Source: Clostridia bacterium (GTDB taxonomy: Bacteria > Bacillota > Peptococcia > DRI-13 > SV3-B141). From it: a stretch of 59,143 nt of DNA. The stretch covers positions 1 to 59,143 of the forward strand of contig JAHDSB010000117.1 in the NCBI GenBank assembly GCA_018433015.1. The letters are read 5' to 3'. Positions 1-59,143 of this stretch are shown in pieces. The notes beneath the pieces are model-generated. The model was given only the letters and a program-made list of their open reading frames with translations, did not search any database and was not told the origin of the DNA. How positions within the stretch are numbered: the stretch's first letter is position 1; every line of letters begins with the position of its first letter. The translations under genes and the position numbers were made by a program.

Positions 1-234
1 TGTTTTTTCCGGGTCGGTCCCACTTGGAACCTCATTACGCATTAATATGTAATCTCACTTAGCTCTAAGTGGCCGTATCCCCCCTTTCAAAAATCGTAAG
101 CAATTAACCTAAACCCTAAAGGTGAATTACCTTTAGAAAAATTAATCTTTTCTATCCTGTCCTAATGTTCCTTCTTCCAGGGAGATGCTTATGTACTGTC
201 TTTGCCTACATATGCATGGCAAATACTACACCTC
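1..234 (-). ncRNA. structured leader or small RNA of unassigned class, cut by window edge
   Basis: Downstream of the promoter at 235-262, the minus-strand transcript contains a run of hairpins and no clear gene start before the window ends. Visible stems include TTTGCC with GGCAAA, CTAAAGGT with ACCTTTAG, CACTTA with TAAGTG, ATTAC with GTAAT, and GGTTCC with GGGACC around an AAGT loop. The last three are separated by short GAG linkers. It contains TGGGACCG, which resembles the TGGNACCG core of a T-box, but the rest does not look like one. In Bacillus-like gene order this side leads toward the comF/flagellar/hpf-secA region, so a raiA-motif RNA is one candidate. The class is not settled. Confidence 0.45.
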
Positions 235-262
235 ATTATATCATACAAAGTATTGAAGTCAA
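235..262 (-). promoter_or_regulatory. sigma-A promoter of the left-edge transcript
   Basis: Read on the minus strand there is a -35 TTGACT (257-262), a 16-base spacer and a perfect -10 TATAAT (235-240). It lies about 150 bases beyond the tagA stop and points out of the window, so it starts a separate unit. The stretch 263-415 between tagA and this promoter shows no gene and no clear terminator. Confidence 0.75.
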
Positions 263-415
263 TAGAATTGAAAGGCCGAAATAATGGAAATCTTCTCATT
301 GATTTGGTGTATAGCTGCCATTTGCCTTAATAAATCTCCCATTCTCTTCCTTTCTGCCAATCTCAAAGGTTATAGGCAAGGCTCATATCTCATATTAAAT
401 ATATGTGCTGTCCCT

Positions 416-1165
416 TTACTTAGAACTATTTTTAGTTTTCATACGGGATTTTAATACTGCCCCTACAAACTTAGGCAAAGCCAGCATCCGTTTGTAACGC
501 TTGGGTTCCTTAACCAGGCGATAAAGCCATTCCAAGCCCAGATTCTGCAGTAACACAGGTGCCCTTTTGGCAGTACCCGCTAAGACATCAAAAGTACCTC
601 CTACACCAATCGAAACAGGTACCTGCATGTCTTTGAGGTATTCCTGGATGAACAGCTCTTGTTTCGGTGCTCCCAGGGCCACCAGAAGAATATCCGGTTT
701 TGCTTGTTTTATCTTCGACACTACCTGGTCATTTTCCTGCTGGGAAAAGTATCCGTGGTGATAGCCTACGATATTCAAATGATTATGTAAGCTTAGGGTG
801 TTGAGCACGGCCTTTTTTACTACCTCCGGCCCTGCCCCTAAAAAATAAAGGCTCCACTTTTTCTCTTCCCCCACACGAAATATTTCCTGAGTCAGGTCAA
901 TGCCTGTGACTCGTTGGGGCAAATGTTTTCCTAATAGTCTGGCTGCTCCCATTACTCCTGAACCATCCGGAGTAATAAGATCGGCCTTAGCAAGCAACTT
1001 AAAAAACTCTTCTTCCCTATAAGCCTTGTAAATGATTTCGGCGTTTGCCGTCACAACATGGCGGGGTTTTCTTTGCTCCACCATGATGCGAATCCATTCC
1101 AACACCTCATCCTTAGTCATGCCGGCTACAGGGACTCCTAAAATGTTAACAGTCTCCATTCTCAT
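416..1165 (-). CDS. tagA: WecG/TagA/CpsF family glycosyltransferase
   Basis: Predicted N-acetylmannosaminyl (or related) transferase acting on undecaprenyl-diphosphate-linked GlcNAc, the committed step of wall teichoic acid or a similar polymer, at the inner membrane face. The 249 residues match the family length. Visible family residues are Thr39 in TANAEI, Asp67 in the DGSG motif, Arg85 in QRVTGID and Gln169 in GAPKQE, matching the Thr, Asp, Arg and Gln positions of characterised TagA. The C-terminal basic part (about 195-249) corresponds to the membrane-association appendage. ATG start with a GGAG upstream. The LCP ligase genes directly upstream fit a shared job in attaching a lipid-linked polymer to the wall. 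The exact sugar is inferred. Confidence 0.9.
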   Translation of the reverse strand: MRMETVNILGVPVAGMTKDEVLEWIRIMVEQRKPRHVVTANAEIIYKAYREEEFFKLLAKADLITPDGSGVMGAARLLGKHLPQRVTGIDLTQEIFRVGEEKKWSLYFLGAGPEVVKKAVLNTLSLHNHLNIVGYHHGYFSQQENDQVVSKIKQAKPDILLVALGAPKQELFIQEYLKDMQVPVSIGVGGTFDVLAGTAKRAPVLLQNLGLEWLYRLVKEPKRYKRMLALPKFVGAVLKSRMKTKNSSK

Positions 1166-1241
1166 AGACGTCAGACTCCTTTAGTTTGTTCCCAAAATAT
1201 TTTTAGAAATAAACTTTTTTCGGAGAGCATTTTCTATTGTA

Positions 1242-2222
1242 TCACTTTTTCGCCAAACCTGTACTATCATTTTTAGATTTTTCGTCATAAATTTTTCCCA
1301 ATATATCCTGAAGCGCCTGTTCATCGGCAATCCAGTAGCTGGCTCCGTAGTTGATATCATCACTTACTCCCGGAACCATATAGGTAGTTATTTCTATATT
1401 ATCCAAATCTTTAAAGCAATTGGCAATCTGCAGCATCTTCTGGATTTTCATATCCGTCTTAACATGTTTGTTCAGTTCTTGTAACAGATCAGGAATCTTC
1501 CACACCGTGGAAAAGCTTAAGGCTTGACTGCTTAAAGCCTTAAAGAACTTCTGTTGCCTTTCTATTCGTCCGATATCTCCCCGGCCGTCGCCGCGCCAGC
1601 GCACGTAGGCCAAGGCATCGTGACCGTTTAATTTTTGCATTCCTGCCTTGAGGTTGATACCTTCTTCAGGCAAATACATCCTTTCCTCTACATTAAGAGT
1701 GATACCACCCAGCACATCCAGCAAACTGCTGAAGCCTTGGAAATTAGTCTCTACATAATAATGGACAGGAAGTCCCAGAAATTTTTCTACCGTTTCTATA
1801 GTGAGAGGGACACCTCCTGCCGCATGGGAATAATTGATCTTTCTGGTGATTCCTTTGCCGGGAATCCGCACCCGAGTATCTCTGGGAATAGATAATAAAG
1901 TTACATCTCTATTCTTAACATCCAAAGATGCCAGAATGATAGTATCGGAGCGGGCAGGCTCGTCCTCCCGCTGATCAATGCCTAACAGCAGAATGTTCAA
2001 AATTTCCGAGGATTTATAAGTAAGTTCTTCCTTGCTTTTTTCATCTTTTTCTTTTTCTACAGGTACTATGGGCTCAAAAATCAGTCCCGCAACCCAATAA
2101 CCCAGCCAGGCACAGAGGAGAAAAAAGACTACTACTACTGTGATGCCTGCAGGAGTAAGCTTCTTCCTTTTCTTCCTTCCCAAGGGTGGAAAATCTACAT
2201 TTTTGTTGTCTTTGGAATCCAT
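1242..2222 (-). CDS. LytR-CpsA-Psr (LCP) family wall polymer ligase 1
   Basis: LCP enzymes transfer lipid-linked anionic polymers such as teichoic acid to peptidoglycan outside the membrane. This protein has a short basic cytoplasmic N-terminus, one membrane segment at about residues 24-48, then an LCP domain from about 75. Key motifs are LLLGID at about 78-83, RSDT at 91-94 with the metal/phosphate-binding Asp93, and SIPRDTR at 111-117 with the conserved arginines. The 326-residue length is normal. ATG start follows a strong GGAGGGG. It lies between tagA and a second LCP gene, all in one direction. The two LCP proteins look like an old tandem duplication. Confidence 0.92.
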   Translation of the reverse strand: MDSKDNKNVDFPPLGRKKRKKLTPAGITVVVVFFLLCAWLGYWVAGLIFEPIVPVEKEKDEKSKEELTYKSSEILNILLLGIDQREDEPARSDTIILASLDVKNRDVTLLSIPRDTRVRIPGKGITRKINYSHAAGGVPLTIETVEKFLGLPVHYYVETNFQGFSSLLDVLGGITLNVEERMYLPEEGINLKAGMQKLNGHDALAYVRWRGDGRGDIGRIERQQKFFKALSSQALSFSTVWKIPDLLQELNKHVKTDMKIQKMLQIANCFKDLDNIEITTYMVPGVSDDINYGASYWIADEQALQDILGKIYDEKSKNDSTGLAKK

Positions 2223-2335
2223 CTTTCCCCTCCGGATTTTATAGATGTTGTTGCCACGGTTTTTTATATCTTCTTCTCTATACTACCACAATTATATTCT
2301 ACAGGAAATTACAATTTGTTTACAAAGAACGTTTC

Positions 2336-3220
2336 TTACCGGATGTTTACAGCAATGGCGTTCCTTTCTTCCTCCGATAGCAACTCTTTTAAGGCCGCCA
2401 GGTCCGCTTCCCAATACCATAGGCCATCGATTTTCTTGTTTTGTCCAGGCAAGACAAGGGTATTGATTCCCTTTTCCAAAGCATCGGGAGCTATACGGGC
2501 TAAGGCTACCATCTCCTTGACCGTCATATCGGTTTCCACATTTTCCTTGACTATTTCAAATAAATCCGGCAGCTGAGTAAGGTTCTTCCCTGTCAGCACC
2601 TTCTGGGCTACCAGCTGCAGCACTTCCTGCTGTCTTTTGGCCCGGTCGATATCTCCATCACTGGTACCTCTAAAGCGGCAGTAAGCTAAGACATCCTTCC
2701 CGTCCAGCACCTGTTTCCCGGGCTGTAAATCGATGTCTTCCAAGGGCACATACATGCGTTGGGGCACATCCACCTCTACGCCCCCTACCAAGTCAGCCAG
2801 CTTGACCACACTTTTAAAATCTACTATGGCATAGCGATCTATCTCTATCCCCAAGAAATCATGGATAGTTTTCTGGGCCAGCTCTTCTCCCCCATAGGCA
2901 AAAGCGGCATTAATTTTATCCCAGGCCCCCTTTATTTTAACCCGGGTATCCCGGGGAATAGAAAGGAGAGTAACCTTTTTGGTTTTGCCGTCGATGCTAG
3001 CCAGGATAATAGTGTCGCTGCGGCCATAAGCACCTTTTCGCCCATCTAACCCTAACAACAGGACATTAAAATGGTCAAAGCCCAGATCTTCTTCCGGCTT
3101 TTCCTGGCCCTCCTTTTGCGACTCCCCAGGGAGCTGGAAGTACCAGTCATATGCTAAATACCCAATACTGAAGCATAAAACTATAGTAATAAGGGCCGTC
3201 ATAATTTTATTGGTTTTCAT
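2336..3220 (-). CDS. LytR-CpsA-Psr (LCP) family wall polymer ligase 2
   Basis: Second LCP protein, 294 residues from the chosen ATG at 3220 (preceded by AGGTG; a GTG at 3229 in the same frame is less likely because it lies inside that site). One membrane segment near residues 8-26, then the extracellular domain with LLLGLDGR, GRSDTIILAS and SIPRDTRVK, which carry the catalytic Asp and Arg residues of the family. The C-terminal half has the LLVGGVEVD/DVP-type core. Same role and neighbours as the LCP gene downstream. The divergent tail and different linker suggest separate substrates or conditions for the two copies; this is inference. Confidence 0.92.
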   Translation of the reverse strand: MKTNKIMTALITIVLCFSIGYLAYDWYFQLPGESQKEGQEKPEEDLGFDHFNVLLLGLDGRKGAYGRSDTIILASIDGKTKKVTLLSIPRDTRVKIKGAWDKINAAFAYGGEELAQKTIHDFLGIEIDRYAIVDFKSVVKLADLVGGVEVDVPQRMYVPLEDIDLQPGKQVLDGKDVLAYCRFRGTSDGDIDRAKRQQEVLQLVAQKVLTGKNLTQLPDLFEIVKENVETDMTVKEMVALARIAPDALEKGINTLVLPGQNKKIDGLWYWEADLAALKELLSEEERNAIAVNIR

Positions 3221-3247
3221 TATTTTCACCTATCTTTTTAAACTAAA

Positions 3248-3820
3248 TTACTGTTTAATGGTTACTGTTTTAGTCGTAGCATTCCAGGCAAATTCAGCCC
3301 CCAGCTGTTCTCCAATAAAGCGCAAAGGTACTAAGGTACGCCCCTCTTGAATCACAGGAGCCGCATCCAAGGTAACTGCTGTGTTGCCCACTTTAGCCAG
3401 TTTTTGATTCACATAAAGCTCCATAGTAAGATTACCATAAATACAAGTTACTTTCTTTGTTACTTTATCCCAGTCGAATTGAGCCCCCAGGGCTTCCCCA
3501 ATAAAGCGCAGGGGAACCATAGTACGCCCATTTATAATAATAGGAGGCGCATCTAAAGCTACCGGCTGTCCATCGATATAAGCAGTTTTATTTCCTATTG
3601 TAGTAACGATCTCTACCCCTAATTGATTCTTGATTTCTTGTAAGGTTCTTTCCATCCTGTCATAAGTAGCTTTGATACCGGCCATCTGCTGTTCCAAGGG
3701 AGCAGTAGTGGTGCGCAGCCAATTATCAAAATAAAGTTTAGTCATCAATTCTTCCACAGCCCACAGGGGTAGACTTACTAATAACATTACACATATTATA
3801 GTAATAATATTTTTCTTCAT
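3248..3820 (-). CDS. secreted copper-amine-oxidase N-terminal-like domain protein
   Basis: A 190-residue exported protein. A hydrophobic signal segment lies at about residues 5-20, followed by a short coiled region and then two copies of the beta-rich 'copper amine oxidase N-terminal-like' repeat, recognisable by GRTMVPLRFIGEALGA and GRTLVPLRFIGEQLGA. Such domains are common on Clostridial surface proteins and do not imply amine oxidase activity or copper binding. The ATG at 3820 is preferred over an in-frame start at 3850 because GAGGT sits just upstream of it. It is the first gene of the LCP/tagA group and is preceded by an unusual palindromic leader (3904-3957). Function unknown. Confidence 0.8.
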   Translation of the reverse strand: MKKNIITIICVMLLVSLPLWAVEELMTKLYFDNWLRTTTAPLEQQMAGIKATYDRMERTLQEIKNQLGVEIVTTIGNKTAYIDGQPVALDAPPIIINGRTMVPLRFIGEALGAQFDWDKVTKKVTCIYGNLTMELYVNQKLAKVGNTAVTLDAAPVIQEGRTLVPLRFIGEQLGAEFAWNATTKTVTIKQ

Positions 3821-3903
3821 AACTACCTCTATCTCTTTTATCCGGTGCAACCGTCCGTACGCTTCCTATTAAACTAAATAAGTAAAAGCAACGGTAGGAG
3901 CAC

Positions 3904-3957
3904 TTCCCTTGTTTCTCCTGCCAACAAGGGAAACTTCCATCGATGGAAGTTTCCCTT
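3904..3957 (-). repeat. perfect 32-bp palindrome overlapping an alternative hairpin
   Basis: Bases 3926-3957 form a perfect palindrome with two 16-base arms and no spacer. Bases 3904-3913 (TTCCCTTGTT) are exactly complementary to 3923-3932 (AACAAGGGAA) around a 9-base loop. The two structures share 3926-3932, so in a minus-strand transcript they cannot form together. That arrangement looks like an attenuator or another switchable RNA, about 80 bases upstream of the gene starting at 3820. A simple terminator is less likely since no T-run follows. Confidence 0.7.
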
Positions 3958-4130
3958 TAGTTAGCAGTAACTTAGTACATTCTACACTACAAAAAGTCAA
4001 TCCTGCAACCCTTTTCTGGTAATTACAGTAAATTCTCGTCAAATTTCTCCACATATCTTCTTTGTTTTGTATGAATTTGTCGATATTTCAAAAAATTTTT
4101 CGTATTTTTACACTTTTTGCGTAAAATCAC

Positions 4131-4159
4131 TTAACTTTTTTTTCACAATCATCTATAAT
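4131..4159 (+). promoter_or_regulatory. sigma-A-like promoter of the 62-residue gene
   Basis: A -35 TTAACT (4131-4136), 17-base spacer and perfect -10 TATAAT (4154-4159) stand about 60 bases before the plus-strand start at 4223. The -35 matches the consensus in four of six positions. Confidence 0.55.
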
Positions 4160-4222
4160 AGTATCATAGCCACAAATGACCCAGCCAAGATTTCTAATAA
4201 TATTTATAGAAGGTGATATATT

Positions 4223-4411
4223 ATGACACAAAGACAAGCTAACGCTCTCCTTGCTGAGCGTAACCGTCTGTTGGATGCTTGGCGTACTGCAGAGAACTCC
4301 AGTAAAATGCAGATTTTAGTACGCATCGACGACATCGATGAACGTCTTCGTACTATCCAGCAGAAACCTGTGATGCGAGAAGTCAGAACTCGCAGATTCA
4401 TTCGCAAGTAA
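4223..4411 (+). CDS. small helical protein of unknown function
   Basis: A 62-residue protein that I do not recognise. It starts with ATG after AGAAGGTGAT at good spacing and has its own promoter, so it is probably real although it runs against all neighbours. The sequence is highly charged and predicted helical: a block around LLAERNRLLDAWR and another around RIDDIDERLRTI suggest a two-helix hairpin or short coiled coil, followed by a basic tail (VRTRRFIRK). There is no signal peptide, membrane segment or cysteine. A DNA- or protein-binding small protein is possible; nothing here fixes its role. Confidence 0.65.
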   Translation: MTQRQANALLAERNRLLDAWRTAENSSKMQILVRIDDIDERLRTIQQKPVMREVRTRRFIRK

Positions 4412-4556
4412 AACTAAATATAACCCCGGCTTCCTTCTACTAGGCAAAGCCGCGGTTGCACTAATATTTCTTATTTTTATTTTTCCCTTACAATCATTAC
4501 AATTAATAATATATATTCTCACTTTTTGTGGCAGTATCTCAAACTTATTCCCACAG

Positions 4557-4587
4557 AAAAAACCCGCATACTCTATGCGGGTTTTTT
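4557..4587. terminator. bidirectional rho-independent terminator
   Basis: AAAAAACCCGCAT pairs perfectly with ATGCGGGTTTTTT around a 5-base loop. It lies just past the stop of the rod-binding gene on the minus strand and can also end the plus-strand small-gene transcript. Confidence 0.9.
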
Positions 4588-4596
4588 ACTTTTTCT

Positions 4597-4971
4597 TTAT
4601 TCTTTTATTTCCGGATCGGCAACAGCTGCTTTCCAGTTTCGTGTGAGATCCTGATATAACATATCGGCTATCCCCAGATTATCAGGGGATTTAGCCATCT
4701 CCTTACTGTATTCCGTATCTAACATATCCTGAAAAATTCTGGTAGCGCTGCTCTGGGGCAAAAGATCATTTTTAGGAATGCCCTTCCTCATCTGACTCAA
4801 CAGTTGATTAATAAAAAGGGCTTCCATTTGCTGACATGCTTCTTTTAGTTGGGTTTCATCCTGCTTTTCTTGAGCTTGGTCTACCATTTTTTGAAAATCT
4901 CCGTTTTTAGCAGTAAGTTGCTGATTCTTTTTAAGTTGTGAAGCGGTGGCGGTGAGGGCATCTATCTTCAT
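4597..4971 (-). CDS. FlgJ-like rod-binding protein
   Basis: A 124-residue protein matching the N-terminal rod-binding domain of FlgJ, with no peptidoglycan hydrolase domain, as is usual in Gram-positive bacteria. The conserved core includes ACQQMEALFINQLLSQMRKG and, later, FQDMLDTEYSKEMAKS and the LGIADMLYQDL ending. It should help assemble the flagellar rod through the wall. ATG start behind AGGAG. It is the last gene of the mbl-flgF-flgG group, 11 bases after flgG, followed by a terminator, so co-transcription with the rod genes is very likely. Confidence 0.85.
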   Translation of the reverse strand: MKIDALTATASQLKKNQQLTAKNGDFQKMVDQAQEKQDETQLKEACQQMEALFINQLLSQMRKGIPKNDLLPQSSATRIFQDMLDTEYSKEMAKSPDNLGIADMLYQDLTRNWKAAVADPEIKE

Positions 4972-4982
4972 CTTACATACTC

Positions 4983-5816
4983 CTAGCGTTTCAAGTTATT
5001 AGTCATACCCAGAATTTCATCGGAAGTCTGAATGGATTTGGTATTAATCTCATAAGCCCGCTGGGCAATGATCATTTTAACCATTTCTTCTACTACCTTA
5101 ACATTTGAACCTTCTAAAAATCCGGACTGTATGGAGCCTATCCCATCTTCCGTAGGTTCGGCAATATTCACTTCTCCACAAACTTCATTAGCCTTATAGA
5201 TATTGGAACCCAAGGATTCTAACGCAGAAGGGTTAATAAAGTTAGCTAAATAGATAGCAGGAGCATTGCTCCCAGATTCTATTTCAGTAGTAACTAAACC
5301 TTTTTCGCTGATATGTATTTCATTGTTATCTGTCTCAGGTTTAATGCGTTTGAGGCTTTTGCCATCCACACTAAGACTGGGATCAGTGTTTTCATTTCCC
5401 TCAGGAGATACTAAGTAATAGCCGCTGGAATTTACCAAATATCCTTCTCCATCGATACGGAAAGCACCTTCCCGGGTGTAGCCTACTTCACCATTAGGCA
5501 TCTGTACCATGAAGAATCCTGGCCCGTTTATGTTCAAATCCAGCTCATTTCCCGTCTCCTGGGGAATACCTTGGGCAAAGTCCTTCAGAGTACCTACAAC
5601 CCGCACCCCATTACCTGCCTCAATCCCAGTGGGGTTAAAGAAACCTGTTTCCGAATATACCGGTTTCTTGATGGATTGATAAAGCAAAGATTGAAAATCG
5701 GCTCTGCTCTTTTTAAAACCTGTAGTGTTAACATTTGCCAAGTTGTTGGATATTACATCCAAATTAAACTGCTGGCCCTGCATACCCGAGCCGGCAATGA
5801 AAAGGGAACGCATCAT
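4983..5816 (-). CDS. flgG: flagellar basal-body rod protein FlgG (FlhP-like)
   Basis: Distal rod protein of the flagellar drive shaft, exported by the flagellar type III apparatus. The N-terminal family signature is clear: FNLDVISNNLANVNTTGFKK at about residues 17-36. The C-terminal signature (VKVVEEMVKMIIAQRAYEIN) is also present; together they form the coiled D0 region. The middle has NGPGFFMVQ and GYTREGAFRIDGEGYLV. Length 277 is typical. Two consecutive ATG codons follow GGAGGAAAAATCCC; either may be used. Position after flgF and mbl matches B. subtilis flhP. Confidence 0.93.
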   Translation of the reverse strand: MMRSLFIAGSGMQGQQFNLDVISNNLANVNTTGFKKSRADFQSLLYQSIKKPVYSETGFFNPTGIEAGNGVRVVGTLKDFAQGIPQETGNELDLNINGPGFFMVQMPNGEVGYTREGAFRIDGEGYLVNSSGYYLVSPEGNENTDPSLSVDGKSLKRIKPETDNNEIHISEKGLVTTEIESGSNAPAIYLANFINPSALESLGSNIYKANEVCGEVNIAEPTEDGIGSIQSGFLEGSNVKVVEEMVKMIIAQRAYEINTKSIQTSDEILGMTNNLKR

Positions 5817-5985
5817 GGGATTTTTCCTCCTTACAACTCTCTCTTAATTATTTTCTTCCATTTGTTTCGTCCCGTGCTTTTTTCTAAATCGCTCCTCATT
5901 ACATTAATATTTAAGGGAAATCATAGGGGATTTTCTCAATCAGTCAAAAATCCGGAGGCTTCTGCCCAGCAGTCCGGCCTCACAC

Positions 5986-6726
5986 CTATAAACGGCCAAT
6001 CTCATTTACAGCCTTGTTCAACGTACTATCATGGGTCTGAATTACTTTAAGATTAGATTCGTAGGAACGCATAATAGTGATCATATTAACCATTTCTTCA
6101 ATGGTATTCACGTTGCTTTCTTCTCTAAAGCCTTGGGCTACCTGGGGTGTTTCCACATCTTCCGGTTCTTCTCCTTGGAAAAGGGAGGAACCTTCTTTGA
6201 TTAGGGGTTGGGAAAACTTAACGATTTTCAGACGATCAACTTCTTTACCACTGCTAAAAATACGGCCTTGCTCATCTACGGAAAAATCCCCCTCCATTAT
6301 ATATATGGAACCGCCCTGCCCTTGGACAGGATAACCGTCGGAGGTAACCAACAGTCCGTCGGGGTTAATATTGAATTCACCGTTTCTGGTATAACGTTCT
6401 CCTTGGGGAGTATTTACAGTGAAATATCCCTCACCCATTAAGGCAATCTTGGTGGGATCTCCTGTCTTGCTATGAACCCCTTTAGAATGATCTGTCACAA
6501 TTTCATTTAGCTGTACCCCCATGGTTAAGGGACCTACCACAGGTCTTTTATCGGGTAGAGAAGGATCTTCCAAACGGCGTACCAGCATTTCGGGAAAGGC
6601 TTGGGCCGTAACAGTGTCCTTTTTATAGCCTACAGTGTTAACGTTAGCCAGGTTATTGGCTGAAACCTCCTGGCGTTTTTCCAGTACCTTCATACCCATG
6701 GCACTGGTATAAATACCTTTAAGCAA
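5986..6726 (-). CDS. flgF: flagellar hook-basal body rod protein FlgF-like (FlhO-like)
   Basis: Rod protein of 246 residues. It shows the SANNLANVNTVGYKK family signature near the N-terminus, MGEGYFTVNTPQGERYTRNG in the middle and a C-terminal EEMVNMITIMRSYESNLK, all characteristic of FlgF/FlgG proteins. The start is TTG at 6724-6726, set 8 bases behind a perfect AAGGAGG. Gene order Mbl-this-FlgG equals mbl-flhO-flhP of B. subtilis. The 169 bases between it and flgG hold no gene and no obvious terminator, so the two genes are probably co-transcribed. Confidence 0.9.
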   Translation of the reverse strand: MLKGIYTSAMGMKVLEKRQEVSANNLANVNTVGYKKDTVTAQAFPEMLVRRLEDPSLPDKRPVVGPLTMGVQLNEIVTDHSKGVHSKTGDPTKIALMGEGYFTVNTPQGERYTRNGEFNINPDGLLVTSDGYPVQGQGGSIYIMEGDFSVDEQGRIFSSGKEVDRLKIVKFSQPLIKEGSSLFQGEEPEDVETPQVAQGFREESNVNTIEEMVNMITIMRSYESNLKVIQTHDSTLNKAVNEIGRL

Positions 6727-6850
6727 GAATTACGCCTCCTTAAAGAAAAAAATAAAGACTAAGAGCTTTGTACCCTTAATCTTTATATTCTACATCCATG
6801 TCTTTTTTCCTTATTTTTTTCACAACTTTTTTCAAAATAATATATTCATA

Positions 6851-7876
6851 CTATCTGGCCCTGCGAAAAGAACGGGCTGTTTCCAATAAATCCAGATGCA
6901 CTAAGGCTTTAGCCGTTCCCAAGGCTACACATTGGACAGCATTTTCCGCAATATGTACAGGTAACTGGGTGCCCCGGGAGATAAACTTGTCCAATCCGTG
7001 GAGCAGAGCACCTCCTCCTGTCAAGAATATCCCCTTATTCATAATATCTGCTGCTAATTCAGGAGGTGTCCTTTCCAGAACTTCCTTGGTGGCAACTAAA
7101 ACTGCCTCCAGAGGCTCTTTGATAGCTTCATAAGCTTCCTCTGCCGTAACGGTAATATTCTTAGGTAAACCGCTGACTAGGTCTCTACCTCGGATATCTG
7201 CTTGGGCCTTGATCCGTTCTTCCGGGATGGCTGTTCCCAGCTCTATTTTTATTTCTTCGGCGGTGCGTTCGCCGATCATCAAATTATGATAACGCCGCAT
7301 ATAGCGTGTAATAGACTCATCTATCTTATCTCCGCCGATGCGGATAGATCTGCTGGTTACAATTCCTCCCAGGGACAGAACGGCTACGTCTGTAGTTCCT
7401 CCACCAATATCTACCACCATGGAGCCACTGGCTTCACTGATATCCAAGCCTGCTCCTAAAGCTGCCGCCAGCGGTTCTTCAATGAGGAAAGCCTCTTTGG
7501 CACCGGCAGAAACCGCGGCCTGCTTAACTGCCCTTTCCTCTACACTTGTGACACCCGAGGGTATGCCTACCATTACCCGGGGTTTAAAGAAGAATTTCTT
7601 ATCTATAACTTTACTAATAAAGTAGCGCAGCATCTTTTCTGTCACATCGTAATCTGCAATGACGCCTTCCTTCATGGGTCGGATGGCAACAATATTGCCG
7701 GGAGTTCTTCCCAGCATTTGTCTGGCTTCTTCGCCAACGGCTATGATATTATTTGAATTTTTATCTATAGCAACTACTGAAGGTTCATTTAACACTACAC
7801 CTTTATTCTTTACATAAACTAGTACACTGGCTGTACCTAAATCAATCCCGATGTCTTCACCGAAACTAAAAAACAT
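6851..7876 (-). CDS. mbl: rod-shape determining actin homologue Mbl/MreB
   Basis: Bacterial actin that organises lateral wall synthesis under the membrane. Nucleotide-binding motifs are DIGIDLGTASVLVY (phosphate 1) and VVDIGGGTTDVAVLSLGG (phosphate 2), with FLTGGGALLHGLD for the adenosine motif. From the ATG at 7876 the protein has 341 residues, the usual length. An upstream in-frame start at 7909 is rejected because GGGGAGGAT lies between the two. The initial residues MFFSFGEDIG resemble the short amphipathic N-terminus of this family. Assigned as Mbl rather than MreB because of its place between spoIIID and flhO/flhP. Confidence 0.93.
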   Translation of the reverse strand: MFFSFGEDIGIDLGTASVLVYVKNKGVVLNEPSVVAIDKNSNNIIAVGEEARQMLGRTPGNIVAIRPMKEGVIADYDVTEKMLRYFISKVIDKKFFFKPRVMVGIPSGVTSVEERAVKQAAVSAGAKEAFLIEEPLAAALGAGLDISEASGSMVVDIGGGTTDVAVLSLGGIVTSRSIRIGGDKIDESITRYMRRYHNLMIGERTAEEIKIELGTAIPEERIKAQADIRGRDLVSGLPKNITVTAEEAYEAIKEPLEAVLVATKEVLERTPPELAADIMNKGIFLTGGGALLHGLDKFISRGTQLPVHIAENAVQCVALGTAKALVHLDLLETARSFRRAR

Positions 7877-8005
7877 TAAAACCCATCCTCCCCTAATCCT
7901 TACTTCCAAAAGTGTTTCATCTCATATGGTGGTAATTTCTACATATATTGACTTTTTCCTCTTTGTTTCTAGCAAAATTTATTCCTACCATTTAAAAGAA
8001 TTGTC

Positions 8006-8263
8006 CTAATTTTCTTGAGCTTCCTTATATTTTCTCTTTGTTGCTTCACCGCCCCGTAAATGCCGCTCAGCTTTATTCTGCTCTAATACATATTTAACCT
8101 GGGCAGCAAGTTGTTTATTAATAATCGGCAGCCTTTCCGTCATGTCCTTATGTATGGTGCTCTTACTAACACCAAAGACCGTAGCCGTTTGCCTAACTGT
8201 GGCTGTGGTATCCAACATGTAATGACAGACTTCCAGGACGCGCTTTCTAATATATTCCTGCAT
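8006..8263 (-). CDS. spoIIID: sporulation transcription regulator SpoIIID
   Basis: DNA-binding regulator of mother-cell genes during sporulation, acting with sigma-E. The 85-residue protein aligns by eye with B. subtilis SpoIIID: the start MQEYIRKRV, the helix-turn-helix FGVSKSTIHKDMTERLP, and the RHLRGGEATKRKYK basic C-terminal element. Two adjacent ATG codons (8266 and 8263) follow GGTGGGG; the second fits known proteins better. It is followed by mbl, as in B. subtilis. A sigma-E-like promoter lies 32 bases upstream. Confidence 0.95.
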   Translation of the reverse strand: MQEYIRKRVLEVCHYMLDTTATVRQTATVFGVSKSTIHKDMTERLPIINKQLAAQVKYVLEQNKAERHLRGGEATKRKYKEAQEN

Positions 8264-8294
8264 CATCTCACCCCACCTTATCCTTTTTTCTGTA

Positions 8295-8324
8295 AATGTA
8301 TATGTGGGGAAATAAAAAAAATGC
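8295..8324 (-). promoter_or_regulatory. putative sigma-E promoter of spoIIID
   Basis: Minus-strand -35 GCATTTT (8318-8324), 15-base spacer and -10 TATACATT (8295-8302). This is close to the sigma-E pattern GYATATT with CATACANT. Sigma-E control of spoIIID is established in B. subtilis, so the match is plausible but unproven. Confidence 0.5.
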
Positions 8325-8490
8325 AAGGCAACCTTGCTAATATTGCTGGAATATTTGGGTAACTCGTAAAAAACCTGGTAGAACCTGGCTTTTCACTGTA
8401 AATAAAATGAGCATTAAAGCTATTTACCATGACAGCAAAATATCAATATATTGTAAAAACTTTAGTAAGTTTAGTATTATCTGAATATTA

Positions 8491-9135
8491 TCAGTAAAAC
8501 ATTTGGGCAACCATCTTATAATATTTACCTGTTACATTATATTTATCTGTCAAACTGAAAACAACAGGTAGATTGTCCCTATAATTATATACACCATCAC
8601 GTTTGTCTGCAAAAGTAGCTTTTACTAATTCATCACTTATCTTAAAATACTGGTATTCTGTATTATTATATGCAAAATTAAATTGCAGTCGTCGATTTCC
8701 ATGAAACGTTTTAATAAAAATATATGAATTCTTAACATTAACAAATAATAAGGAAGATTGTCCGCCCAATTCTTCTTCGGATACTTCCTTCCCCTTATTG
8801 TAAAATATTTTCTCGACTTTATCGTAACCTCGATATTTAGTCAGCTCTGCTAATGTAATTTGCCCTGTTTTTTTCCACTTTACACTTGAATCATATACGT
8901 AATTTTCAGGTTGGGAATACGTGGGTTTATATGATGATAATTTAATTTTCACCTTATCAAGTACCTGTACTTGCTTCCCATCATTATATGTAATATCGTT
9001 AACAGGGACTGAACCTTCTTTTCGAATATTAGTAGATATGGGTCTAATCCATTCCCCAGTAATTGTATCAACGCCCGCAATACAATATTCACTGTGTTTA
9101 GAACTCTTCGCTAAAACAATGATTTCTTTATACAT
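8491..9135 (-). CDS. putative dual OB-fold domain protein, DUF488-associated
   Basis: A 214-residue soluble protein with no signal peptide or membrane helix. It begins with MYKEIIVLAKSSKHSEYCIAG and has GEWIRPIS soon after. This, with two beta-rich halves (about 1-105 and 110-214), fits the dual OB-containing domain proteins found beside DUF488 genes, which are presumed to bind nucleic acid. I recognise the family only from pattern memory. The start lies 9 bases after the DUF488 stop with GGGGGAG in front, so the three genes form one transcript. Composition is noticeably AT-richer than the sporulation genes either side, consistent with acquisition. Confidence 0.65.
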   Translation of the reverse strand: MYKEIIVLAKSSKHSEYCIAGVDTITGEWIRPISTNIRKEGSVPVNDITYNDGKQVQVLDKVKIKLSSYKPTYSQPENYVYDSSVKWKKTGQITLAELTKYRGYDKVEKIFYNKGKEVSEEELGGQSSLLFVNVKNSYIFIKTFHGNRRLQFNFAYNNTEYQYFKISDELVKATFADKRDGVYNYRDNLPVVFSLTDKYNVTGKYYKMVAQMFY

Positions 9136-9144
9136 CTTCTCCCC

Positions 9145-9591
9145 CTATAAATGAACAATATCTATCTCATTAAATACTTCCCTGAATTCATTGCCTACTA
9201 ACCTTCTGTGGCATTGATCCGCCTTTGGCTCACTACAAAGAAGACAAATTCTTTTATCTACTGAATAATTGGATTGAATATATTCCCGAATATTTCTTTC
9301 AGCCATTGTTTGACTAAATTCTTCTACATATTGGCTCCATGTAATTTCTTTCCTCTTATATTTTTTTAATGTTACCTCAGCTGGTGAAAATTCAAGGTCG
9401 TGAATATAGTCTATATTACAGATTTCATACAAAAAATATTTTATGTCAGGGTACTTAGCAAAACCTGCTAATTGAGATGTGTTATTCAAGCGGATATCCA
9501 CTACAACTTTTATATTGTTATCATTTAATAGTCTAAAAAAAACTTGGGCTGTTTTTTTGGTGAATCCAATTGTGTATATTTCTCTCTTCAT
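9145..9591 (-). CDS. DUF488 family protein (second copy)
   Basis: A 148-residue protein of the DUF488 family. Family marks are IYTIGF at residues 5-10, VVDIR at 30-34, and the cysteine motif LLCSEPKADQCHRR with Cys119, Glu121, Cys127, His128 and Arg129. The conserved Cys-x-Glu and Cys-His-Arg elements suggest a catalytic or metal site, but no member activity is known to me with certainty. Its ATG overlaps the stop of the upstream DUF488 gene by four bases (ATGA), a sign of translational coupling. Similarity to that neighbour suggests a tandem duplication followed by strong divergence, perhaps forming a heterodimer. Confidence 0.8.
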   Translation of the reverse strand: MKREIYTIGFTKKTAQVFFRLLNDNNIKVVVDIRLNNTSQLAGFAKYPDIKYFLYEICNIDYIHDLEFSPAEVTLKKYKRKEITWSQYVEEFSQTMAERNIREYIQSNYSVDKRICLLCSEPKADQCHRRLVGNEFREVFNEIDIVHL

Positions 9592-10232
9592 GATATATTC
9601 ACCTTAACATCCTCATAAATCTTGTATCCTATTTCACTATTTCTATATTCATAGCTTTTATTTACCATCTCTTTCCATGATAGATTATCCGAAAATATAG
9701 ATAACTGTTTTCTATTAGGGAAGTAGTGCTCTACTAATCTTTGTTCTACACTTTCTTGTAATTCAATGGCCCCATCTGCCAATATATTTTTTATGTTATA
9801 TCCTAATTGATGAAATTTCCTAGCCACCATTATATTTCTGTGGCATGTACTCGGATCTTTCTCAGCACACATAAAAGCGAAAACATAATTTAAAGCTATC
9901 CCGGCCTCAACTTTCCTTACACCATCTAAAAACTGCTTAGACTTTGTATATTCACCGAAGTCTAGGTATCCCTTTTTATAATACTTTTTATCTTCTTGTC
10001 TTGCACCAAATTCTTCTTTGTAGTTTCTGTATATTATTCCATGTGATCTCAAAATTTTCTCCAAATTAATTTGATTATAATCCTCATAAAACTTCGAATT
10101 CGGATTACTTCTTACATCAATTAGACTGGTGATTCGATATTTTTTTAGTACCTTAATAAACTGATCAATTTTGAAACATGAGTATCCAATAGTATATATA
10201 TCTTTCAGTGACACATCATTAATACTTTTCAT
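9588..10232 (-). CDS. DUF488 family protein (first copy)
   Basis: First gene of the three-gene cassette, 214 residues from the ATG at 10232, which follows GGTGGTGAT; an in-frame start at 10271 is less likely. DUF488 motifs are IYTIGY (12-17), LIDVRSNP (37-44) and MCAEKDPSTCHR with Cys122, Cys130, His131 and Arg132. It is longer than the second copy at the C-terminus, with an extra charged helical tail of about 55 residues ending in KSYEYRNSEIGYKIYEDV. No clear sigma-A promoter was found upstream; the region to 10300 is very AT-rich. The reaction is unknown. The gene lies between spoIIQ and spoIIID, where B. subtilis-like order has no such gene. Confidence 0.82.
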   Translation of the reverse strand: MKSINDVSLKDIYTIGYSCFKIDQFIKVLKKYRITSLIDVRSNPNSKFYEDYNQINLEKILRSHGIIYRNYKEEFGARQEDKKYYKKGYLDFGEYTKSKQFLDGVRKVEAGIALNYVFAFMCAEKDPSTCHRNIMVARKFHQLGYNIKNILADGAIELQESVEQRLVEHYFPNRKQLSIFSDNLSWKEMVNKSYEYRNSEIGYKIYEDVKVNIS

Positions 10233-10452
10233 TATAATCACCACCATTTTTATTATATACCAATATAACATTTATTTACATACTAATAGATTCACATAGC
10301 TAAATTTAACAATATCTTTAGTTTCAAAAATCTATATTAGCTAAAAATCGTCTCCAAGATTAGCGTGGTCCCAAGTTTTTACCATGAAGTGCTAAAAGAA
10401 AAAATATTCCAAAGGGTATATTGATATTCTTAACGAATGTATTTTCCCATAT

Positions 10453-10488
10453 AAAAACCTGCCTTTGTTGCAACATGGGCAGGTTTTT
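10453..10488 (-). terminator. terminator after spoIIQ
   Basis: AAAAACCTGCC (10453-10463) pairs perfectly with GGCAGGTTTTT (10478-10488). It sits 15 bases past the M23 gene stop and also separates that gene from the DUF488 cassette. The remainder of 10272-10452 contains no gene that I can support. Confidence 0.88.
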
Positions 10489-10503
10489 CACTTTTAGTAA
10501 TAT

Positions 10504-11316
10504 TTACTGTAAATAATCCAAAGGATTTGTTATTTTTCCATCTTTACTTAATGTGAAGTGGAGATGAGGTCCTATCGCTACTTCTCGGGAACCGGGTTGA
10601 CCAATGCGGCCGATCTTCTCTCCCGCCTGTACTTCCTGGCCCTCTTTAAGATAAGACATTTCTAAATGGGCATAGACACTCTGCCATCCCCCGCCATGAT
10701 CAATTACTACTTTTACTGCTTCCTCCTTGGAGGTTTCTACCTTCACAATCTTTCCCGGTAAAGCCGCCTGTACTTCTGTACCCCGCTCTCCTTTAAGATC
10801 TACCCCATCATGATATCTGTAATCCCCGAAGGTCTGCCAATAACAGATCCCTACTGGGCGCAGGACTTCTCCTTTTACAGGCCACACCATTTCCTGCAGC
10901 TTTCCCTGCAGGGAATCAGTCTTTTGTACATCTCCTTGTACCCCTTGCTTCTTAACTGCAAGGACTTCCCCTTCAGCCTCTACTTTTTCTTGTCCCTCAG
11001 AAATCGGGGAAGAATTGCCCTTATCCCCCGTCAGGAACGGCTTCTCTTGATTTACCTCTTCTTTTTCTGTCAGCTGAGGAGGAAGAGGATGCTGTAGATC
11101 TAGCTTTATCAGACTATCCTGTTCTTCTGCCTCCAGGACACTTTCCGCTACACTTTTCTTTTTATTTAACAAACTTTGATCATCAGAGGTAAGACCCCTG
11201 CCGATAAAGGGCAGACAAAAAGCAAAGCTAACAAGTACTACTATGGTATAAAGGCCTAAGCGCTTTAATTCCTTACCTTGTAAATCTAAAATCCGGGATA
11301 TTTTTTCTTTTAGCAT
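10504..11316 (-). CDS. spoIIQ: SpoIIQ-type M23 (LytM) metallopeptidase domain protein
   Basis: Probably the forespore membrane protein SpoIIQ, which binds SpoIIIAH and supports engulfment. It has 270 residues: a cytoplasmic basic segment, one membrane helix at about 20-40, a charged linker, and an M23 domain from about 160. The zinc motifs appear intact: YHDGVDL supplies His-x3-Asp and GPHLHF supplies the His-x-His pair, as in clostridial SpoIIQ; B. subtilis SpoIIQ is degenerate. ATG follows AAAGAGGTG. It lies directly after spoIID, supporting this assignment over a generic wall hydrolase. Confidence 0.8.
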   Translation of the reverse strand: MLKEKISRILDLQGKELKRLGLYTIVVLVSFAFCLPFIGRGLTSDDQSLLNKKKSVAESVLEAEEQDSLIKLDLQHPLPPQLTEKEEVNQEKPFLTGDKGNSSPISEGQEKVEAEGEVLAVKKQGVQGDVQKTDSLQGKLQEMVWPVKGEVLRPVGICYWQTFGDYRYHDGVDLKGERGTEVQAALPGKIVKVETSKEEAVKVVIDHGGGWQSVYAHLEMSYLKEGQEVQAGEKIGRIGQPGSREVAIGPHLHFTLSKDGKITNPLDYLQ

Positions 11317-11402
11317 TTAAATTCACCTCTTTATTAAGTATGTCCATTTTTTTCCTGCTGCAAGCAAGAATTTAAGAACACTAGAGGTGCAAAGAAAAAA
11401 AG

Positions 11403-11447
11403 AAAATCCGAAGCTTAGTAGCACCAGCTGCTAAGCTCCGGATTTTT
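11403..11447 (-). terminator. terminator between spoIID and spoIIQ
   Basis: A long stem pairs AAAATCCG and AGCTTAG with CTAAGCT and CGGATTTT around a short loop. It implies that spoIID and spoIIQ are separate transcripts, as expected if one is read in the mother cell and the other in the forespore. Confidence 0.87.
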
Positions 11448-11531
11448 ATTTACCTTATTTATCATCTAATATTTTTTAGCTGATGTGGTCCATAACTTAC
11501 TTCCCTATAACTACTATTTTTTAACTATTTC

Positions 11532-12557
11532 TTACTTACGTTTTATCCTGGCATATTTAACATCTGTATAATAATGGCTCAATATCTCCTTATAGCTCTT
11601 ACCTTCACCGGCCAGAGCTCCCGCACCGTACTGGCACATACCTACCCCATGACCGTAACCCCTGGTCTTAACAGTGAGCTGATTACCCCTTATCTCCCAC
11701 TGGGCGATAGTTGATTTTAAATCAAGCTTACTTCTTAATTCACTGCCCCGGAGGGTCTCCCCATTAAAGGATAAGGTTTTTATCCGCCCATTGGAGGTTT
11801 TCTCCTGGACTTTTAACACATCCCTGTTAAAAATTCCACCCACAGGCAGCGCCTTATTTCCCCTCCCCAGCAGATTAGGTAAATCCTGCAGATTAAAGAC
11901 CTTCACCTCTTCCTTGTTATGATTAGGATGATTATTACAACTGACACTGCGCAAATAAGGGATCTCCATCTGCCAAACATCCTCAGAGTTAGCTGTACCT
12001 ACGCCCCCACAGGAAGCATGATAGAGGGGATCGATAAGTTTTCCCTCATAAACAATTACAATATCTTTTGTTTCCCGTACGGCTTGAATGATTTTGCTTT
12101 GATACTTTTTAAAATTCCATTTTCCCCAACGCTTTCTCATTTCCTCACTGCTTATCCACGCCTGATTTATAGTGTGATCAGAAGATAAATCCGCCCGGGG
12201 GTCCAACTTTTTTACCCGGGGATCTGGAACCTGCAAACGCTTCACAGCATAAGTACGGGCGGCTACGGCCTGGGCTTTTAGTGCTTCTAAAGGAAAGGAG
12301 GCGGGCATTTCCGCTGCCACTACCCCTACCACATATTCTTCTAAACCCATTTCCCTAACTTGCCCTTCTTCCTTCACATAGAGTTGCACCTTATTCTCAT
12401 CCCCCTCGATTTCTACGCTGCTATCTCCGGGAAAAAACAACAGTACTGCCCCAGGCAGTATTATCAACAGGAGAATCACAGCCAGCACATATTTAAATAG
12501 GGTGCTCCTCATCATCCTTCTTCTCGTTTTCTTCAGCCAGCGGGGCAATTTCATCAT
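11532..12557 (-). CDS. spoIID: stage II sporulation protein D (lytic transglycosylase)
   Basis: SpoIID cleaves peptidoglycan glycan strands during engulfment, working with SpoIIP and SpoIIM. The 341-residue protein has a basic N-terminus, a membrane anchor at about 22-43, and the SpoIID domain. Visible motifs include AAEMPASFPLEALKAQAVAA, with the conserved Glu of the active site, and GYGHGVGMCQYGAGALA near the end. Two adjacent ATG codons follow AAAAAAGG, with poor spacing to either; another ATG pair about 14 codons later also has AGAAGG in front, so the exact start is uncertain. Neighbours murA upstream and spoIIQ downstream match Firmicutes order. Confidence 0.94.
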   Translation of the reverse strand: MMKLPRWLKKTRRRMMRSTLFKYVLAVILLLIILPGAVLLFFPGDSSVEIEGDENKVQLYVKEEGQVREMGLEEYVVGVVAAEMPASFPLEALKAQAVAARTYAVKRLQVPDPRVKKLDPRADLSSDHTINQAWISSEEMRKRWGKWNFKKYQSKIIQAVRETKDIVIVYEGKLIDPLYHASCGGVGTANSEDVWQMEIPYLRSVSCNNHPNHNKEEVKVFNLQDLPNLLGRGNKALPVGGIFNRDVLKVQEKTSNGRIKTLSFNGETLRGSELRSKLDLKSTIAQWEIRGNQLTVKTRGYGHGVGMCQYGAGALAGEGKSYKEILSHYYTDVKYARIKRK

Positions 12558-12626
12558 CCTTTTTTAAGAAAATAACTACCTATAAAATATGCCCGCGCCT
12601 CCAATTTAGAACAGGAAATACTTCTT

Positions 12627-12658
12627 AGAAAAAAAGAAAAGACCGGATTCTTCCGGTC
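12627..12658 (-). terminator. terminator of murA
   Basis: GACCGGA and TCCGGTC (12641-12658) form a compact hairpin that begins inside the last bases of murA and is followed on the minus strand by TTTTCTTTTTTTC. Confidence 0.88.
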
Positions 12659-13907
12659 AGATTCGTCTAATTCTTGCACCTACGCTTTGTAGTTTTTTTA
12701 CAATATTATCATATCCCCTATCGATATGGTAGATATTGCTTATTTCTGTTTCTCCTTCAGCGACTAAACCCGCCAGGATCATAGCTGCACCCGCTCGCAG
12801 ATCAGTAGCCTTGACAGGGGCCCCCATCAAATGAGGAAGACCTTCTACCACGGCACTGCAACCTTCAATCTTAATATCAGCACCCATACGTCTTAGTTCT
12901 TCTGCATGCATAAATCTATTTTCGAAAACAGTCTCCGTAATAATGCTGGTTCCTTGAGCTACTGTAGCTAAAGCCATAAACTGGGCTTGCATATCCGTAG
13001 GAAATCCGGGATAAGGTAAAGTCTTAACATCCACCGCCTTAATATTTTCCCGGCCGGTAACAATCAAACCTGTGGCAGTTTCCTGAATTTCCGCGCCGGC
13101 TTCCCTAAGTTTGGCTATTACAGGTTTTAAATGATCAGAGATGACATTTTCTAAATGTAAGGTACTTTTAGTGATAACGGCAGCCACCATATAACTTCCC
13201 GCTTCTATACGATCGGGAATAATAGTATGGGTTGTGGGGCCTAACTTCTTAACCCCTTCTACCTTAATCACTTTTGTACCTGCACCTCTGACTTTACCAC
13301 CCATATTGTTGATAAAGTTAGCCAGGTCTACGATTTCCGGCTCCTCTGCCGCATTTTCTATAATGGTAGTTCCTTCCGCTAAGACACCTGCCATTAAGAT
13401 GTTTTCCGTAGCTCCTACACTAGGATAATCCAGATAAATCCTGGCTCCCTTCAAACGAGGGGCTTCGGCCATAATATTACCATGTTCCATATTTATGCGG
13501 ACACCCATGGCTTCAAAACCTTTGAGATGCAGATCAATGGGACGTGTTCCGATGGCACAGCCCCCGGGCATAGAGATTTTCGCTTTGCCTAAACGCCCTA
13601 ACAAAGGACCCATTACCAGCACAGAAGCTCTCATCTTTCTCACATAATCATAAGGCGCTTCGCATTTATTAATATCACTGCAGTTGATATTCAAAGTTTG
13701 ATTATCATCCCAGTGTACTTTAGCTCCTAATTCAGCCAATACCTCAGATATGGTTTTTACATCTGCTAAATGGGGTACATCCTGAATCCGGCAATCTCCT
13801 TCTGATAATAAGGAGGCAACAATTGTTGGTAATACAGCATTTTTAGCTCCACTTACAGTTATACTACCGGATAAACGTACTCCACCTTCAACAATTATTT
13901 TTTCCAA
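12657..13907 (-). CDS. murA: UDP-N-acetylglucosamine 1-carboxyvinyltransferase MurA
   Basis: Cytosolic first enzyme of peptidoglycan synthesis, joining phosphoenolpyruvate to UDP-GlcNAc. The 416-residue protein shows SGAKNAVLP near the N-terminus with the substrate-binding Lys-Asn pair, [14 protein letters not shown] at about 115 with the catalytic cysteine that fosfomycin attacks, and [14 protein letters not shown] near the end. The start codon is TTG at 13905-13907 behind AGGAAGATGA. It follows ywmB and precedes spoIID, as in B. subtilis murAA. Confidence 0.96.
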
Positions 13908-14119
13908 TCATCTTCCTGACGACAAAACCACTGTTGAAATTTCCTTGGATACGGTTTTGCTTCCAGGTTTACCCCCTCTCTCTTTAATGTTGAGTCACCA
14001 TCCAGACAATAATTCGGGGAAAAGTTGCAATTTCCTTTTTTGATTTGCTCTTCTTTCTGTGGAAATATTTGCTTTATGACAAATTTTTTTGTCAATCGTT
14101 TATTAGTATACCATAATTT

Positions 14120-14935
14120 TTAATAATCCTGATATATAAGTGGAGCACCTACATAAATATTAGTCTCATCTTGACTTTTATCATAATGAAGAGCTACCTG
14201 CAAGTTAATTTTTCTACCTTTAACTTCGGCCCATCTTCCTCCCCGAGGAGTATAAAAAGAAATACTTGTTAAAGTCTCGCCCTGGATACCTTCTACCATT
14301 TTAGCTTGTACGGTGCGGGCAGCCTTTTTGGCCCTACGACTGCAATCAACTTCAGTAATGAATCCCGGAACACTACCACTAAAGGTAACGCCTATATCCG
14401 GTTTCACAGCAAGTTTTTCTAGGAAGGCGGTAAATTGTTGATAAATCTCTCGGGCCTTTTCCGTATTTGTAGTAGTATATAAAAAATTATAATAGCAAAT
14501 AGGTGAAGCAGAACCGCCCCTAGGGGACTGTAGCACCAGATGTAAACGTCCTTGGGGAAAAGTTTCCTGCTGTTTCAGAAGGATAGTGTCCTTATTGTCT
14601 TTAATCTCTACATTCTCTTTATCCAACATAAAGTGGGCCGCTGCCTGATTATAAATATTTTCTAGGTCATTTTTCTTTTCTTCAGTATTAATTTGTCCCC
14701 AGACTTGCACTTTTATTTCCTTAAGAGGGATATTAAGAGCTGTAAAAGCTTTACAGCTAACAGCATAATTATCCTTATATAGTATGGTGGGAGAATATAT
14801 TCCCTTATTAAAACCTACTAGCAATACAGCCCACACCACAATTGCCATACATAATAAAGCAGAGAAAATTTGACTTGTATTAAGTTTTTTAGCAAAGTGA
14901 GAAGTTTTAGCAAAAAAAACCATGGTCCGTTTCAT
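14120..14935 (-). CDS. ywmB: YwmB family TATA-box-binding-fold protein
   Basis: A 271-residue exported or membrane-anchored protein of the YwmB family, whose fold resembles TATA-binding protein but whose role is unknown. It has an N-terminal basic stretch and a membrane segment at about residues 24-43, then a mixed alpha/beta extracellular part with GRLHLVLQSPRGG and a late GETLTSISFYTPRGG pattern. ATG start follows GAGGTAATTTT. Its position directly before murA is conserved in Firmicutes and is the main support for the name. The 212-base gap to murA has a protein-like frame without support (see rejected items). Confidence 0.75.
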   Translation of the reverse strand: MKRTMVFFAKTSHFAKKLNTSQIFSALLCMAIVVWAVLLVGFNKGIYSPTILYKDNYAVSCKAFTALNIPLKEIKVQVWGQINTEEKKNDLENIYNQAAAHFMLDKENVEIKDNKDTILLKQQETFPQGRLHLVLQSPRGGSASPICYYNFLYTTTNTEKAREIYQQFTAFLEKLAVKPDIGVTFSGSVPGFITEVDCSRRAKKAARTVQAKMVEGIQGETLTSISFYTPRGGRWAEVKGRKINLQVALHYDKSQDETNIYVGAPLIYQDY

Positions 14936-15026
14936 AAAATTACCTCTTTTACCTTAAATTCCACGTAACCATAGTATAGCCTGCCACCACTTCTTTTAGT
15001 CTTAACCTATTGAATATATAGAAAAC

Positions 15027-15146
15027 TTAACTTATACCGAGTGTAGCGAAGGTAGAAGTTATAGTTGCACTTACACTCGTTTCCTTTAGAGGCTTAGAAG
15101 TGGTATCTATTATGTTTTCCACCTTATAGAATATATTAACTTTCAT
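15027..15146 (-). CDS. 39-residue peptide, third gene of the XRE-ImmA cassette
   Basis: A short frame that starts at ATG 15146 behind a near-perfect GGGGAGGTT at 7-base spacing, inside the end of the protease gene (11-base overlap), and stops at 15027. The product starts MKVNIFYKVENIID and ends with a Thr/Ser-rich, mildly hydrophobic stretch (SATITSTFATLGIS). The strong ribosome site and overlap make it very likely to be translated and coupled. It has no transmembrane helix and no motif that I know. It could be a protease substrate, a signalling peptide precursor or a small toxin/antitoxin partner; the sequence does not decide. Confidence 0.6.
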   Translation of the reverse strand: MKVNIFYKVENIIDTTSKPLKETSVSATITSTFATLGIS

Positions 15147-16020
15147 TGTCAACCTCCCCATTGAGGAACTCTTCAAATTCGTTATCAGCATTTTCAGCAA
15201 TTTGGAAATCGTATCCAAAGTCATCAGGCTTTTTATTGAAAAGGTACAAAGTATCTACAAATTTATCTTCATCTATTATATTATCTTCAAAGTTTCGAAT
15301 AATTAAATCAAGGTCTTTGGGAGAAATGCCTATATTATTAGTAACTGAATTTAGCTTTAAAAAAACATCTTTGTTTAAGTTCTTACCTATACATCCATAT
15401 TTCCCTTCCATATCACGTTCATCGATGCAATAAAGATGTTCATACTGTTGTTCAGAAATAGAATCTATTTCTTTTAATCTCTTGACTATTGATTTATATG
15501 GTAGCCACCAGTTACAGTGTAACCTAGCAATAAAACGTAGTAGTGTCTTGATTTGTATTTCTTTAAGGGTAGAGGATTTGAACTCGTTAAGAAGGATACT
15601 TTTTAATATATTTTCAGGCAATAAGAATTCTGCAGCGAAGAGATTAGCCTGATTTTCTATTAAATTGTCTGCTTCTTCAGCCGAACGGCTAAGATGGGAG
15701 CAACTTTTAGTATAAAAATGATATAATTCATGGGCTATAGCAAAAATTTGCTTATCAAAATAGTCCGCAGTATTAAGGCCTATGAAAATTAGCTCTTGTC
15801 CACTTTCTTTAGAATACATAAGTGCAGCAGAAAAAGCTGGTTTTTCTTTCTCTGATTTGATTGGATATTCTAACAACCTAATGTTTAATTTTTCAAGAAT
15901 AGTAAAGATACTGCTTGCAATCGGTGTTTCCCCTACGAAGCCTAATGTACGTCTCTCTTCTTCAGCTAATTTACGTATGTTTTCTACTTGTATTTCATTA
16001 AGAACAATTAAATGATTCAT
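15136..16020 (-). CDS. ImmA/IrrE family metallopeptidase
   Basis: Predicted zinc protease of the ImmA/IrrE (COG2856) family, 294 residues. The active-site motif AHELYHFY gives His97-Glu98 and His101, and the following ENQANLFAAEFLLP helix carries the usual third ligand region. Family members typically cut a partner XRE repressor, as ImmA cuts ImmR in ICEBs1. The C-terminal third (about 190-294) is acidic and has no recognised domain. Its ATG overlaps the XRE gene by 23 bases and is preceded by AAGGAGC. No integrase or conjugation gene lies nearby, so this is a stand-alone cassette. Confidence 0.85.
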   Translation of the reverse strand: MNHLIVLNEIQVENIRKLAEEERRTLGFVGETPIASSIFTILEKLNIRLLEYPIKSEKEKPAFSAALMYSKESGQELIFIGLNTADYFDKQIFAIAHELYHFYTKSCSHLSRSAEEADNLIENQANLFAAEFLLPENILKSILLNEFKSSTLKEIQIKTLLRFIARLHCNWWLPYKSIVKRLKEIDSISEQQYEHLYCIDERDMEGKYGCIGKNLNKDVFLKLNSVTNNIGISPKDLDLIIRNFEDNIIDEDKFVDTLYLFNKKPDDFGYDFQIAENADNEFEEFLNGEVDNES

Positions 16021-16363
16021 TTTCAGACTTGCTCCTTAATAATATTTGTTGTCTAAGAGCTAACATCATGGTAAATAGTTTTTCAACGCCTTCTTTCTCA
16101 TATTCGCTTAAGGTTTCACTTCGCAACGCAATAAAAGAGTTATTTTCTTCCTTCTCAATAAACATATCTGTGATTTCAAAGTCTAGTATATTAGCTAATG
16201 ATTCAAATTGAAGAATAGAAGGAATGAAATTTTGACGTTCTATACGACCAATCATTATTCGATTTATTCCAGTAAGCTTGCTAAGGTCTTCCTGTGTTAA
16301 TCCTTTTTCCTCACGTTTTAATTTTACAGTTTTTGCTAACTTTGCTATTGATAATTTTTTCAT
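15998..16363 (-). CDS. XRE-family transcriptional regulator
   Basis: A 121-residue DNA-binding protein. The helix-turn-helix occupies about residues 8-64, with LKREEKGLTQEDLSKLTGINR and IGRIERQNFIPS as the turn and recognition region. The remaining C-terminal part is acidic and helical, and is a likely site for dimerisation or for cleavage by the neighbouring protease. ATG 16363 is chosen over 16399 because GGAAGGGGGA lies between them. It probably represses its own promoter and the divergent AAA gene through the 12-bp repeats at 16417 and 16479. Role as repressor or antitoxin is inferred from its partner. Confidence 0.85.
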   Translation of the reverse strand: MKKLSIAKLAKTVKLKREEKGLTQEDLSKLTGINRIMIGRIERQNFIPSILQFESLANILDFEITDMFIEKEENNSFIALRSETLSEYEKEGVEKLFTMMLALRQQILLRSKSENESFNCS

Positions 16364-16409
16364 GCACTGAATCCCCCTTCCACTACATATTATGCCCATT
16401 CATAATTAT

Positions 16410-16438
16410 ATGATAATATTAATAACATTATAAGTCAA
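16410..16438 (-). promoter_or_regulatory. sigma-A promoter of the XRE-ImmA-peptide cassette
   Basis: Minus-strand -35 TTGACT (16433-16438), 17-base spacer, -10 TATCAT (16410-16415). A 12-bp repeat copy (16417-16428) lies inside the spacer, as expected for an autorepressed promoter. Confidence 0.65.
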
Positions 16439-16490
16439 AATAAAAATATAGTATAAGAAATAATCTTTATTATGAAATTATTAATAACAT
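16417..16490. repeat. 12-bp direct repeat, candidate operator
   Basis: TATTAATAACAT occurs exactly at 16417-16428 and 16479-16490, 62 bases apart. A 10-of-12 copy (TATTAATAATAA) is at 16624-16635, starting at the last base of the -10 of the divergent promoter. Low complexity makes chance matches possible, but the placement on both promoters is suggestive. Confidence 0.45.
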
Positions 16491-16515
16491 ATGTATAGTA
16501 CTTCAAGTTAAATCA

Positions 16516-16568
16516 GAAAAGAAAACAGGACCAATACTAAGTACAAAGTTTAGTGTTGGTCCCGTTTT
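16516..16568. terminator. terminator-like hairpin between divergent promoters
   Basis: GGACCAATACTAA pairs with TTAGTGTTGGTCC around a 9-base loop, with CGTTTTTA on the plus side and GAAAAGAAAACA on the other. It precedes both divergent genes rather than following one, so it may insulate them or mark an old element boundary. Confidence 0.6.
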
Positions 16569-16594
16569 TAGTGTATGTTATTTTGCTAATTATA

Positions 16595-16624
16595 TTGACT
16601 ATTTTTCAGAGATATGAATATACT
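16595..16624 (+). promoter_or_regulatory. sigma-A promoter of the AAA/DUF4143 gene
   Basis: TTGACT (16595-16600), 18-base spacer, TATACT (16619-16624), then about 70 bases of leader to the start at 16695. Confidence 0.65.
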
Positions 16625-16694
16625 ATTAATAATAATGTGATTTACTAACATAAATTATGTATAATTATGTGATAAATCTTGGAAGGTGATACTT

Positions 16695-18023
16695 ATGGAA
16701 AGGTTTATTTTACAAGATTTGCTCAAATGGAAAGAATCAAAATACCGCAAGCCCTTAATTTTGAAAGGTGTTCGGCAGGTTGGTAAAACCTGGGCCCTAA
16801 AAGAATTCGGCAAACGGCATTATAAAAATACCGCCTATTTTAACTTTGATGAGCACGAAGAATACAAACAGTTTTTTGAAAAGACCAAGGACGTTGAACG
16901 TATTTTACAAAATCTGATGATGGCAAGCGGACAAAAAATAAAACCGGAGGAAACCCTCATTATTTTCGACGAGATACAAGAGTGTCCTAACGCCCTTAAT
17001 ACACTCAAATATTTCTGTGAGAATACACCGGAATACCACGTGGCCTGTGCAGGTTCTCTACTAGGCATTACTTTGGCAAAGCCTGTTTCTTTTCCCGTGG
17101 GCAAGGTAGATTTCATGGAAATTGGCCCCATGACCTTCACCGAATATTTAATGGCTAATGGTGATGATAATCTTGCTGCCTATTTAAGTAGTATTTCTAG
17201 CATTGAAGCTATCCCCGAAGCTTTTTTTAATCCCCTTTATGAAAAACTTAAAATGTATTTTGTTACCGGCGGAATGCCGGAATCCGTTCGAACTTGGACA
17301 GAAGAACGAGATGTTGAGCAAATGCAACAGGTCCTTTCTAATATATTAGGGGCATACGAACGAGATTTTGCCAAACATCCGGAACCTAAGGACTTCCCAA
17401 AAATTTCTCTCATCTGGAAATCAATTCCCTCTCAGCTTGCCAAGGAGAATAAAAAATTTCTCTATAAAGTAGTTAAAGAAGGGGCCCGGGCCAGAGAATA
17501 TGAAGACGCACTACAATGGCTTTGTGACGCTAACCTAACTTATAAAATTTACCGCAGCAGCGCACCGGGGTTACCAATTTCCGCCTATGGTGACCTATCT
17601 GCATTCAAGCTCTACCTAGTGGATGTGGGACTTTTACGCCGTTTATCTCTCTTGGCACCTTCTGCTTTCGCCGAAGGCAACAGACTGTTCGTGGAATTCA
17701 AAGGGGCACTAAGCGAAAATTATGTACTTCAAGCCTTAAAAAACCAGTTTGAGGCAACTCCACGTTATTGGACCATGGAAAATCCCCGTTATGAAGTGGA
17801 ATTTATAATTCAGAGGGAAAATGATATTTTTCCAATCGAAGTAAAATCAGAGGATAATGTAGGGAGCAAAAGCCTAAAGAAATATAAAGAAAAATATGGT
17901 GATAAAGTCAAACTTCGTGTTCGTTTTTCCTTGAACAACCTAAGGCTGGACGATGACCTTTTGAATATTCCCCTCTTCCTGGCAGATTATTCCGACAAAC
18001 TTATGGGGATAGCATTAAACTAA
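16695..18023 (+). CDS. AAA ATPase with DUF4143 domain
   Basis: A 442-residue member of the AAA/DUF4143 ATPase family, common accessory genes of unclear role. Walker A is GVRQVGKT at about residues 25-32 and Walker B LIIFDEIQECP at about 88-98. A DUF4143 region follows (about 200-370; LGAYERDFAKHPE), then a C-terminal part with YEVEFII and FPIEVKSE, which looks like the acidic and Glu-x-Lys elements of a PD-(D/E)xK nuclease-like fold. ATG 16695 follows GGAAGGTGAT; the in-frame GTG at 16686 is inside that site. It is divergent from the XRE cassette and convergent with the ATP synthase operon. Confidence 0.88.
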   Translation: MERFILQDLLKWKESKYRKPLILKGVRQVGKTWALKEFGKRHYKNTAYFNFDEHEEYKQFFEKTKDVERILQNLMMASGQKIKPEETLIIFDEIQECPNALNTLKYFCENTPEYHVACAGSLLGITLAKPVSFPVGKVDFMEIGPMTFTEYLMANGDDNLAAYLSSISSIEAIPEAFFNPLYEKLKMYFVTGGMPESVRTWTEERDVEQMQQVLSNILGAYERDFAKHPEPKDFPKISLIWKSIPSQLAKENKKFLYKVVKEGARAREYEDALQWLCDANLTYKIYRSSAPGLPISAYGDLSAFKLYLVDVGLLRRLSLLAPSAFAEGNRLFVEFKGALSENYVLQALKNQFEATPRYWTMENPRYEVEFIIQRENDIFPIEVKSEDNVGSKSLKKYKEKYGDKVKLRVRFSLNNLRLDDDLLNIPLFLADYSDKLMGIALN

Positions 18024-18049
18024 TTTAAACTAACTTAATACAAAAACAA

Positions 18050-18092
18050 ACAAATGCACCTTAAGATAAAGCTTTAAGGTGCATTTGTTTTA
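18050..18092. terminator. bidirectional terminator between convergent genes
   Basis: ACAAATGCACCTTAA (18050-18064) pairs perfectly with TTAAGGTGCATTTGT (18074-18088), with T-rich sequence on both outgoing strands. It serves the AAA gene on the plus strand and the atp operon on the minus strand. Confidence 0.9.
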
Positions 18093-18175
18093 GGTTAATT
18101 GCTATTATGTCTAGCACATTATATAATTCTCTACTATTTACAAATATCCTGTTTTTTTCGCCAAAATATAGTAAT

Positions 18176-18583
18176 TTACTCTCTATGTTCCGCTGCCCGT
18201 ATGCGGGCGATGGCTCGCTGCAAGGCCAAGCGGGCCCTTGCCACATCCAGGCTCTTGGCCCTTTTCTTAAGCCGCTTCTGGGCTCTGACTTTAGCTTCCC
18301 GGGCTCTTTCCACGTCAATTTCTCGAGGTTTTTCAGCAGCATCGGCCAAAATAGTTACCGTATTTTTTGCTACTTCTAAAAAGCCTTCGCTGACAAAGAA
18401 AAAGTGTTCCTCTTCCTCCTTGGTATATTTTAAGACCCCGGGATGTAAACCCGTTACCAAGGGAGCATGATTAGGCAAGATCCCCATTAGTCCTTGAAAA
18501 GCCGGAACAACCAGAGAATTTATTTCTTGATCCAAGGCTATCTTTTCTGGAGTAATTATTTGCAGTTTAAGGACTTTTTCCAT
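18176..18583 (-). CDS. atpC: ATP synthase F1 subunit epsilon
   Basis: Epsilon subunit of the central stalk, linking rotation to catalysis and inhibiting ATP hydrolysis. It has 135 residues: an N-terminal beta-barrel domain with GLMGILPNHAPLVTGL, and a C-terminal two-helix domain rich in Arg, Lys and Ala (from about 88). It lies two bases after atpD and is the last gene of the operon before the terminator. The C-terminal helices are complete, so the inhibitory form should be possible. Confidence 0.95.
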   Translation of the reverse strand: MEKVLKLQIITPEKIALDQEINSLVVPAFQGLMGILPNHAPLVTGLHPGVLKYTKEEEEHFFFVSEGFLEVAKNTVTILADAAEKPREIDVERAREAKVRAQKRLKKRAKSLDVARARLALQRAIARIRAAEHRE

Positions 18584-18585
18584 CC

Positions 18586-19986
<1,401 letters not shown>

Positions 19987-20016
19987 TTACCCACCTCCTC
20001 AAGGATTAAATCACTA

Positions 20017-20865
20017 TCAACTGAGAGCATTGGCACCGGCTACGATTTCACTTATTTCTCGCGTTATGGCAGCCTGACGAGCTCTGTTATAGGATAAGGC
20101 CAACTTCTCCAGCATTTCATTAGCATTATCTGTAGAAGCCCCCATGGCTACCATGCGGGCCCCATGTTCACTGGCTTTGGCTTCTAACAGAGCATGATAA
20201 ACCTCGTTATCAATATATTTAGGTAGTAAAACATCTAAAACTTTAGCGCGATGGGGTTCAAAGATATATTCGGAAGGGGCAGCACCCGCTTCTCCGGCGA
20301 TGGGTAAAAGTTTTTTTAAGACGGGTTGTTGCTGGATAGTTGAAATAAATTGTTGATAAGCCAAATATACTTCATCATACATACCCTCTTCATAAGAGTC
20401 TACAACCAGTTCGGCAATAACCTTGGCCTCTACAAATTCCGGAGTATCGCTAATATTACTAAAATCTTCCTGTAAATTCCTCCCGCCCTTGCGCACAAAA
20501 TCAAAGCCCTTACGTCCTACAGCTATATATTTAATCCCCACATCTTTAAATTTAGCTTCTTGGGTCGCTACCATCCGCAAGAGATTAGTATTATAGCCCC
20601 CGGCCAGGCCCCGATCCGAGGTAAGTAATACTATCCCCACATTTTTAACGGGCCTAGCTATCATGAGGGAATGGGTCTTAACTTCTAAAGAAGCAATCAC
20701 ATGTTCCAACAGTTGCTCCAACTTTTCTGTATAGGGTCGGGATATAACTGCTGCTTTCTGAGTTTTCCGGAGTTTGGAAGCTGCCACCATTTTCATAGCT
20801 TTCGTGATCTGCTGTGTGCTTTTTACACTTTTTATATGGCGTTTAATGTCCTGTTCACCCGGCAT
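20017..20865 (-). CDS. atpG: ATP synthase F1 subunit gamma
   Basis: Rotor shaft of F1, 282 residues. The N-terminal helix includes IKSVKSTQQITKAMKMVAASK, and the C-terminal helix includes ARMVAMGASTDNANEML and YNRARQAAITREI, which pack as the coiled coil inside the alpha/beta ring. A Rossmann-like middle domain begins at LLTSDRGLAGGYN. Complete and in the expected operon position after atpA. Confidence 0.97.
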   Translation of the reverse strand: MPGEQDIKRHIKSVKSTQQITKAMKMVAASKLRKTQKAAVISRPYTEKLEQLLEHVIASLEVKTHSLMIARPVKNVGIVLLTSDRGLAGGYNTNLLRMVATQEAKFKDVGIKYIAVGRKGFDFVRKGGRNLQEDFSNISDTPEFVEAKVIAELVVDSYEEGMYDEVYLAYQQFISTIQQQPVLKKLLPIAGEAGAAPSEYIFEPHRAKVLDVLLPKYIDNEVYHALLEAKASEHGARMVAMGASTDNANEMLEKLALSYNRARQAAITREISEIVAGANALS

Positions 20866-20877
20866 TTTTCCACCACC

Positions 20878-22389
20878 TTACTGTCCAAAAGAATCTTTAA
20901 AAGATTTAATAGCTGCCCTCAGCTTTTCTTCCACTTCTTTGGTCAGCTTTTGTTCTGCCTTAAGCTCCGCCAAGACATGACTTTGTTCCGTAGATCGCAT
21001 ATATTTTAAAAAGTCTTCTTCAAACTTCTTGATTTTTTCCAGTTCCACATCATCCAAAAAGCCTTTGGTTGCACAATAAATAACGGCAATCTGTTCTTCT
21101 ACAGGCATGGGCTTGTATTGTCCCTGTTTTAGGATCTCCATAGTCTTCCGGCCTCGATTGAGGCGGGCTTGGGTACTTTTATCCAGATCGGAACCGAACT
21201 GAGCAAAAGCTGCCAACTCTCTATATTGGGCTAAATCTAAACGCAATGTTCCCGACACCTGCTTCATAGCTTTGATCTGGGCCGATCCCCCGACACGAGA
21301 TACGGAGATACCTACGTTAATGGCGGGACGGAAGCCGGAGTGAAAGAGATCCGATTCTAAGAAGATCTGTCCATCTGTAATAGAGATAACATTGGTGGGA
21401 ATATAAGCGGAAACATCTCCGGCCTGGGTTTCTATGATAGGCAAGGCTGTCATGGAACCCCCTCCCAATTCGTCACTGAGTTTCGCTGCACGTTCCAGCA
21501 AGCGGGAGTGGAGATAGAAAACATCGCCGGGATATGCTTCACGTCCAGGGGGACGTCTCAATAAAAGAGAAAGTTCGCGGTAAGCTACGGCCTGTTTGGA
21601 AAGATCATCATAGACGATCAGTACATCCTTACCATTGAACATAAACTCTTCTCCCATGGCACAGCCGGCATAAGGGGCTATATACAAAAGAGGTGCAGGT
21701 TCACTGGCCGTAGCTGCTACTACTATGGAATAATCCATAGCACCGAAGCGCTCAAGCTTCTCCACTACTCCTGCAACGGTGGAAGCCTTTTGCCCGATAG
21801 CTACATAAATACAGATTACATCCTGCCCTTTTTGATTGATGATAGCATCAAGAGCTACCGCTGTTTTACCCGTCTGTTTATCACCGATAATCAGTTCCCG
21901 CTGTCCCCGACCGATGGGAACCATAGAATCAATAGCTTTTAGTCCTGTCTGCAAAGGCTGATGGACAGATTTACGATAAACTACTCCGGGGGCAAGGCTT
22001 TCAATAGGTCTAAACTTATCAGTATCTATAGGACCCTTGCCATCAATAGGTTGCCCCAGAGCATTAACTACCCGACCGATAAGGGCTTGACCTACAGGTA
22101 CTTCCACGATGCGACCCGTACGTCTCACCTGATCCCCTTCTCTAATCTGACTGAAAGGACCTAAAATAGCACAACCGATATGGTCTTCCTCCAGATTAAG
22201 GGTCATGCCATAGACTCCCCCTGGGAACTCCAGCATTTCTCCGGCCATGGCCTGGCTAAGACCGTGAATGCGGGCTACTCCATCTGCCACCTGAATTACA
22301 GTGCCTATATTTTCTACCTCTATATCATTCTGGTAATTTTCTATTTGCTGTTTGAGTATAGAGCTAATTTCTTCCGGTCTTACATTCAT
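20878..22389 (-). CDS. atpA: ATP synthase F1 subunit alpha
   Basis: Non-catalytic nucleotide-binding subunit, 503 residues. Walker A is GDKQTGKT (about 169-176). The arginine-finger region near [20 protein letters not shown] is intact. The ATG overlaps the atpH stop by four bases, so translation is coupled. Confidence 0.98.
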
Positions 22390-22958
22390 GTTTTTTTCAC
22401 CTCTAATCCATTAAGCTGCTGCTTTTGAAGATACTCCTTCAAAAGAGCTAACCGTTTAACAATACTGCCATCAATAACAGTTTCGCCAATTTTAATTACT
22501 AGTCCACCCAAAAGAGACGGATCTACAATATTCTTGAGGCGTATTTTTTTACCTGAAACTTTAGCTAATCTCTTTTCCAACTTATGAAAATCTTTATCTG
22601 TTAAACTTACCACAGAATATACTTGTGCTTCTACAATACCTCTAGTCTCATCTGCATATTTAAAATACTGCTGAATAATCTGAGGCAAATAATCTTCTCT
22701 TTTCTTATCTATAATCACATTGAGAAAGTTTTCAATCAGAGGTGAAACTTTACCAACTAACTGCTTATTCAGCAATTCCTTTTTCTCTTGAGGTTGTAAA
22801 CGGGGATCCAGAAGAGCTATATAAAGCTTATTTTCTGTAGCTAAAACTTGTAAAACTGCTTCCAGTTCCTCTTGAAATTTATCAATAAGTTTGTGCTCTG
22901 TAGCAAGCATCAGCAGGGCCTGGGCATAACGGCGGGAAACCCCCGGATTATTATTCAA
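22386..22958 (-). CDS. atpH: ATP synthase F1 subunit delta
   Basis: Peripheral-stalk connector between F1 alpha and subunit b, 190 residues. The helical N-terminal domain ([12 protein letters not shown]) and the C-terminal [20 protein letters not shown] motif are diagnostic. ATGA overlaps occur at both ends, with atpF before and atpA after. Confidence 0.95.
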
Positions 22959-23440
22959 GAGACATCCCCTACCTCTTTAATAAAATCACCAATCATTTTT
23001 TCATGATCTTTCTTATCAAGATTTTTATCGATGATCTTTTCTGCCGCCATTATAGCCAGGGAAGCTACTTCGTTTCTCAGTTGGGTTAAGGCTTCCTCTT
23101 TTTCCCGGCGTACTGCCACCTGAGCCTTTTCTGTAATCTTATCTGCTTCCTGACGAGCTTCTGCTATGATCTTTTCCTTATTTTCTTCTCCCAGCTTTTC
23201 GGCCCTTTCCAGAATAGAGCGGGCTTCCTGCCGGGCATTATGCATTTCTTCACTATACTTTTCCTTTATTTTTAGAGCCTCGGCTTTAGCATCTTCGGCA
23301 TTTTCCATGTTTTTTCTGATTTCCTCTTTTCTTTCTTCCATCACACTTAATAGAGGTTTGTATAAAAATTTATTTAAAACGACTACCAAAATTAAAAAAT
23401 TTATGATAGCCCATACCATATCAGGAATATGAATTTCCAA
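22955..23440 (-). CDS. atpF: ATP synthase Fo subunit b
   Basis: Peripheral stalk protein: one N-terminal membrane helix (MVWAIINFLILVVVLNKFLY) followed by a long charged helix for dimerisation. I place the start at the TTG at 23440, because AAAGAGGTG is correctly spaced before it; this leaves a short lumenal N-terminus as in other b subunits. An in-frame GTG at 23461 is possible and would give 168 residues rather than 161. It follows a large hairpin separating it from atpE. Confidence 0.93.
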   Translation of the reverse strand: MEIHIPDMVWAIINFLILVVVLNKFLYKPLLSVMEERKEEIRKNMENAEDAKAEALKIKEKYSEEMHNARQEARSILERAEKLGEENKEKIIAEARQEADKITEKAQVAVRREKEEALTQLRNEVASLAIMAAEKIIDKNLDKKDHEKMIGDFIKEVGDVS

Positions 23441-23480
23441 CTCTTTCACCTCTCTTTGCACTGCTGAGAAATCAGGGAAA

Positions 23481-23544
23481 AAGCTTTAGGGCGGCTTTAC
23501 CTTAGAAGTTTTACTTTCATCTTCCAGGGCCGCCCGGAAAGCTT
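23481..23544 (-). promoter_or_regulatory. large intra-operon hairpin between atpE and atpF
   Basis: AAGCTTT and GGGCGGC (23481-23495, one base apart) pair with GCCGCCC and AAAGCTT (23529-23544), giving 14 base pairs with a small bulge and a loop of about 33 bases. In the mRNA it stands right after the atpE stop and is followed by UUUUU. It can act as a weak terminator or as a 3-prime stabilising structure, either of which would raise subunit c output relative to downstream subunits. Confidence 0.7.
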
Positions 23545-23549
23545 AAAGG

Positions 23550-23780
23550 TTATATTTTTCCTAACACTAGAATCGCTACCAGCAGACCATATATGGTCAG
23601 AGCTTCCATAAACGCTAGCGATATAACCATAGAAGTACGAATTTCTGATGCTGCTTCGGGCTGTCTTGCCATAGCTTCCATAGCTGAAGCAGCTGTTTTT
23701 CCTTGAGCCAGTGCAGGACCAATTGTAGCTATTGCGATTCCCAATATAGCAGCGGCACCCATTAAACCTTGAGCATCCAC
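23550..23780 (-). CDS. atpE: ATP synthase Fo subunit c
   Basis: Two-helix proteolipid of 76 residues forming the rotor ring. Helix 1 carries the glycine/alanine-rich packing face ([20 protein letters not shown]), the polar loop is ARQPEA, and helix 2 has the ion-carrying Glu in [10 protein letters not shown]. The residue after Glu is Ala rather than Ser/Thr, so the sodium-binding signature is incomplete and proton coupling is more likely; this is an inference. Start is GTG behind AGGAGGGATTTTAG. Confidence 0.96.
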
Positions 23781-23828
23781 CTAAAATCCCTCCTTTCTCA
23801 TATCTCACAAATACAGCATAAATTGTGC

Positions 23829-24545
23829 TTAATGTCCTTCGGCTGTTGCTGTAGCTATATATAAGGCCGCCAAAAGAGTAAACACAAAAGCTTGTATTAA
23901 ACCAAACAATAATCCCAGTAACATCATGGGAAGGGGTAGAACAAAGGGTAACAAGGCAAAGAGCCCTGCAATTACCAATTCTTCACCATAAACATTGCCA
24001 TAAAGACGCAAGGACAGGGAAAGAGGCTTTACAAATTCCTCTACTACGTTGATAGGCAAGAGCAAAGGGATGGGTTCTAGGAAATGTTTAAAATAGGATA
24101 ACCCCTTTTCTTTTACGCCGTAATAATGAGTGGAAAAGAATACAACGATGGCAAAGGCTGCCGTTACACTCAACGTACTGGTTGGAGCCTGCAGGCCCGG
24201 AAGATGTCCAGCTCCCGGTAATAAGCCTGAATAATTGGAAGCCAGGATCAGGATAAAAAAGCTGGCCAGCACAGGAAAATACTTCTTAGCCTTCTCTTCA
24301 CTACCCATGGCTTGTGTTAAAAAGTCCAAAATAAATTCCAGCAGAAATTCCAGAGCATTTTGTAAGCGAGTTTCCGGCAGTTTCTTTAAATTACGGGTGG
24401 CAAAATAAGATACTACGATCAAAACCGCCATCAATAGCCACATGGTAGTAACCACACTGGAAACCTCTAGCCCGAAAAGAGAAAAAAGGGCACCTCCGTG
24501 TTCTGCTCCTTCTGCTGCTGCAGCATAGGCAGGTGTTGCAAACAT
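23829..24545 (-). CDS. atpB: ATP synthase Fo subunit a
   Basis: Stator membrane subunit forming the ion half-channels, 238 residues with five to six membrane helices. The essential arginine lies in KPLSLSLRLYGNVYGEE, and the last helix region is GLIQAFVFTLLAALYIATA. The N-terminus (MFATPAYAAAAEGAEHG) resembles a cleavable signal, which some clostridial a subunits have. ATG follows GGGGTGATTCAAA. Confidence 0.96.
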   Translation of the reverse strand: MFATPAYAAAAEGAEHGGALFSLFGLEVSSVVTTMWLLMAVLIVVSYFATRNLKKLPETRLQNALEFLLEFILDFLTQAMGSEEKAKKYFPVLASFFILILASNYSGLLPGAGHLPGLQAPTSTLSVTAAFAIVVFFSTHYYGVKEKGLSYFKHFLEPIPLLLPINVVEEFVKPLSLSLRLYGNVYGEELVIAGLFALLPFVLPLPMMLLGLLFGLIQAFVFTLLAALYIATATAEGH

Positions 24546-24566
24546 TTTGAATCACCCCTTTCTGAC

Positions 24567-24863
24567 TTAAGCTTTTCTAGTCCTGAAATATTTAATTATG
24601 TACACATTTTTACTGACTGTTAAGCCCAAGGCCGTAGCCACCAAAAAGGGTACATCACCTTTTAAGATAAAATAAGCAGATAATAAAGCTCCTATATTTA
24701 TCAAATAACGCAGGCTATATCTTTTTAGAATCACATTCTTTTTCTCCGCCGGCGATAAATTCCGGGCATTTTTTATGCCTTGAAAAAGAATAAAATGATT
24801 AAGGCCTGAAACAGCCAGTCCAAAAAGTAAACCTTTTAAAGCGGAAAGCAACCATAAGGGCAT
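24567..24863 (-). CDS. atpI: ATP synthase subunit I (AtpI family)
   Basis: Small membrane protein of 98 residues with about four hydrophobic segments, encoded just before atpB. AtpI-type proteins help assemble the c ring. The pattern GLLFGLAVSGLNHFIL near the start and LRYLINIGALLSAYF in the middle fit the ATP-synt_I family. ATG 24863 is preferred to the in-frame GTG at 24872, which overlaps its GAGGTG site. Confidence 0.82.
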   Translation of the reverse strand: MPLWLLSALKGLLFGLAVSGLNHFILFQGIKNARNLSPAEKKNVILKRYSLRYLINIGALLSAYFILKGDVPFLVATALGLTVSKNVYIIKYFRTRKA

Positions 24864-24922
24864 GGAGAACACCTCTTAATAAAAATTTTCCCATTAATTT
24901 GCTGAATTTTACCGGTTATTAT

Positions 24923-25183
24923 TTATTCTTCTCCCGGGTTTCCAGGATTATTATTGTGAGGTTTATCTTCTTTATCAAGGAATTTAATTTCCGTAAACAA
25001 CCGCTTAAACACTGCCCCTATTGCTAAAAATATGCCAATGATAATAAATAAAGGTTCTGTACCCAAGCGCTCATCCAACCATTCTCCTCCTTGATATAGG
25101 AGATAAATCATTAATACTAAAGTTATGCCAAAACTGGTAGCAAAATTTAAGTATTTAAATGCAGGATTATTTTTAGCCTTCAT
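24923..25183 (-). CDS. atpZ: AtpZ/AtpI-like F1Fo accessory membrane protein
   Basis: First gene of the ATP synthase operon, 86 residues from ATG 25183 (GGAGGAT upstream). Two membrane segments (about 11-30 and 42-60) are separated by a short LYQGGEWLDERLG loop, the mark of the AtpZ family, and a charged, Asn/Pro/Glu-rich tail follows. Family members form a complex with AtpI and have been linked to magnesium/calcium supply or assembly of the synthase. In-frame starts further upstream lack ribosome sites. Confidence 0.8.
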   Translation of the reverse strand: MKAKNNPAFKYLNFATSFGITLVLMIYLLYQGGEWLDERLGTEPLFIIIGIFLAIGAVFKRLFTEIKFLDKEDKPHNNNPGNPGEE

Positions 25184-25617
25184 TATTTTTTTATCCTCCA
25201 TTTCATTTGCAGATGTAAAAATGTGAAATATTTTCCTGCACACTACAATATTATATAGCTAAATTCTTATTAATACTATATATTTATATATATTTATATT
25301 AAATAAATGTAAATTTCTTCATTATTTTTTCTAAACTTATGCAAATTAATACTAAATCCGTTACATATTTATGTATGTAAATATTTTTATGCAATATCTA
25401 TAAAAAAAGACTCCCTCCTAAATATCCTAGTGAAAATTGCCACATTTTTGACAAAAGGTTACTAGAATTTTAGCAAGGAAGCCTTGAAGTGTCCAGACAT
25501 AATATATTCCAGATATATAATATATATCTTTATATATTATATATCTCCTTACCTTTTCTTTATCCCATAACTAAACTCTACTAATGAGCCGCTTTTTAAG
25601 AGGTGATAAGTAAGTAA
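25184..25617. other. 434-base AT-rich region upstream of the atp operon
   Basis: Very AT-rich. It should contain the atp promoter; a TATAAT reads on the minus strand near 25248-25253 but lacks a good -35, and other candidates such as TTTACA with TATATA at 17 bases near 25280-25315 are weak. A perfect AT palindrome lies at 25511-25546. No credible reading frame, and no ordinary terminator for wecB was found. Confidence 0.6.
25511..25546. repeat. perfect 16-bp AT-only inverted repeat
   Basis: Arms 25511-25526 and 25531-25546 are exact reverse complements, joined by TCTT. They are almost purely A and T. The element lies about 70 bases after the wecB stop and is not followed by a T-run. Confidence 0.85.
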
Positions 25618-26772
25618 TTAGCGGGAAAAAGGTTGAGGTTTTTCTTCTTTCCAGCCCCACCAGTGATAGATAGCTTCCAGAATCCTAGCACTGGTCTGGC
25701 CATCACCGTAAGGATTTACAGCTTGAGCCATTTTTTCATAAGCCGCCTCATTGCTCAACAGTTCCTTAGTAGTTTTATATATTTTTTCATAACTGGTACC
25801 TACTAATTGTACAGTGCCGGCTTTTACAGCTTCCGGTCGTTCTGTGTTTTCTCGCAACACTAAAACAGGTTTTCCTAAGGAAGGAGCTTCTTCCTGTAAA
25901 CCACCGGAATCAGTAAGGATTAAATGGGATTTATTCATCAGATTAACAAAGGGTTGATAGTCTAAGGGTTCTATTAAAACTACCCGTTCTTCTGCACCTA
26001 AGATCTCCTTAACCAGAGCACGTACGGCAGGATTCTTATGGACGGGAAAGACTAGAGTTACATCGGGAAATTCCCGCACAATATCCCGCATAGCACGGTA
26101 CATTTGGCGCATGGGCTCCCCTAAGTTTTCCCTGCGGTGAGTGGTTACTGTAATCACACGCTGTCCCTGAAAGTCCAGCTTTTTCAGGGCAGGTTCCTGA
26201 AATTCATACGTATCCCCCACGGTTTCCAAGAGGGCATCAATAACAGTATTACCCGTTATATAGATATTATCTTCCCCCAGCCCCTCTCTCAGCAGATTCT
26301 CTCGGGCTTGTGTAGTAGGAGCGAAATGTAGAGTACTAATCACACCCGTAAGTCTCCTGTTGAGCTCTTCCGGGAAAGGCGAATATTTGTCTCCTGAACG
26401 CAAACCTGCCTCCACATGACCAACAGGGATCTGTTCATAAAATGCTGCCAAAGAACCTACAAAAGTGGTAGTAGTATCTCCATGGACTAATACCATATCA
26501 GGTTTATCTTCTTGCAGAATATCCCTCAAGCCCAAAAGGGCCCGGGAGGTGATGTCATATAGAGTCTGCCCCGCTTTCATAATATTCAAGTCATAATGGG
26601 GCTGAATAGCAAACAAGTGCAAAACCTGATCCAGCATTTCTCTGTGTTGAGCCGTAACGGCTACACGACAAGTAATATGCTCATCTTGTTCTAAAGCTTT
26701 AACTACGGGAGCCATCTTGATGGCTTCCGGTCTGGTTCCAAATACTACGAGAATCTTACGTTTCTCCATCAT
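25618..26772 (-). CDS. wecB: UDP-N-acetylglucosamine 2-epimerase (non-hydrolysing)
   Basis: Converts UDP-GlcNAc to UDP-ManNAc for wall polymer synthesis in the cytosol. The 384 residues show the family motifs GTRPEAIKMAPV near the start, HGDTTT, EAGLRSGDKYSPFPEE, THRRENLG and SGGLQEEAPSLGKPVLVLR. It would supply the donor for the TagA-type enzyme encoded at the left of the window. ATG follows AGGAGACATTAAA. Also called mnaA in B. subtilis. Confidence 0.96.
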   Translation of the reverse strand: MMEKRKILVVFGTRPEAIKMAPVVKALEQDEHITCRVAVTAQHREMLDQVLHLFAIQPHYDLNIMKAGQTLYDITSRALLGLRDILQEDKPDMVLVHGDTTTTFVGSLAAFYEQIPVGHVEAGLRSGDKYSPFPEELNRRLTGVISTLHFAPTTQARENLLREGLGEDNIYITGNTVIDALLETVGDTYEFQEPALKKLDFQGQRVITVTTHRRENLGEPMRQMYRAMRDIVREFPDVTLVFPVHKNPAVRALVKEILGAEERVVLIEPLDYQPFVNLMNKSHLILTDSGGLQEEAPSLGKPVLVLRENTERPEAVKAGTVQLVGTSYEKIYKTTKELLSNEAAYEKMAQAVNPYGDGQTSARILEAIYHWWGWKEEKPQPFSR

Positions 26773-26801
26773 TTTAATGTCTCCTATAAAGTTAATAGTG
26801 G

Positions 26802-27125
26802 TTAGCTTTCGGATAAATTGGCTAAGTAGCCTTTTTTCTTCAGTTTATCAATATGCTGTTCTACAGCGTCTTCCATATTAACATGATATTGTTCTTCCAA
26901 CACAAACATCATGGATACAGCTGTTTGAGCCACATCCAGTAACTCCTGGACAATGCAGTCTACAACCTGAGACTCTGCTTTTTTGGTAGGTTCTCCGTTT
27001 AAGCCCCGAAATTTACCAATAGCTTGAGCCAATTCCCCTGCTTCTTCCATAAGTTTAAGAGCCGTTGATTCCATGGTAGGAGACAATTTATTCAAGCGCG
27101 GTAAGGCGATAATCTTTTCATTCAT
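26802..27125 (-). CDS. MazG-like nucleotide pyrophosphohydrolase
   Basis: A compact all-helical protein of 107 residues. The magnesium-binding pattern is visible as [16 protein letters not shown] at about 25-40 and [11 protein letters not shown] further on, the Glu-Glu-x2-Glu and Glu-x3-Asp arrangement of the MazG superfamily. It should cleave a nucleoside triphosphate to the monophosphate and pyrophosphate, as in house-cleaning enzymes or dCTP pyrophosphatases. Its start overlaps the end of the dCMP deaminase gene by eight bases, which suggests joint control of deoxynucleotide pools. Confidence 0.8.
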
Positions 27126-27585
27126 CTTTCTTTTCCTCCCCTTCCCACATACACAGCTCCACCCCGGCTTCCTTCAACATTTCCAAAGCTAATGGATCGG
27201 GATAGGGGCCGGCAAAAACAATTCTCTCAATTTGAGCGTTAATCAACATTTTACTGCAAAGTACACAGGGCTGTGTAGTACAGTACAAGGTCCCCCCTGC
27301 TATACTAACCCCATGGAGGGCACTCTGAATAATAGCATTTTGTTCGGCATGGAGTCCGCGACACAATTCGTGGCGTTGGCCGGAAGGAATATTTTCTTTG
27401 TCCCGCAAACATCCCCTGTCCAAACAATGTTCTATGCCACTGGGTACTCCGTTATATCCCGTGGCAATAATATGTTTGTCTTTAACAATGATGGCGCCCA
27501 CTCGGCGGCGCAGACAAGTAGATCTGGTCGCTGCCATGTGGGCTATGTTCATGAAATATTCGTCCCAGGAAGGCCTTACATTCAT
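27118..27585 (-). CDS. dCMP deaminase family protein (ComEB-like)
   Basis: Zinc-dependent deaminase making dUMP from dCMP for thymidylate synthesis. The 155 residues contain the zinc ligands in HAEQNAI and PCVLC, with catalytic Glu in HAE, and the substrate loop GYNGVPSG typical of dCMP deaminases. ATG follows AAGGAGAG. Located directly after upp, in a pyrimidine-salvage setting. Confidence 0.92.
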
Positions 27586-27597
27586 AATTTTCTCTCC

Positions 27598-28227
27598 TTA
27601 TTTGGTGCCAAAGAGCCTATCTCCGGCATCACCTAAACCGGGAACAATGTAGCCGTGATCGTTTAAATAGCTATCAATAGAACCGGTAAAAATATCGATA
27701 TCGGGATGGGCTTCCTCCACGGCCTTAATCCCTTCGGGGGCAGCAAGTAAACATACCAGCTTAATACTCCTAGCTCCTCTTTTCTTAAGGAAATTAATGG
27801 CCGCTACAGCAGAACCTCCCGTAGCCAGCATAGGGTCTAGAACAATTAAGTCCCGCTCTGTAGTATCGGGTGGTAATTTACAATAATATTCCACAGGTTT
27901 TAAAGTTTCGGGATCACGATAGAGACCAATATGTCCCACTTTGGCAGCAGGAATCAGGTTCAGCATCCCGTTAACCATCCCCAGTCCTGCCCGTAAAATG
28001 GGAACCAACCCCACTTTACGTCCTGCAATAATATGAGCTTCCGCCGTCTGCACCGGCGTTTCAATTTCTATTTTTTCTAAGGGAAAATCCCTAGTTACTT
28101 CATAAGCCATTAGCATAGCTACTTCTTCTACCAGTTCCCGAAATTCCTTGGCACCTGTATTTTTATCCCGTATAAAAGTCAGCTTATGCTGAATCAAGGG
28201 ATGGTCTAATACATGCGTTTTACCCAT
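27598..28227 (-). CDS. upp: uracil phosphoribosyltransferase
   Basis: Salvages uracil to UMP using PRPP. The 209-residue protein has the N-terminal [17 protein letters not shown] and the PRPP-binding motif [15 protein letters not shown], with the uracil-binding [12 protein letters not shown] near the C-terminus. ATG follows GGAGGTAGATTT. It follows glyA, as in B. subtilis. Confidence 0.97.
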
Positions 28228-28271
28228 AAATCTACCTCCATTTGCATTAGTAGTATCTATTTGCTGAAATT

Positions 28272-29510
28272 CTAGTAAGGCAAAGGGAAATTAGCAGTAA
28301 GATTCCGTACCAGCTCTTTTACTTTATTTTCATCCTGAGCCTGGCTCAGAACCATATCAATGATCTCCCCTATTTGTTTCATTTCTGCTTCCTTCATGCC
28401 CCGACTGGTTACGGCAGCTGTACCTAATCTGATACCACTAGTTACAAAAGGACTGCAGGGGTCGAAAGGAATAGTATTTTTATTGGCAGTAACACCGGCC
28501 TCATCTAAGAGAGCCTCCGCTTCTTTACCGGTAAGATTTTTATTTCTCAAATCTACTAGGAGCAGGTGATTATCTGTGCCCCCTGAGACAAGGCGGAAAC
28601 CTTTTTCTTGTAGAGTATCGGCCAAAACTTTAGCATTCTTGATAATCTGCTGCTGATATGTTTTAAAAGCAGGGTCCATGGCTTCTTTCAAAGCCACAGC
28701 CTTAGCTGCGATAACATGCATCAAAGGTCCCCCCTGGATTCCGGGGAAAATAGCCTTATCTATGGCTTTGGCATGAATATTCTTACATAAAATCATGCCG
28801 CCCCTGGGCCCTCTAAGGGTTTTGTGAGTAGTAGTAGTTACTATATCGGCATAAGGAACAGGACTGGGATGTAACCCTACCGCAACTAATCCTGCAATAT
28901 GTGCCATATCCACCATCAAGATGGCTTCCACTTCCTGGGCTATTTCTGCAAGTTTAGCAAAATCGATGATGCGGGGATAAGCACTGGCTCCCGCTACAAT
29001 CATCTTGGGTTTTACTTCCCGAGCCAATTGTGCTACGGCCTCATAATCGATAAGCTCGGTTTCTTTATCTACACCATAAGAAACAAAGTTATAATATTTG
29101 CCGGAAATATTAACGGGGCTGCCATGGGTTAAATGCCCGCCATGACTTAAATTCATCCCCAATACGGTATCGCCGGGTTGCAGCAAAGCAAAGTATACGG
29201 CGGTATTAGCTTGAGCTCCCGAATGGGGCTGGACATTAGCATGCTCTGCGCCAAAAATTTTCTTGGCCCTTTCCCGAGCTAAATCCTCAACCTTATCAAC
29301 CCATTCGCATCCCCCGTAATATCTTTTTCCGGGGTACCCTTCCGCATATTTATTTGTCAGGGCCGAACCCTGAGCAGCCATAACTGCCCGACTTACAAAG
29401 TTCTCGGAAGCAATTAATTCAATTTTTTCCTGTTGCCGCTTTTCTTCTCCCCCTACATACTGAGCCAGTTCTTCATCAACAGGTAGTACATACTTTTCAA
29501 TATAATCCAT
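28272..29510 (-). CDS. glyA: serine hydroxymethyltransferase
   Basis: PLP enzyme interconverting serine and glycine with tetrahydrofolate, supplying one-carbon units. Length 412. The PLP lysine lies in [14 protein letters not shown], the cofactor-binding histidine region in VDMAHIAGL, and the N-terminal substrate motif [11 protein letters not shown] is intact. ATG follows AGGAGGAAGGGATC. It is part of the ywlC-upp row. Confidence 0.98.
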
Positions 29511-29532
29511 GATCCCTTCCTCCTATTAAACT

Positions 29533-30084
29533 TTATTCGTGGTAACGAGCCCGTTCTCCCCCGATTAATTTGGGTCTTGTCCTAGCTGTGGTCAAATGGG
29601 CTTCCCCAATCTTTTTAACAGAGCTGCGTATAGGTACAGCTACTGGTTTAAGATGCATTCCAATAAAAGTATCTCCTATATCTATTCCTGCATGGGCCTG
29701 TATATTTTCCACAACAACAGGTTTTTCCAAGGTTTTCATAGCCTTATTGCCCAAGCTACCCCCTGCTCCTTGGATGGGGTATACGGAAACTTGCTCCAAA
29801 CCATACTTCTCCATGCATTCTTCCTCAACTACCAGGGCACGATTTAAATGCTCACAGCACTGTACCGCAAGATACAGAGATTTTTCCTTTAGCAAAGGAT
29901 AAATACCTTCCATCAGAGCAGCGGCAATTTCAGGACTGGAATGGGTACCTATTTTTTCCCCCGCCACTTCACTAGTGCTGCAACCCACTACTACTATTTG
30001 CCCTTTTTTGAGCCGGGCTACCTCTAAAAGCTCCTTCAGCGCAGTATTTACATCCTGCGTAAGCTGTGAATATTCCATTTTCAT
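29533..30084 (-). CDS. ywlG: YwlG family (UPF0340) protein
   Basis: Cytosolic protein of 183 residues of the UPF0340/TIGR01440 family. Function is unknown. Recognisable by VVVGCSTSEVAGEKIGTHSS near the N-terminus, the AVQCCEHLNRALV segment with its paired cysteines, and VENIQAHAGIDIGDTFIGMH. Position between rpiB and glyA is the same as in B. subtilis. ATG follows AGGAGGGACC. Confidence 0.92.
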   Translation of the reverse strand: MKMEYSQLTQDVNTALKELLEVARLKKGQIVVVGCSTSEVAGEKIGTHSSPEIAAALMEGIYPLLKEKSLYLAVQCCEHLNRALVVEEECMEKYGLEQVSVYPIQGAGGSLGNKAMKTLEKPVVVENIQAHAGIDIGDTFIGMHLKPVAVPIRSSVKKIGEAHLTTARTRPKLIGGERARYHE

Positions 30085-30097
30085 GGTCCCTCCTAAT

Positions 30098-30544
30098 TTA
30101 ATTCGGGTTTTTCTCGATTTCCATTATTTTATTTACTCTTCTTTCATGCCTGCCTCCGGCAAATTCTGCTTCCAGCCAGGCTTGTACAATTTCCAAGGCT
30201 AATCCGCGGCCAATAACACGCTCACCCAGGGCTAAAATATTAGCATTGTTATGCTCCCGGGAGGCTTTGGCGGAAAAGACATCATGACACAGGGCGGCCC
30301 GCACCCCGGGAATTTTATTGGCTGCGATGGAAATTCCAATACCCGTACCACATACCAAGATACCTTTATCATATTCTTCTCCGGCCACGGCTTTACCCAC
30401 AGCCTTTGCTATATCAGGATAATCACAGGACTCCGTACTGTACGTGCCGAAATCCTTGACACCGATACCTTCTTTATCCAGATACTGCTTTATTTCTTCC
30501 TTCAGCTGGTATCCTCCATGATCTGATCCTATGGCAATTTGCAA
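30098..30544 (-). CDS. rpiB: ribose-5-phosphate isomerase B
   Basis: Interconverts ribose 5-phosphate and ribulose 5-phosphate in the pentose phosphate pathway. The 148 residues contain SDHGGYQLKEEI, the active-site cysteine in CGTGIGISIAANK, and NNANILALGERVIG. The start is TTG at 30542-30544 with GGGGTG upstream. It could also act on allose 6-phosphate, as some family members do. Confidence 0.95.
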   Translation of the reverse strand: MQIAIGSDHGGYQLKEEIKQYLDKEGIGVKDFGTYSTESCDYPDIAKAVGKAVAGEEYDKGILVCGTGIGISIAANKIPGVRAALCHDVFSAKASREHNNANILALGERVIGRGLALEIVQAWLEAEFAGGRHERRVNKIMEIEKNPN

Positions 30545-30657
30545 AATTACGACACCCCGCTTTTTCTTCTCTTGCTAAGTTTTAAATTCCGAACAAACTC
30601 TAACTTTAGTAGTTTCTACTTTATGCAACAATATCCTGCCTTTTTTTTAGAAATATC

Positions 30658-31371
30658 TCAGGATTTTTTCTCCAGTAATCTTTCCATTGCTTTATAAACA
30701 CAGTCCTGCAGCTCATCGCGGCAGGTTCGATAATATTCCACAGGATAACCGAAGGGATCACTTACATCCAAGTTATAAGCTTTTTCTTCTAATTTCTGCA
30801 ATTTTGTTGTTTCTTCCTTTGCTATTTTATCCAGTTTCCTCTCCCAGGAATCCAGTTCCGCCTCAACTTCCTGTAAATCCTGTAACAATTTTTTCTTTTT
30901 TTCCTCCAAGGCCAGAATTTCCCCTTGATGGTCTTGAAAAAACTTGCGTTTTTTTCGTTGAATTTCTTCATACAGGGCCTGGACTTCCCCTTGCAGAGCC
31001 TTGATTTTCTCAGTACCTTCCCCATACTCTTTTAAAAGAAAAACCTTACCTCGAGCTTCAGGAGCAAAGTTCAAAATATGTTCCTTATGTCTTTGGGTCA
31101 TAGTTAAAATCAGATCTGCTTCCTGAATTAAAGCCGGAGTGAGAGCTTTAGCCCGATGCTTTTCTAAATCTATTTTTAATTCTGACATTACCTTTCTAGC
31201 TTCATAAGAGGCGGGATCATTAGCTACTGCCCCTGTTCCCGCCGAACAGACAACAATGTTGGCCTTGTTTTTTCCTTTATTAGTTAAGTAATACTTAGCC
31301 AGAGCCTCGGCCATGGAGCTGCGGCAAGTATTACCGGTACAAACAAAAAGTATCTTCTTTCTTTCCGTCAT
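30658..31371 (-). CDS. ywlE: protein-arginine phosphatase YwlE-like, with coiled-coil insertion
   Basis: Low-molecular-weight phosphatase. The P-loop CTGNTCRSS begins at Cys11; Thr15 in place of the usual Ile is the residue that gives YwlE specificity for phospho-arginine. The general acid Asp205 lies in DVSDPFGYPVEYYR. YwlE is normally about 150 residues, but this has 237: about 80 extra, highly charged heptad-like residues (about 118-200) sit between LLKEYGEG and the DVSDPFG loop. The insertion is in frame with normal codon use, so it is not a frameshift. ATG 31371 follows GAGGTGG; the GTG at 31389 is less likely. Gene order mntP-ywlE-rpiB matches B. subtilis ywlD-ywlE-ywlF. Confidence 0.9.
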   Translation of the reverse strand: MTERKKILFVCTGNTCRSSMAEALAKYYLTNKGKNKANIVVCSAGTGAVANDPASYEARKVMSELKIDLEKHRAKALTPALIQEADLILTMTQRHKEHILNFAPEARGKVFLLKEYGEGTEKIKALQGEVQALYEEIQRKKRKFFQDHQGEILALEEKKKKLLQDLQEVEAELDSWERKLDKIAKEETTKLQKLEEKAYNLDVSDPFGYPVEYYRTCRDELQDCVYKAMERLLEKKS

Positions 31372-31385
31372 TACTACCACCTCAA

Positions 31386-31964
31386 TCACAAGAATAGCAA
31401 TTTGAGGCCGATTATTACAAGAATAAGACCTCCTATAATCTCAGCCTTTTCCCCAAAAGTACGGTTCAGCCTTTGCCCAAAAAAAACACCTAAAATAGTC
31501 ATGGCTCCTGCTACCACACCCATAGTAACTACCGTTAGCAGCAAATCAACCTTTACAGCTCCCAAGCCAAACCCTACGGTAAGGGCATCCAGGCTAACAC
31601 TAATAGCCATTACTACTAAACTGACGGGATTAGCAATATTGATGACTCCACCTTTAGCGGGATGCTTTTGACCTCCATTGGTCCTAACAAAACCCAAATC
31701 TTTAAGACTTCCCCAGATGGTATTCAAACCAATAGAAATTAATACCAAGGCCCCCACCGTTCCGGCAATTGGGCCTGCTACTTTCCCCAGATAGTTACCT
31801 ATACTAAGTCCCAAAAGGGGCATCAGAATATGAAATATTGTTACGATCCCAGAGACTATTAGCATATCCCTGCGCTTCACACCTGATAGGCCAATACTGA
31901 CAGCTACAGAAAAAGCGTCTATGCCCAGAGCCACTGAAACTAAAAAGATTGATAAATAATTCAT
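31386..31964 (-). CDS. mntP: MntP-family manganese efflux pump
   Basis: Six-helix membrane protein of 192 residues with internal two-fold similarity: ALGIDAFSVAVSIGL near the N-terminus and AISVSLDALTVGFGLG in the second half carry the conserved acidic residues thought to bind manganese. It corresponds to B. subtilis ywlD/mntP and lies between ywlC and ywlE. No yybP-ykoY riboswitch was seen in the short gap upstream. Confidence 0.9.
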   Translation of the reverse strand: MNYLSIFLVSVALGIDAFSVAVSIGLSGVKRRDMLIVSGIVTIFHILMPLLGLSIGNYLGKVAGPIAGTVGALVLISIGLNTIWGSLKDLGFVRTNGGQKHPAKGGVINIANPVSLVVMAISVSLDALTVGFGLGAVKVDLLLTVVTMGVVAGAMTILGVFFGQRLNRTFGEKAEIIGGLILVIIGLKLLFL

Positions 31965-31996
31965 ACGGCCTCCCGTTTCTTGTTTTTAGGGGATTT

Positions 31997-33058
31997 TTAC
32001 GCTTCAATTACGTGATGACCTGCAGATTTAAGCAATCTATTCATTAATGCTGTTCCTAACCCCTGCTCTTCATAAGTCTCTGTTAAAATAACATCTACGC
32101 CCGCTTTATCACAATTTCTCAACTCGCTGTAGATAAGGTGAGCAACTGTTAATAAATTATGGCGAGAACCTATATTTTTATGATAGAAAACTTTAATATT
32201 TTTTATTTTTTCCCATGTTTCCGTTGTTAATAATAGGCCGACTTTTTTCCCACAACTATCATATTCTTTAACCATTTCTCTAATGCGTCGGGCTGTGTTT
32301 TCCGGTGTCCCTTGCACTAAAATAACTTGTGCCCGCGGGGAATAATGGGTGTATTTCATTCCCGGAGCTTTGGGAACTTGTTTAGTATCATATAAACCCG
32401 GATCTATGTATACTTTACCTACAGTTTCAGCTATTTCTTCTTTTGTTATACCTCCGGGACGCAGAATCACCGGCAGCTCTTCCGACATGTCCAGCACCGT
32501 GGATTCCAAACCGATGCCCGTAGCTCCTCCGTCCAACACTCCATCTATCTTGCCCTTGAGATCATCCCACACATGACCGGCCTGGGTGGGACTGGGGTAA
32601 CCTGACCTATTCGCACTGGGAGCAGCTATAGGGACTCCGGCTTTTTTTATCAAGGCCCGCGCTACAGGATGATCAGGCATCCGGATAGCTACCGTATCTA
32701 GTCCTGCCGTCACTGCATCGGGAATTAGCTCTTTTTTAGGCAAAACAAAAGTTAAGGGTCCCGGCCAAAATTTTTCCATCAGCATCCGAGCCGCCGGAGG
32801 AACTTGACGGGCCAAAGTATAGACATCTTCTATCTCTGCCACATGAAGTATTAAAGGGTTGTCCCCCGGTCTGCCTTTAGCTGCAAAGATCTTCTGTACA
32901 GCTTGAGAATCAAGACCGTTAGCCCCTAATCCGTACACGGTTTCTGTGGGAAAGGCTACTAATTTTCCTTCCCTGATCATCAGGGCAGCCAGCTCAATGA
33001 TGTCCTGCTGTGGTTCGTCCCGCGATACCTGCCAAAATTTAGTCTCCAACTTTCTCAA
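31997..33058 (-). CDS. ywlC: L-threonylcarbamoyladenylate synthase (YwlC/Sua5)
   Basis: Makes threonylcarbamoyl-AMP for the t6A37 modification of ANN-decoding tRNAs. The YrdC domain (about 12-210) includes the FPTETVYGLGANG motif and KGRPGDNPLILH, and SANRSGYPSPT. A Sua5-type C-terminal domain follows, so this is the long form (353 residues). The start is TTG at 33058, four bases inside the end of prmC, after AAGGAAAGG; a second TTG three codons later is possible. Confidence 0.94.
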   Translation of the reverse strand: MRKLETKFWQVSRDEPQQDIIELAALMIREGKLVAFPTETVYGLGANGLDSQAVQKIFAAKGRPGDNPLILHVAEIEDVYTLARQVPPAARMLMEKFWPGPLTFVLPKKELIPDAVTAGLDTVAIRMPDHPVARALIKKAGVPIAAPSANRSGYPSPTQAGHVWDDLKGKIDGVLDGGATGIGLESTVLDMSEELPVILRPGGITKEEIAETVGKVYIDPGLYDTKQVPKAPGMKYTHYSPRAQVILVQGTPENTARRIREMVKEYDSCGKKVGLLLTTETWEKIKNIKVFYHKNIGSRHNLLTVAHLIYSELRNCDKAGVDVILTETYEEQGLGTALMNRLLKSAGHHVIEA

Positions 33059-33954
33059 CCTTTCCTTAAGTTATTGTTAGTATAACATAATTCACCCCGG
33101 ACTACTCTATCCCGTCCCCCCCAATCCTGTACAACTTCCAGCCTGTGAAAATTATTTTGTTGTAAAATTTCCTTAACATCCGGGGCCTGCCGATAACCGA
33201 TTTCCAGTAGCAAAAATCCCCCGGGCAGCAAATAATTTTCGGCCTCTTGGACTATTCTCCGATAAAAATCCAAACCGTCTTCTCCTCCCAATAAAGCCAA
33301 AACAGGTTCTTTTTTTACATCAATGGGTAACTCTTGGTATTCTTCCCTGCTTATATAGGGAGGATTGGAGACAATTAGATGATATTTCGCTGGGGGAGGA
33401 AGGGGTACAAACAGATCTCCCTGATAAAATTTAACCTTATCCCCTACTCCCAGGTTAGCAGCATTTTCTTGGGCTACAGCCAGAGCTGGAGCAGATATAT
33501 CCACAGCATGGACCTTACTTCCGGGAAGATAATAAGCTAAACTAAGGGCGGCAGCACCGCTACCCGTACATAAATCAAGAATCCGAGGCTCATCTAGCTT
33601 TCTCCCCACTTTCAAGGCTTCCTCTACTAATATTTCCGTATCCCACCGAGGAATGAGGACATCAGGAGTTACTTTAAAAGAGAGATCCATAAATTCCTGA
33701 GAACCCACAAGATATTGGAGGGGTTCATAGTTGCCCCGTCTTTCCACATCTTCCTGAAATTTACACCAGACCTCTTCCGGCAACTCCTCATTCAGAGCCA
33801 GCAAAAGTTCTAACTTTTCTTTGTGCCACGCCTTGGCCAATAGCTGCCTTCCTTCATTTTGTACTTGTTCCGGGGCAAAGCCCTGTTCTATTAAAAAAGA
33901 AGCCGCCCACTGGAGGGCTTTCCTACCAGTTTGCGGCCTGTTTTTATTATCCAT
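33055..33954 (-). CDS. prmC: peptide chain release factor N5-glutamine methyltransferase
   Basis: Methylates the GGQ glutamine of release factors using S-adenosylmethionine. The 299 residues hold an N-terminal helical domain, the SAM motif DLCTGSGAAALSLAYY and the catalytic VSNPPYIS. It overlaps prfA by one base and ywlC by four, so substrate and modifying enzyme are translated together. Confidence 0.95.
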   Translation of the reverse strand: MDNKNRPQTGRKALQWAASFLIEQGFAPEQVQNEGRQLLAKAWHKEKLELLLALNEELPEEVWCKFQEDVERRGNYEPLQYLVGSQEFMDLSFKVTPDVLIPRWDTEILVEEALKVGRKLDEPRILDLCTGSGAAALSLAYYLPGSKVHAVDISAPALAVAQENAANLGVGDKVKFYQGDLFVPLPPPAKYHLIVSNPPYISREEYQELPIDVKKEPVLALLGGEDGLDFYRRIVQEAENYLLPGGFLLLEIGYRQAPDVKEILQQNNFHRLEVVQDWGGRDRVVRGELCYTNNNLRKG

Positions 33955-35021
33955 TATTCCATCCTCTTCAATTTTTCCGCCTGATCCGAAGTAACCAAGG
34001 CATCGATAAATTCATCTATTTCTCCCTGCATTACTGCTTCCAGACGGTATAATGTCAGGCCTATCCTATGATCAGTTACCCTACCTTGAGGATAGTTATA
34101 GGTACGTATCCTTTCGCTGCGATCCCCGCTACCCACCATGGTTTTGCGCACACTGGCCATTTCTCCCGCTTGCTCTTCTTCGGCCTTTTCTAACAGACGG
34201 GCACGCAAAACCTTGAGAGCCTTATCTTTATTTTTATGCTGAGATTTTTCATCCTGACAGGAAACAACCATCCCTGTAGGCAAGTGGGTTACCCGCACTG
34301 CCGATTGGGTAGTATTAACAGACTGTCCCCCCGGTCCGCTGGAACAAAAGATATCTATCCGCAAATCATTGGGGTTAATATCAATATCTACCTCTTCAGC
34401 CTCCGGTAAAACAGCTACCGTAGAGGCTGAAGTATGGATTCTTCCTCCCGACTCCGTGGCAGGTATCCGTTGCACGCGATGGACACCACTCTCAAATTTA
34501 AATCTGCTATAGGCACCTTTACCTTCAATCATGACGATAACTTCCTTAAAGCCGCCTATATCCGTATAGTTGGCCGAAAGCATTTCCACCTTCCAGCCTT
34601 GTTTCTCCGCATATCTGCTGTACATTTTCAAGAGATCCGCCGCAAATAGGGCTGCTTCTTCTCCTCCTGTACCGCCCCGTATTTCAATAATAACGTTCTT
34701 CTCATCATTAGGATCCTTAGGTAGGAGCAAGATCTTCAAATTGCTTTCCAATTGTTCCTTCTTTTCTTCCTGTTCGTTTAAATCTTCTTCTACTAATTCC
34801 CTAAATTCCGGATCCAGCTTATCTTCCAACATTTCTTGATTTTCTTTTATCTTTTGCAGAACATCTTTATATTCCCGATAAGCCGCGACTACTTCCGTCA
34901 AAGCAGCATGAGCCTTGGCATGTTTCTGCCACTCGCTCTGATTGCTGATAACATCGGGATCGCTGAGCAGTGCTCCCAGCTCTTCATAACGTTCTTCAAG
35001 ATGTTGTAGTTTTTCCAGCAT
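33954..35021 (-). CDS. prfA: peptide chain release factor 1
   Basis: Recognises UAA and UAG stop codons. The GGQ motif is in [17 protein letters not shown] and the codon-reading tripeptide is Pro-Ala-Thr in [14 protein letters not shown], which marks RF1 rather than RF2. Length 355 is standard. ATG start with GAGGTGTAGGGGA. Confidence 0.97.
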
Positions 35022-35070
35022 TCCCCTACACCTCTGCCTTTATAACGATTGTTAATTAAAATAATAGGCT

Positions 35071-35101
35071 AAAAATATAGCAGAGCTTGGGCTCTGCTAT
35101 A
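35071..35101 (-). terminator. terminator of rpmE
   Basis: TATAGCAGAGC pairs perfectly with GCTCTGCTATA around TTGG, followed on the minus strand by TTTTT. It lies 8 bases after the rpmE stop and separates it from prfA. Confidence 0.92.
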
Positions 35102-35108
35102 GAATACA

Positions 35109-35309
35109 TTATTTAAGGCCATACTTGTTTTTAAATCTCTCCACACGGCCTGTAGTAAATACGTTGCGCTGCTTTCCTGTATAAAAAGGATGACATTTTG
35201 AACAAATTTCCACCCTCAGGTTTTCTTTCGTGGAACCTGTTTCAAATTTTTCACCGCATGCACACGTAACTGTTGTCTTGTGATATTTTGGATGAATTCC
35301 TTCTTTCAT
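35109..35309 (-). CDS. rpmE: 50S ribosomal protein L31 (zinc form)
   Basis: Ribosomal protein of 66 residues bridging subunits. The four zinc ligands are in CACGE and [12 protein letters not shown], so it is the C-plus form that binds zinc rather than the zinc-free paralogue. It has its own promoter and terminator and so forms a single-gene transcript. Confidence 0.97.
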
Positions 35310-35376
35310 TCATTTCACCTTCTTTCAACTTGCCCTTCCGTATATCTAGCTTAAGTTTTTCCTTATACGAAGTGTA

Positions 35377-35405
35377 ATTATAGCATAATTCTTTAATATT
35401 ATCAA
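35377..35405 (-). promoter_or_regulatory. sigma-A promoter of rpmE
   Basis: Minus-strand TTGATA (35400-35405), 17-base spacer, perfect TATAAT (35377-35382), about 65 bases before the rpmE start. Confidence 0.8.
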
Positions 35406-35440
35406 GAAACTCACTAAATCTTCTTTTTATAGGGTCTATC

Positions 35441-36439
35441 TTAGAATTTTTTGCATTCCGGTTTTTTATCAAGGCGATGTTGGGCGTCAATAAACCGTAC
35501 TGTACCGGTAGTTCCCCGCATTACCAGGGTATGGGTTGTAGCCATTTTGCTATAATAGCGAACACCTTTCAAGAAGTCACCATCGGTAATACCCGTTGCG
35601 GCAAAAATTACATCGTCTCCTTTAACTAAATCATCTAAGGTTAGGATTTTGCGTACATCAGTTACGCCTAATTTATGAGCTCTCTCTACGTCATGCTCAT
35701 CTTCCGGCCACAGTCTGCCCTGGATTTCTCCTCCTAAACAGCGTAGGGCAGCGGCAGCCAAGACGCCTTCCGGAGCTCCGCCCACACCAATTACCATATC
35801 TACACCTGAGCCGGGAATAGCCGTAGCAACAGCAGGTGATACATCACCATCGGTAATCAATTTAATGCGTGTACCAATGCTTCTCAATTCGTCAATAATT
35901 TTCTGGTGACGAGGTCTGTCCAGTACAACTACAGTTATATCCTGGACTTTTTTATGAAGACTCTTAGCCACAGCATTAACATTTTCCGTCACGCTAGCAT
36001 TAAGATGGATTTTTCCTGCCGCTTCAGGACCTACTGCTATTTTTTCCATATACATATCGGGAGCATGTAACAGACAGCCGCTAGGTGCAGCTGCTAAAAC
36101 AGCAATTGCTCCCATAAGTCCTTTAGCTACGATATTCGTTCCTTCTAAAGGATCAACGGCAATATCTACTTTTATATTCTTGCCTGTACCCACTTTTTCG
36201 CCAATATATAACATAGGGGCTTCATCCATTTCGCCTTCACCGATGACTACTACCCCATCTACTTTTACTGTATCAAACATAGCTCTCATGGCCGATACAG
36301 CAGCTCCATCTGCAGCAATCTTATCTCCCCGGCCCCACCAACGAGCGGAAGCTAAAGCCGCAGCCTCCGTAACGCGGGCAAACTCCATGGTTAATTCCCG
36401 TCCCATCACATGATTATGGGCATCTTTACTTTCTACCAT
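35441..36439 (-). CDS. glpX: class II fructose-1,6-bisphosphatase
   Basis: Gluconeogenic phosphatase of the GlpX family, 332 residues. Key features: [19 protein letters not shown], the metal-binding [17 protein letters not shown] and [11 protein letters not shown], with [17 protein letters not shown] in the second half. ATG follows GAGAGGAGATT. It lies 53 bases after the fba gene, so the two gluconeogenic enzymes are likely co-expressed. Confidence 0.96.
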
Positions 36440-36492
36440 TTAAAAAATCTCCTCTCATACTTAGCTGTCTGTCCTGAATTCCCTTACAAGAC

Positions 36493-37347
36493 TCAGGCTT
36501 TACCACTGCTGCCAAAAATTCTTATTTTCTCTCTAATGATAGCTGTCATTTCGTCCCGGGCCGGTCCCAATATCTTACGAGGATCAATTTCCTCAGGTTT
36601 CTCCTTAACTACTTTTTGTACCCCTCTTACAAAGGCTTCGCGGATATTCGTATCAATATTAACTTTACAAACACCCAAGGAAATGGCTTTAACCAAATCA
36701 TCGCTGGGTACTCCCGAAGATCCGTGCAGTACAATAGGTACATCCACTATTTTGCGAATCTTATCAAGTCTTACAAAATCAAGCTCCGGCTCAAATTTAT
36801 ACTGGCCATGGGCAGTTCCAATGGCAACAGCTAAACTATCAACATTAGTTTGTTCCACAAAATATCTAGCCTCTTCAGGATCTGTGAGCAAGGCATCTTT
36901 CTCGGAAACAGTAATATCATCTTCTGTGCCTCCGATTTTACCCAGTTCAGCTTCAGTAGATACTCCTACGGCCTTGGCAATTTCCACAACCAATTTAGTG
37001 GTGGCAATATTTTCTTCCAAAGCATGTTTAGAACCATCATACATCACTGAGGTAAACCCGCTTCTAATACATTGTACTATTTGATTAAAACTAGTACCAT
37101 GATCAAGATGTAAAGCTACGGGGATTTTTGTGTTTTCTGCCGCCACCTTAACTAAACCTACGATAAACGGTAATCCTGCATATTTGATAGCTCCCTGACT
37201 AGCTTGAATAATTACCGGGGATTCTTCCTCCTCAGCTGCTCTAACTATAGCCTGAACTATTTCCATATTATTGCAGTTGAAAGCACCTACAGCATAAGCT
37301 CCTTTTTGAGCCTTATCAAGTAATTCTTTCACAGTAACAAGTGCCAT
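36493..37347 (-). CDS. fba: class II fructose-bisphosphate aldolase
   Basis: Zinc-dependent aldolase of glycolysis and gluconeogenesis, 284 residues. Zinc and substrate residues are seen in HLDHGTS, IGTAHGQYKFEP, VLHGSSGVPSDD and NIDTNIREAF. ATG 37347 follows AAGGAGG; the upstream in-frame start at 37422 would add a nonsense leader. It is the second gene after spo0F, in the same order as B. subtilis spo0F-fbaA. Confidence 0.96.
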   Translation of the reverse strand: MALVTVKELLDKAQKGAYAVGAFNCNNMEIVQAIVRAAEEEESPVIIQASQGAIKYAGLPFIVGLVKVAAENTKIPVALHLDHGTSFNQIVQCIRSGFTSVMYDGSKHALEENIATTKLVVEIAKAVGVSTEAELGKIGGTEDDITVSEKDALLTDPEEARYFVEQTNVDSLAVAIGTAHGQYKFEPELDFVRLDKIRKIVDVPIVLHGSSGVPSDDLVKAISLGVCKVNIDTNIREAFVRGVQKVVKEKPEEIDPRKILGPARDEMTAIIREKIRIFGSSGKA

Positions 37348-37396
37348 ATCATGAAACCTCCTTAAAAATAATTTAATATTAAAGAAACAAAGAAAA

Positions 37397-37418
37397 AAGG
37401 CTTTACTATCTGCCTTTA
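37397..37418 (-). terminator. weak terminator upstream of fba
   Basis: AAAGGC and GCCTTT form a short stem with a 10-base loop, followed on the minus strand by TTTTTCTTTG. It may separate the zinc-ribbon gene from fba only in part. Confidence 0.45.
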
Positions 37419-37455
37419 TCATAAGCTAAATAACATCCCCGCTTCATCCACATAA

Positions 37456-38124
37456 TCAATTGTTTTTCAGGGGGCTGTGTTTTCCTATCTGTTTATAATC
37501 TAAATAAAGGTAACTGCCCATCTCCAAGCGCACCTCATCCATTTCCCGCACTCTCTGTAAATCTTTTACAGTTTCTGCGAAAATTATACCCACGGCTCCG
37601 CAGGAAGGACATGTTAGCTCGATCCTGTCAGGGAAGATTTCCATTTCTAATTGTTTTTCCCCGCATCCACAGAACAGGCGCCCTTCCTCCAGCTTTTCCT
37701 GAAGTACTGATAAAACTTGACCCATAATACCGGAGTTTAAAAAGAATTTATCACAACCCAAACTATCAGCTAGTTGTAGGATATGTTCTCTTTCTTTACG
37801 TACACAATCCACTACTGATTTCCTATCTCCCAGGTAACCAAGCTCTACCCCGCTAGCAGGGCATACAATAACCCACAAGTTACCATTCCAAATCTGCTTG
37901 CTTTTATAGTAGAACTTATGCATAGTTTCACACATCATGCATGCTACTTGTAAGCAAAAATGGTCTCTGCCTTTTTTCTCTATATTTATCAAGACAGCTC
38001 CGCACTCACATTTATAAGCAAGGCTATTATTTTGGTTGAAACTAAAGCGACTTATGCCATAATATTGTAATTTTCCACAGTGAGGGCAACGAAGAGCGCA
38101 GGTTGTCAAGGTGGAAATCAGCAT
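37456..38124 (-). CDS. zinc-ribbon-rich protein of unknown function
   Basis: A 222-residue cytosolic protein that I do not recognise by name. It has many paired cysteines: CPHC near residue 13, CEC near 39, CMMC near 62, CGC near 152 and CPSC near 175, enough for two zinc ribbons separated by a helical middle. The early part (RCPHCGKLQYYGISRFSF) looks like a ribbon at the tip of a beta domain. It is encoded between spo0F and fba with AAGGAGG before its ATG. In B. subtilis nothing lies in this slot. Zinc binding is likely; a nucleic-acid or sporulation role is only a guess. Confidence 0.8.
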   Translation of the reverse strand: MLISTLTTCALRCPHCGKLQYYGISRFSFNQNNSLAYKCECGAVLINIEKKGRDHFCLQVACMMCETMHKFYYKSKQIWNGNLWVIVCPASGVELGYLGDRKSVVDCVRKEREHILQLADSLGCDKFFLNSGIMGQVLSVLQEKLEEGRLFCGCGEKQLEMEIFPDRIELTCPSCGAVGIIFAETVKDLQRVREMDEVRLEMGSYLYLDYKQIGKHSPLKNN

Positions 38125-38191
38125 TTTGTTACCTCCTTAAAACTTTCCTTCCCATGAATATTCTTCATTTCGCCCCAAATTCCTGCTTTAA

Positions 38192-38548
38192 CTAAATTAT
38201 AGTTAAACATTTCATAATATCTGCCAAATCGAAGGGTTTATGTATAATTTTACATATTCCCCTCTTCAAGGCCTCTCCCGTTTGAGGCACATCCCCATAA
38301 CCTGTCATGAGAAATACCTTTAGCTGGGGATCAAGGCTGCGCAAACCGTCTAAAGTTTCCAGGCCGTCTAAGCCGGGCATCTTCATATCAATTAAAGCCG
38401 CATCGAAGTTTTTTATTGCTGCTATTTGCAGAGCTTCATCCCCGGAAGCAGCAGTTACTACTTCATGACCTAGTAAAGAGCACATCTCAGACAATAAGCT
38501 TCTTATGCCTTCCTGGTCATCTACCACTAAAATATTTTTTGTAGCCAT
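38192..38548 (-). CDS. spo0F: single-domain response regulator Spo0F-like
   Basis: Receiver-only protein of 118 residues. Acidic pocket residues are in VVDDQEG, the phosphorylated Asp is in LIDMKMPGLDG (about 54), with Thr in LMTGYGD and Lys in HKPFD. There is no output domain. In sporulating bacilli Spo0F passes phosphate from kinases to Spo0B and Spo0A. Many clostridia lack that relay, so the role here may differ, but the location next to fba and near pyrG supports orthology. Confidence 0.85.
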   Translation of the reverse strand: MATKNILVVDDQEGIRSLLSEMCSLLGHEVVTAASGDEALQIAAIKNFDAALIDMKMPGLDGLETLDGLRSLDPQLKVFLMTGYGDVPQTGEALKRGICKIIHKPFDLADIMKCLTII

Positions 38549-38656
38549 TATTTATGCCCCTCCATAATACATTTTTTATCTATCTTTCCAAAAAGGAATG
38601 TATTATAGAGTACGTCATTTATTTTGAATTTTCCTGCATTTTGATACTATTTTTAC

Positions 38657-39859
38657 TTATTTTGCAGCAAAACCATGTTCTACTAAAACCTCTCCCGCTT
38701 TTCTAACGCCGGTAACCTGTTGATGATAAAGATAGACGTGGGGCACTCTTCCACTAATGGAAGTTCTTCGGGCAGGTATCTCCGCTACATCGCCCCTCTT
38801 AATTTCCCTAACTCCTGTTACATCCACCATGGTAAGCTGCATACCCGTTTTTCCTACAATATACCCCTTTCCCTGGGGAAAAGAAATAACAGTTCTGAGG
38901 CGAGGGTGATCTAAGAAGCGCAGCATCACCTTCAGGATATTTTTAATTAAATCTTTGAGATTAGTCGGTCTAAATTGGGGTTCCACTTGGAATCCATCAC
39001 TAAAGCCTACCGGCAAGATAGCAATTTTAGCACGCCCCTTAGTCTTATATGTGCAACCATAACCAATGCTGTGGCCCGGCGGCACCTCCCGCAAATAAAG
39101 AACTCTTGTTTTCATGGACCAAGTATTTTGCAAAGCCAACCGACCTTCCTGCCAGGGACTTGAATATTGTCCGTATAGCAGGTTGCCCGTACGCACCATA
39201 TCCAAGTGCATTTCCGGCAGATCTAAGAGGGCTGCACTATTGGCAATATGACGTATTAATCCGGTAAATCCCGCCTTCTCCAAGGCCGCAAGAGTTTTTG
39301 TGAAAATTTGAAATTGCTTGCGGGTATACGCCTTGTCCTTCCACATAGCTGCAGCAAAATGGGAATAAACACCTTCCAGCACTAATCCCGGTACGGCAGC
39401 AATCTCCTGAGCGGCTTCCACTACATCCTGGGGCCAAAAACCCAGCCTCCCCATACCTGTTTCCACTTTAAGATGTACTTTGATGGTTTGGCCTGAGTTT
39501 TCCACAGCATTTCTAAGCCACTGTATAGCTTCTTTACTGGCCACAGTAACGGTCAAATCATGGTACAAGATGATGTCAATATCTTCCGGTAAAAAGGGGC
39601 CAAAAACTAAGATAGGTGTTTTAATATCGTTGCGCCGCAATTCCAGTCCTTCTTCTATGGTGGTGACACCTAACATGTCCACCTCTGCCTGTTCCAAAAT
39701 GCGGCTTACCTCCACGGCCCCATGTCCATAAGCATCAGCCTTCACAACCCCTAATATTTTTACGTCAGCAGGTACGAATTCTCTGATCTGCACATAGTTG
39801 TGCTCTACTGCATCCAGATTAACTTCCACCCATTTGGAACCGGAAAACGGTTGATTCAT
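38657..39859 (-). CDS. alr: alanine racemase
   Basis: PLP enzyme making D-alanine for peptidoglycan. The PLP lysine is in VVKADAYGHGAVEVSR at about 39 and the second catalytic Tyr is in HSIGYGCTYKT. Length 400 is slightly above the usual 370-390. The start touches the FemX-like gene stop (one-base overlap) and has only a modest ribosome site (AAAGGGCTGG), so translation is probably coupled. Both genes act on wall peptide synthesis. Confidence 0.95.
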   Translation of the reverse strand: MNQPFSGSKWVEVNLDAVEHNYVQIREFVPADVKILGVVKADAYGHGAVEVSRILEQAEVDMLGVTTIEEGLELRRNDIKTPILVFGPFLPEDIDIILYHDLTVTVASKEAIQWLRNAVENSGQTIKVHLKVETGMGRLGFWPQDVVEAAQEIAAVPGLVLEGVYSHFAAAMWKDKAYTRKQFQIFTKTLAALEKAGFTGLIRHIANSAALLDLPEMHLDMVRTGNLLYGQYSSPWQEGRLALQNTWSMKTRVLYLREVPPGHSIGYGCTYKTKGRAKIAILPVGFSDGFQVEPQFRPTNLKDLIKNILKVMLRFLDHPRLRTVISFPQGKGYIVGKTGMQLTMVDVTGVREIKRGDVAEIPARRTSISGRVPHVYLYHQQVTGVRKAGEVLVEHGFAAK

Positions 39860-40953
39860 TAATTACCAGCCCTTTTCTTTAATTTCTTCTTGATCCCAAT
39901 TAAACGACGAATATTTTTCTGATAGAGGGGTTCCAGGGTATTCCACAACTTATAATAAAAGGTGGAAAAGACCAAATCATATTCCCCCACAAATTCCACA
40001 TAATCTCCCTCAAAACCTTTCTTAAAACGATATAAGCCATAGAGGGGGTTATCCTCATCCAGGTCCCCCGGCACACCCCGAAAGTCATAAAGCCCACAAT
40101 TATTAGCCTTAGCCCATTTAATCATGGTCCATTGTAGGAGATAATTGGGCATTACATTGCGATGGCTGTTAGAAGATGCTCCATAGATGTACCAAGCTTT
40201 ATCTCCAAAGAGAAAAGCCAGAGTCCCGGCAATAGGTTGTCCCTCATAGTAAGCCATAAACAGCTTCAAATAGCCTTCAGGGAATAAGGAATTCCACATA
40301 TCAACAAAGTATTGATAAGGACGGACTAAGAACTTATCACGTTCTGTAGTCTCCTGCAGTATTTTATAAAACTTAGGCAATTCATCTTTGCCACAATCCT
40401 CTTTTATTTCTACACCTTTTCTCCCCGACAACCGGATATTGTAGCGAGTCTTGGAATGAAAACGTTTAAAAATCTCTTCTTCTTCGTCAGTAATATCTAA
40501 TCGAAAAACAAATCTGGGTTGTATTCCTTCAAAACCTTTGCCCGTAACCTGAGAAATAAATTTTCTCTTGTGAAGGTAATTTTTAAATTTTTCATCTTCT
40601 ACAGATATATCCGGATCAATTTTAAGAAATATGGCCCCGTGTTTGCGGGCTAAACCCTTAACTTCTCTAAAGAGAAAATCCATTAATTCTTCATTGTGTA
40701 CATCCCCTACCGGTCCGCGGGGAGCATAAAATATAGCCTTTCCTAGAACGGGAATAGTTCTTTTTAAGATACTGATAGCAGCTTCCATCTTACCCTCTTG
40801 GTTTTCTACAACTAACCTCAGGGGCTGCCATTCACCTTTACCCTTCAACTCACCCCATTCGAAGGATTGTAGAATATGTCCTTTAGGCGCCCAGGCCACA
40901 AATTTATCAAAAGCATTCCTCTCATCAGGTCCGATAAGTCGTGCCTTGTACAT
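39859..40953 (-). CDS. FemABX-family peptidoglycan bridge aminoacyltransferase
   Basis: Tandem GNAT-fold enzyme of 364 residues that adds amino acids from aminoacyl-tRNA to lipid II. Diagnostic stretches are LQSFEWGELKGKGEWQP near the N-terminus, YAPRGPVGDVHNEE, a central helical region with YNIRLSGRKGV, and GLYDFRGVPGDLDEDNPLYG and YRFKKGFEGDYVEFVG near the end. Which residue it adds cannot be read here. ATG follows AGGAGGAGTAGT. It is upstream of and coupled to alr. Confidence 0.92.
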   Translation of the reverse strand: MYKARLIGPDERNAFDKFVAWAPKGHILQSFEWGELKGKGEWQPLRLVVENQEGKMEAAISILKRTIPVLGKAIFYAPRGPVGDVHNEELMDFLFREVKGLARKHGAIFLKIDPDISVEDEKFKNYLHKRKFISQVTGKGFEGIQPRFVFRLDITDEEEEIFKRFHSKTRYNIRLSGRKGVEIKEDCGKDELPKFYKILQETTERDKFLVRPYQYFVDMWNSLFPEGYLKLFMAYYEGQPIAGTLAFLFGDKAWYIYGASSNSHRNVMPNYLLQWTMIKWAKANNCGLYDFRGVPGDLDEDNPLYGLYRFKKGFEGDYVEFVGEYDLVFSTFYYKLWNTLEPLYQKNIRRLIGIKKKLKKRAGN

Positions 40954-41068
40954 ACTACTCCTCCTAACTACTTTTCTGTCCCTTTTAAGTATTGTACCCA
41001 GTTAATTCCAGCTCATATACTCATAACTACAGCTTGTCTTCCAATTAGAAAAAGTAACGTTCCTAGTG

Positions 41069-41106
41069 CAACAAAAGACGCAGCTTCAGCTACGCCTTCC
41101 TTTGTT
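41069..41106 (-). terminator. hairpin after pyrG
   Basis: AACAAAAGACGCAGC pairs with GCTACGCCTTCCTTTGTT with wobble pairs and a bulge around TTCA. The U-rich bases are inside the stem and no free T-run follows, so termination efficiency is doubtful. The rest of 40954-41068 has no supported gene. Confidence 0.4.
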
Positions 41107-41109
41107 AGT

Positions 41110-42741
<1,632 letters not shown>

Positions 42742-42803
42742 TCACTGAATATCTATCTACATTTGTAACTAAATCTATATAAGATATTTAACATACCTTT
42801 TAA

Positions 42804-42832
42804 ATTCTATACTTACCCTAAACCAGAGTCAA
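42804..42832 (-). promoter_or_regulatory. sigma-A promoter of pyrG
   Basis: Minus-strand TTGACT (42827-42832), 17-base spacer, TAGAAT (42804-42809), about 75 bases before the GTG start. Confidence 0.75.
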
Positions 42833-42860
42833 CTCCTATTTCTCGAATTATTAAATATAA

Positions 42861-42890
42861 AAATAAAAAAGCAGCCGGTAGATACCGGCC
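42861..42890 (-). terminator. terminator of rpoE
   Basis: GCCGGT and ACCGGC form a compact hairpin followed on the minus strand by GCTTTTTTATTTTTA, 18 bases after the rpoE stop. Confidence 0.88.
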
Positions 42891-42907
42891 TATTAAGCTA
42901 AAACCTT

Positions 42908-43291
42908 TCAATCCCAACTATCTTCTCCATCCACATCATCGTCACAATCTTCATTAGAATTAATTTCCATTTCTTCCATGGCTAAATTGGGTTTAAATAT
43001 AAACCTATGGGAATTTATCGGCTTGGAAATTCTGCGCACACCTTTTTCCACAGTCCACTCCTTAAGGCCCCACTTTCCCTGGCCTAAGAAATTAAAGCGG
43101 TTGTCAAAGTTTAATTGGGAGTGAACATAAGCCATTAACTTAGGATCACCTGATACACCTTTTACTTCCAGTACATGCTGCATTAATTCTCGAAAATCTT
43201 TACTTTGACCATTAGTTTTTAAGATCTGATAAGCAATATCAACTTCTGATTGCTTAGGATTAATATCCCGGTATTCCACAGACCAGACCAC
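42908..43291 (-). CDS. rpoE: RNA polymerase delta subunit
   Basis: Gram-positive RNA polymerase accessory protein of 127 residues. The HARE-HTH domain covers about 15-90, with VDIAYQILKTNGQSKDFREL and NRFNFLGQGKWGLKEW. The C-terminal acidic tail is short (about 15 residues, EDCDDDVDGED) compared with about 80 in Bacillus, so displacement of nucleic acid from polymerase may be weaker. The track start is a GTG right next to AAGGAGC, too close; a second GTG four codons later is an alternative. Order argS-rpoE-pyrG resembles B. subtilis. Confidence 0.85.
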   Translation of the reverse strand: MVWSVEYRDINPKQSEVDIAYQILKTNGQSKDFRELMQHVLEVKGVSGDPKLMAYVHSQLNFDNRFNFLGQGKWGLKEWTVEKGVRRISKPINSHRFIFKPNLAMEEMEINSNEDCDDDVDGEDSWD

Positions 43292-43399
43292 GCTCCTTCG
43301 GCTTTACTTTGACTCCCGGAGAAGATATTTTTTTGCTATTAATGCACAACTATTCTATTCCTGCTTAATTATTCCTGCTACTAAAAAATATTTTTTTAA

Positions 43400-45070
43400 T
43401 TACATTCTTTCGGGGGCACTAACACCTATTATTGTTAAGACATTGCGCAGAGTAATTCGTGCCGCATCAACCAGCAAGAGGCGCGCCTTCCGCAGTTCCT
43501 CTTCATCTGTTAATACCCGACAGCTGTTATAGAAACTGTGGAACAATGAGGCTAACTCATGAGCATAACGCGTTAAGCGGTGGGGTTCTGAATTTACAGC
43601 GGCTCCCACAATTTCTTCCGGTAGATCTGCTATCTTACGCATAAGATCTAATTCCGCTTCTTCCTTTAATAAAGATAAGTCCACCTTTTCTTTAGCCAGT
43701 TCTCCCTGGGGATTAGCTTTCAGAATACTGTTTATGCGGGCGTGGGCATATTGCACATAATAAACAGGGTTTTCTGAGGATTCAGCTTTAGCTAAATCAA
43801 GGTCAAAATCTAAATGGCTGTCAGGGCTGCGCATTACGAAGAAGAAACGTGCAGCATCTTTGCCTACCTCATCCATTAATTCTGAGAGAGTTATATATTG
43901 GCCACTGCGTTTGGACATCCGTACAATTTCCCCTCCCTGGAAAAGACGAACCAGTTGCATTAAGATAACTCCCAAATTATCGGGATTATATCCTAAAGCC
44001 TGTACAGCTCCTTTCATGCGTGCCACATGACCGTGATGATCGGCGCCCCAGATATCTATAACCCTGGTAAAGCCCCGCTCAAATTTATTTTTATGATAAG
44101 CAATATCCGCCGCAAAATACGTAGGAATGCCATTAGAACGTACTATAACTTCATCTTTTTCATCTCCAAAAAGGGAGGACTTTAACCATAATGCCCCTTC
44201 TTTTTCGTAAATATACCCTTGTTCTCTTAATTCTTGGATAACACTTGTAATTTCCCCGCTCTCATGGAGAGTTTTCTCACTAAACCACACATCATAGTGT
44301 ACGCCAAAACGTGCTAAATCACTTTTAATGGCAGTTATTTTCTCCTGCAAGGCCCGTTCTACTAAGAATGTTCTGCGTTCCTCCGAATCAACATCTAAAT
44401 ACTTATCCTGCACATCCCCGATGATGTTTTTTACTGTATCAATAATATCTTCGCCGTGATAGCCGTCTTCGGGGAATGGTACATCTCTACCCAAAAGTTG
44501 CAAATACCGGGCTTCCAAGGACTTACCGAAATTTTCTATCTGATTTCCCGCATCATTAATATAGAACTCTCTACTTACGTCAAAGCCTGCAGCATCCATC
44601 ACACTGCTTAAAGTATCGCCCAGGGCCGCACCTCGGGCATTACCCATATGCAATAGTCCGGTAGGGTTGGCACTAACAAATTCTATTTGTACTTTTTCCC
44701 CCTGACCGTAATTTGATCTGCCATAGTTTTCGTCCCCTGCTATTACTTGGGGCACGATAGCATAGAGCCAGGATTTATGCAAATAAAAGTTAATAAAACC
44801 GGGGCCGGCTATCTCCACCTTTTCCAGCCAATCTTCATTAACCAGATTTTCCGTAATTATTTGAGCGATGGCTCGGGGCGCCATTTTAGCCTCTTTGCAT
44901 AACAACATGGCTACATTTGTGGCAAAATCACCGTGAGATTTTTCCCTAGGTACCTCCACCACAAAATCAGGCAGCTTTTCCCCCTTTATTTTCCCCTCTT
45001 GTTTTGCTTGTTCTATAGCTTTCTCTATTTCCGCGCGTATTTTTTCCCGCATTGATGTAACTATACTCAT
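43400..45070 (-). CDS. argS: arginyl-tRNA synthetase
   Basis: Class I synthetase of 556 residues. The HIGH motif reads HMGN in [14 protein letters not shown] and the KMSKS-like motif is RMSKRSGQ. The N-terminal Add-1 domain and the C-terminal DALR anticodon-binding domain (ending SAPERM) are both present. ATG follows AAGGAGGAAG. No T-box leader was seen upstream. Confidence 0.97.
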
Positions 45071-45122
45071 TTCTATTTCTTCCTCCTTAAGATCAAGGTA
45101 CCTCTACTTTATAGAATAAATT

Positions 45123-45722
45123 TTATACCAAATTTATTAATAACGGAACTAAAAAAGGTACAAGGGTAGACAAAAGCACACCACTTATAAAGGCTACCAA
45201 AGCAATATCAGGGCCTGCCGCCTTATTGATAATGGGCAGAGTTGTATCCATAGTTGTGGCCCCACCGGGAGCAAAGGTTACGTAACCTCCCCATTTTCGT
45301 GCTAAGACAGGCATTAAAATTATGGCTATCAATTCCCGAAAAACGTTAGCCAAAAAAGCTATTGTCCCCACTTCCACATTATATACACGGGCAATCAATA
45401 CTCCCGACAAGCTGTACCAACCAAAGCCTGCTCCCACCGCTGCCGCTTCATTAAAAGGCATCATGACCAGGAATCCCACGAGAACTGCTCCCACAATGCT
45501 ACCTACAGCAATACTTAAGGGAACCAAAACTATTTTTGTGCCTAATGTTTTTAAGCGCAGCCAACCCTCTCTGTTCCGGCCTAAGTCAATACCTACACTA
45601 AAAAGCAATACGCATAAGGCATAAGTTGTGATGGCATCACCATAAGTTAAATATGTTGCAAAATAACCGCTTTTTCCTGCTATTATGCCAAATATTAGGG
45701 CTGCTATTATTAATAGGGTCAT
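45123..45722 (-). CDS. LysO-type exporter, C-terminal part
   Basis: Membrane protein of 199 residues with about six helices, matching the C-terminal region of the lysine exporter LysO (DUF340). Typical stretches are GLDLGRN-like IDLGRNREGWLRLK, GFGWYSLSGVLI and GGATTMDTTLPII. Its ATG overlaps the stop of the shorter upstream gene by four bases. The two together equal one full LysO, encoded as separate coupled proteins. Substrate assignment rests on family similarity only. Confidence 0.85.
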   Translation of the reverse strand: MTLLIIAALIFGIIAGKSGYFATYLTYGDAITTYALCVLLFSVGIDLGRNREGWLRLKTLGTKIVLVPLSIAVGSIVGAVLVGFLVMMPFNEAAAVGAGFGWYSLSGVLIARVYNVEVGTIAFLANVFRELIAIILMPVLARKWGGYVTFAPGGATTMDTTLPIINKAAGPDIALVAFISGVLLSTLVPFLVPLLINLV

Positions 45723-46021
45723 GATTTACTCTCTCCTCGTTGGGACTTACCGGGCCTTTTAAAGATAGTATTATCCAGGAGGCGCACAAAAAAAATGCTG
45801 CCCAGGATACTACCCGTTGCCAGAATGAAAGCTTTAAAACCCAGATTATCTAAATGTTTTAAAATTTCTTCATTAGAACCTACTAAAAGCCCCATAAAAA
45901 AGAGTAAGATTACTAGACCAAACCAAGTCAGGTAATTATTGAAGCGGTATAATTTTTCGGGTAGAGAAAATCTACATCCAATGATGATTCCCAATATTAA
46001 ACTTATAAAAATTTTCCACAT
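45719..46021 (-). CDS. LysO-type exporter, N-terminal part
   Basis: A 100-residue membrane protein with three helices, corresponding to the N-terminal region of LysO (DUF340). ATG 46021 follows GGGGTTGGAG; an in-frame start at 46051 is possible. The stop overlaps the C-terminal-part gene as ATGA. No frameshift signature is needed to explain the split: both frames have sound starts and no extra homologous residues lie between them. Confidence 0.82.
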   Translation of the reverse strand: MWKIFISLILGIIIGCRFSLPEKLYRFNNYLTWFGLVILLFFMGLLVGSNEEILKHLDNLGFKAFILATGSILGSIFFVRLLDNTIFKRPGKSQRGESKS

Positions 46022-46085
46022 TACTCCAACCCCTGGTAACTTAATTATCACAATTATAAGTTCCAGGATTATATAATGTCAAATC

Positions 46086-46117
46086 AAAATGGCCGGGAAC
46101 CGGCCCGGCCATTTTTT
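46086..46117. terminator. terminator after ypeB
   Basis: AAAATGGCCGGG pairs perfectly with CCCGGCCATTTT around a 6-base loop. It lies 14 bases past the ypeB stop and isolates the sleB-ypeB unit from the lysO pair. Confidence 0.88.
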
Positions 46118-46130
46118 CTGAAATAAGGGT

Positions 46131-47492
46131 TTACTCTTCTAAGAGAAAATCAAATTTGGGCGGTGGTGTTAACCTAACTATCATTTCCTCACTACCCGAT
46201 TCAGCATTATAAAAGAGAGCAAATTTTTCTTTATCATAGGAACCCCGTACTTCCCAAGTTAAAACTTCTTTACCCCAATCATTAGCAATTAACGCCGGCC
46301 TAATCAGCTCCACTTTTAAGCGGGGGTTGAGCTGATTTTTCAGGGTATTTTCACTAATTTTCGGCAAAGGTAAATCCCTTGTTCTGTGATACATGTAATA
46401 TGCTGTTCCTTCAAAACCTATTATTTCTCCATTATCTAAAGCCACAGCCACTTTAACTTGATCAGGGTACAGTAAAACATTGCCCTGACGGGGTACGAAG
46501 GTATATATAGCTGTATTATCTTCATTTTCTATATGAATGGGCTCCATATTATATAGATTATGCCCTGCTAGAAATTCTTGGCAGTTTTGTTCGCCCTGAC
46601 TTAAATCAACATTGCTAGCTGCAACATCCTTGGGTTTCATAGCCCAAATTACTTTGCCATCCAGCTTGCTAACATCGAGATATACAGGGCTTTCCTCTTT
46701 TTTGGCAGGGATAATCTCCATCCCATAAGTAGGTATATCACCTACTCCCTCATATGTTAGATTTATTGCTTCTTTTTCTTCTTTAGGATTCCACCATTTA
46801 TCGGCAATCTGCACTGCTTCTGCCTTATCGATCTTTTCTTCTCCTCGCACTATTTTGACTTCAGGCTTCACTAGTGCAAAATCATCGCCCGTTTCCATTT
46901 CAGGATATTCTTCCATTCTTTTTTCTGCTAATTTAAAGCCATTAATAATAGTATTATCCTCCAGATTTCCATTAGCTTCCTTTAAGGCAACTTCAACTTG
47001 CGTCCAGCTTAATTCTTCATTTAATATTTTCGCTCCCAATTTTGCCATTTCTTCTTTCAAAGCCTCGGCTCTCTGGTACAATTGTCCCAAAACTTTGGCA
47101 TCCTTTTCTTCTAATATCTCCTTTTGTTTCGTTGTTCTACTCAAAAGGGTATAAGAAACATCACCGGCATCAGACAAAAATTTTTCTGTTTTGGATAAGG
47201 GCACCAAGGCCAGGGGCAAGCCCCCCAGATTATCTTGAGCCGCAAAAATCTGGCGCCACATAGTAGCCAAGCCCAATATCCGCTGTTCCTTAGAGGCTAT
47301 AACTTGTAATTGTGCCAACTGTCCCGTAATTGTATCCAGATGCTGGGTTAATTCATAAAAGGCCCTCTGGTATTGACTTTCCGCCCTGTTCTGTAAATCC
47401 TGGCGCACCTTATATTCCGTATATCCCCAATATCCGGTCCCCAGTAATGCTACAACCAGGATACCGGGTACTATCCAGTTTCTCCATTTCAT
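46131..47492 (-). CDS. ypeB: spore germination protein YpeB
   Basis: Protein needed for SleB to accumulate in spores. The 453 residues have one N-terminal membrane anchor (about 7-22), a long helical region, and C-terminal PepSY-type domains from about 210 (KIDKAEAVQIADKWWN and similar repeats). ATG 47492 is preferred over the in-frame GTG at 47501, which lies inside the GGAAGG/AGGTGAGG ribosome site. It follows sleB at once, the usual partner. Confidence 0.9.
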   Translation of the reverse strand: MKWRNWIVPGILVVALLGTGYWGYTEYKVRQDLQNRAESQYQRAFYELTQHLDTITGQLAQLQVIASKEQRILGLATMWRQIFAAQDNLGGLPLALVPLSKTEKFLSDAGDVSYTLLSRTTKQKEILEEKDAKVLGQLYQRAEALKEEMAKLGAKILNEELSWTQVEVALKEANGNLEDNTIINGFKLAEKRMEEYPEMETGDDFALVKPEVKIVRGEEKIDKAEAVQIADKWWNPKEEKEAINLTYEGVGDIPTYGMEIIPAKKEESPVYLDVSKLDGKVIWAMKPKDVAASNVDLSQGEQNCQEFLAGHNLYNMEPIHIENEDNTAIYTFVPRQGNVLLYPDQVKVAVALDNGEIIGFEGTAYYMYHRTRDLPLPKISENTLKNQLNPRLKVELIRPALIANDWGKEVLTWEVRGSYDKEKFALFYNAESGSEEMIVRLTPPPKFDFLLEE

Positions 47493-47510
47493 ATTCCTCA
47501 CCTTCCTTCC

Positions 47511-47984
47511 TCAACGACCAAATACATGTTTACCGATACGGTTAATTATTTTTCTGGACCAGATCCATCTGGAGGTAGCCGTAGCCGGGTTCCAGTAGTA
47601 AAGGGCTCCGTACGTAGGATCCCATCCACTAATAGCTGCCCGAGCTGCCTTCACAGAAGCACTAAGGGGTTTGCGATAATACTGACCATCAGACACGGCA
47701 TCAAAAGCCCCGGGCTCAAAAACCACACCATAAACGGAGTTAGGGAAATTGGGATTCTTAACCCGATTTACTATTACTGCGCCAACAGCAACTTGTCCTA
47801 AAAAGCTCTCACCTCTAGCTTCACCATTGATTATTTTCGATAATACATAAACATCATTGCTGGAAACAGTACCTCCCCGGGCCAGGGCTTTCTCTGAAGT
47901 CCCCACTATTTGGTTGAGGATAAAGGTAAACAATAAAGTAACTGCTACAACAACGGCTATTACCCTAATCCTTGTTTTAACCAT
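47511..47984 (-). CDS. sleB: spore cortex-lytic enzyme SleB-like (short form)
   Basis: Lytic transglycosylase for spore cortex at germination. A signal/anchor segment at about 8-25 is followed directly by the catalytic domain, with the active Glu in IINGEARGESFLGQ and later NRVKNPNFPNSVYGVV and ALYYWNPATATSRW. The 157 residues lack the N-terminal peptidoglycan-binding domain of B. subtilis SleB (about 300 residues), so it looks like CwlJ-length catalysis with a SleB-type export signal. ATG follows AAGGAGG. Its partner YpeB is next. Confidence 0.9.
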   Translation of the reverse strand: MVKTRIRVIAVVVAVTLLFTFILNQIVGTSEKALARGGTVSSNDVYVLSKIINGEARGESFLGQVAVGAVIVNRVKNPNFPNSVYGVVFEPGAFDAVSDGQYYRKPLSASVKAARAAISGWDPTYGALYYWNPATATSRWIWSRKIINRIGKHVFGR

Positions 47985-48021
47985 TTCTTTATAACCTCCT
48001 TACAAAATACCAACTTACAGG

Positions 48022-48051
48022 TAGTATTTGTGCAAGAAGTAATTTATATGT
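48022..48051 (-). promoter_or_regulatory. putative sigma-G promoter of sleB-ypeB
   Basis: Minus-strand ACATA (48047-48051), 18-base spacer, AATACTA (48022-48028). Each part differs by one base from the sigma-G pattern GYATA / CATACTA. Forespore sigma-G control of sleB-ypeB is known in B. subtilis. Confidence 0.45.
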
Positions 48052-48074
48052 GTTGTTATTTTTTAAGGATTGTA

Positions 48075-49790
48075 CTATTTTTTAGCCTTGAGATATTTGT
48101 CCACATAGGTCACGGAATAACAATTAAATACATCTTCCTTGGTAAGCCAGCCCTTTCGTGCCACAGCCACACCATACTTTATGTCATCCAATTCTTCCAA
48201 GCGATGAGCATCGGGGTTAATACTAATTAAGATGCCTCGTTCTTTAGCTTCTTTGAGATAGCGCCAGTCTAAATCCAGGCGGGCGGGACTTGCATTAAGC
48301 TCCATAATAACCTGGTTTTCCTGAGCAGTCTCCAGAACTTGGGCCATATTTACCGGGTAACCTTCACGAGCTAAAAGAATTCTCCCCGTAGGATGTCCCA
48401 GCATAGTTACTGCAGGATGAGACATGGCTTTTACTATCCTGGCCGTCATAGCTTCTTCCGTCATTTTAAAATGGGAATGAACCGAAGCAATAACAAAATC
48501 AAAACTTTGCAAAATATCATCAGGATAATCCAAGGCTCCATCAGGCTTGATATCCGCTTCTATTCCGGCAAATATCTTGATTTGAGGATATTTTTCCCTT
48601 AATTTCTCCATTTCTTCCTGCTGTCTGGAGATATCGGCTGCTTTTAATCCCCGGGCATAAAAGGCGCTCTGACTGTGATCACTGATTCCTAGATAGCTGT
48701 ATCCTTTACGGATAGTCTCTACAATAAGTTCCTCTAGACTATTCTTTCCGTCACTATAGAGGGAGTGGACGTGAAATACTCCCTGAATATCCTTAGCCTC
48801 GACTAAATTCGGTAAAGGCCCTTGCTCTGCTGCTTCTATTTCCCCTCTATTTTCCCGCAATTCCGGAGGGATATAGTTTAAGTCTAAGGCTCTAAAAAGC
48901 TCTGTTTCAGAAGCACAGGAGACCCTTTCTTCCCCAGAAAATAGGCCATATTCATTGAGTTTATAGCCTCTGCTCTTAGCTAAATGCCGCAAGGCTGTAT
49001 TGTGTTCTTTGCTACCTGTAAAATGATGAAGCACAAAGGGATATAAGGAAGGCTCTACTGCACGTAAATCTATTTGAATTCCCGTATCCCACAGGACGCT
49101 GGCTTTACTTTCTCCTTGGGCTATAACTTCCCGGATCCGGGACCACTGACAAAAATCGGCTATAATCTGGCCAGGATTATTTCCGCAAGCTACAAAATCC
49201 AGATCTTTTACTATCTCTTTGGATCTTCTCAGGCTCCCCGCCAGATCAGCCTTTTCTACTCCTGGGTTGTCCCGTAGAAGCTCTAGTACCTCCAAGGCTA
49301 AGCTATAAGCTTCGGCATAATAATAGTGCCCCTGAAAGGTTTTAAGGAAATCTATCCCTTTTAATACTTTTTCCTGAGTCTTTTCCCCAAACCCGGGTAA
49401 GGTTACCAAGCGATTTTCTTTACACGCATATTCCAGTTGTCGCAAATTAGTTATCTGCAACTCTTGATATAAAACCCGCACTTTTTTAGGTCCTAAGCCG
49501 GGGACCCTCAGTAAATCCAAGACACCCGAGGGAATTTGCGCTTTCAGCTCTTCATAGTAAGAGGACTTTCCTGTCACTACCAGCTCTGTAATTTTCTCTG
49601 CCAAGGCTTTGCCTATCCCCCGCAGTTTTACTAATTTATTTTCTGCAACTAGCTCTTGTAAATCGTCTTCCACCTGTTCCACGATTCTGGCCCCGTTATA
49701 ATAGGCCCGGGATTTAAAGGGCTGATCCTCGATAAGTTCCAGCAAAAGCCCGATATCTTTGAGAATTTGTGCTATTTCCTGTTTATTCAT
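48075..49790 (-). CDS. polX: family X DNA polymerase with PHP domain
   Basis: Gap-filling repair polymerase of 571 residues. Helix-hairpin-helix elements (LRGIGKALAEKI, LPGFGEKTQEKV) occupy the N-terminus. The catalytic Asp pair is in SLRRSKEIVKDLDF and a third Asp in IQIDLRAVE. The C-terminal PHP exonuclease domain starts with FHVHSLYSDGKNSLEE and has GISDHSQS and ASVHSHF metal-binding sites. ATG follows AGGGAGGTATGGGGA. Confidence 0.95.
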   Translation of the reverse strand: MNKQEIAQILKDIGLLLELIEDQPFKSRAYYNGARIVEQVEDDLQELVAENKLVKLRGIGKALAEKITELVVTGKSSYYEELKAQIPSGVLDLLRVPGLGPKKVRVLYQELQITNLRQLEYACKENRLVTLPGFGEKTQEKVLKGIDFLKTFQGHYYYAEAYSLALEVLELLRDNPGVEKADLAGSLRRSKEIVKDLDFVACGNNPGQIIADFCQWSRIREVIAQGESKASVLWDTGIQIDLRAVEPSLYPFVLHHFTGSKEHNTALRHLAKSRGYKLNEYGLFSGEERVSCASETELFRALDLNYIPPELRENRGEIEAAEQGPLPNLVEAKDIQGVFHVHSLYSDGKNSLEELIVETIRKGYSYLGISDHSQSAFYARGLKAADISRQQEEMEKLREKYPQIKIFAGIEADIKPDGALDYPDDILQSFDFVIASVHSHFKMTEEAMTARIVKAMSHPAVTMLGHPTGRILLAREGYPVNMAQVLETAQENQVIMELNASPARLDLDWRYLKEAKERGILISINPDAHRLEELDDIKYGVAVARKGWLTKEDVFNCYSVTYVDKYLKAKK

Positions 49791-49832
49791 TCCCCATACC
49801 TCCCTAAAATCACACTGAGTTTACCTTGTGTA

Positions 49833-49867
49833 GTAAAAGAAAACCGGGCAAGTCAACTTGTCCGGTT
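49833..49867 (-). terminator. terminator after the SH3b/amine-oxidase-N surface protein
   Basis: AACCGGGCAAGT pairs with ACTTGTCCGGTT around a minimal loop, followed on the minus strand by TTTCTTTTAC. It also stands just upstream of polX. Confidence 0.85.
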
Positions 49868-49905
49868 ATATTTTGCTACTTATGTTCTTTTTGATTCTTA
49901 CTTAA

Positions 49906-51891
49906 TTAGGTAGTTTCCCGGGGTACATCAACCATCCAGTTAGCTACCCAAGCTTCATTGCCATTGCTTAATCTAACTTTATACCAATCGCCCTGAATTT
50001 CCAGAACGGACATAGCCTGTCCGGGAAGGGCTGTACCGGCCTTATTATAGTTTGTTCCCGGTCCCTGCCGCAGATTGCAATAGCTGTTGCCTACCTTAAC
50101 ATAAGCCCTGTACCCTACAGGGTATGTATCAGCGGGCTTTTCCTCTTCTTCCTCATCCTCATCATCATCTTCTACCTCTTCACTGTTTTGAGGGAAAATC
50201 AAGATGCTTTTAGTATTAGTATCATAATTAACAGTAGCCCCTAACTGCTCACTGATGAAGCGGATAGGCACTAAAACCCTGCTATTAACAATTTTGGCCG
50301 GAGAAGCTATGCTGTCAAAATGTCCATCCACTTTAGCTAATGTAGAATTAACCCAGATTGCCAATTCTTTATTACCTTGTTTGATAGTTACGTACTTACC
50401 TTTGGAATTATAATCTACCTCTGCTCCTAAGGAATCACCTACGAAGCGTAAAGGTACCAGAGTTATACTATTTTCTATGATAGGAGCTGCTTCCAGTATG
50501 CGTGTGGTAGAGCCAATAGTAGCAATGTTGCTGTTAACTTGTAACCGAATTATCCCGGTAATAGTATTTTGTTGGCTGGATTCTTCCCCAATGTAATAAC
50601 TGTTGGAAAGTACTGTACCCGAAGCCCTAAGCATTCCTACCATTAAACGATAATAATTAGGTTCCGGATTCTTTATTCCGGCTTCTTTGTAAATCTTAAT
50701 CTCTATATCATCACCGCTATACAGCTCTCTTTCCAGGGTAAAGATAACCTCCTTCTTATCGGGGTTACATAATACCCCGGTAACGTCTTCCCCGTTAACT
50801 CTAACACTTTCAGGATCTATGGAATCAGGTACATATGTATCGCCGGGGAAAATAAGGGAGAGGCCACTGATATTGCTTCCTAAAGTGAATAAGGCTCCCT
50901 CGTCTATTTTTACAGTATAAGCTGCCTTTAATCCTTTGCCGTCTGGACTAGCAATTACGTCTATGCCTCGTTCTTCCACCTTTTTCTTTTTAGGGATGGT
51001 AAATTCATGGGAGTTTATTTCCTTCTTGTCTGCCGAAGTATATACATCCAGTTCAAAATCTCCCGAATCATCCTTTAATTCAAGATCGGCACGGCGTGCG
51101 AAAAATACTGTTACTGTCCCTCTATCAGGGATATTGAAGCCAAAAGGTAGATTAATTTTTACTGTTCTGGCTTCCACATCAAAATCATAACCATTTAAAT
51201 ATTTTCCGTTCACAGAAACATAGCGACCATCTATGGAACTAGGCATTTTAAAACCCGAGGGGAATTTTATAAAGATACTATCCATACCCCCTACCAGCTT
51301 CCCGTTATTGGAAGTTTTAAAGGTGATCTCATATTCCCTTTCTTCGTCACCCCCATCTTCAGGTATGGTAACTTCAACTTCCGGTTTGCTGATAGCATCA
51401 CGGGTATATTCATAATCAGTAATCTCAAAACGCTCGGATTTTTCTTCTTTCTTATCCTGAGTTGTATAAGCTGTAATCCGGTAATCTCCAGCCTCTTCAG
51501 GATTAGTCATGACTCCGCTGGCTATTCTGATATCTACCAGTTCATCAGCTAAGATATTAATATTGGTAGGTATGGTGATAGTTAAAACATTATCGGATTT
51601 TTCTACTCCTGCTGCTTCCTGGTTATTTACCGTAACACTGTTGGTATCAATTTTTCTATCTATATCTATTTCTTCCGGAAACTCCAAGGTAATGCTATCC
51701 TGAAAACCCATAAGCATTGAAGGGGTTCTAAAGCGAATGAGATAACTAGTCTTACGGTCAATCACATTGTTGTTTAAGATTACTTCCAGTTCATCGACGG
51801 AAGTATAGCTGGAAGCTTGAACCTGCTCAGCAGGAGATAAGCAGAAAAAACAAGCTATCACAAGAATTAGACATAAAACTTTTTTTTGCAC
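49906..51891 (-). CDS. secreted protein with three beta repeats, amine-oxidase-N-like and SH3b domains
   Basis: A 661-residue envelope protein. The GTG at 51891 follows AAAGGAGGAAAAAGG and opens directly into a signal peptide (cleavage probably after VQA, about residue 26); the longer frame to 52026 adds unrelated residues. Three related beta-sandwich-like repeats follow (about 30-140, 150-255, 260-385), each with a V-x-VN-G/N element. Then comes a two-copy copper-amine-oxidase-N-like module (ENSITLVPLRFVGDSLGA and NSRVLVPIRFISEQLGA), an acidic linker, and an SH3b wall-binding domain with CNLRQGPGTNYNKAG. Function unknown; cell-wall attachment is likely. Confidence 0.85.
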   Translation of the reverse strand: MQKKVLCLILVIACFFCLSPAEQVQASSYTSVDELEVILNNNVIDRKTSYLIRFRTPSMLMGFQDSITLEFPEEIDIDRKIDTNSVTVNNQEAAGVEKSDNVLTITIPTNINILADELVDIRIASGVMTNPEEAGDYRITAYTTQDKKEEKSERFEITDYEYTRDAISKPEVEVTIPEDGGDEEREYEITFKTSNNGKLVGGMDSIFIKFPSGFKMPSSIDGRYVSVNGKYLNGYDFDVEARTVKINLPFGFNIPDRGTVTVFFARRADLELKDDSGDFELDVYTSADKKEINSHEFTIPKKKKVEERGIDVIASPDGKGLKAAYTVKIDEGALFTLGSNISGLSLIFPGDTYVPDSIDPESVRVNGEDVTGVLCNPDKKEVIFTLERELYSGDDIEIKIYKEAGIKNPEPNYYRLMVGMLRASGTVLSNSYYIGEESSQQNTITGIIRLQVNSNIATIGSTTRILEAAPIIENSITLVPLRFVGDSLGAEVDYNSKGKYVTIKQGNKELAIWVNSTLAKVDGHFDSIASPAKIVNSRVLVPIRFISEQLGATVNYDTNTKSILIFPQNSEEVEDDDEDEEEEEKPADTYPVGYRAYVKVGNSYCNLRQGPGTNYNKAGTALPGQAMSVLEIQGDWYKVRLSNGNEAWVANWMVDVPRETT

Positions 51892-52025
51892 CCTTTTTCC
51901 TCCTTTGCCATCATTTTTTAATCTTCCTCTATTGTATACAAAATTACCAAGAAAAAAAAGAGGTGAAGAAAGAGCGGCACTGCCATCCCTTATTTTTTTA
52001 TTACTCCCAGGTAACCCTTGTTCCA

Positions 52026-53687
52026 TTACAGGGACTGGAATATTCCATAATTGTCCAGCATAAGTTTTTGCATATTTGCTTCCAGTTGCAGCTTAAGACG
52101 GGCTAAATCTTCTTCTGTCATATCTGCCAGATTCTGAGAGTTGGTATGATCTAAAGTCGGCAATTCTACCGGCTCATTAAATTCCTCACTATGTTTAAAA
52201 TTCAGGATAAGATCCATATTTTGCATTTCTGGGGAGATCCCATCTAAGTTTAGGGTAAAGCTTGTTACTCCGTCTCGCTTCTTATCCTTTTTATTAAAAG
52301 TTAAGTCACTCTGTAAATTACCGGATATATTTGTATTATCTTCGCTAGAAAATAAAGTGAAGTCGGCGGTGAAGTGTTCTTGGTCTCCCTCTTTACTATG
52401 GGTATAATCTATGACAAATTTATCATCTGTAACTTCATCTGCGAAGATCATTACTATTTGACCACCTGTAGCTTTACTATCTATTTTTTTGCCCGTATAC
52501 TCAAATCTTAATTCCCCCGGTTCTGCTTCATCCAGGCTTTGCATCAGAAAAAGTCCTTGAGTATTATGCTCTTGGTTGGTCCAACAAGCTGTACGAACCA
52601 GGGCTCCACTATCCTTTTCCCCTATAGTAATCTGGCGATCCAAAATATTATCGCGGGAATCTACATAAAGGGTCATGATAAGCTGGGAAGAATTGCCCTC
52701 TCCGGAAGAAAGCCGGTCTTTAAAGCTATTTAAAGCTTCTTTTAGCTTATTTTTATCGAGTTTTTCCGCATCCAAGGACTCCATGTTGTAGCCGGAATCA
52801 TAGCATAGCTGAAGAAGTTGTTGTTGTTTGCTGCAAACTAATTCCAGTAAGGGCTCATCCTGAGCCATTGTCTCAGCAAAGATTCTTGCTAAGTGGGATA
52901 TCTGCTGGTGATTGAAGGAAACTGTTATTTTACGACAGTTTATTTGACGTTTTTCTGCGGAAAAAGTTCCCTCTTCTAAAGAAATTTGCTCTTCATTTAG
53001 GCAATCTGCATATAATTTCCCATATTTAGCAAAGAGCTTTTTTTCTTGAGGGGTAAGGGTAAACACTTTTTTGTAATCCTTATTACTCACAATTTTTCGC
53101 GGAATACCTTCCAGACCAAACTTTTCTTGTAATATCTCTCTCTCAGCAAAATTTACATATAAGTATTTATCATAGAGGGCAGGCACTGCCATCCCTATCT
53201 TTTCACGAGAAACTAGATAATCTAATCCTATCAAATTGTTATTAGCAATATTCAAATTAATGTTAGCGTAACCTATTCCCTGTTTTTCATCACTAGCTGA
53301 TGTGATAAGGAGTTTACACTGTTGCAAAAAGATATTCATCAAACCTATCTCATAATTATCCGTCCCCGGAGCTTTTAGGGATAAAGTCATCTCCACATTA
53401 TTATGAACGGGGTTTTCCTCATACAGCTTAGCATAATTATTATAATATTCTTCATAAGCATTTTTTAATTGCTTATTTATTTGCAACAAGTTAGCGCGTT
53501 CTGCCTCTAAATAGATTTGTTTAGGGCTCTTAAGCACATCTAAAACCGTATAGCCATAGACCACCCCACATATCATAGCAAAAGTTACAAATAGGGCAAT
53601 TATTTTTTTCTTATTATAATTTGGTCCTTCTGAAATTATTTTTGTATCTTCCGCCTGCTCTGGGTTTGTCGTAATTTCTGTCTCCAT
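52026..53687 (-). CDS. large single-pass membrane protein of unknown function
   Basis: A 553-residue protein that I do not recognise. A cytoplasmic acidic N-terminus of about 27 residues precedes one membrane helix (about 29-48), and the remaining 500 residues are outside, rich in Asn, Lys, Glu and Asp, with alternating beta segments. One early stretch (EAERANLLQINKQLKNAYEE) is helical and may form a coiled coil. The design resembles proteins built from two lipoprotein-like beta halves, but no named family is clear. It is followed by the SH3b surface protein, with no terminator between, so they may work together at the envelope. ATG follows GGAGGT. Confidence 0.75.
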   Translation of the reverse strand: METEITTNPEQAEDTKIISEGPNYNKKKIIALFVTFAMICGVVYGYTVLDVLKSPKQIYLEAERANLLQINKQLKNAYEEYYNNYAKLYEENPVHNNVEMTLSLKAPGTDNYEIGLMNIFLQQCKLLITSASDEKQGIGYANINLNIANNNLIGLDYLVSREKIGMAVPALYDKYLYVNFAEREILQEKFGLEGIPRKIVSNKDYKKVFTLTPQEKKLFAKYGKLYADCLNEEQISLEEGTFSAEKRQINCRKITVSFNHQQISHLARIFAETMAQDEPLLELVCSKQQQLLQLCYDSGYNMESLDAEKLDKNKLKEALNSFKDRLSSGEGNSSQLIMTLYVDSRDNILDRQITIGEKDSGALVRTACWTNQEHNTQGLFLMQSLDEAEPGELRFEYTGKKIDSKATGGQIVMIFADEVTDDKFVIDYTHSKEGDQEHFTADFTLFSSEDNTNISGNLQSDLTFNKKDKKRDGVTSFTLNLDGISPEMQNMDLILNFKHSEEFNEPVELPTLDHTNSQNLADMTEEDLARLKLQLEANMQKLMLDNYGIFQSL

Positions 53688-53788
53688 TTTAGCAAGTAAC
53701 CTCCAGTCTTTTTACCTTACAATCCCTTAATTCTTTTTAGACACCCCATTTCCTCAAAAATTTTATATATTAATTTAAAATCATCATC

Positions 53789-54625
53789 TTATTCTAAAAC
53801 TAGTTTACGAAAAGTATCATATCCCCGGCCCACATCCTCCACAGAGTGGGCATCAGACCCATAAACCAGAGGAATTCCCAATTCTCGGGCTTCTTGAATT
53901 ATCCAAGGGGAAGGATAAGTTTCCCGGCAGTGTTCTTTAAATAAACCTGCCATATTTACATCCAGTCCCACACCCTTTTCCTTGAGTAATCCTAAGACTT
54001 TCCTAATTTCCACCTTAACTTCTTCACTTAAAGAACCTTGAGGATTCAAGGCATGTTGAAATTTGTTGCAAAGATTTAAATGTCCTATTCTTCGCGGCTT
54101 GTAGGGACCTAAATCCGCTGCTAAGGCTTCTTGAATGGTACGATAATACTCCAGCTGAACTTCTTCATAAGTCCCGTAGAGGGGTAATAACTTTTCTTGA
54201 AAATCCTCCGGGCTAAAATCTACACACTTGTATCCTTCCGTAGTATAAAGAAAATGGACGGAAAGTAGGGAATCCTGCAGGTAAGGACCATATTCTCTCA
54301 GGATCTCCTTTACAAAAGACAAGTCATTAGGCAAATAATCTACTTCCAAACCAATATTTAACTTGATCCTATCACGGTATTTCTTCTGTAATCTTTCCAT
54401 TTCCCGCATGTAAGGGTCCAGATCATCATCTATGATAGTAAATGTCTCTCGAATTTCTTGAGGATAAGAATTTGTTACTCCCGCCGGTAAAGGAATATGT
54501 TCTGTAAAAGAATACTCTTCAAACCCTTCTGCAATAGCTTTCACCACAAAAGCCTCTGCTTCCTCTCCCGACCCGTGTAAACAAAAGTGGGTATGGGTAT
54601 GTCCGTCTCTTTTTATAAGCTTCAT
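53789..54625 (-). CDS. hisK: PHP-family histidinol-phosphatase (HisK/HisJ type)
   Basis: Cytosolic metal-dependent phosphatase of 278 residues that removes phosphate from histidinol phosphate. The PHP metal motifs are DGHTHTHFCLHG, FTEHIPLP, GLEVDYLP, LLSVHFLY and YGSDAHSVEDVG. No other his genes are near, which is common for this enzyme. Related PHP phosphatases may have other substrates. ATG follows AGGGAGGTATACA. Confidence 0.9.
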   Translation of the reverse strand: MKLIKRDGHTHTHFCLHGSGEEAEAFVVKAIAEGFEEYSFTEHIPLPAGVTNSYPQEIRETFTIIDDDLDPYMREMERLQKKYRDRIKLNIGLEVDYLPNDLSFVKEILREYGPYLQDSLLSVHFLYTTEGYKCVDFSPEDFQEKLLPLYGTYEEVQLEYYRTIQEALAADLGPYKPRRIGHLNLCNKFQHALNPQGSLSEEVKVEIRKVLGLLKEKGVGLDVNMAGLFKEHCRETYPSPWIIQEARELGIPLVYGSDAHSVEDVGRGYDTFRKLVLE

Positions 54626-54654
54626 TGTATACCTCCCTCTCTCTAGCGTCTTAG

Positions 54655-55215
54655 CTATACCTCCTGATACCTAAAGCAATCCACCAGATGATCGTTTACC
54701 ATGCCTACTGCTTGCATAAAAGAATAACAGATGACTGGACCCACAAAGGAAAATCCCCGCTTCTGTAAGTCACGACTCATGGCTTCCGATTCTTTAGTTT
54801 TAGTGGGTACATCTTCTAAAGTTTGCCAGCTGTTCTCTTTTCGCTTATATCCTACAAACTGCCAGATATATTTAGCAAATGAACCAAATTCTTTTTGGAC
54901 AACTAAAAAGGCCCGGGCATTTTTCACAGCCGCTTCAATTTTGCGCCTGTTGCGAATAATTCCGGGATCCTGCAAAAGTTCCTCAATCTTTTCCTTCTCA
55001 TAGCCGGCTACCTTTTCAACTTGAAAATTGTCAAAGGCCCGGCGATAGTTCTCCCGCTTCTTGAGAATTGTAATCCAGCTTAATCCGGCCTGAGCACCTT
55101 CTAAGATCAGCATTTCAAACAACTTCCCATCATCATGAACAGACACTCCCCATTCTCGATCATGATACTCAATATATAAAGGATCATCTCCCGCCCAGGG
55201 ACATCTATTGAACAC
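54655..55215 (-). CDS. tag: DNA-3-methyladenine glycosylase I
   Basis: Base-excision repair enzyme of 186 residues. The family motif RCPWAGDDPLYIEYHDREWG carries zinc and base-pocket residues, with LEGAQAGLSWITILKKRENY following, and the C-terminal zinc-binding His/Cys region ending VNDHLVDCFR. Start is GTG after GAGGGAGTGGTTTT. It lies downstream of the ECF module but is separated from it by a terminator and some 240 bases. Confidence 0.95.
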   Translation of the reverse strand: MFNRCPWAGDDPLYIEYHDREWGVSVHDDGKLFEMLILEGAQAGLSWITILKKRENYRRAFDNFQVEKVAGYEKEKIEELLQDPGIIRNRRKIEAAVKNARAFLVVQKEFGSFAKYIWQFVGYKRKENSWQTLEDVPTKTKESEAMSRDLQKRGFSFVGPVICYSFMQAVGMVNDHLVDCFRYQEV

Positions 55216-55377
55216 AAAACCACTCCCTCATTCTGAATTAATCAAATAGAGAATTTTGAGGAATTTCCACTAAAATTGCCTTGGTCTTATCAAGATTCTA
55301 TCATAACTGGGCAGATTACGGCTACCTTAACCCTTGATAAACTTATCTTAATAAGGGTAGTAAGAACATTGTTTAAC

Positions 55378-55420
55378 AAGAAAAGCCTGCACTTTTGTTC
55401 CCTTAACATAGTGCAGGCCT
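55378..55420 (-). terminator. terminator of the ECF sigma operon
   Basis: GCCTGCACT (55385-55393) pairs with AGTGCAGGC (55410-55418), followed on the minus strand by TTTTCTTG. It lies about 40 bases after the last operon gene. No gene is seen in the remaining 55216-55377. Confidence 0.85.
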
Positions 55421-55458
55421 TGCTTTTTGTGAATTATCTTGTTATTACACTGATTTGC

Positions 55459-56382
55459 TTAGATCTTATTAACAGTAACTCTATCCAAACTGAGTATATT
55501 TAACTTATGGGTACCGTTCCCAAATTTTACAGTGCCTTCAAATTCTTCATATCCATCATTCTCTTCACCTTTTTTAAGCTGTTCCACTTGCCACTCAACA
55601 TTTCCCAACAACCCATTAGGCCTTTCGGTTCTAGCTTTTACTGTAGCATTAGCATCTTCCGGTATTAAAACTTCCAAATCATCATTAGTCTCTATCAACC
55701 AGTCATTTTGCAAATTATCAGCTATGATTTTCGAATTATACCGGCTCTTAATTTCCACCTGACGGTTCCCCGGAACAATTATCGTAAAATCTCTTATCCT
55801 GGCACTATAATCAAAATCATTACCGTAATGAGGCAAATTAAAGGATACATAGAGGGTGTTGCCGTTTTCCCTAGTAACTATGCGCTTATCCACCAGCATC
55901 TTTTCAGCATTTTCCTTAGTATCAGCAGTAACATAAGCTGAGCCAAAGGCGGAAAGGGTATCCCCCTCCCCTGCCCGTATTGTCAAATCATTCTGGGGAT
56001 AGTCTATGATGATCTTTTTGATAGATCTGTCTATCTCCAGATCCTCTTGAGGAGTCTGGATTATAAAGTTATTAGCGGAAACCATCTTGCTTGCCCGCGA
56101 GATTAAACCTACTTCTTGTAAGGCAAACATACCTATACCTGAAAATATCAGTACAAATATCATAAAGATACTAAAAATATCGTATTTCACTTTAGGCTGC
56201 TCTTCCTTAGCCGTGTACGTATACAACAAAACCTCCAGTCCCAAAGCAACAAAAATTATAGGCCACCATTTGAATAAAACGTTCAGTGTATTGGTTTTAA
56301 GTATTTGAGCCATGAGCAATGCTATACCTAGCCCAATCAATAAAATTCCTAAGGATAGGGTTCCTACTCTTCTTTTACGCAT
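55459..56382 (-). CDS. LiaF-like membrane sensor/effector
   Basis: A 307-residue protein with an N-terminal LiaI-LiaF-type membrane region (helices about 8-26, 34-54 and 70-90; the first, LGILLIGLGIALLMAQIL, matches the family) and an exported or cytosolic C-terminal beta domain from about 120 that resembles the DUF4097-type repeats of adhesin-like proteins (IKKIIIDYPQNDLTIRAG). Such proteins act in envelope-stress signalling with two-component or ECF systems. It is the last gene of the sigma operon; its ATG overlaps the previous gene by 19 bases and has GGGAGGAAG before it. Confidence 0.78.
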   Translation of the reverse strand: MRKRRVGTLSLGILLIGLGIALLMAQILKTNTLNVLFKWWPIIFVALGLEVLLYTYTAKEEQPKVKYDIFSIFMIFVLIFSGIGMFALQEVGLISRASKMVSANNFIIQTPQEDLEIDRSIKKIIIDYPQNDLTIRAGEGDTLSAFGSAYVTADTKENAEKMLVDKRIVTRENGNTLYVSFNLPHYGNDFDYSARIRDFTIIVPGNRQVEIKSRYNSKIIADNLQNDWLIETNDDLEVLIPEDANATVKARTERPNGLLGNVEWQVEQLKKGEENDGYEEFEGTVKFGNGTHKLNILSLDRVTVNKI

Positions 56383-56579
56383 AATCTCTCTTCCTCCCTA
56401 ATATTCTCTAACTTGTAATCTAACAGGAGTTTGATTCCGGCAATTATTAAGAAAATACCTGTTAATCCTTTTACAAAGTGTAAAGCTGTTACCTCATTCA
56501 AGACTTGGGCCCACAGGATAATAAGACCTAAGCCTATCAGCATTATGCTTAAAGAGACGGATGTTCTTCCTCTGCGCAT
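56364..56579 (-). CDS. small LiaI-like membrane protein
   Basis: A 71-residue protein with two membrane helices (SIMLIGLGLIILWAQVL and LTGIFLIIAGIKLLL) and a charged C-terminal tail. It is closely similar to the N-terminal membrane region of the next protein. It overlaps the upstream gene by 31 bases and the downstream one by 19, so all three are coupled. Likely partner in the same membrane complex; no enzymatic motif. Confidence 0.75.
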   Translation of the reverse strand: MRRGRTSVSLSIMLIGLGLIILWAQVLNEVTALHFVKGLTGIFLIIAGIKLLLDYKLENIREEERLCVKEE

Positions 56580-57388
56580 GGTTCCGTTTCCTCCTCTTGT
56601 TCAACTTCCCCCTCTTGTTCTTCTTCAACTTTGCTGCCCATTACTAATTTAAGCCCCACAAAAATTAGGATAAAGGCTACTAAACCTGTTTGAATGTAAT
56701 TGCGTATCTGCCAGGTTAAAAAATCGGCAACTATCCTTTCAAAGACTACCAGAAATCCTAAAATGATTAAGCCATAACCTGTCAGCTTGGGATTTTTCTG
56801 CAGCCAGGAAAAGATGAAGATTTCCTCAGCTTTGGTAACTACTTGTTGATCTTCCTCTACACGATGGTAAGCATCAAAAAGACTGTAAAACCAGATAACC
56901 GGTAGGATGAACAAGAATAAGCTCATATTCAACCAACCCATGAAAAATGCTGCAAAAAAGAAGGCCGTCATCAATTGCAGACCCTGGCGCTGTAATCCCA
57001 AATACATATGGCCTGCCCCAGGCACAATAGATAAAGCAATAGTAATTAGTTTGCGATTGTTTCCTAAAAATCCAAAGGATCTTTCATTTAATATATCAGC
57101 TCCGTAACTATTGTTTCCATCACTCCCACCCATCTTGGCAGCCCGTTGTTTATCTATGGTAGATAAAACATCTACAAAAGCAATAAGCCAGATAACAGGT
57201 AAGGCAAATACTAAAACAACTGCCAACTCTTCTACATTAAATAAGATACAGATACTTGAAACTCCAAAGATAGCACCGAAGAAGAGGGCAAAAAAGATAA
57301 ACGCTCTATCTCTGATGCCAATATATAAATGGCTTAAACCTGGTATAAACGACAATATAAACGCGATAAATTTACTTTTATGTTTCAC
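56549..57388 (-). CDS. polytopic membrane protein with two TM2-like units
   Basis: A 279-residue protein with about eight helices. Two similar units start with FILSFIPGLSHLYIGIRDR and LSIVPGAGHMYLGLQRQG, the Pro-Gly-x-Gly/His pattern of TM2-like proteins. A final LiaI-like helical hairpin (about 205-250) is followed by a very acidic tail (EEEQEGEVEQEEETEP). Start is GTG behind AAGGGAGG. It lies directly after the anti-sigma gene. Role unknown; the link to sigma control suggests membrane stress. Confidence 0.75.
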   Translation of the reverse strand: MKHKSKFIAFILSFIPGLSHLYIGIRDRAFIFFALFFGAIFGVSSICILFNVEELAVVLVFALPVIWLIAFVDVLSTIDKQRAAKMGGSDGNNSYGADILNERSFGFLGNNRKLITIALSIVPGAGHMYLGLQRQGLQLMTAFFFAAFFMGWLNMSLFLFILPVIWFYSLFDAYHRVEEDQQVVTKAEEIFIFSWLQKNPKLTGYGLIILGFLVVFERIVADFLTWQIRNYIQTGLVAFILIFVGLKLVMGSKVEEEQEGEVEQEEETEPCAEEEHPSL

Positions 57389-57390
57389 CT

Positions 57391-57924
57391 TTACAACCTC
57401 CCTTGATCTTGTCTTTCAAATTCCCTGAGCCAGCGAGATGTCTTGTCTGTAATCTTTTGGGACCAATTTAATTCAGTTTTACTTTGGGGTATGTTCTCTA
57501 CTTTTGCTTGTAAAGCCTCTAATTTAGGTCCTGTTTCAACTAATGCCTGGAAAAATCCCGTTCCCATAAAGAATAGAGTTATAGAAGCTGCGGCCGCATA
57601 ATAGACCAGCATACTGGTTCTTTTTCCCTTCTTACTTTTCTTCTGTTTCTTTACTTTATTATTTTTTATAGTACTAACGGGCTTTGGCTCCGGCTGATGG
57701 ATGCTTTGAATTTCCAGATTTTTTACTTCCTGCATAACTTGCTCTGTAAAGTCGGGGCTAATTAGCTGCTCTGCCTGTTCTATCTCTGCTTCACTTACCA
57801 AGGAGAGGTACAATTCCAAACATCCTGTACATTCCATCAGATGCTCTTCCATTTCTTCGCATTGGTCTTGAGGAAGCAGTCCATCCTTATACAAAAGCCA
57901 TTCTGCTTTTTCATAATGCTTCAT
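57391..57924 (-). CDS. zinc-finger anti-sigma factor
   Basis: A 177-residue single-pass protein. The N-terminal anti-sigma (zf-HC2) domain has HLMECTGC, the His-x3-Cys-x2-Cys motif; a basic linker (KKQKKSKKGKR) precedes a membrane helix at about 107-125, and a short outside tail follows. It should hold the ECF sigma factor at the membrane until a signal leads to release. Its ATG directly follows the sigma stop (TAAATG). The outside part is small, so signal sensing may need the LiaI/LiaF-like proteins downstream; that is inferred. Confidence 0.88.
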   Translation of the reverse strand: MKHYEKAEWLLYKDGLLPQDQCEEMEEHLMECTGCLELYLSLVSEAEIEQAEQLISPDFTEQVMQEVKNLEIQSIHQPEPKPVSTIKNNKVKKQKKSKKGKRTSMLVYYAAAASITLFFMGTGFFQALVETGPKLEALQAKVENIPQSKTELNWSQKITDKTSRWLREFERQDQGRL

Positions 57925-58518
57925 TTAATCGTCCTCCCCCCATTTCTCTCGGAATAAGTTTCTGGCTCGATAAAGCCGGGATTCGATGGTTTTAACAGTA
58001 GTACTTTCTTCCGTAGCAATATCTTGATAACTCTTACCTTCCAGATAAAATTTCATCATCACACTTTTATATAGCGCGGGAAGTCTTTCACACGTCTCCT
58101 TGACCCTTGTTCTTTTCTCTTTTTTTAAAAATATGTCTTCGGGATTGCTAAAACCGGTACCGCTAAAAGCAGGAGTTAAGCCGGGAGTTATTAGATTCGA
58201 ACCTTCTACCCGATAAATTTCGCTGTCGTCTCCGTACAGCTTTTCCCTTTCTCGCTTCTTGTTCTTTCTTTTCCAATCAATAGCCCTTGTTACGGTTATC
58301 TTGCCAATCCACGATTTTAAATTTTTAAAACGAAACTGGGGAAGGGAACGATATATCTGTAAAAATACGTCCTGAGCTATATTCTCAGCCTCATCCTGTT
58401 CTTTAACAAAGTTTAATATTATAGCAAAAATATAGGCTTTATATGTCTCTACTATTTCCCGAAATGCATCTTCATCTCCGGACAAAGACTGCAGCACTAG
58501 CTGATCTTCATTAGACAT
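57925..58518 (-). CDS. ECF-family RNA polymerase sigma factor
   Basis: Sigma-70 group 4 factor of 197 residues. Region 2 (about 12-85) has NIAQDVFLQIYRSLPQF and SWIGKITVTRAIDWKRK; region 4 (about 135-190) has RLPALYKSVMMKFYLEGKSY and the TVKTIESRLYRARNL helix-turn-helix. The linker of about 45 residues between them is longer than usual (VEGSNLITPGLTPAFSGTG). ATG follows GGAAAGGAGGGG. The promoter just upstream fits an autoregulated ECF unit, and a zf-HC2 anti-sigma is next. Confidence 0.92.
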   Translation of the reverse strand: MSNEDQLVLQSLSGDEDAFREIVETYKAYIFAIILNFVKEQDEAENIAQDVFLQIYRSLPQFRFKNLKSWIGKITVTRAIDWKRKNKKREREKLYGDDSEIYRVEGSNLITPGLTPAFSGTGFSNPEDIFLKKEKRTRVKETCERLPALYKSVMMKFYLEGKSYQDIATEESTTVKTIESRLYRARNLFREKWGEDD

Positions 58519-58549
58519 GACTCCCCTCCTTTCCCCGCCTAAATATAAA

Positions 58550-58576
58550 GACGGGAGGCTTCACAAAAACCCTGCA
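58550..58576 (-). promoter_or_regulatory. putative ECF autoregulatory promoter
   Basis: Minus-strand TGCAGGG (58570-58576), 16-base spacer and CGTC (58550-58553), extended as CCGTCTTTATA. This resembles the common Firmicutes ECF form TGCAAC-N16-CGTC, about 30 bases before the sigma start. The -35 has GG where AC is usual. Confidence 0.55.
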
Positions 58577-58759
58577 AAAAATTTATAAATTTATAAAAAA
58601 CTTTTCAGCGAATATAATGAAATTACGTTAAAAAATCATGTTTAGATTCCTTTTTTTCAAATAAGTCTTTGCCTCTTATACTATCGGGTTCCTGGATTTC
58701 CGCAATTCTCTTTTCTTTTTTGTTTTCCTAAACAAATCGTACTATGATGTACTTAAGTA

Positions 58760-58789
58760 TTGAATAGGAATATTTAATACTATTATAAG
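58760..58789 (+). promoter_or_regulatory. sigma-A-like promoter of the 21-residue peptide gene
   Basis: TTGAAT (58760-58765), 18-base spacer and TATAAG (58784-58789), 20 bases before ATG. The rest of 58577-58759 is AT-rich with no gene. Confidence 0.5.
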
Positions 58790-58808
58790 ATATAGGAGGT
58801 TCACCCAA

Positions 58809-58874
58809 ATGGCAAAGTCAAAAGATGTCAAAAAAGAAGACAAGAAAAAGCCTAAAGAAAAGAAAAAAGACTAA
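58809..58874 (+). CDS. 21-residue lysine-rich peptide
   Basis: A tiny gene with all parts present: promoter, AGGAGGT at good spacing, ATG 58809, stop at 58874 and a strong terminator at 58911. The product begins MAKSKDVKKEDKKK and consists mainly of Lys, Glu and Asp with one proline; no hydrophobic part. Short MAK-type lysine-rich peptides of unknown role occur in several bacteria, so it may be conserved. Nucleic acid or ribosome binding is possible from charge alone. Confidence 0.6.
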   Translation: MAKSKDVKKEDKKKPKEKKKD

Positions 58875-58910
58875 CCTCCACATCTAATTTATAGGATTCA
58901 CAACTCACAC

Positions 58911-58953
58911 AAAAAAAGGGTCATTTTCAGTTTACCTGAACATGACCCTTTTT
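58911..58953 (+). terminator. terminator of the 21-residue peptide gene
   Basis: AAAAAGGGTCAT pairs with ATGACCCTTTTT, with an inner TTCAG/CTGAA stem. It is followed by CCTGTTTCG. An open frame of over 80 codons runs through it to the window end (see rejected items), and I see no supported gene in 58954-59143. Confidence 0.85.
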
Positions 58954-59143
58954 CCTGTTTCGTTATAAAGGAATTATCAAAGCAACTGATTCTTGACAAT
59001 TTATTAATTGAAGAAAAAGAAGATACTAATAGTATAAATATATGGTCAGGTTCCATGATAGCGATACTTTCTATAATAGTATCCTGTATCACAACAAATA
59101 TATTTTACTTATTAAATGTAACAAATGATTTCATTTTATTGAA

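Follow-up and report, generated by a model that had tools for sequence, protein, structure and literature searches.

Organization of the three-gene cassette

Three genes on the minus strand separate a spoIIQ-like gene from spoIIID in the window, as we call the whole 59,143-nucleotide stretch of DNA analyzed here. The first gene of this cassette (gene B; 9588..10232, with its ATG at 10232) encodes a 214 aa protein that matches Pfam DUF488 (1.8e-18; 67.7 bits, curated cut-off 22.2) and, over residues 10-205, the PADLOC model PDC-M45B (7.6e-48). It is followed by a second DUF488 gene of the DUF488-N3a-like type (gene C; 9145..9591; 148 aa), whose product matches DUF488 (1.4e-16; 61.6 bits, curated cut-off 22.2), DUF488-N3a (8.5e-11) and, over residues 4-148, PDC-M45C (8.6e-51). 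The last gene (8491..9135) encodes a 214 aa protein with two tandem OB folds, matching Pfam DuOB (PF22557; 9.9e-51 over residues 3-211; 173 bits, cut-off 27) and, over almost its entire length, PDC-M45A (1.1e-36). The family name DuOB stands for "Dual OB-containing domain". Genes B and C share 4 bases, and 9 bases separate C from the DuOB gene, exactly the spacing given in the preliminary description of this DNA.

The Cys-x-Glu...Cys-His-Arg motif is kept in 109 of 109 pooled homologues of B and C: C122-x-E124...C130-H131-R132 of gene B is invariant in 50 of 50 aligned homologues, and C119-x-E121...C127-H128-R129 of gene C in 59 of 59. Both proteins belong to the DUF488 family (PF04343) by score as well as by this motif. 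They had been described as two divergent DUF488 proteins that both retain it; the family and the motif stand, but the two are more than divergent copies, as they form separate subfamilies (PDC-M45B and PDC-M45C), each preferring its own PADLOC model. The third protein, previously a putative dual OB-fold protein, is now backed by the Pfam match and by the tandem-OB Foldseek matches described below. Family-profile searches with the three proteins revealed no restriction domains or other recognised effector domains, and sequence searches found no solved relatives of B, C or DuOB.

All three proteins give full-length matches to components A, B and C of PDC-M45 in PADLOC-DB v2, and their genes are adjacent on one strand. 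Judged by these matches, the cassette is a member of this already catalogued candidate system and differs from it in nothing essential; the window copy occupies an insertion site between spoIIQ and spoIIID. PDC means "phage defence candidate" and denotes computationally predicted systems (usage in PMC12429752, PMC11514479). No mention or experimental report of PDC-M45 was found in the literature searched. The novelty implied earlier does not extend to the cassette as such; what is new here is the evidence on its mobility, fusions, fold and insertion spot.

Insertion between spoIIQ and spoIIID

The upstream boundary of the cassette is formed by the spoIIQ-like M23 peptidase gene (10504..11316, minus strand), 271 bases from gene B, and the downstream boundary by spoIIID (8006..8269, minus strand), 221 bases from the DuOB gene. 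The two sporulation genes adjoin each other directly in six same-order genomes (G005, G004, G010, G007, G022, G018), at a distance of 88–138 bp as against 2.2 kb in the window. These empty sites bear out the earlier view that the cassette is inserted among sporulation genes. The window's spoIIID is intact (85–99% identity to same-order relatives), and a conserved promoter-like region upstream of it (8300..8340, minus strand), which is probably its promoter, aligns with the empty-site intergenic regions L184, L185 and L186. Since this region is kept between the window and the empty sites, the arrival of the cassette damaged neither spoIIQ nor spoIIID.

As had been remarked, the block is AT-richer than its flanks: G+C is 0.302–0.315 in the cassette genes and 0.42–0.46 in their neighbours, and at third codon positions 0.25–0.27 and 0.34–0.47, respectively. 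In a synonymous-codon likelihood test the three genes were not separable from the neighbours. The three-gene block is a horizontally acquired insertion. Around it we found no convincing transposon ends: the best inverted match scored 30 points, a value equalled in 1.8% of shuffles, and the direct match was not significant. Between spoIIQ and spoIIID of the window there is no recombinase gene, no RNA families were detected in the region, and a promoter scan of it gave no excess over shuffles.

The spoIIQ–spoIIID spot in relatives

Within the order this spot repeatedly harbours restriction-modification (R-M) genes, AbiL-like genes and recombinase genes; in two cases they lie within spoIIID itself. 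In genome G014, spoIIID is split at about codons 37–41 (L182:1224-1340, 8019-8171) by a 6.7-kb stretch that encodes an AAA ATPase (PDC-S01), a protein that matches models of type IIG R-M and, next to the 3' part of spoIIID, a large serine recombinase. The same split is found across two contigs in G003 (L180:7069-7182, L181:6125-6277). In G001, G002 and G009 the spot holds PDC-S01, AbiL-like or TnpB-like genes and spoIIID is intact; in G001 (L177:3094-3189) a leftover 5' fragment of spoIIID with the element's end sequence precedes the PDC-S01 ATPase gene, which is followed by the intact spoIIID. Junctions of elements at the spot have matching inverted ends.

The recombinase element splitting spoIIID in these relatives may represent a new skin-like intervening element. 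Intervening elements are known in sigK, spoVFB, spoVR, spsM and gerE (PMC4191935, PMC5595907); no report of spoIIID as a target was found in the literature searched. Like skin, gin, vfbin and vrin, L182 and L180/L181 bear a recombinase element inside a sporulation gene, and the R-M cargo of gin (PMC5595907) resembles that of the spoIIID element. The window differs from all of these: its spoIIID is uninterrupted, the stretch from spoIIQ to spoIIID encodes no recombinase, and neither an att-like remnant nor any end of the relatives' element is present. The window cassette is thus not itself a skin-like element, lacking both an interrupted sporulation gene and an element-borne recombinase.

Distribution and co-occurrence of the cassette genes

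According to the preliminary description, presence of the three genes at this locus in all close relatives, with similar codon use, would have pointed to a housekeeping role. Such presence was not found: a search of 24 same-order genomes gave no DuOB at all. Among the 59 relatives searched only G038, a member of the window's class, has the gene, and across the phylum it occurs patchily, in 12 of 397 other genomes. A scan of genome contigs with the single DuOB protein revealed no relatives, and the DuOB alignment was too variable to serve as a search profile, so the survey was seeded with the alignment of C, which was meant to lessen circularity. The survey set comprised 119 loci, 80 from a species-genome collection and 39 from viral contigs. 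In this set, which is biased because the alignment used as seed was derived from loci with DuOB, DuOB is adjacent to a C-type DUF488 gene in 109 of the 119 loci; the co-occurrence that had been proposed as a check thus extends beyond the window. Among the ten remaining loci, DuOB is divergent, truncated or low in score at four (L055, L086, L138, L146); at another four (L059, L068, L070, L110) the contig ends within the locus; and at two the C gene stands alone (L030, L095). A less biased sample of the phylum had DuOB near 12 of 22 C-type proteins, with eight alone and two accompanied by gene B only, some of them near contig ends. C has stand-alone paralogues, and DuOB is almost never seen without C.

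The genome-scan loci most often have the order B-C-DuOB (39 of 80), as in the window, and in the tree of C proteins the window protein groups with those of Bacillota, Chloroflexota and Mycoplasmatota in a supported clade. No DuOB was found in sequenced phages. Gordonia phages encode, as gene 42 (H24-H30), a distant DUF488 protein with about 30% identity, annotated in one of them as a HipA toxin.

Several further arrangements should be mentioned. Stand-alone C-type DUF488 genes lie beside unrelated genes, with no DuOB in the nearby sequence, at L202:1498-1947, L204:452-901, L213:1501-1941 and L214:1501-1935; such paralogues may have a different role. Divergent DuOB-like proteins starting with IITDLT adjoin B and C genes at L086:8620-9378 and L138:10402-11232, and possibly constitute a second DuOB subfamily missed by the profile. 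At L038:8575-11146 two DuOB genes are present, one on each side of B and C.

The cassette as mobile cargo

Homologues are found on plasmids of Acinetobacter, Klebsiella, Citrobacter, Moraxella, Agrobacterium and others. On one plasmid of 4,167 bp (L019) the three cassette genes, in the variant form described in the next section, are the only ORFs longer than 100 aa, so no further effector is needed there. The cassette is also present on the 39 viral contigs, one cluster of which has it beside phage packaging genes that we take to encode terminase. In Escherichia coli a search of 5,426 genomes detected it, at the sensitivity applied, in 12; of the four examined, three carry it in islands at ffs and one in a prophage remnant at icd. 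The cassette is thus mobile cargo of plasmids, virus-derived contigs and E. coli islands, and its DUF488-DUF488-DuOB form, that of the window, resides mostly on chromosomes, with a patchy distribution.

Among the neighbours are CBASS (L023), viperin (L021) and type III CRISPR genes (L025). A bulk scan of 127 neighbour genes gave scattered defence matches and few recurring families and, having no control set, supports no claim of enrichment. The question raised earlier, whether the genes sit in defence islands or variable loci, can be answered to this extent: they occur on plasmids, prophage-like contigs and islands, some beside defence genes. On plasmid pH205 (L018:132-5820) the cassette contains an insertion of ISEcp1 with blaCMY-36, its DuOB gene is truncated and its C-type DUF488 gene is in two pieces.

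A variant form and domain fusions

In 37 clustered loci, mostly on plasmid or viral contigs, gene B is replaced by a gene for an mSLOG + DUF4326 protein located immediately after C. This form accounts for 25 of the 39 viral loci but only 5 of the 80 genome-scan loci. The window has the form with DUF488 gene B, and no DUF4326 gene lies beside its cassette. On the C tree, exchange of B for the mSLOG-DUF4326 protein requires about 2 changes, compared with about 33 with shuffled labels. The mSLOG-DUF4326 protein, which no PADLOC model matches, contains the motif CxC...CHGD in 22 of 22 sequences. This motif parallels CxE...CHR of DUF488, so that the enzyme gained in the swap, like the one lost, has a cysteine motif. 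According to published predictions, DUF4326 processes derivatives of ADP-ribose and forms a bridge between NAD signalling and DNA modification (PMC9503650; PMC7824862).

Fusions of DuOB to RecQ helicase were revealed at three loci, with DuOB following the RecQ domains in L076 and L104 and preceding them in L041. Its other fusion partners are an AAA_13-type ATPase (L082), gene B (L107) and a tail with an RQC domain (L091), and B is fused to C in L138. We take these fusions as an argument that B, C and DuOB work jointly and that their target is DNA. Other DuOB proteins have additional C-terminal regions (L043:10459-12312, L042:7928-9397, L046:7947-9386, L044:1190-2338), one of which matches DUF1351 and the rest no family.

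A superfamily study by Burroughs and Aravind from 2023, cited in PMC12419801, is presumably the source that defined the cassette domains. It reportedly unites RapZ-C, DUF488 and DUF4326, with a predicted role in DNA-end processing in virus–host conflicts. That superfamily reportedly shares with the present cassettes the Cys-motif DUF488, the DUF4326 swap with CxC...CHGD, the mSLOG fusion and the predicted DNA-end processing. The RecQ fusions, the carriage on plasmids and the spoIIID spot are observations of the present analysis.

Predicted structures

The DuOB model has a mean pLDDT of 96.6 and a pTM of 0.92. Its twelve best Foldseek matches in the PDB with E < 0.001 are all HIN domains or HIN-family proteins (IFI16, AIM2-like, MNDA); next in rank come telomere end-binding proteins, RPA and LEF-3, an ssDNA-binding protein. 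The HIN domains of IFI16, AIM2 and MNDA, which are DNA sensors of animals, consist of two tandem OB folds, as does DuOB, but the similarity is one of fold only and loose: the matches are weak (TM-score 0.30–0.39, rmsd about 9 Angstrom, 6–13% identity), DuOB gave no Pfam HIN match, and a sequence-profile search of the PDB found no HIN chain either. With such low TM-scores the model supports a tandem-OB nucleic-acid-binding architecture but not common descent with HIN. In the first OB fold of DuOB, residues S11, C18, G21, R31 and E77 are invariant in 60 sequences. This is more than would be expected for unspecific DNA binding and may reflect a ligand pocket.

Membership of the rhodanese-phosphatase superfamily would imply a Rossmannoid fold with a catalytic Cys loop. 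For the C protein (model pLDDT 92.7) a PDB fold search gave no significant match, tyrosine phosphatases appearing only at E 0.13 and above; its enzyme class therefore rests on family knowledge.

Possible function of the cassette

The cassette has no constant partners and in one case no other sizeable gene beside it, which places the effector among its own proteins. To judge by sequence, the two cysteine-motif proteins are the sole enzyme candidates, and DuOB is likely the DNA-binding subunit. On balance, and with moderate confidence, we favour a horizontally acquired PDC-M45 module of anti-phage defence or inter-element conflict that works on DNA, in which DuOB holds the DNA and the DUF488 pair processes it. 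DuOB would bind exposed DNA, such as single strands, ends, or intermediates of replication or repair, which in some lineages would be exposed by the tethered RecQ helicase. It would then recruit the B–C pair into a physical complex on the bound DNA, where their Cys-x-Glu...Cys-His-Arg sites may perform a cysteine-dependent transfer on DNA termini or on sugar-phosphate or ADP-ribosyl groups, leaving the invading replicon no longer replicable or ligatable. A cysteine-motif pair with a nucleic-acid-binding partner, possibly in defence, had been proposed for this locus before. The PDC-M45 match, co-occurrence, mobile carriage, DuOB-RecQ fusions and tandem-OB fold strengthen that proposal; its defence part is still a prediction, and a moderately likely one.

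The main rival is a counter-defence or genome-maintenance module directed at modifications that the host inflicts on the DNA of mobile elements (ADP-ribosyl or phosphate adducts, for example), which it would repair or remove, chromosomal copies being leftovers of such elements. Repair fits the RecQ fusions, the mSLOG-DUF4326 form is chiefly plasmid-borne or viral, and the predictions for DUF4326 concern ADP-ribose derivatives and DNA modification; but the form found in the window is mostly chromosomal and patchy, several copies have defence-gene neighbourhoods, and defence genes are themselves common cargo of prophages and plasmids. We consider this alternative rather unlikely. Distinctly unlikely is a bolder combination, in which DuOB would be a bacterial DNA sensor working in the manner of the animal HIN-domain receptors, its partners being a pair of enzymes that modify DNA ends and include no nuclease. 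In this view spoIIID would be a skin-like integration gate by which defence genes accumulate in the order's spore-formers, and only in the terminal mother cell would excision take place.

The remaining explanations concern other chemistry or other roles. Rhodanese-like transfer, by which the DUF488 pair would add sulfur to DuOB-bound DNA or RNA or remove it, could use the two conserved cysteines, and published work cited in PMC12419801 reportedly assigned DUF488 to a rhodanese-phosphatase superfamily. It is very unlikely, as the neighbours include no recurrent gene for sulfur mobilisation, such as one for a cysteine desulfurase or ATP-pyrophosphatase, and the 4.2-kb plasmid carries the cassette alone. 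Small coupled genes on small plasmids and in prophages would also suit a toxin–antitoxin-like addiction module kept by these elements; with three components, two of them with intact active-site motifs and none like a known toxin or antitoxin, and with atypical RecQ and inter-component fusions, this is highly improbable. Scarcely credible is a housekeeping or sporulation role linked to spoIIQ and spoIIID. The cassette does lie between these two intact genes, but no other homologous locus is at this site, and we rejected such a role on the absence of the cassette and the empty sites in same-order relatives.

The evidence presented here makes the candidate system PDC-M45 testable. The 4.2-kb plasmid could be used for expression as it stands, the invariant cysteines allow clean dead mutants, and the RecQ fusions and the tandem-OB fold point to DNA as the first substrate. 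If the preferred reading of PDC-M45 as a DNA-processing defence module is true, it would be an anti-phage system with no obvious nuclease, in which cysteine enzymes act on DNA ends. If excision of the spoIIID element is true, spoIIID would be one more developmentally rejoined sporulation gene, tied to defence cargo.
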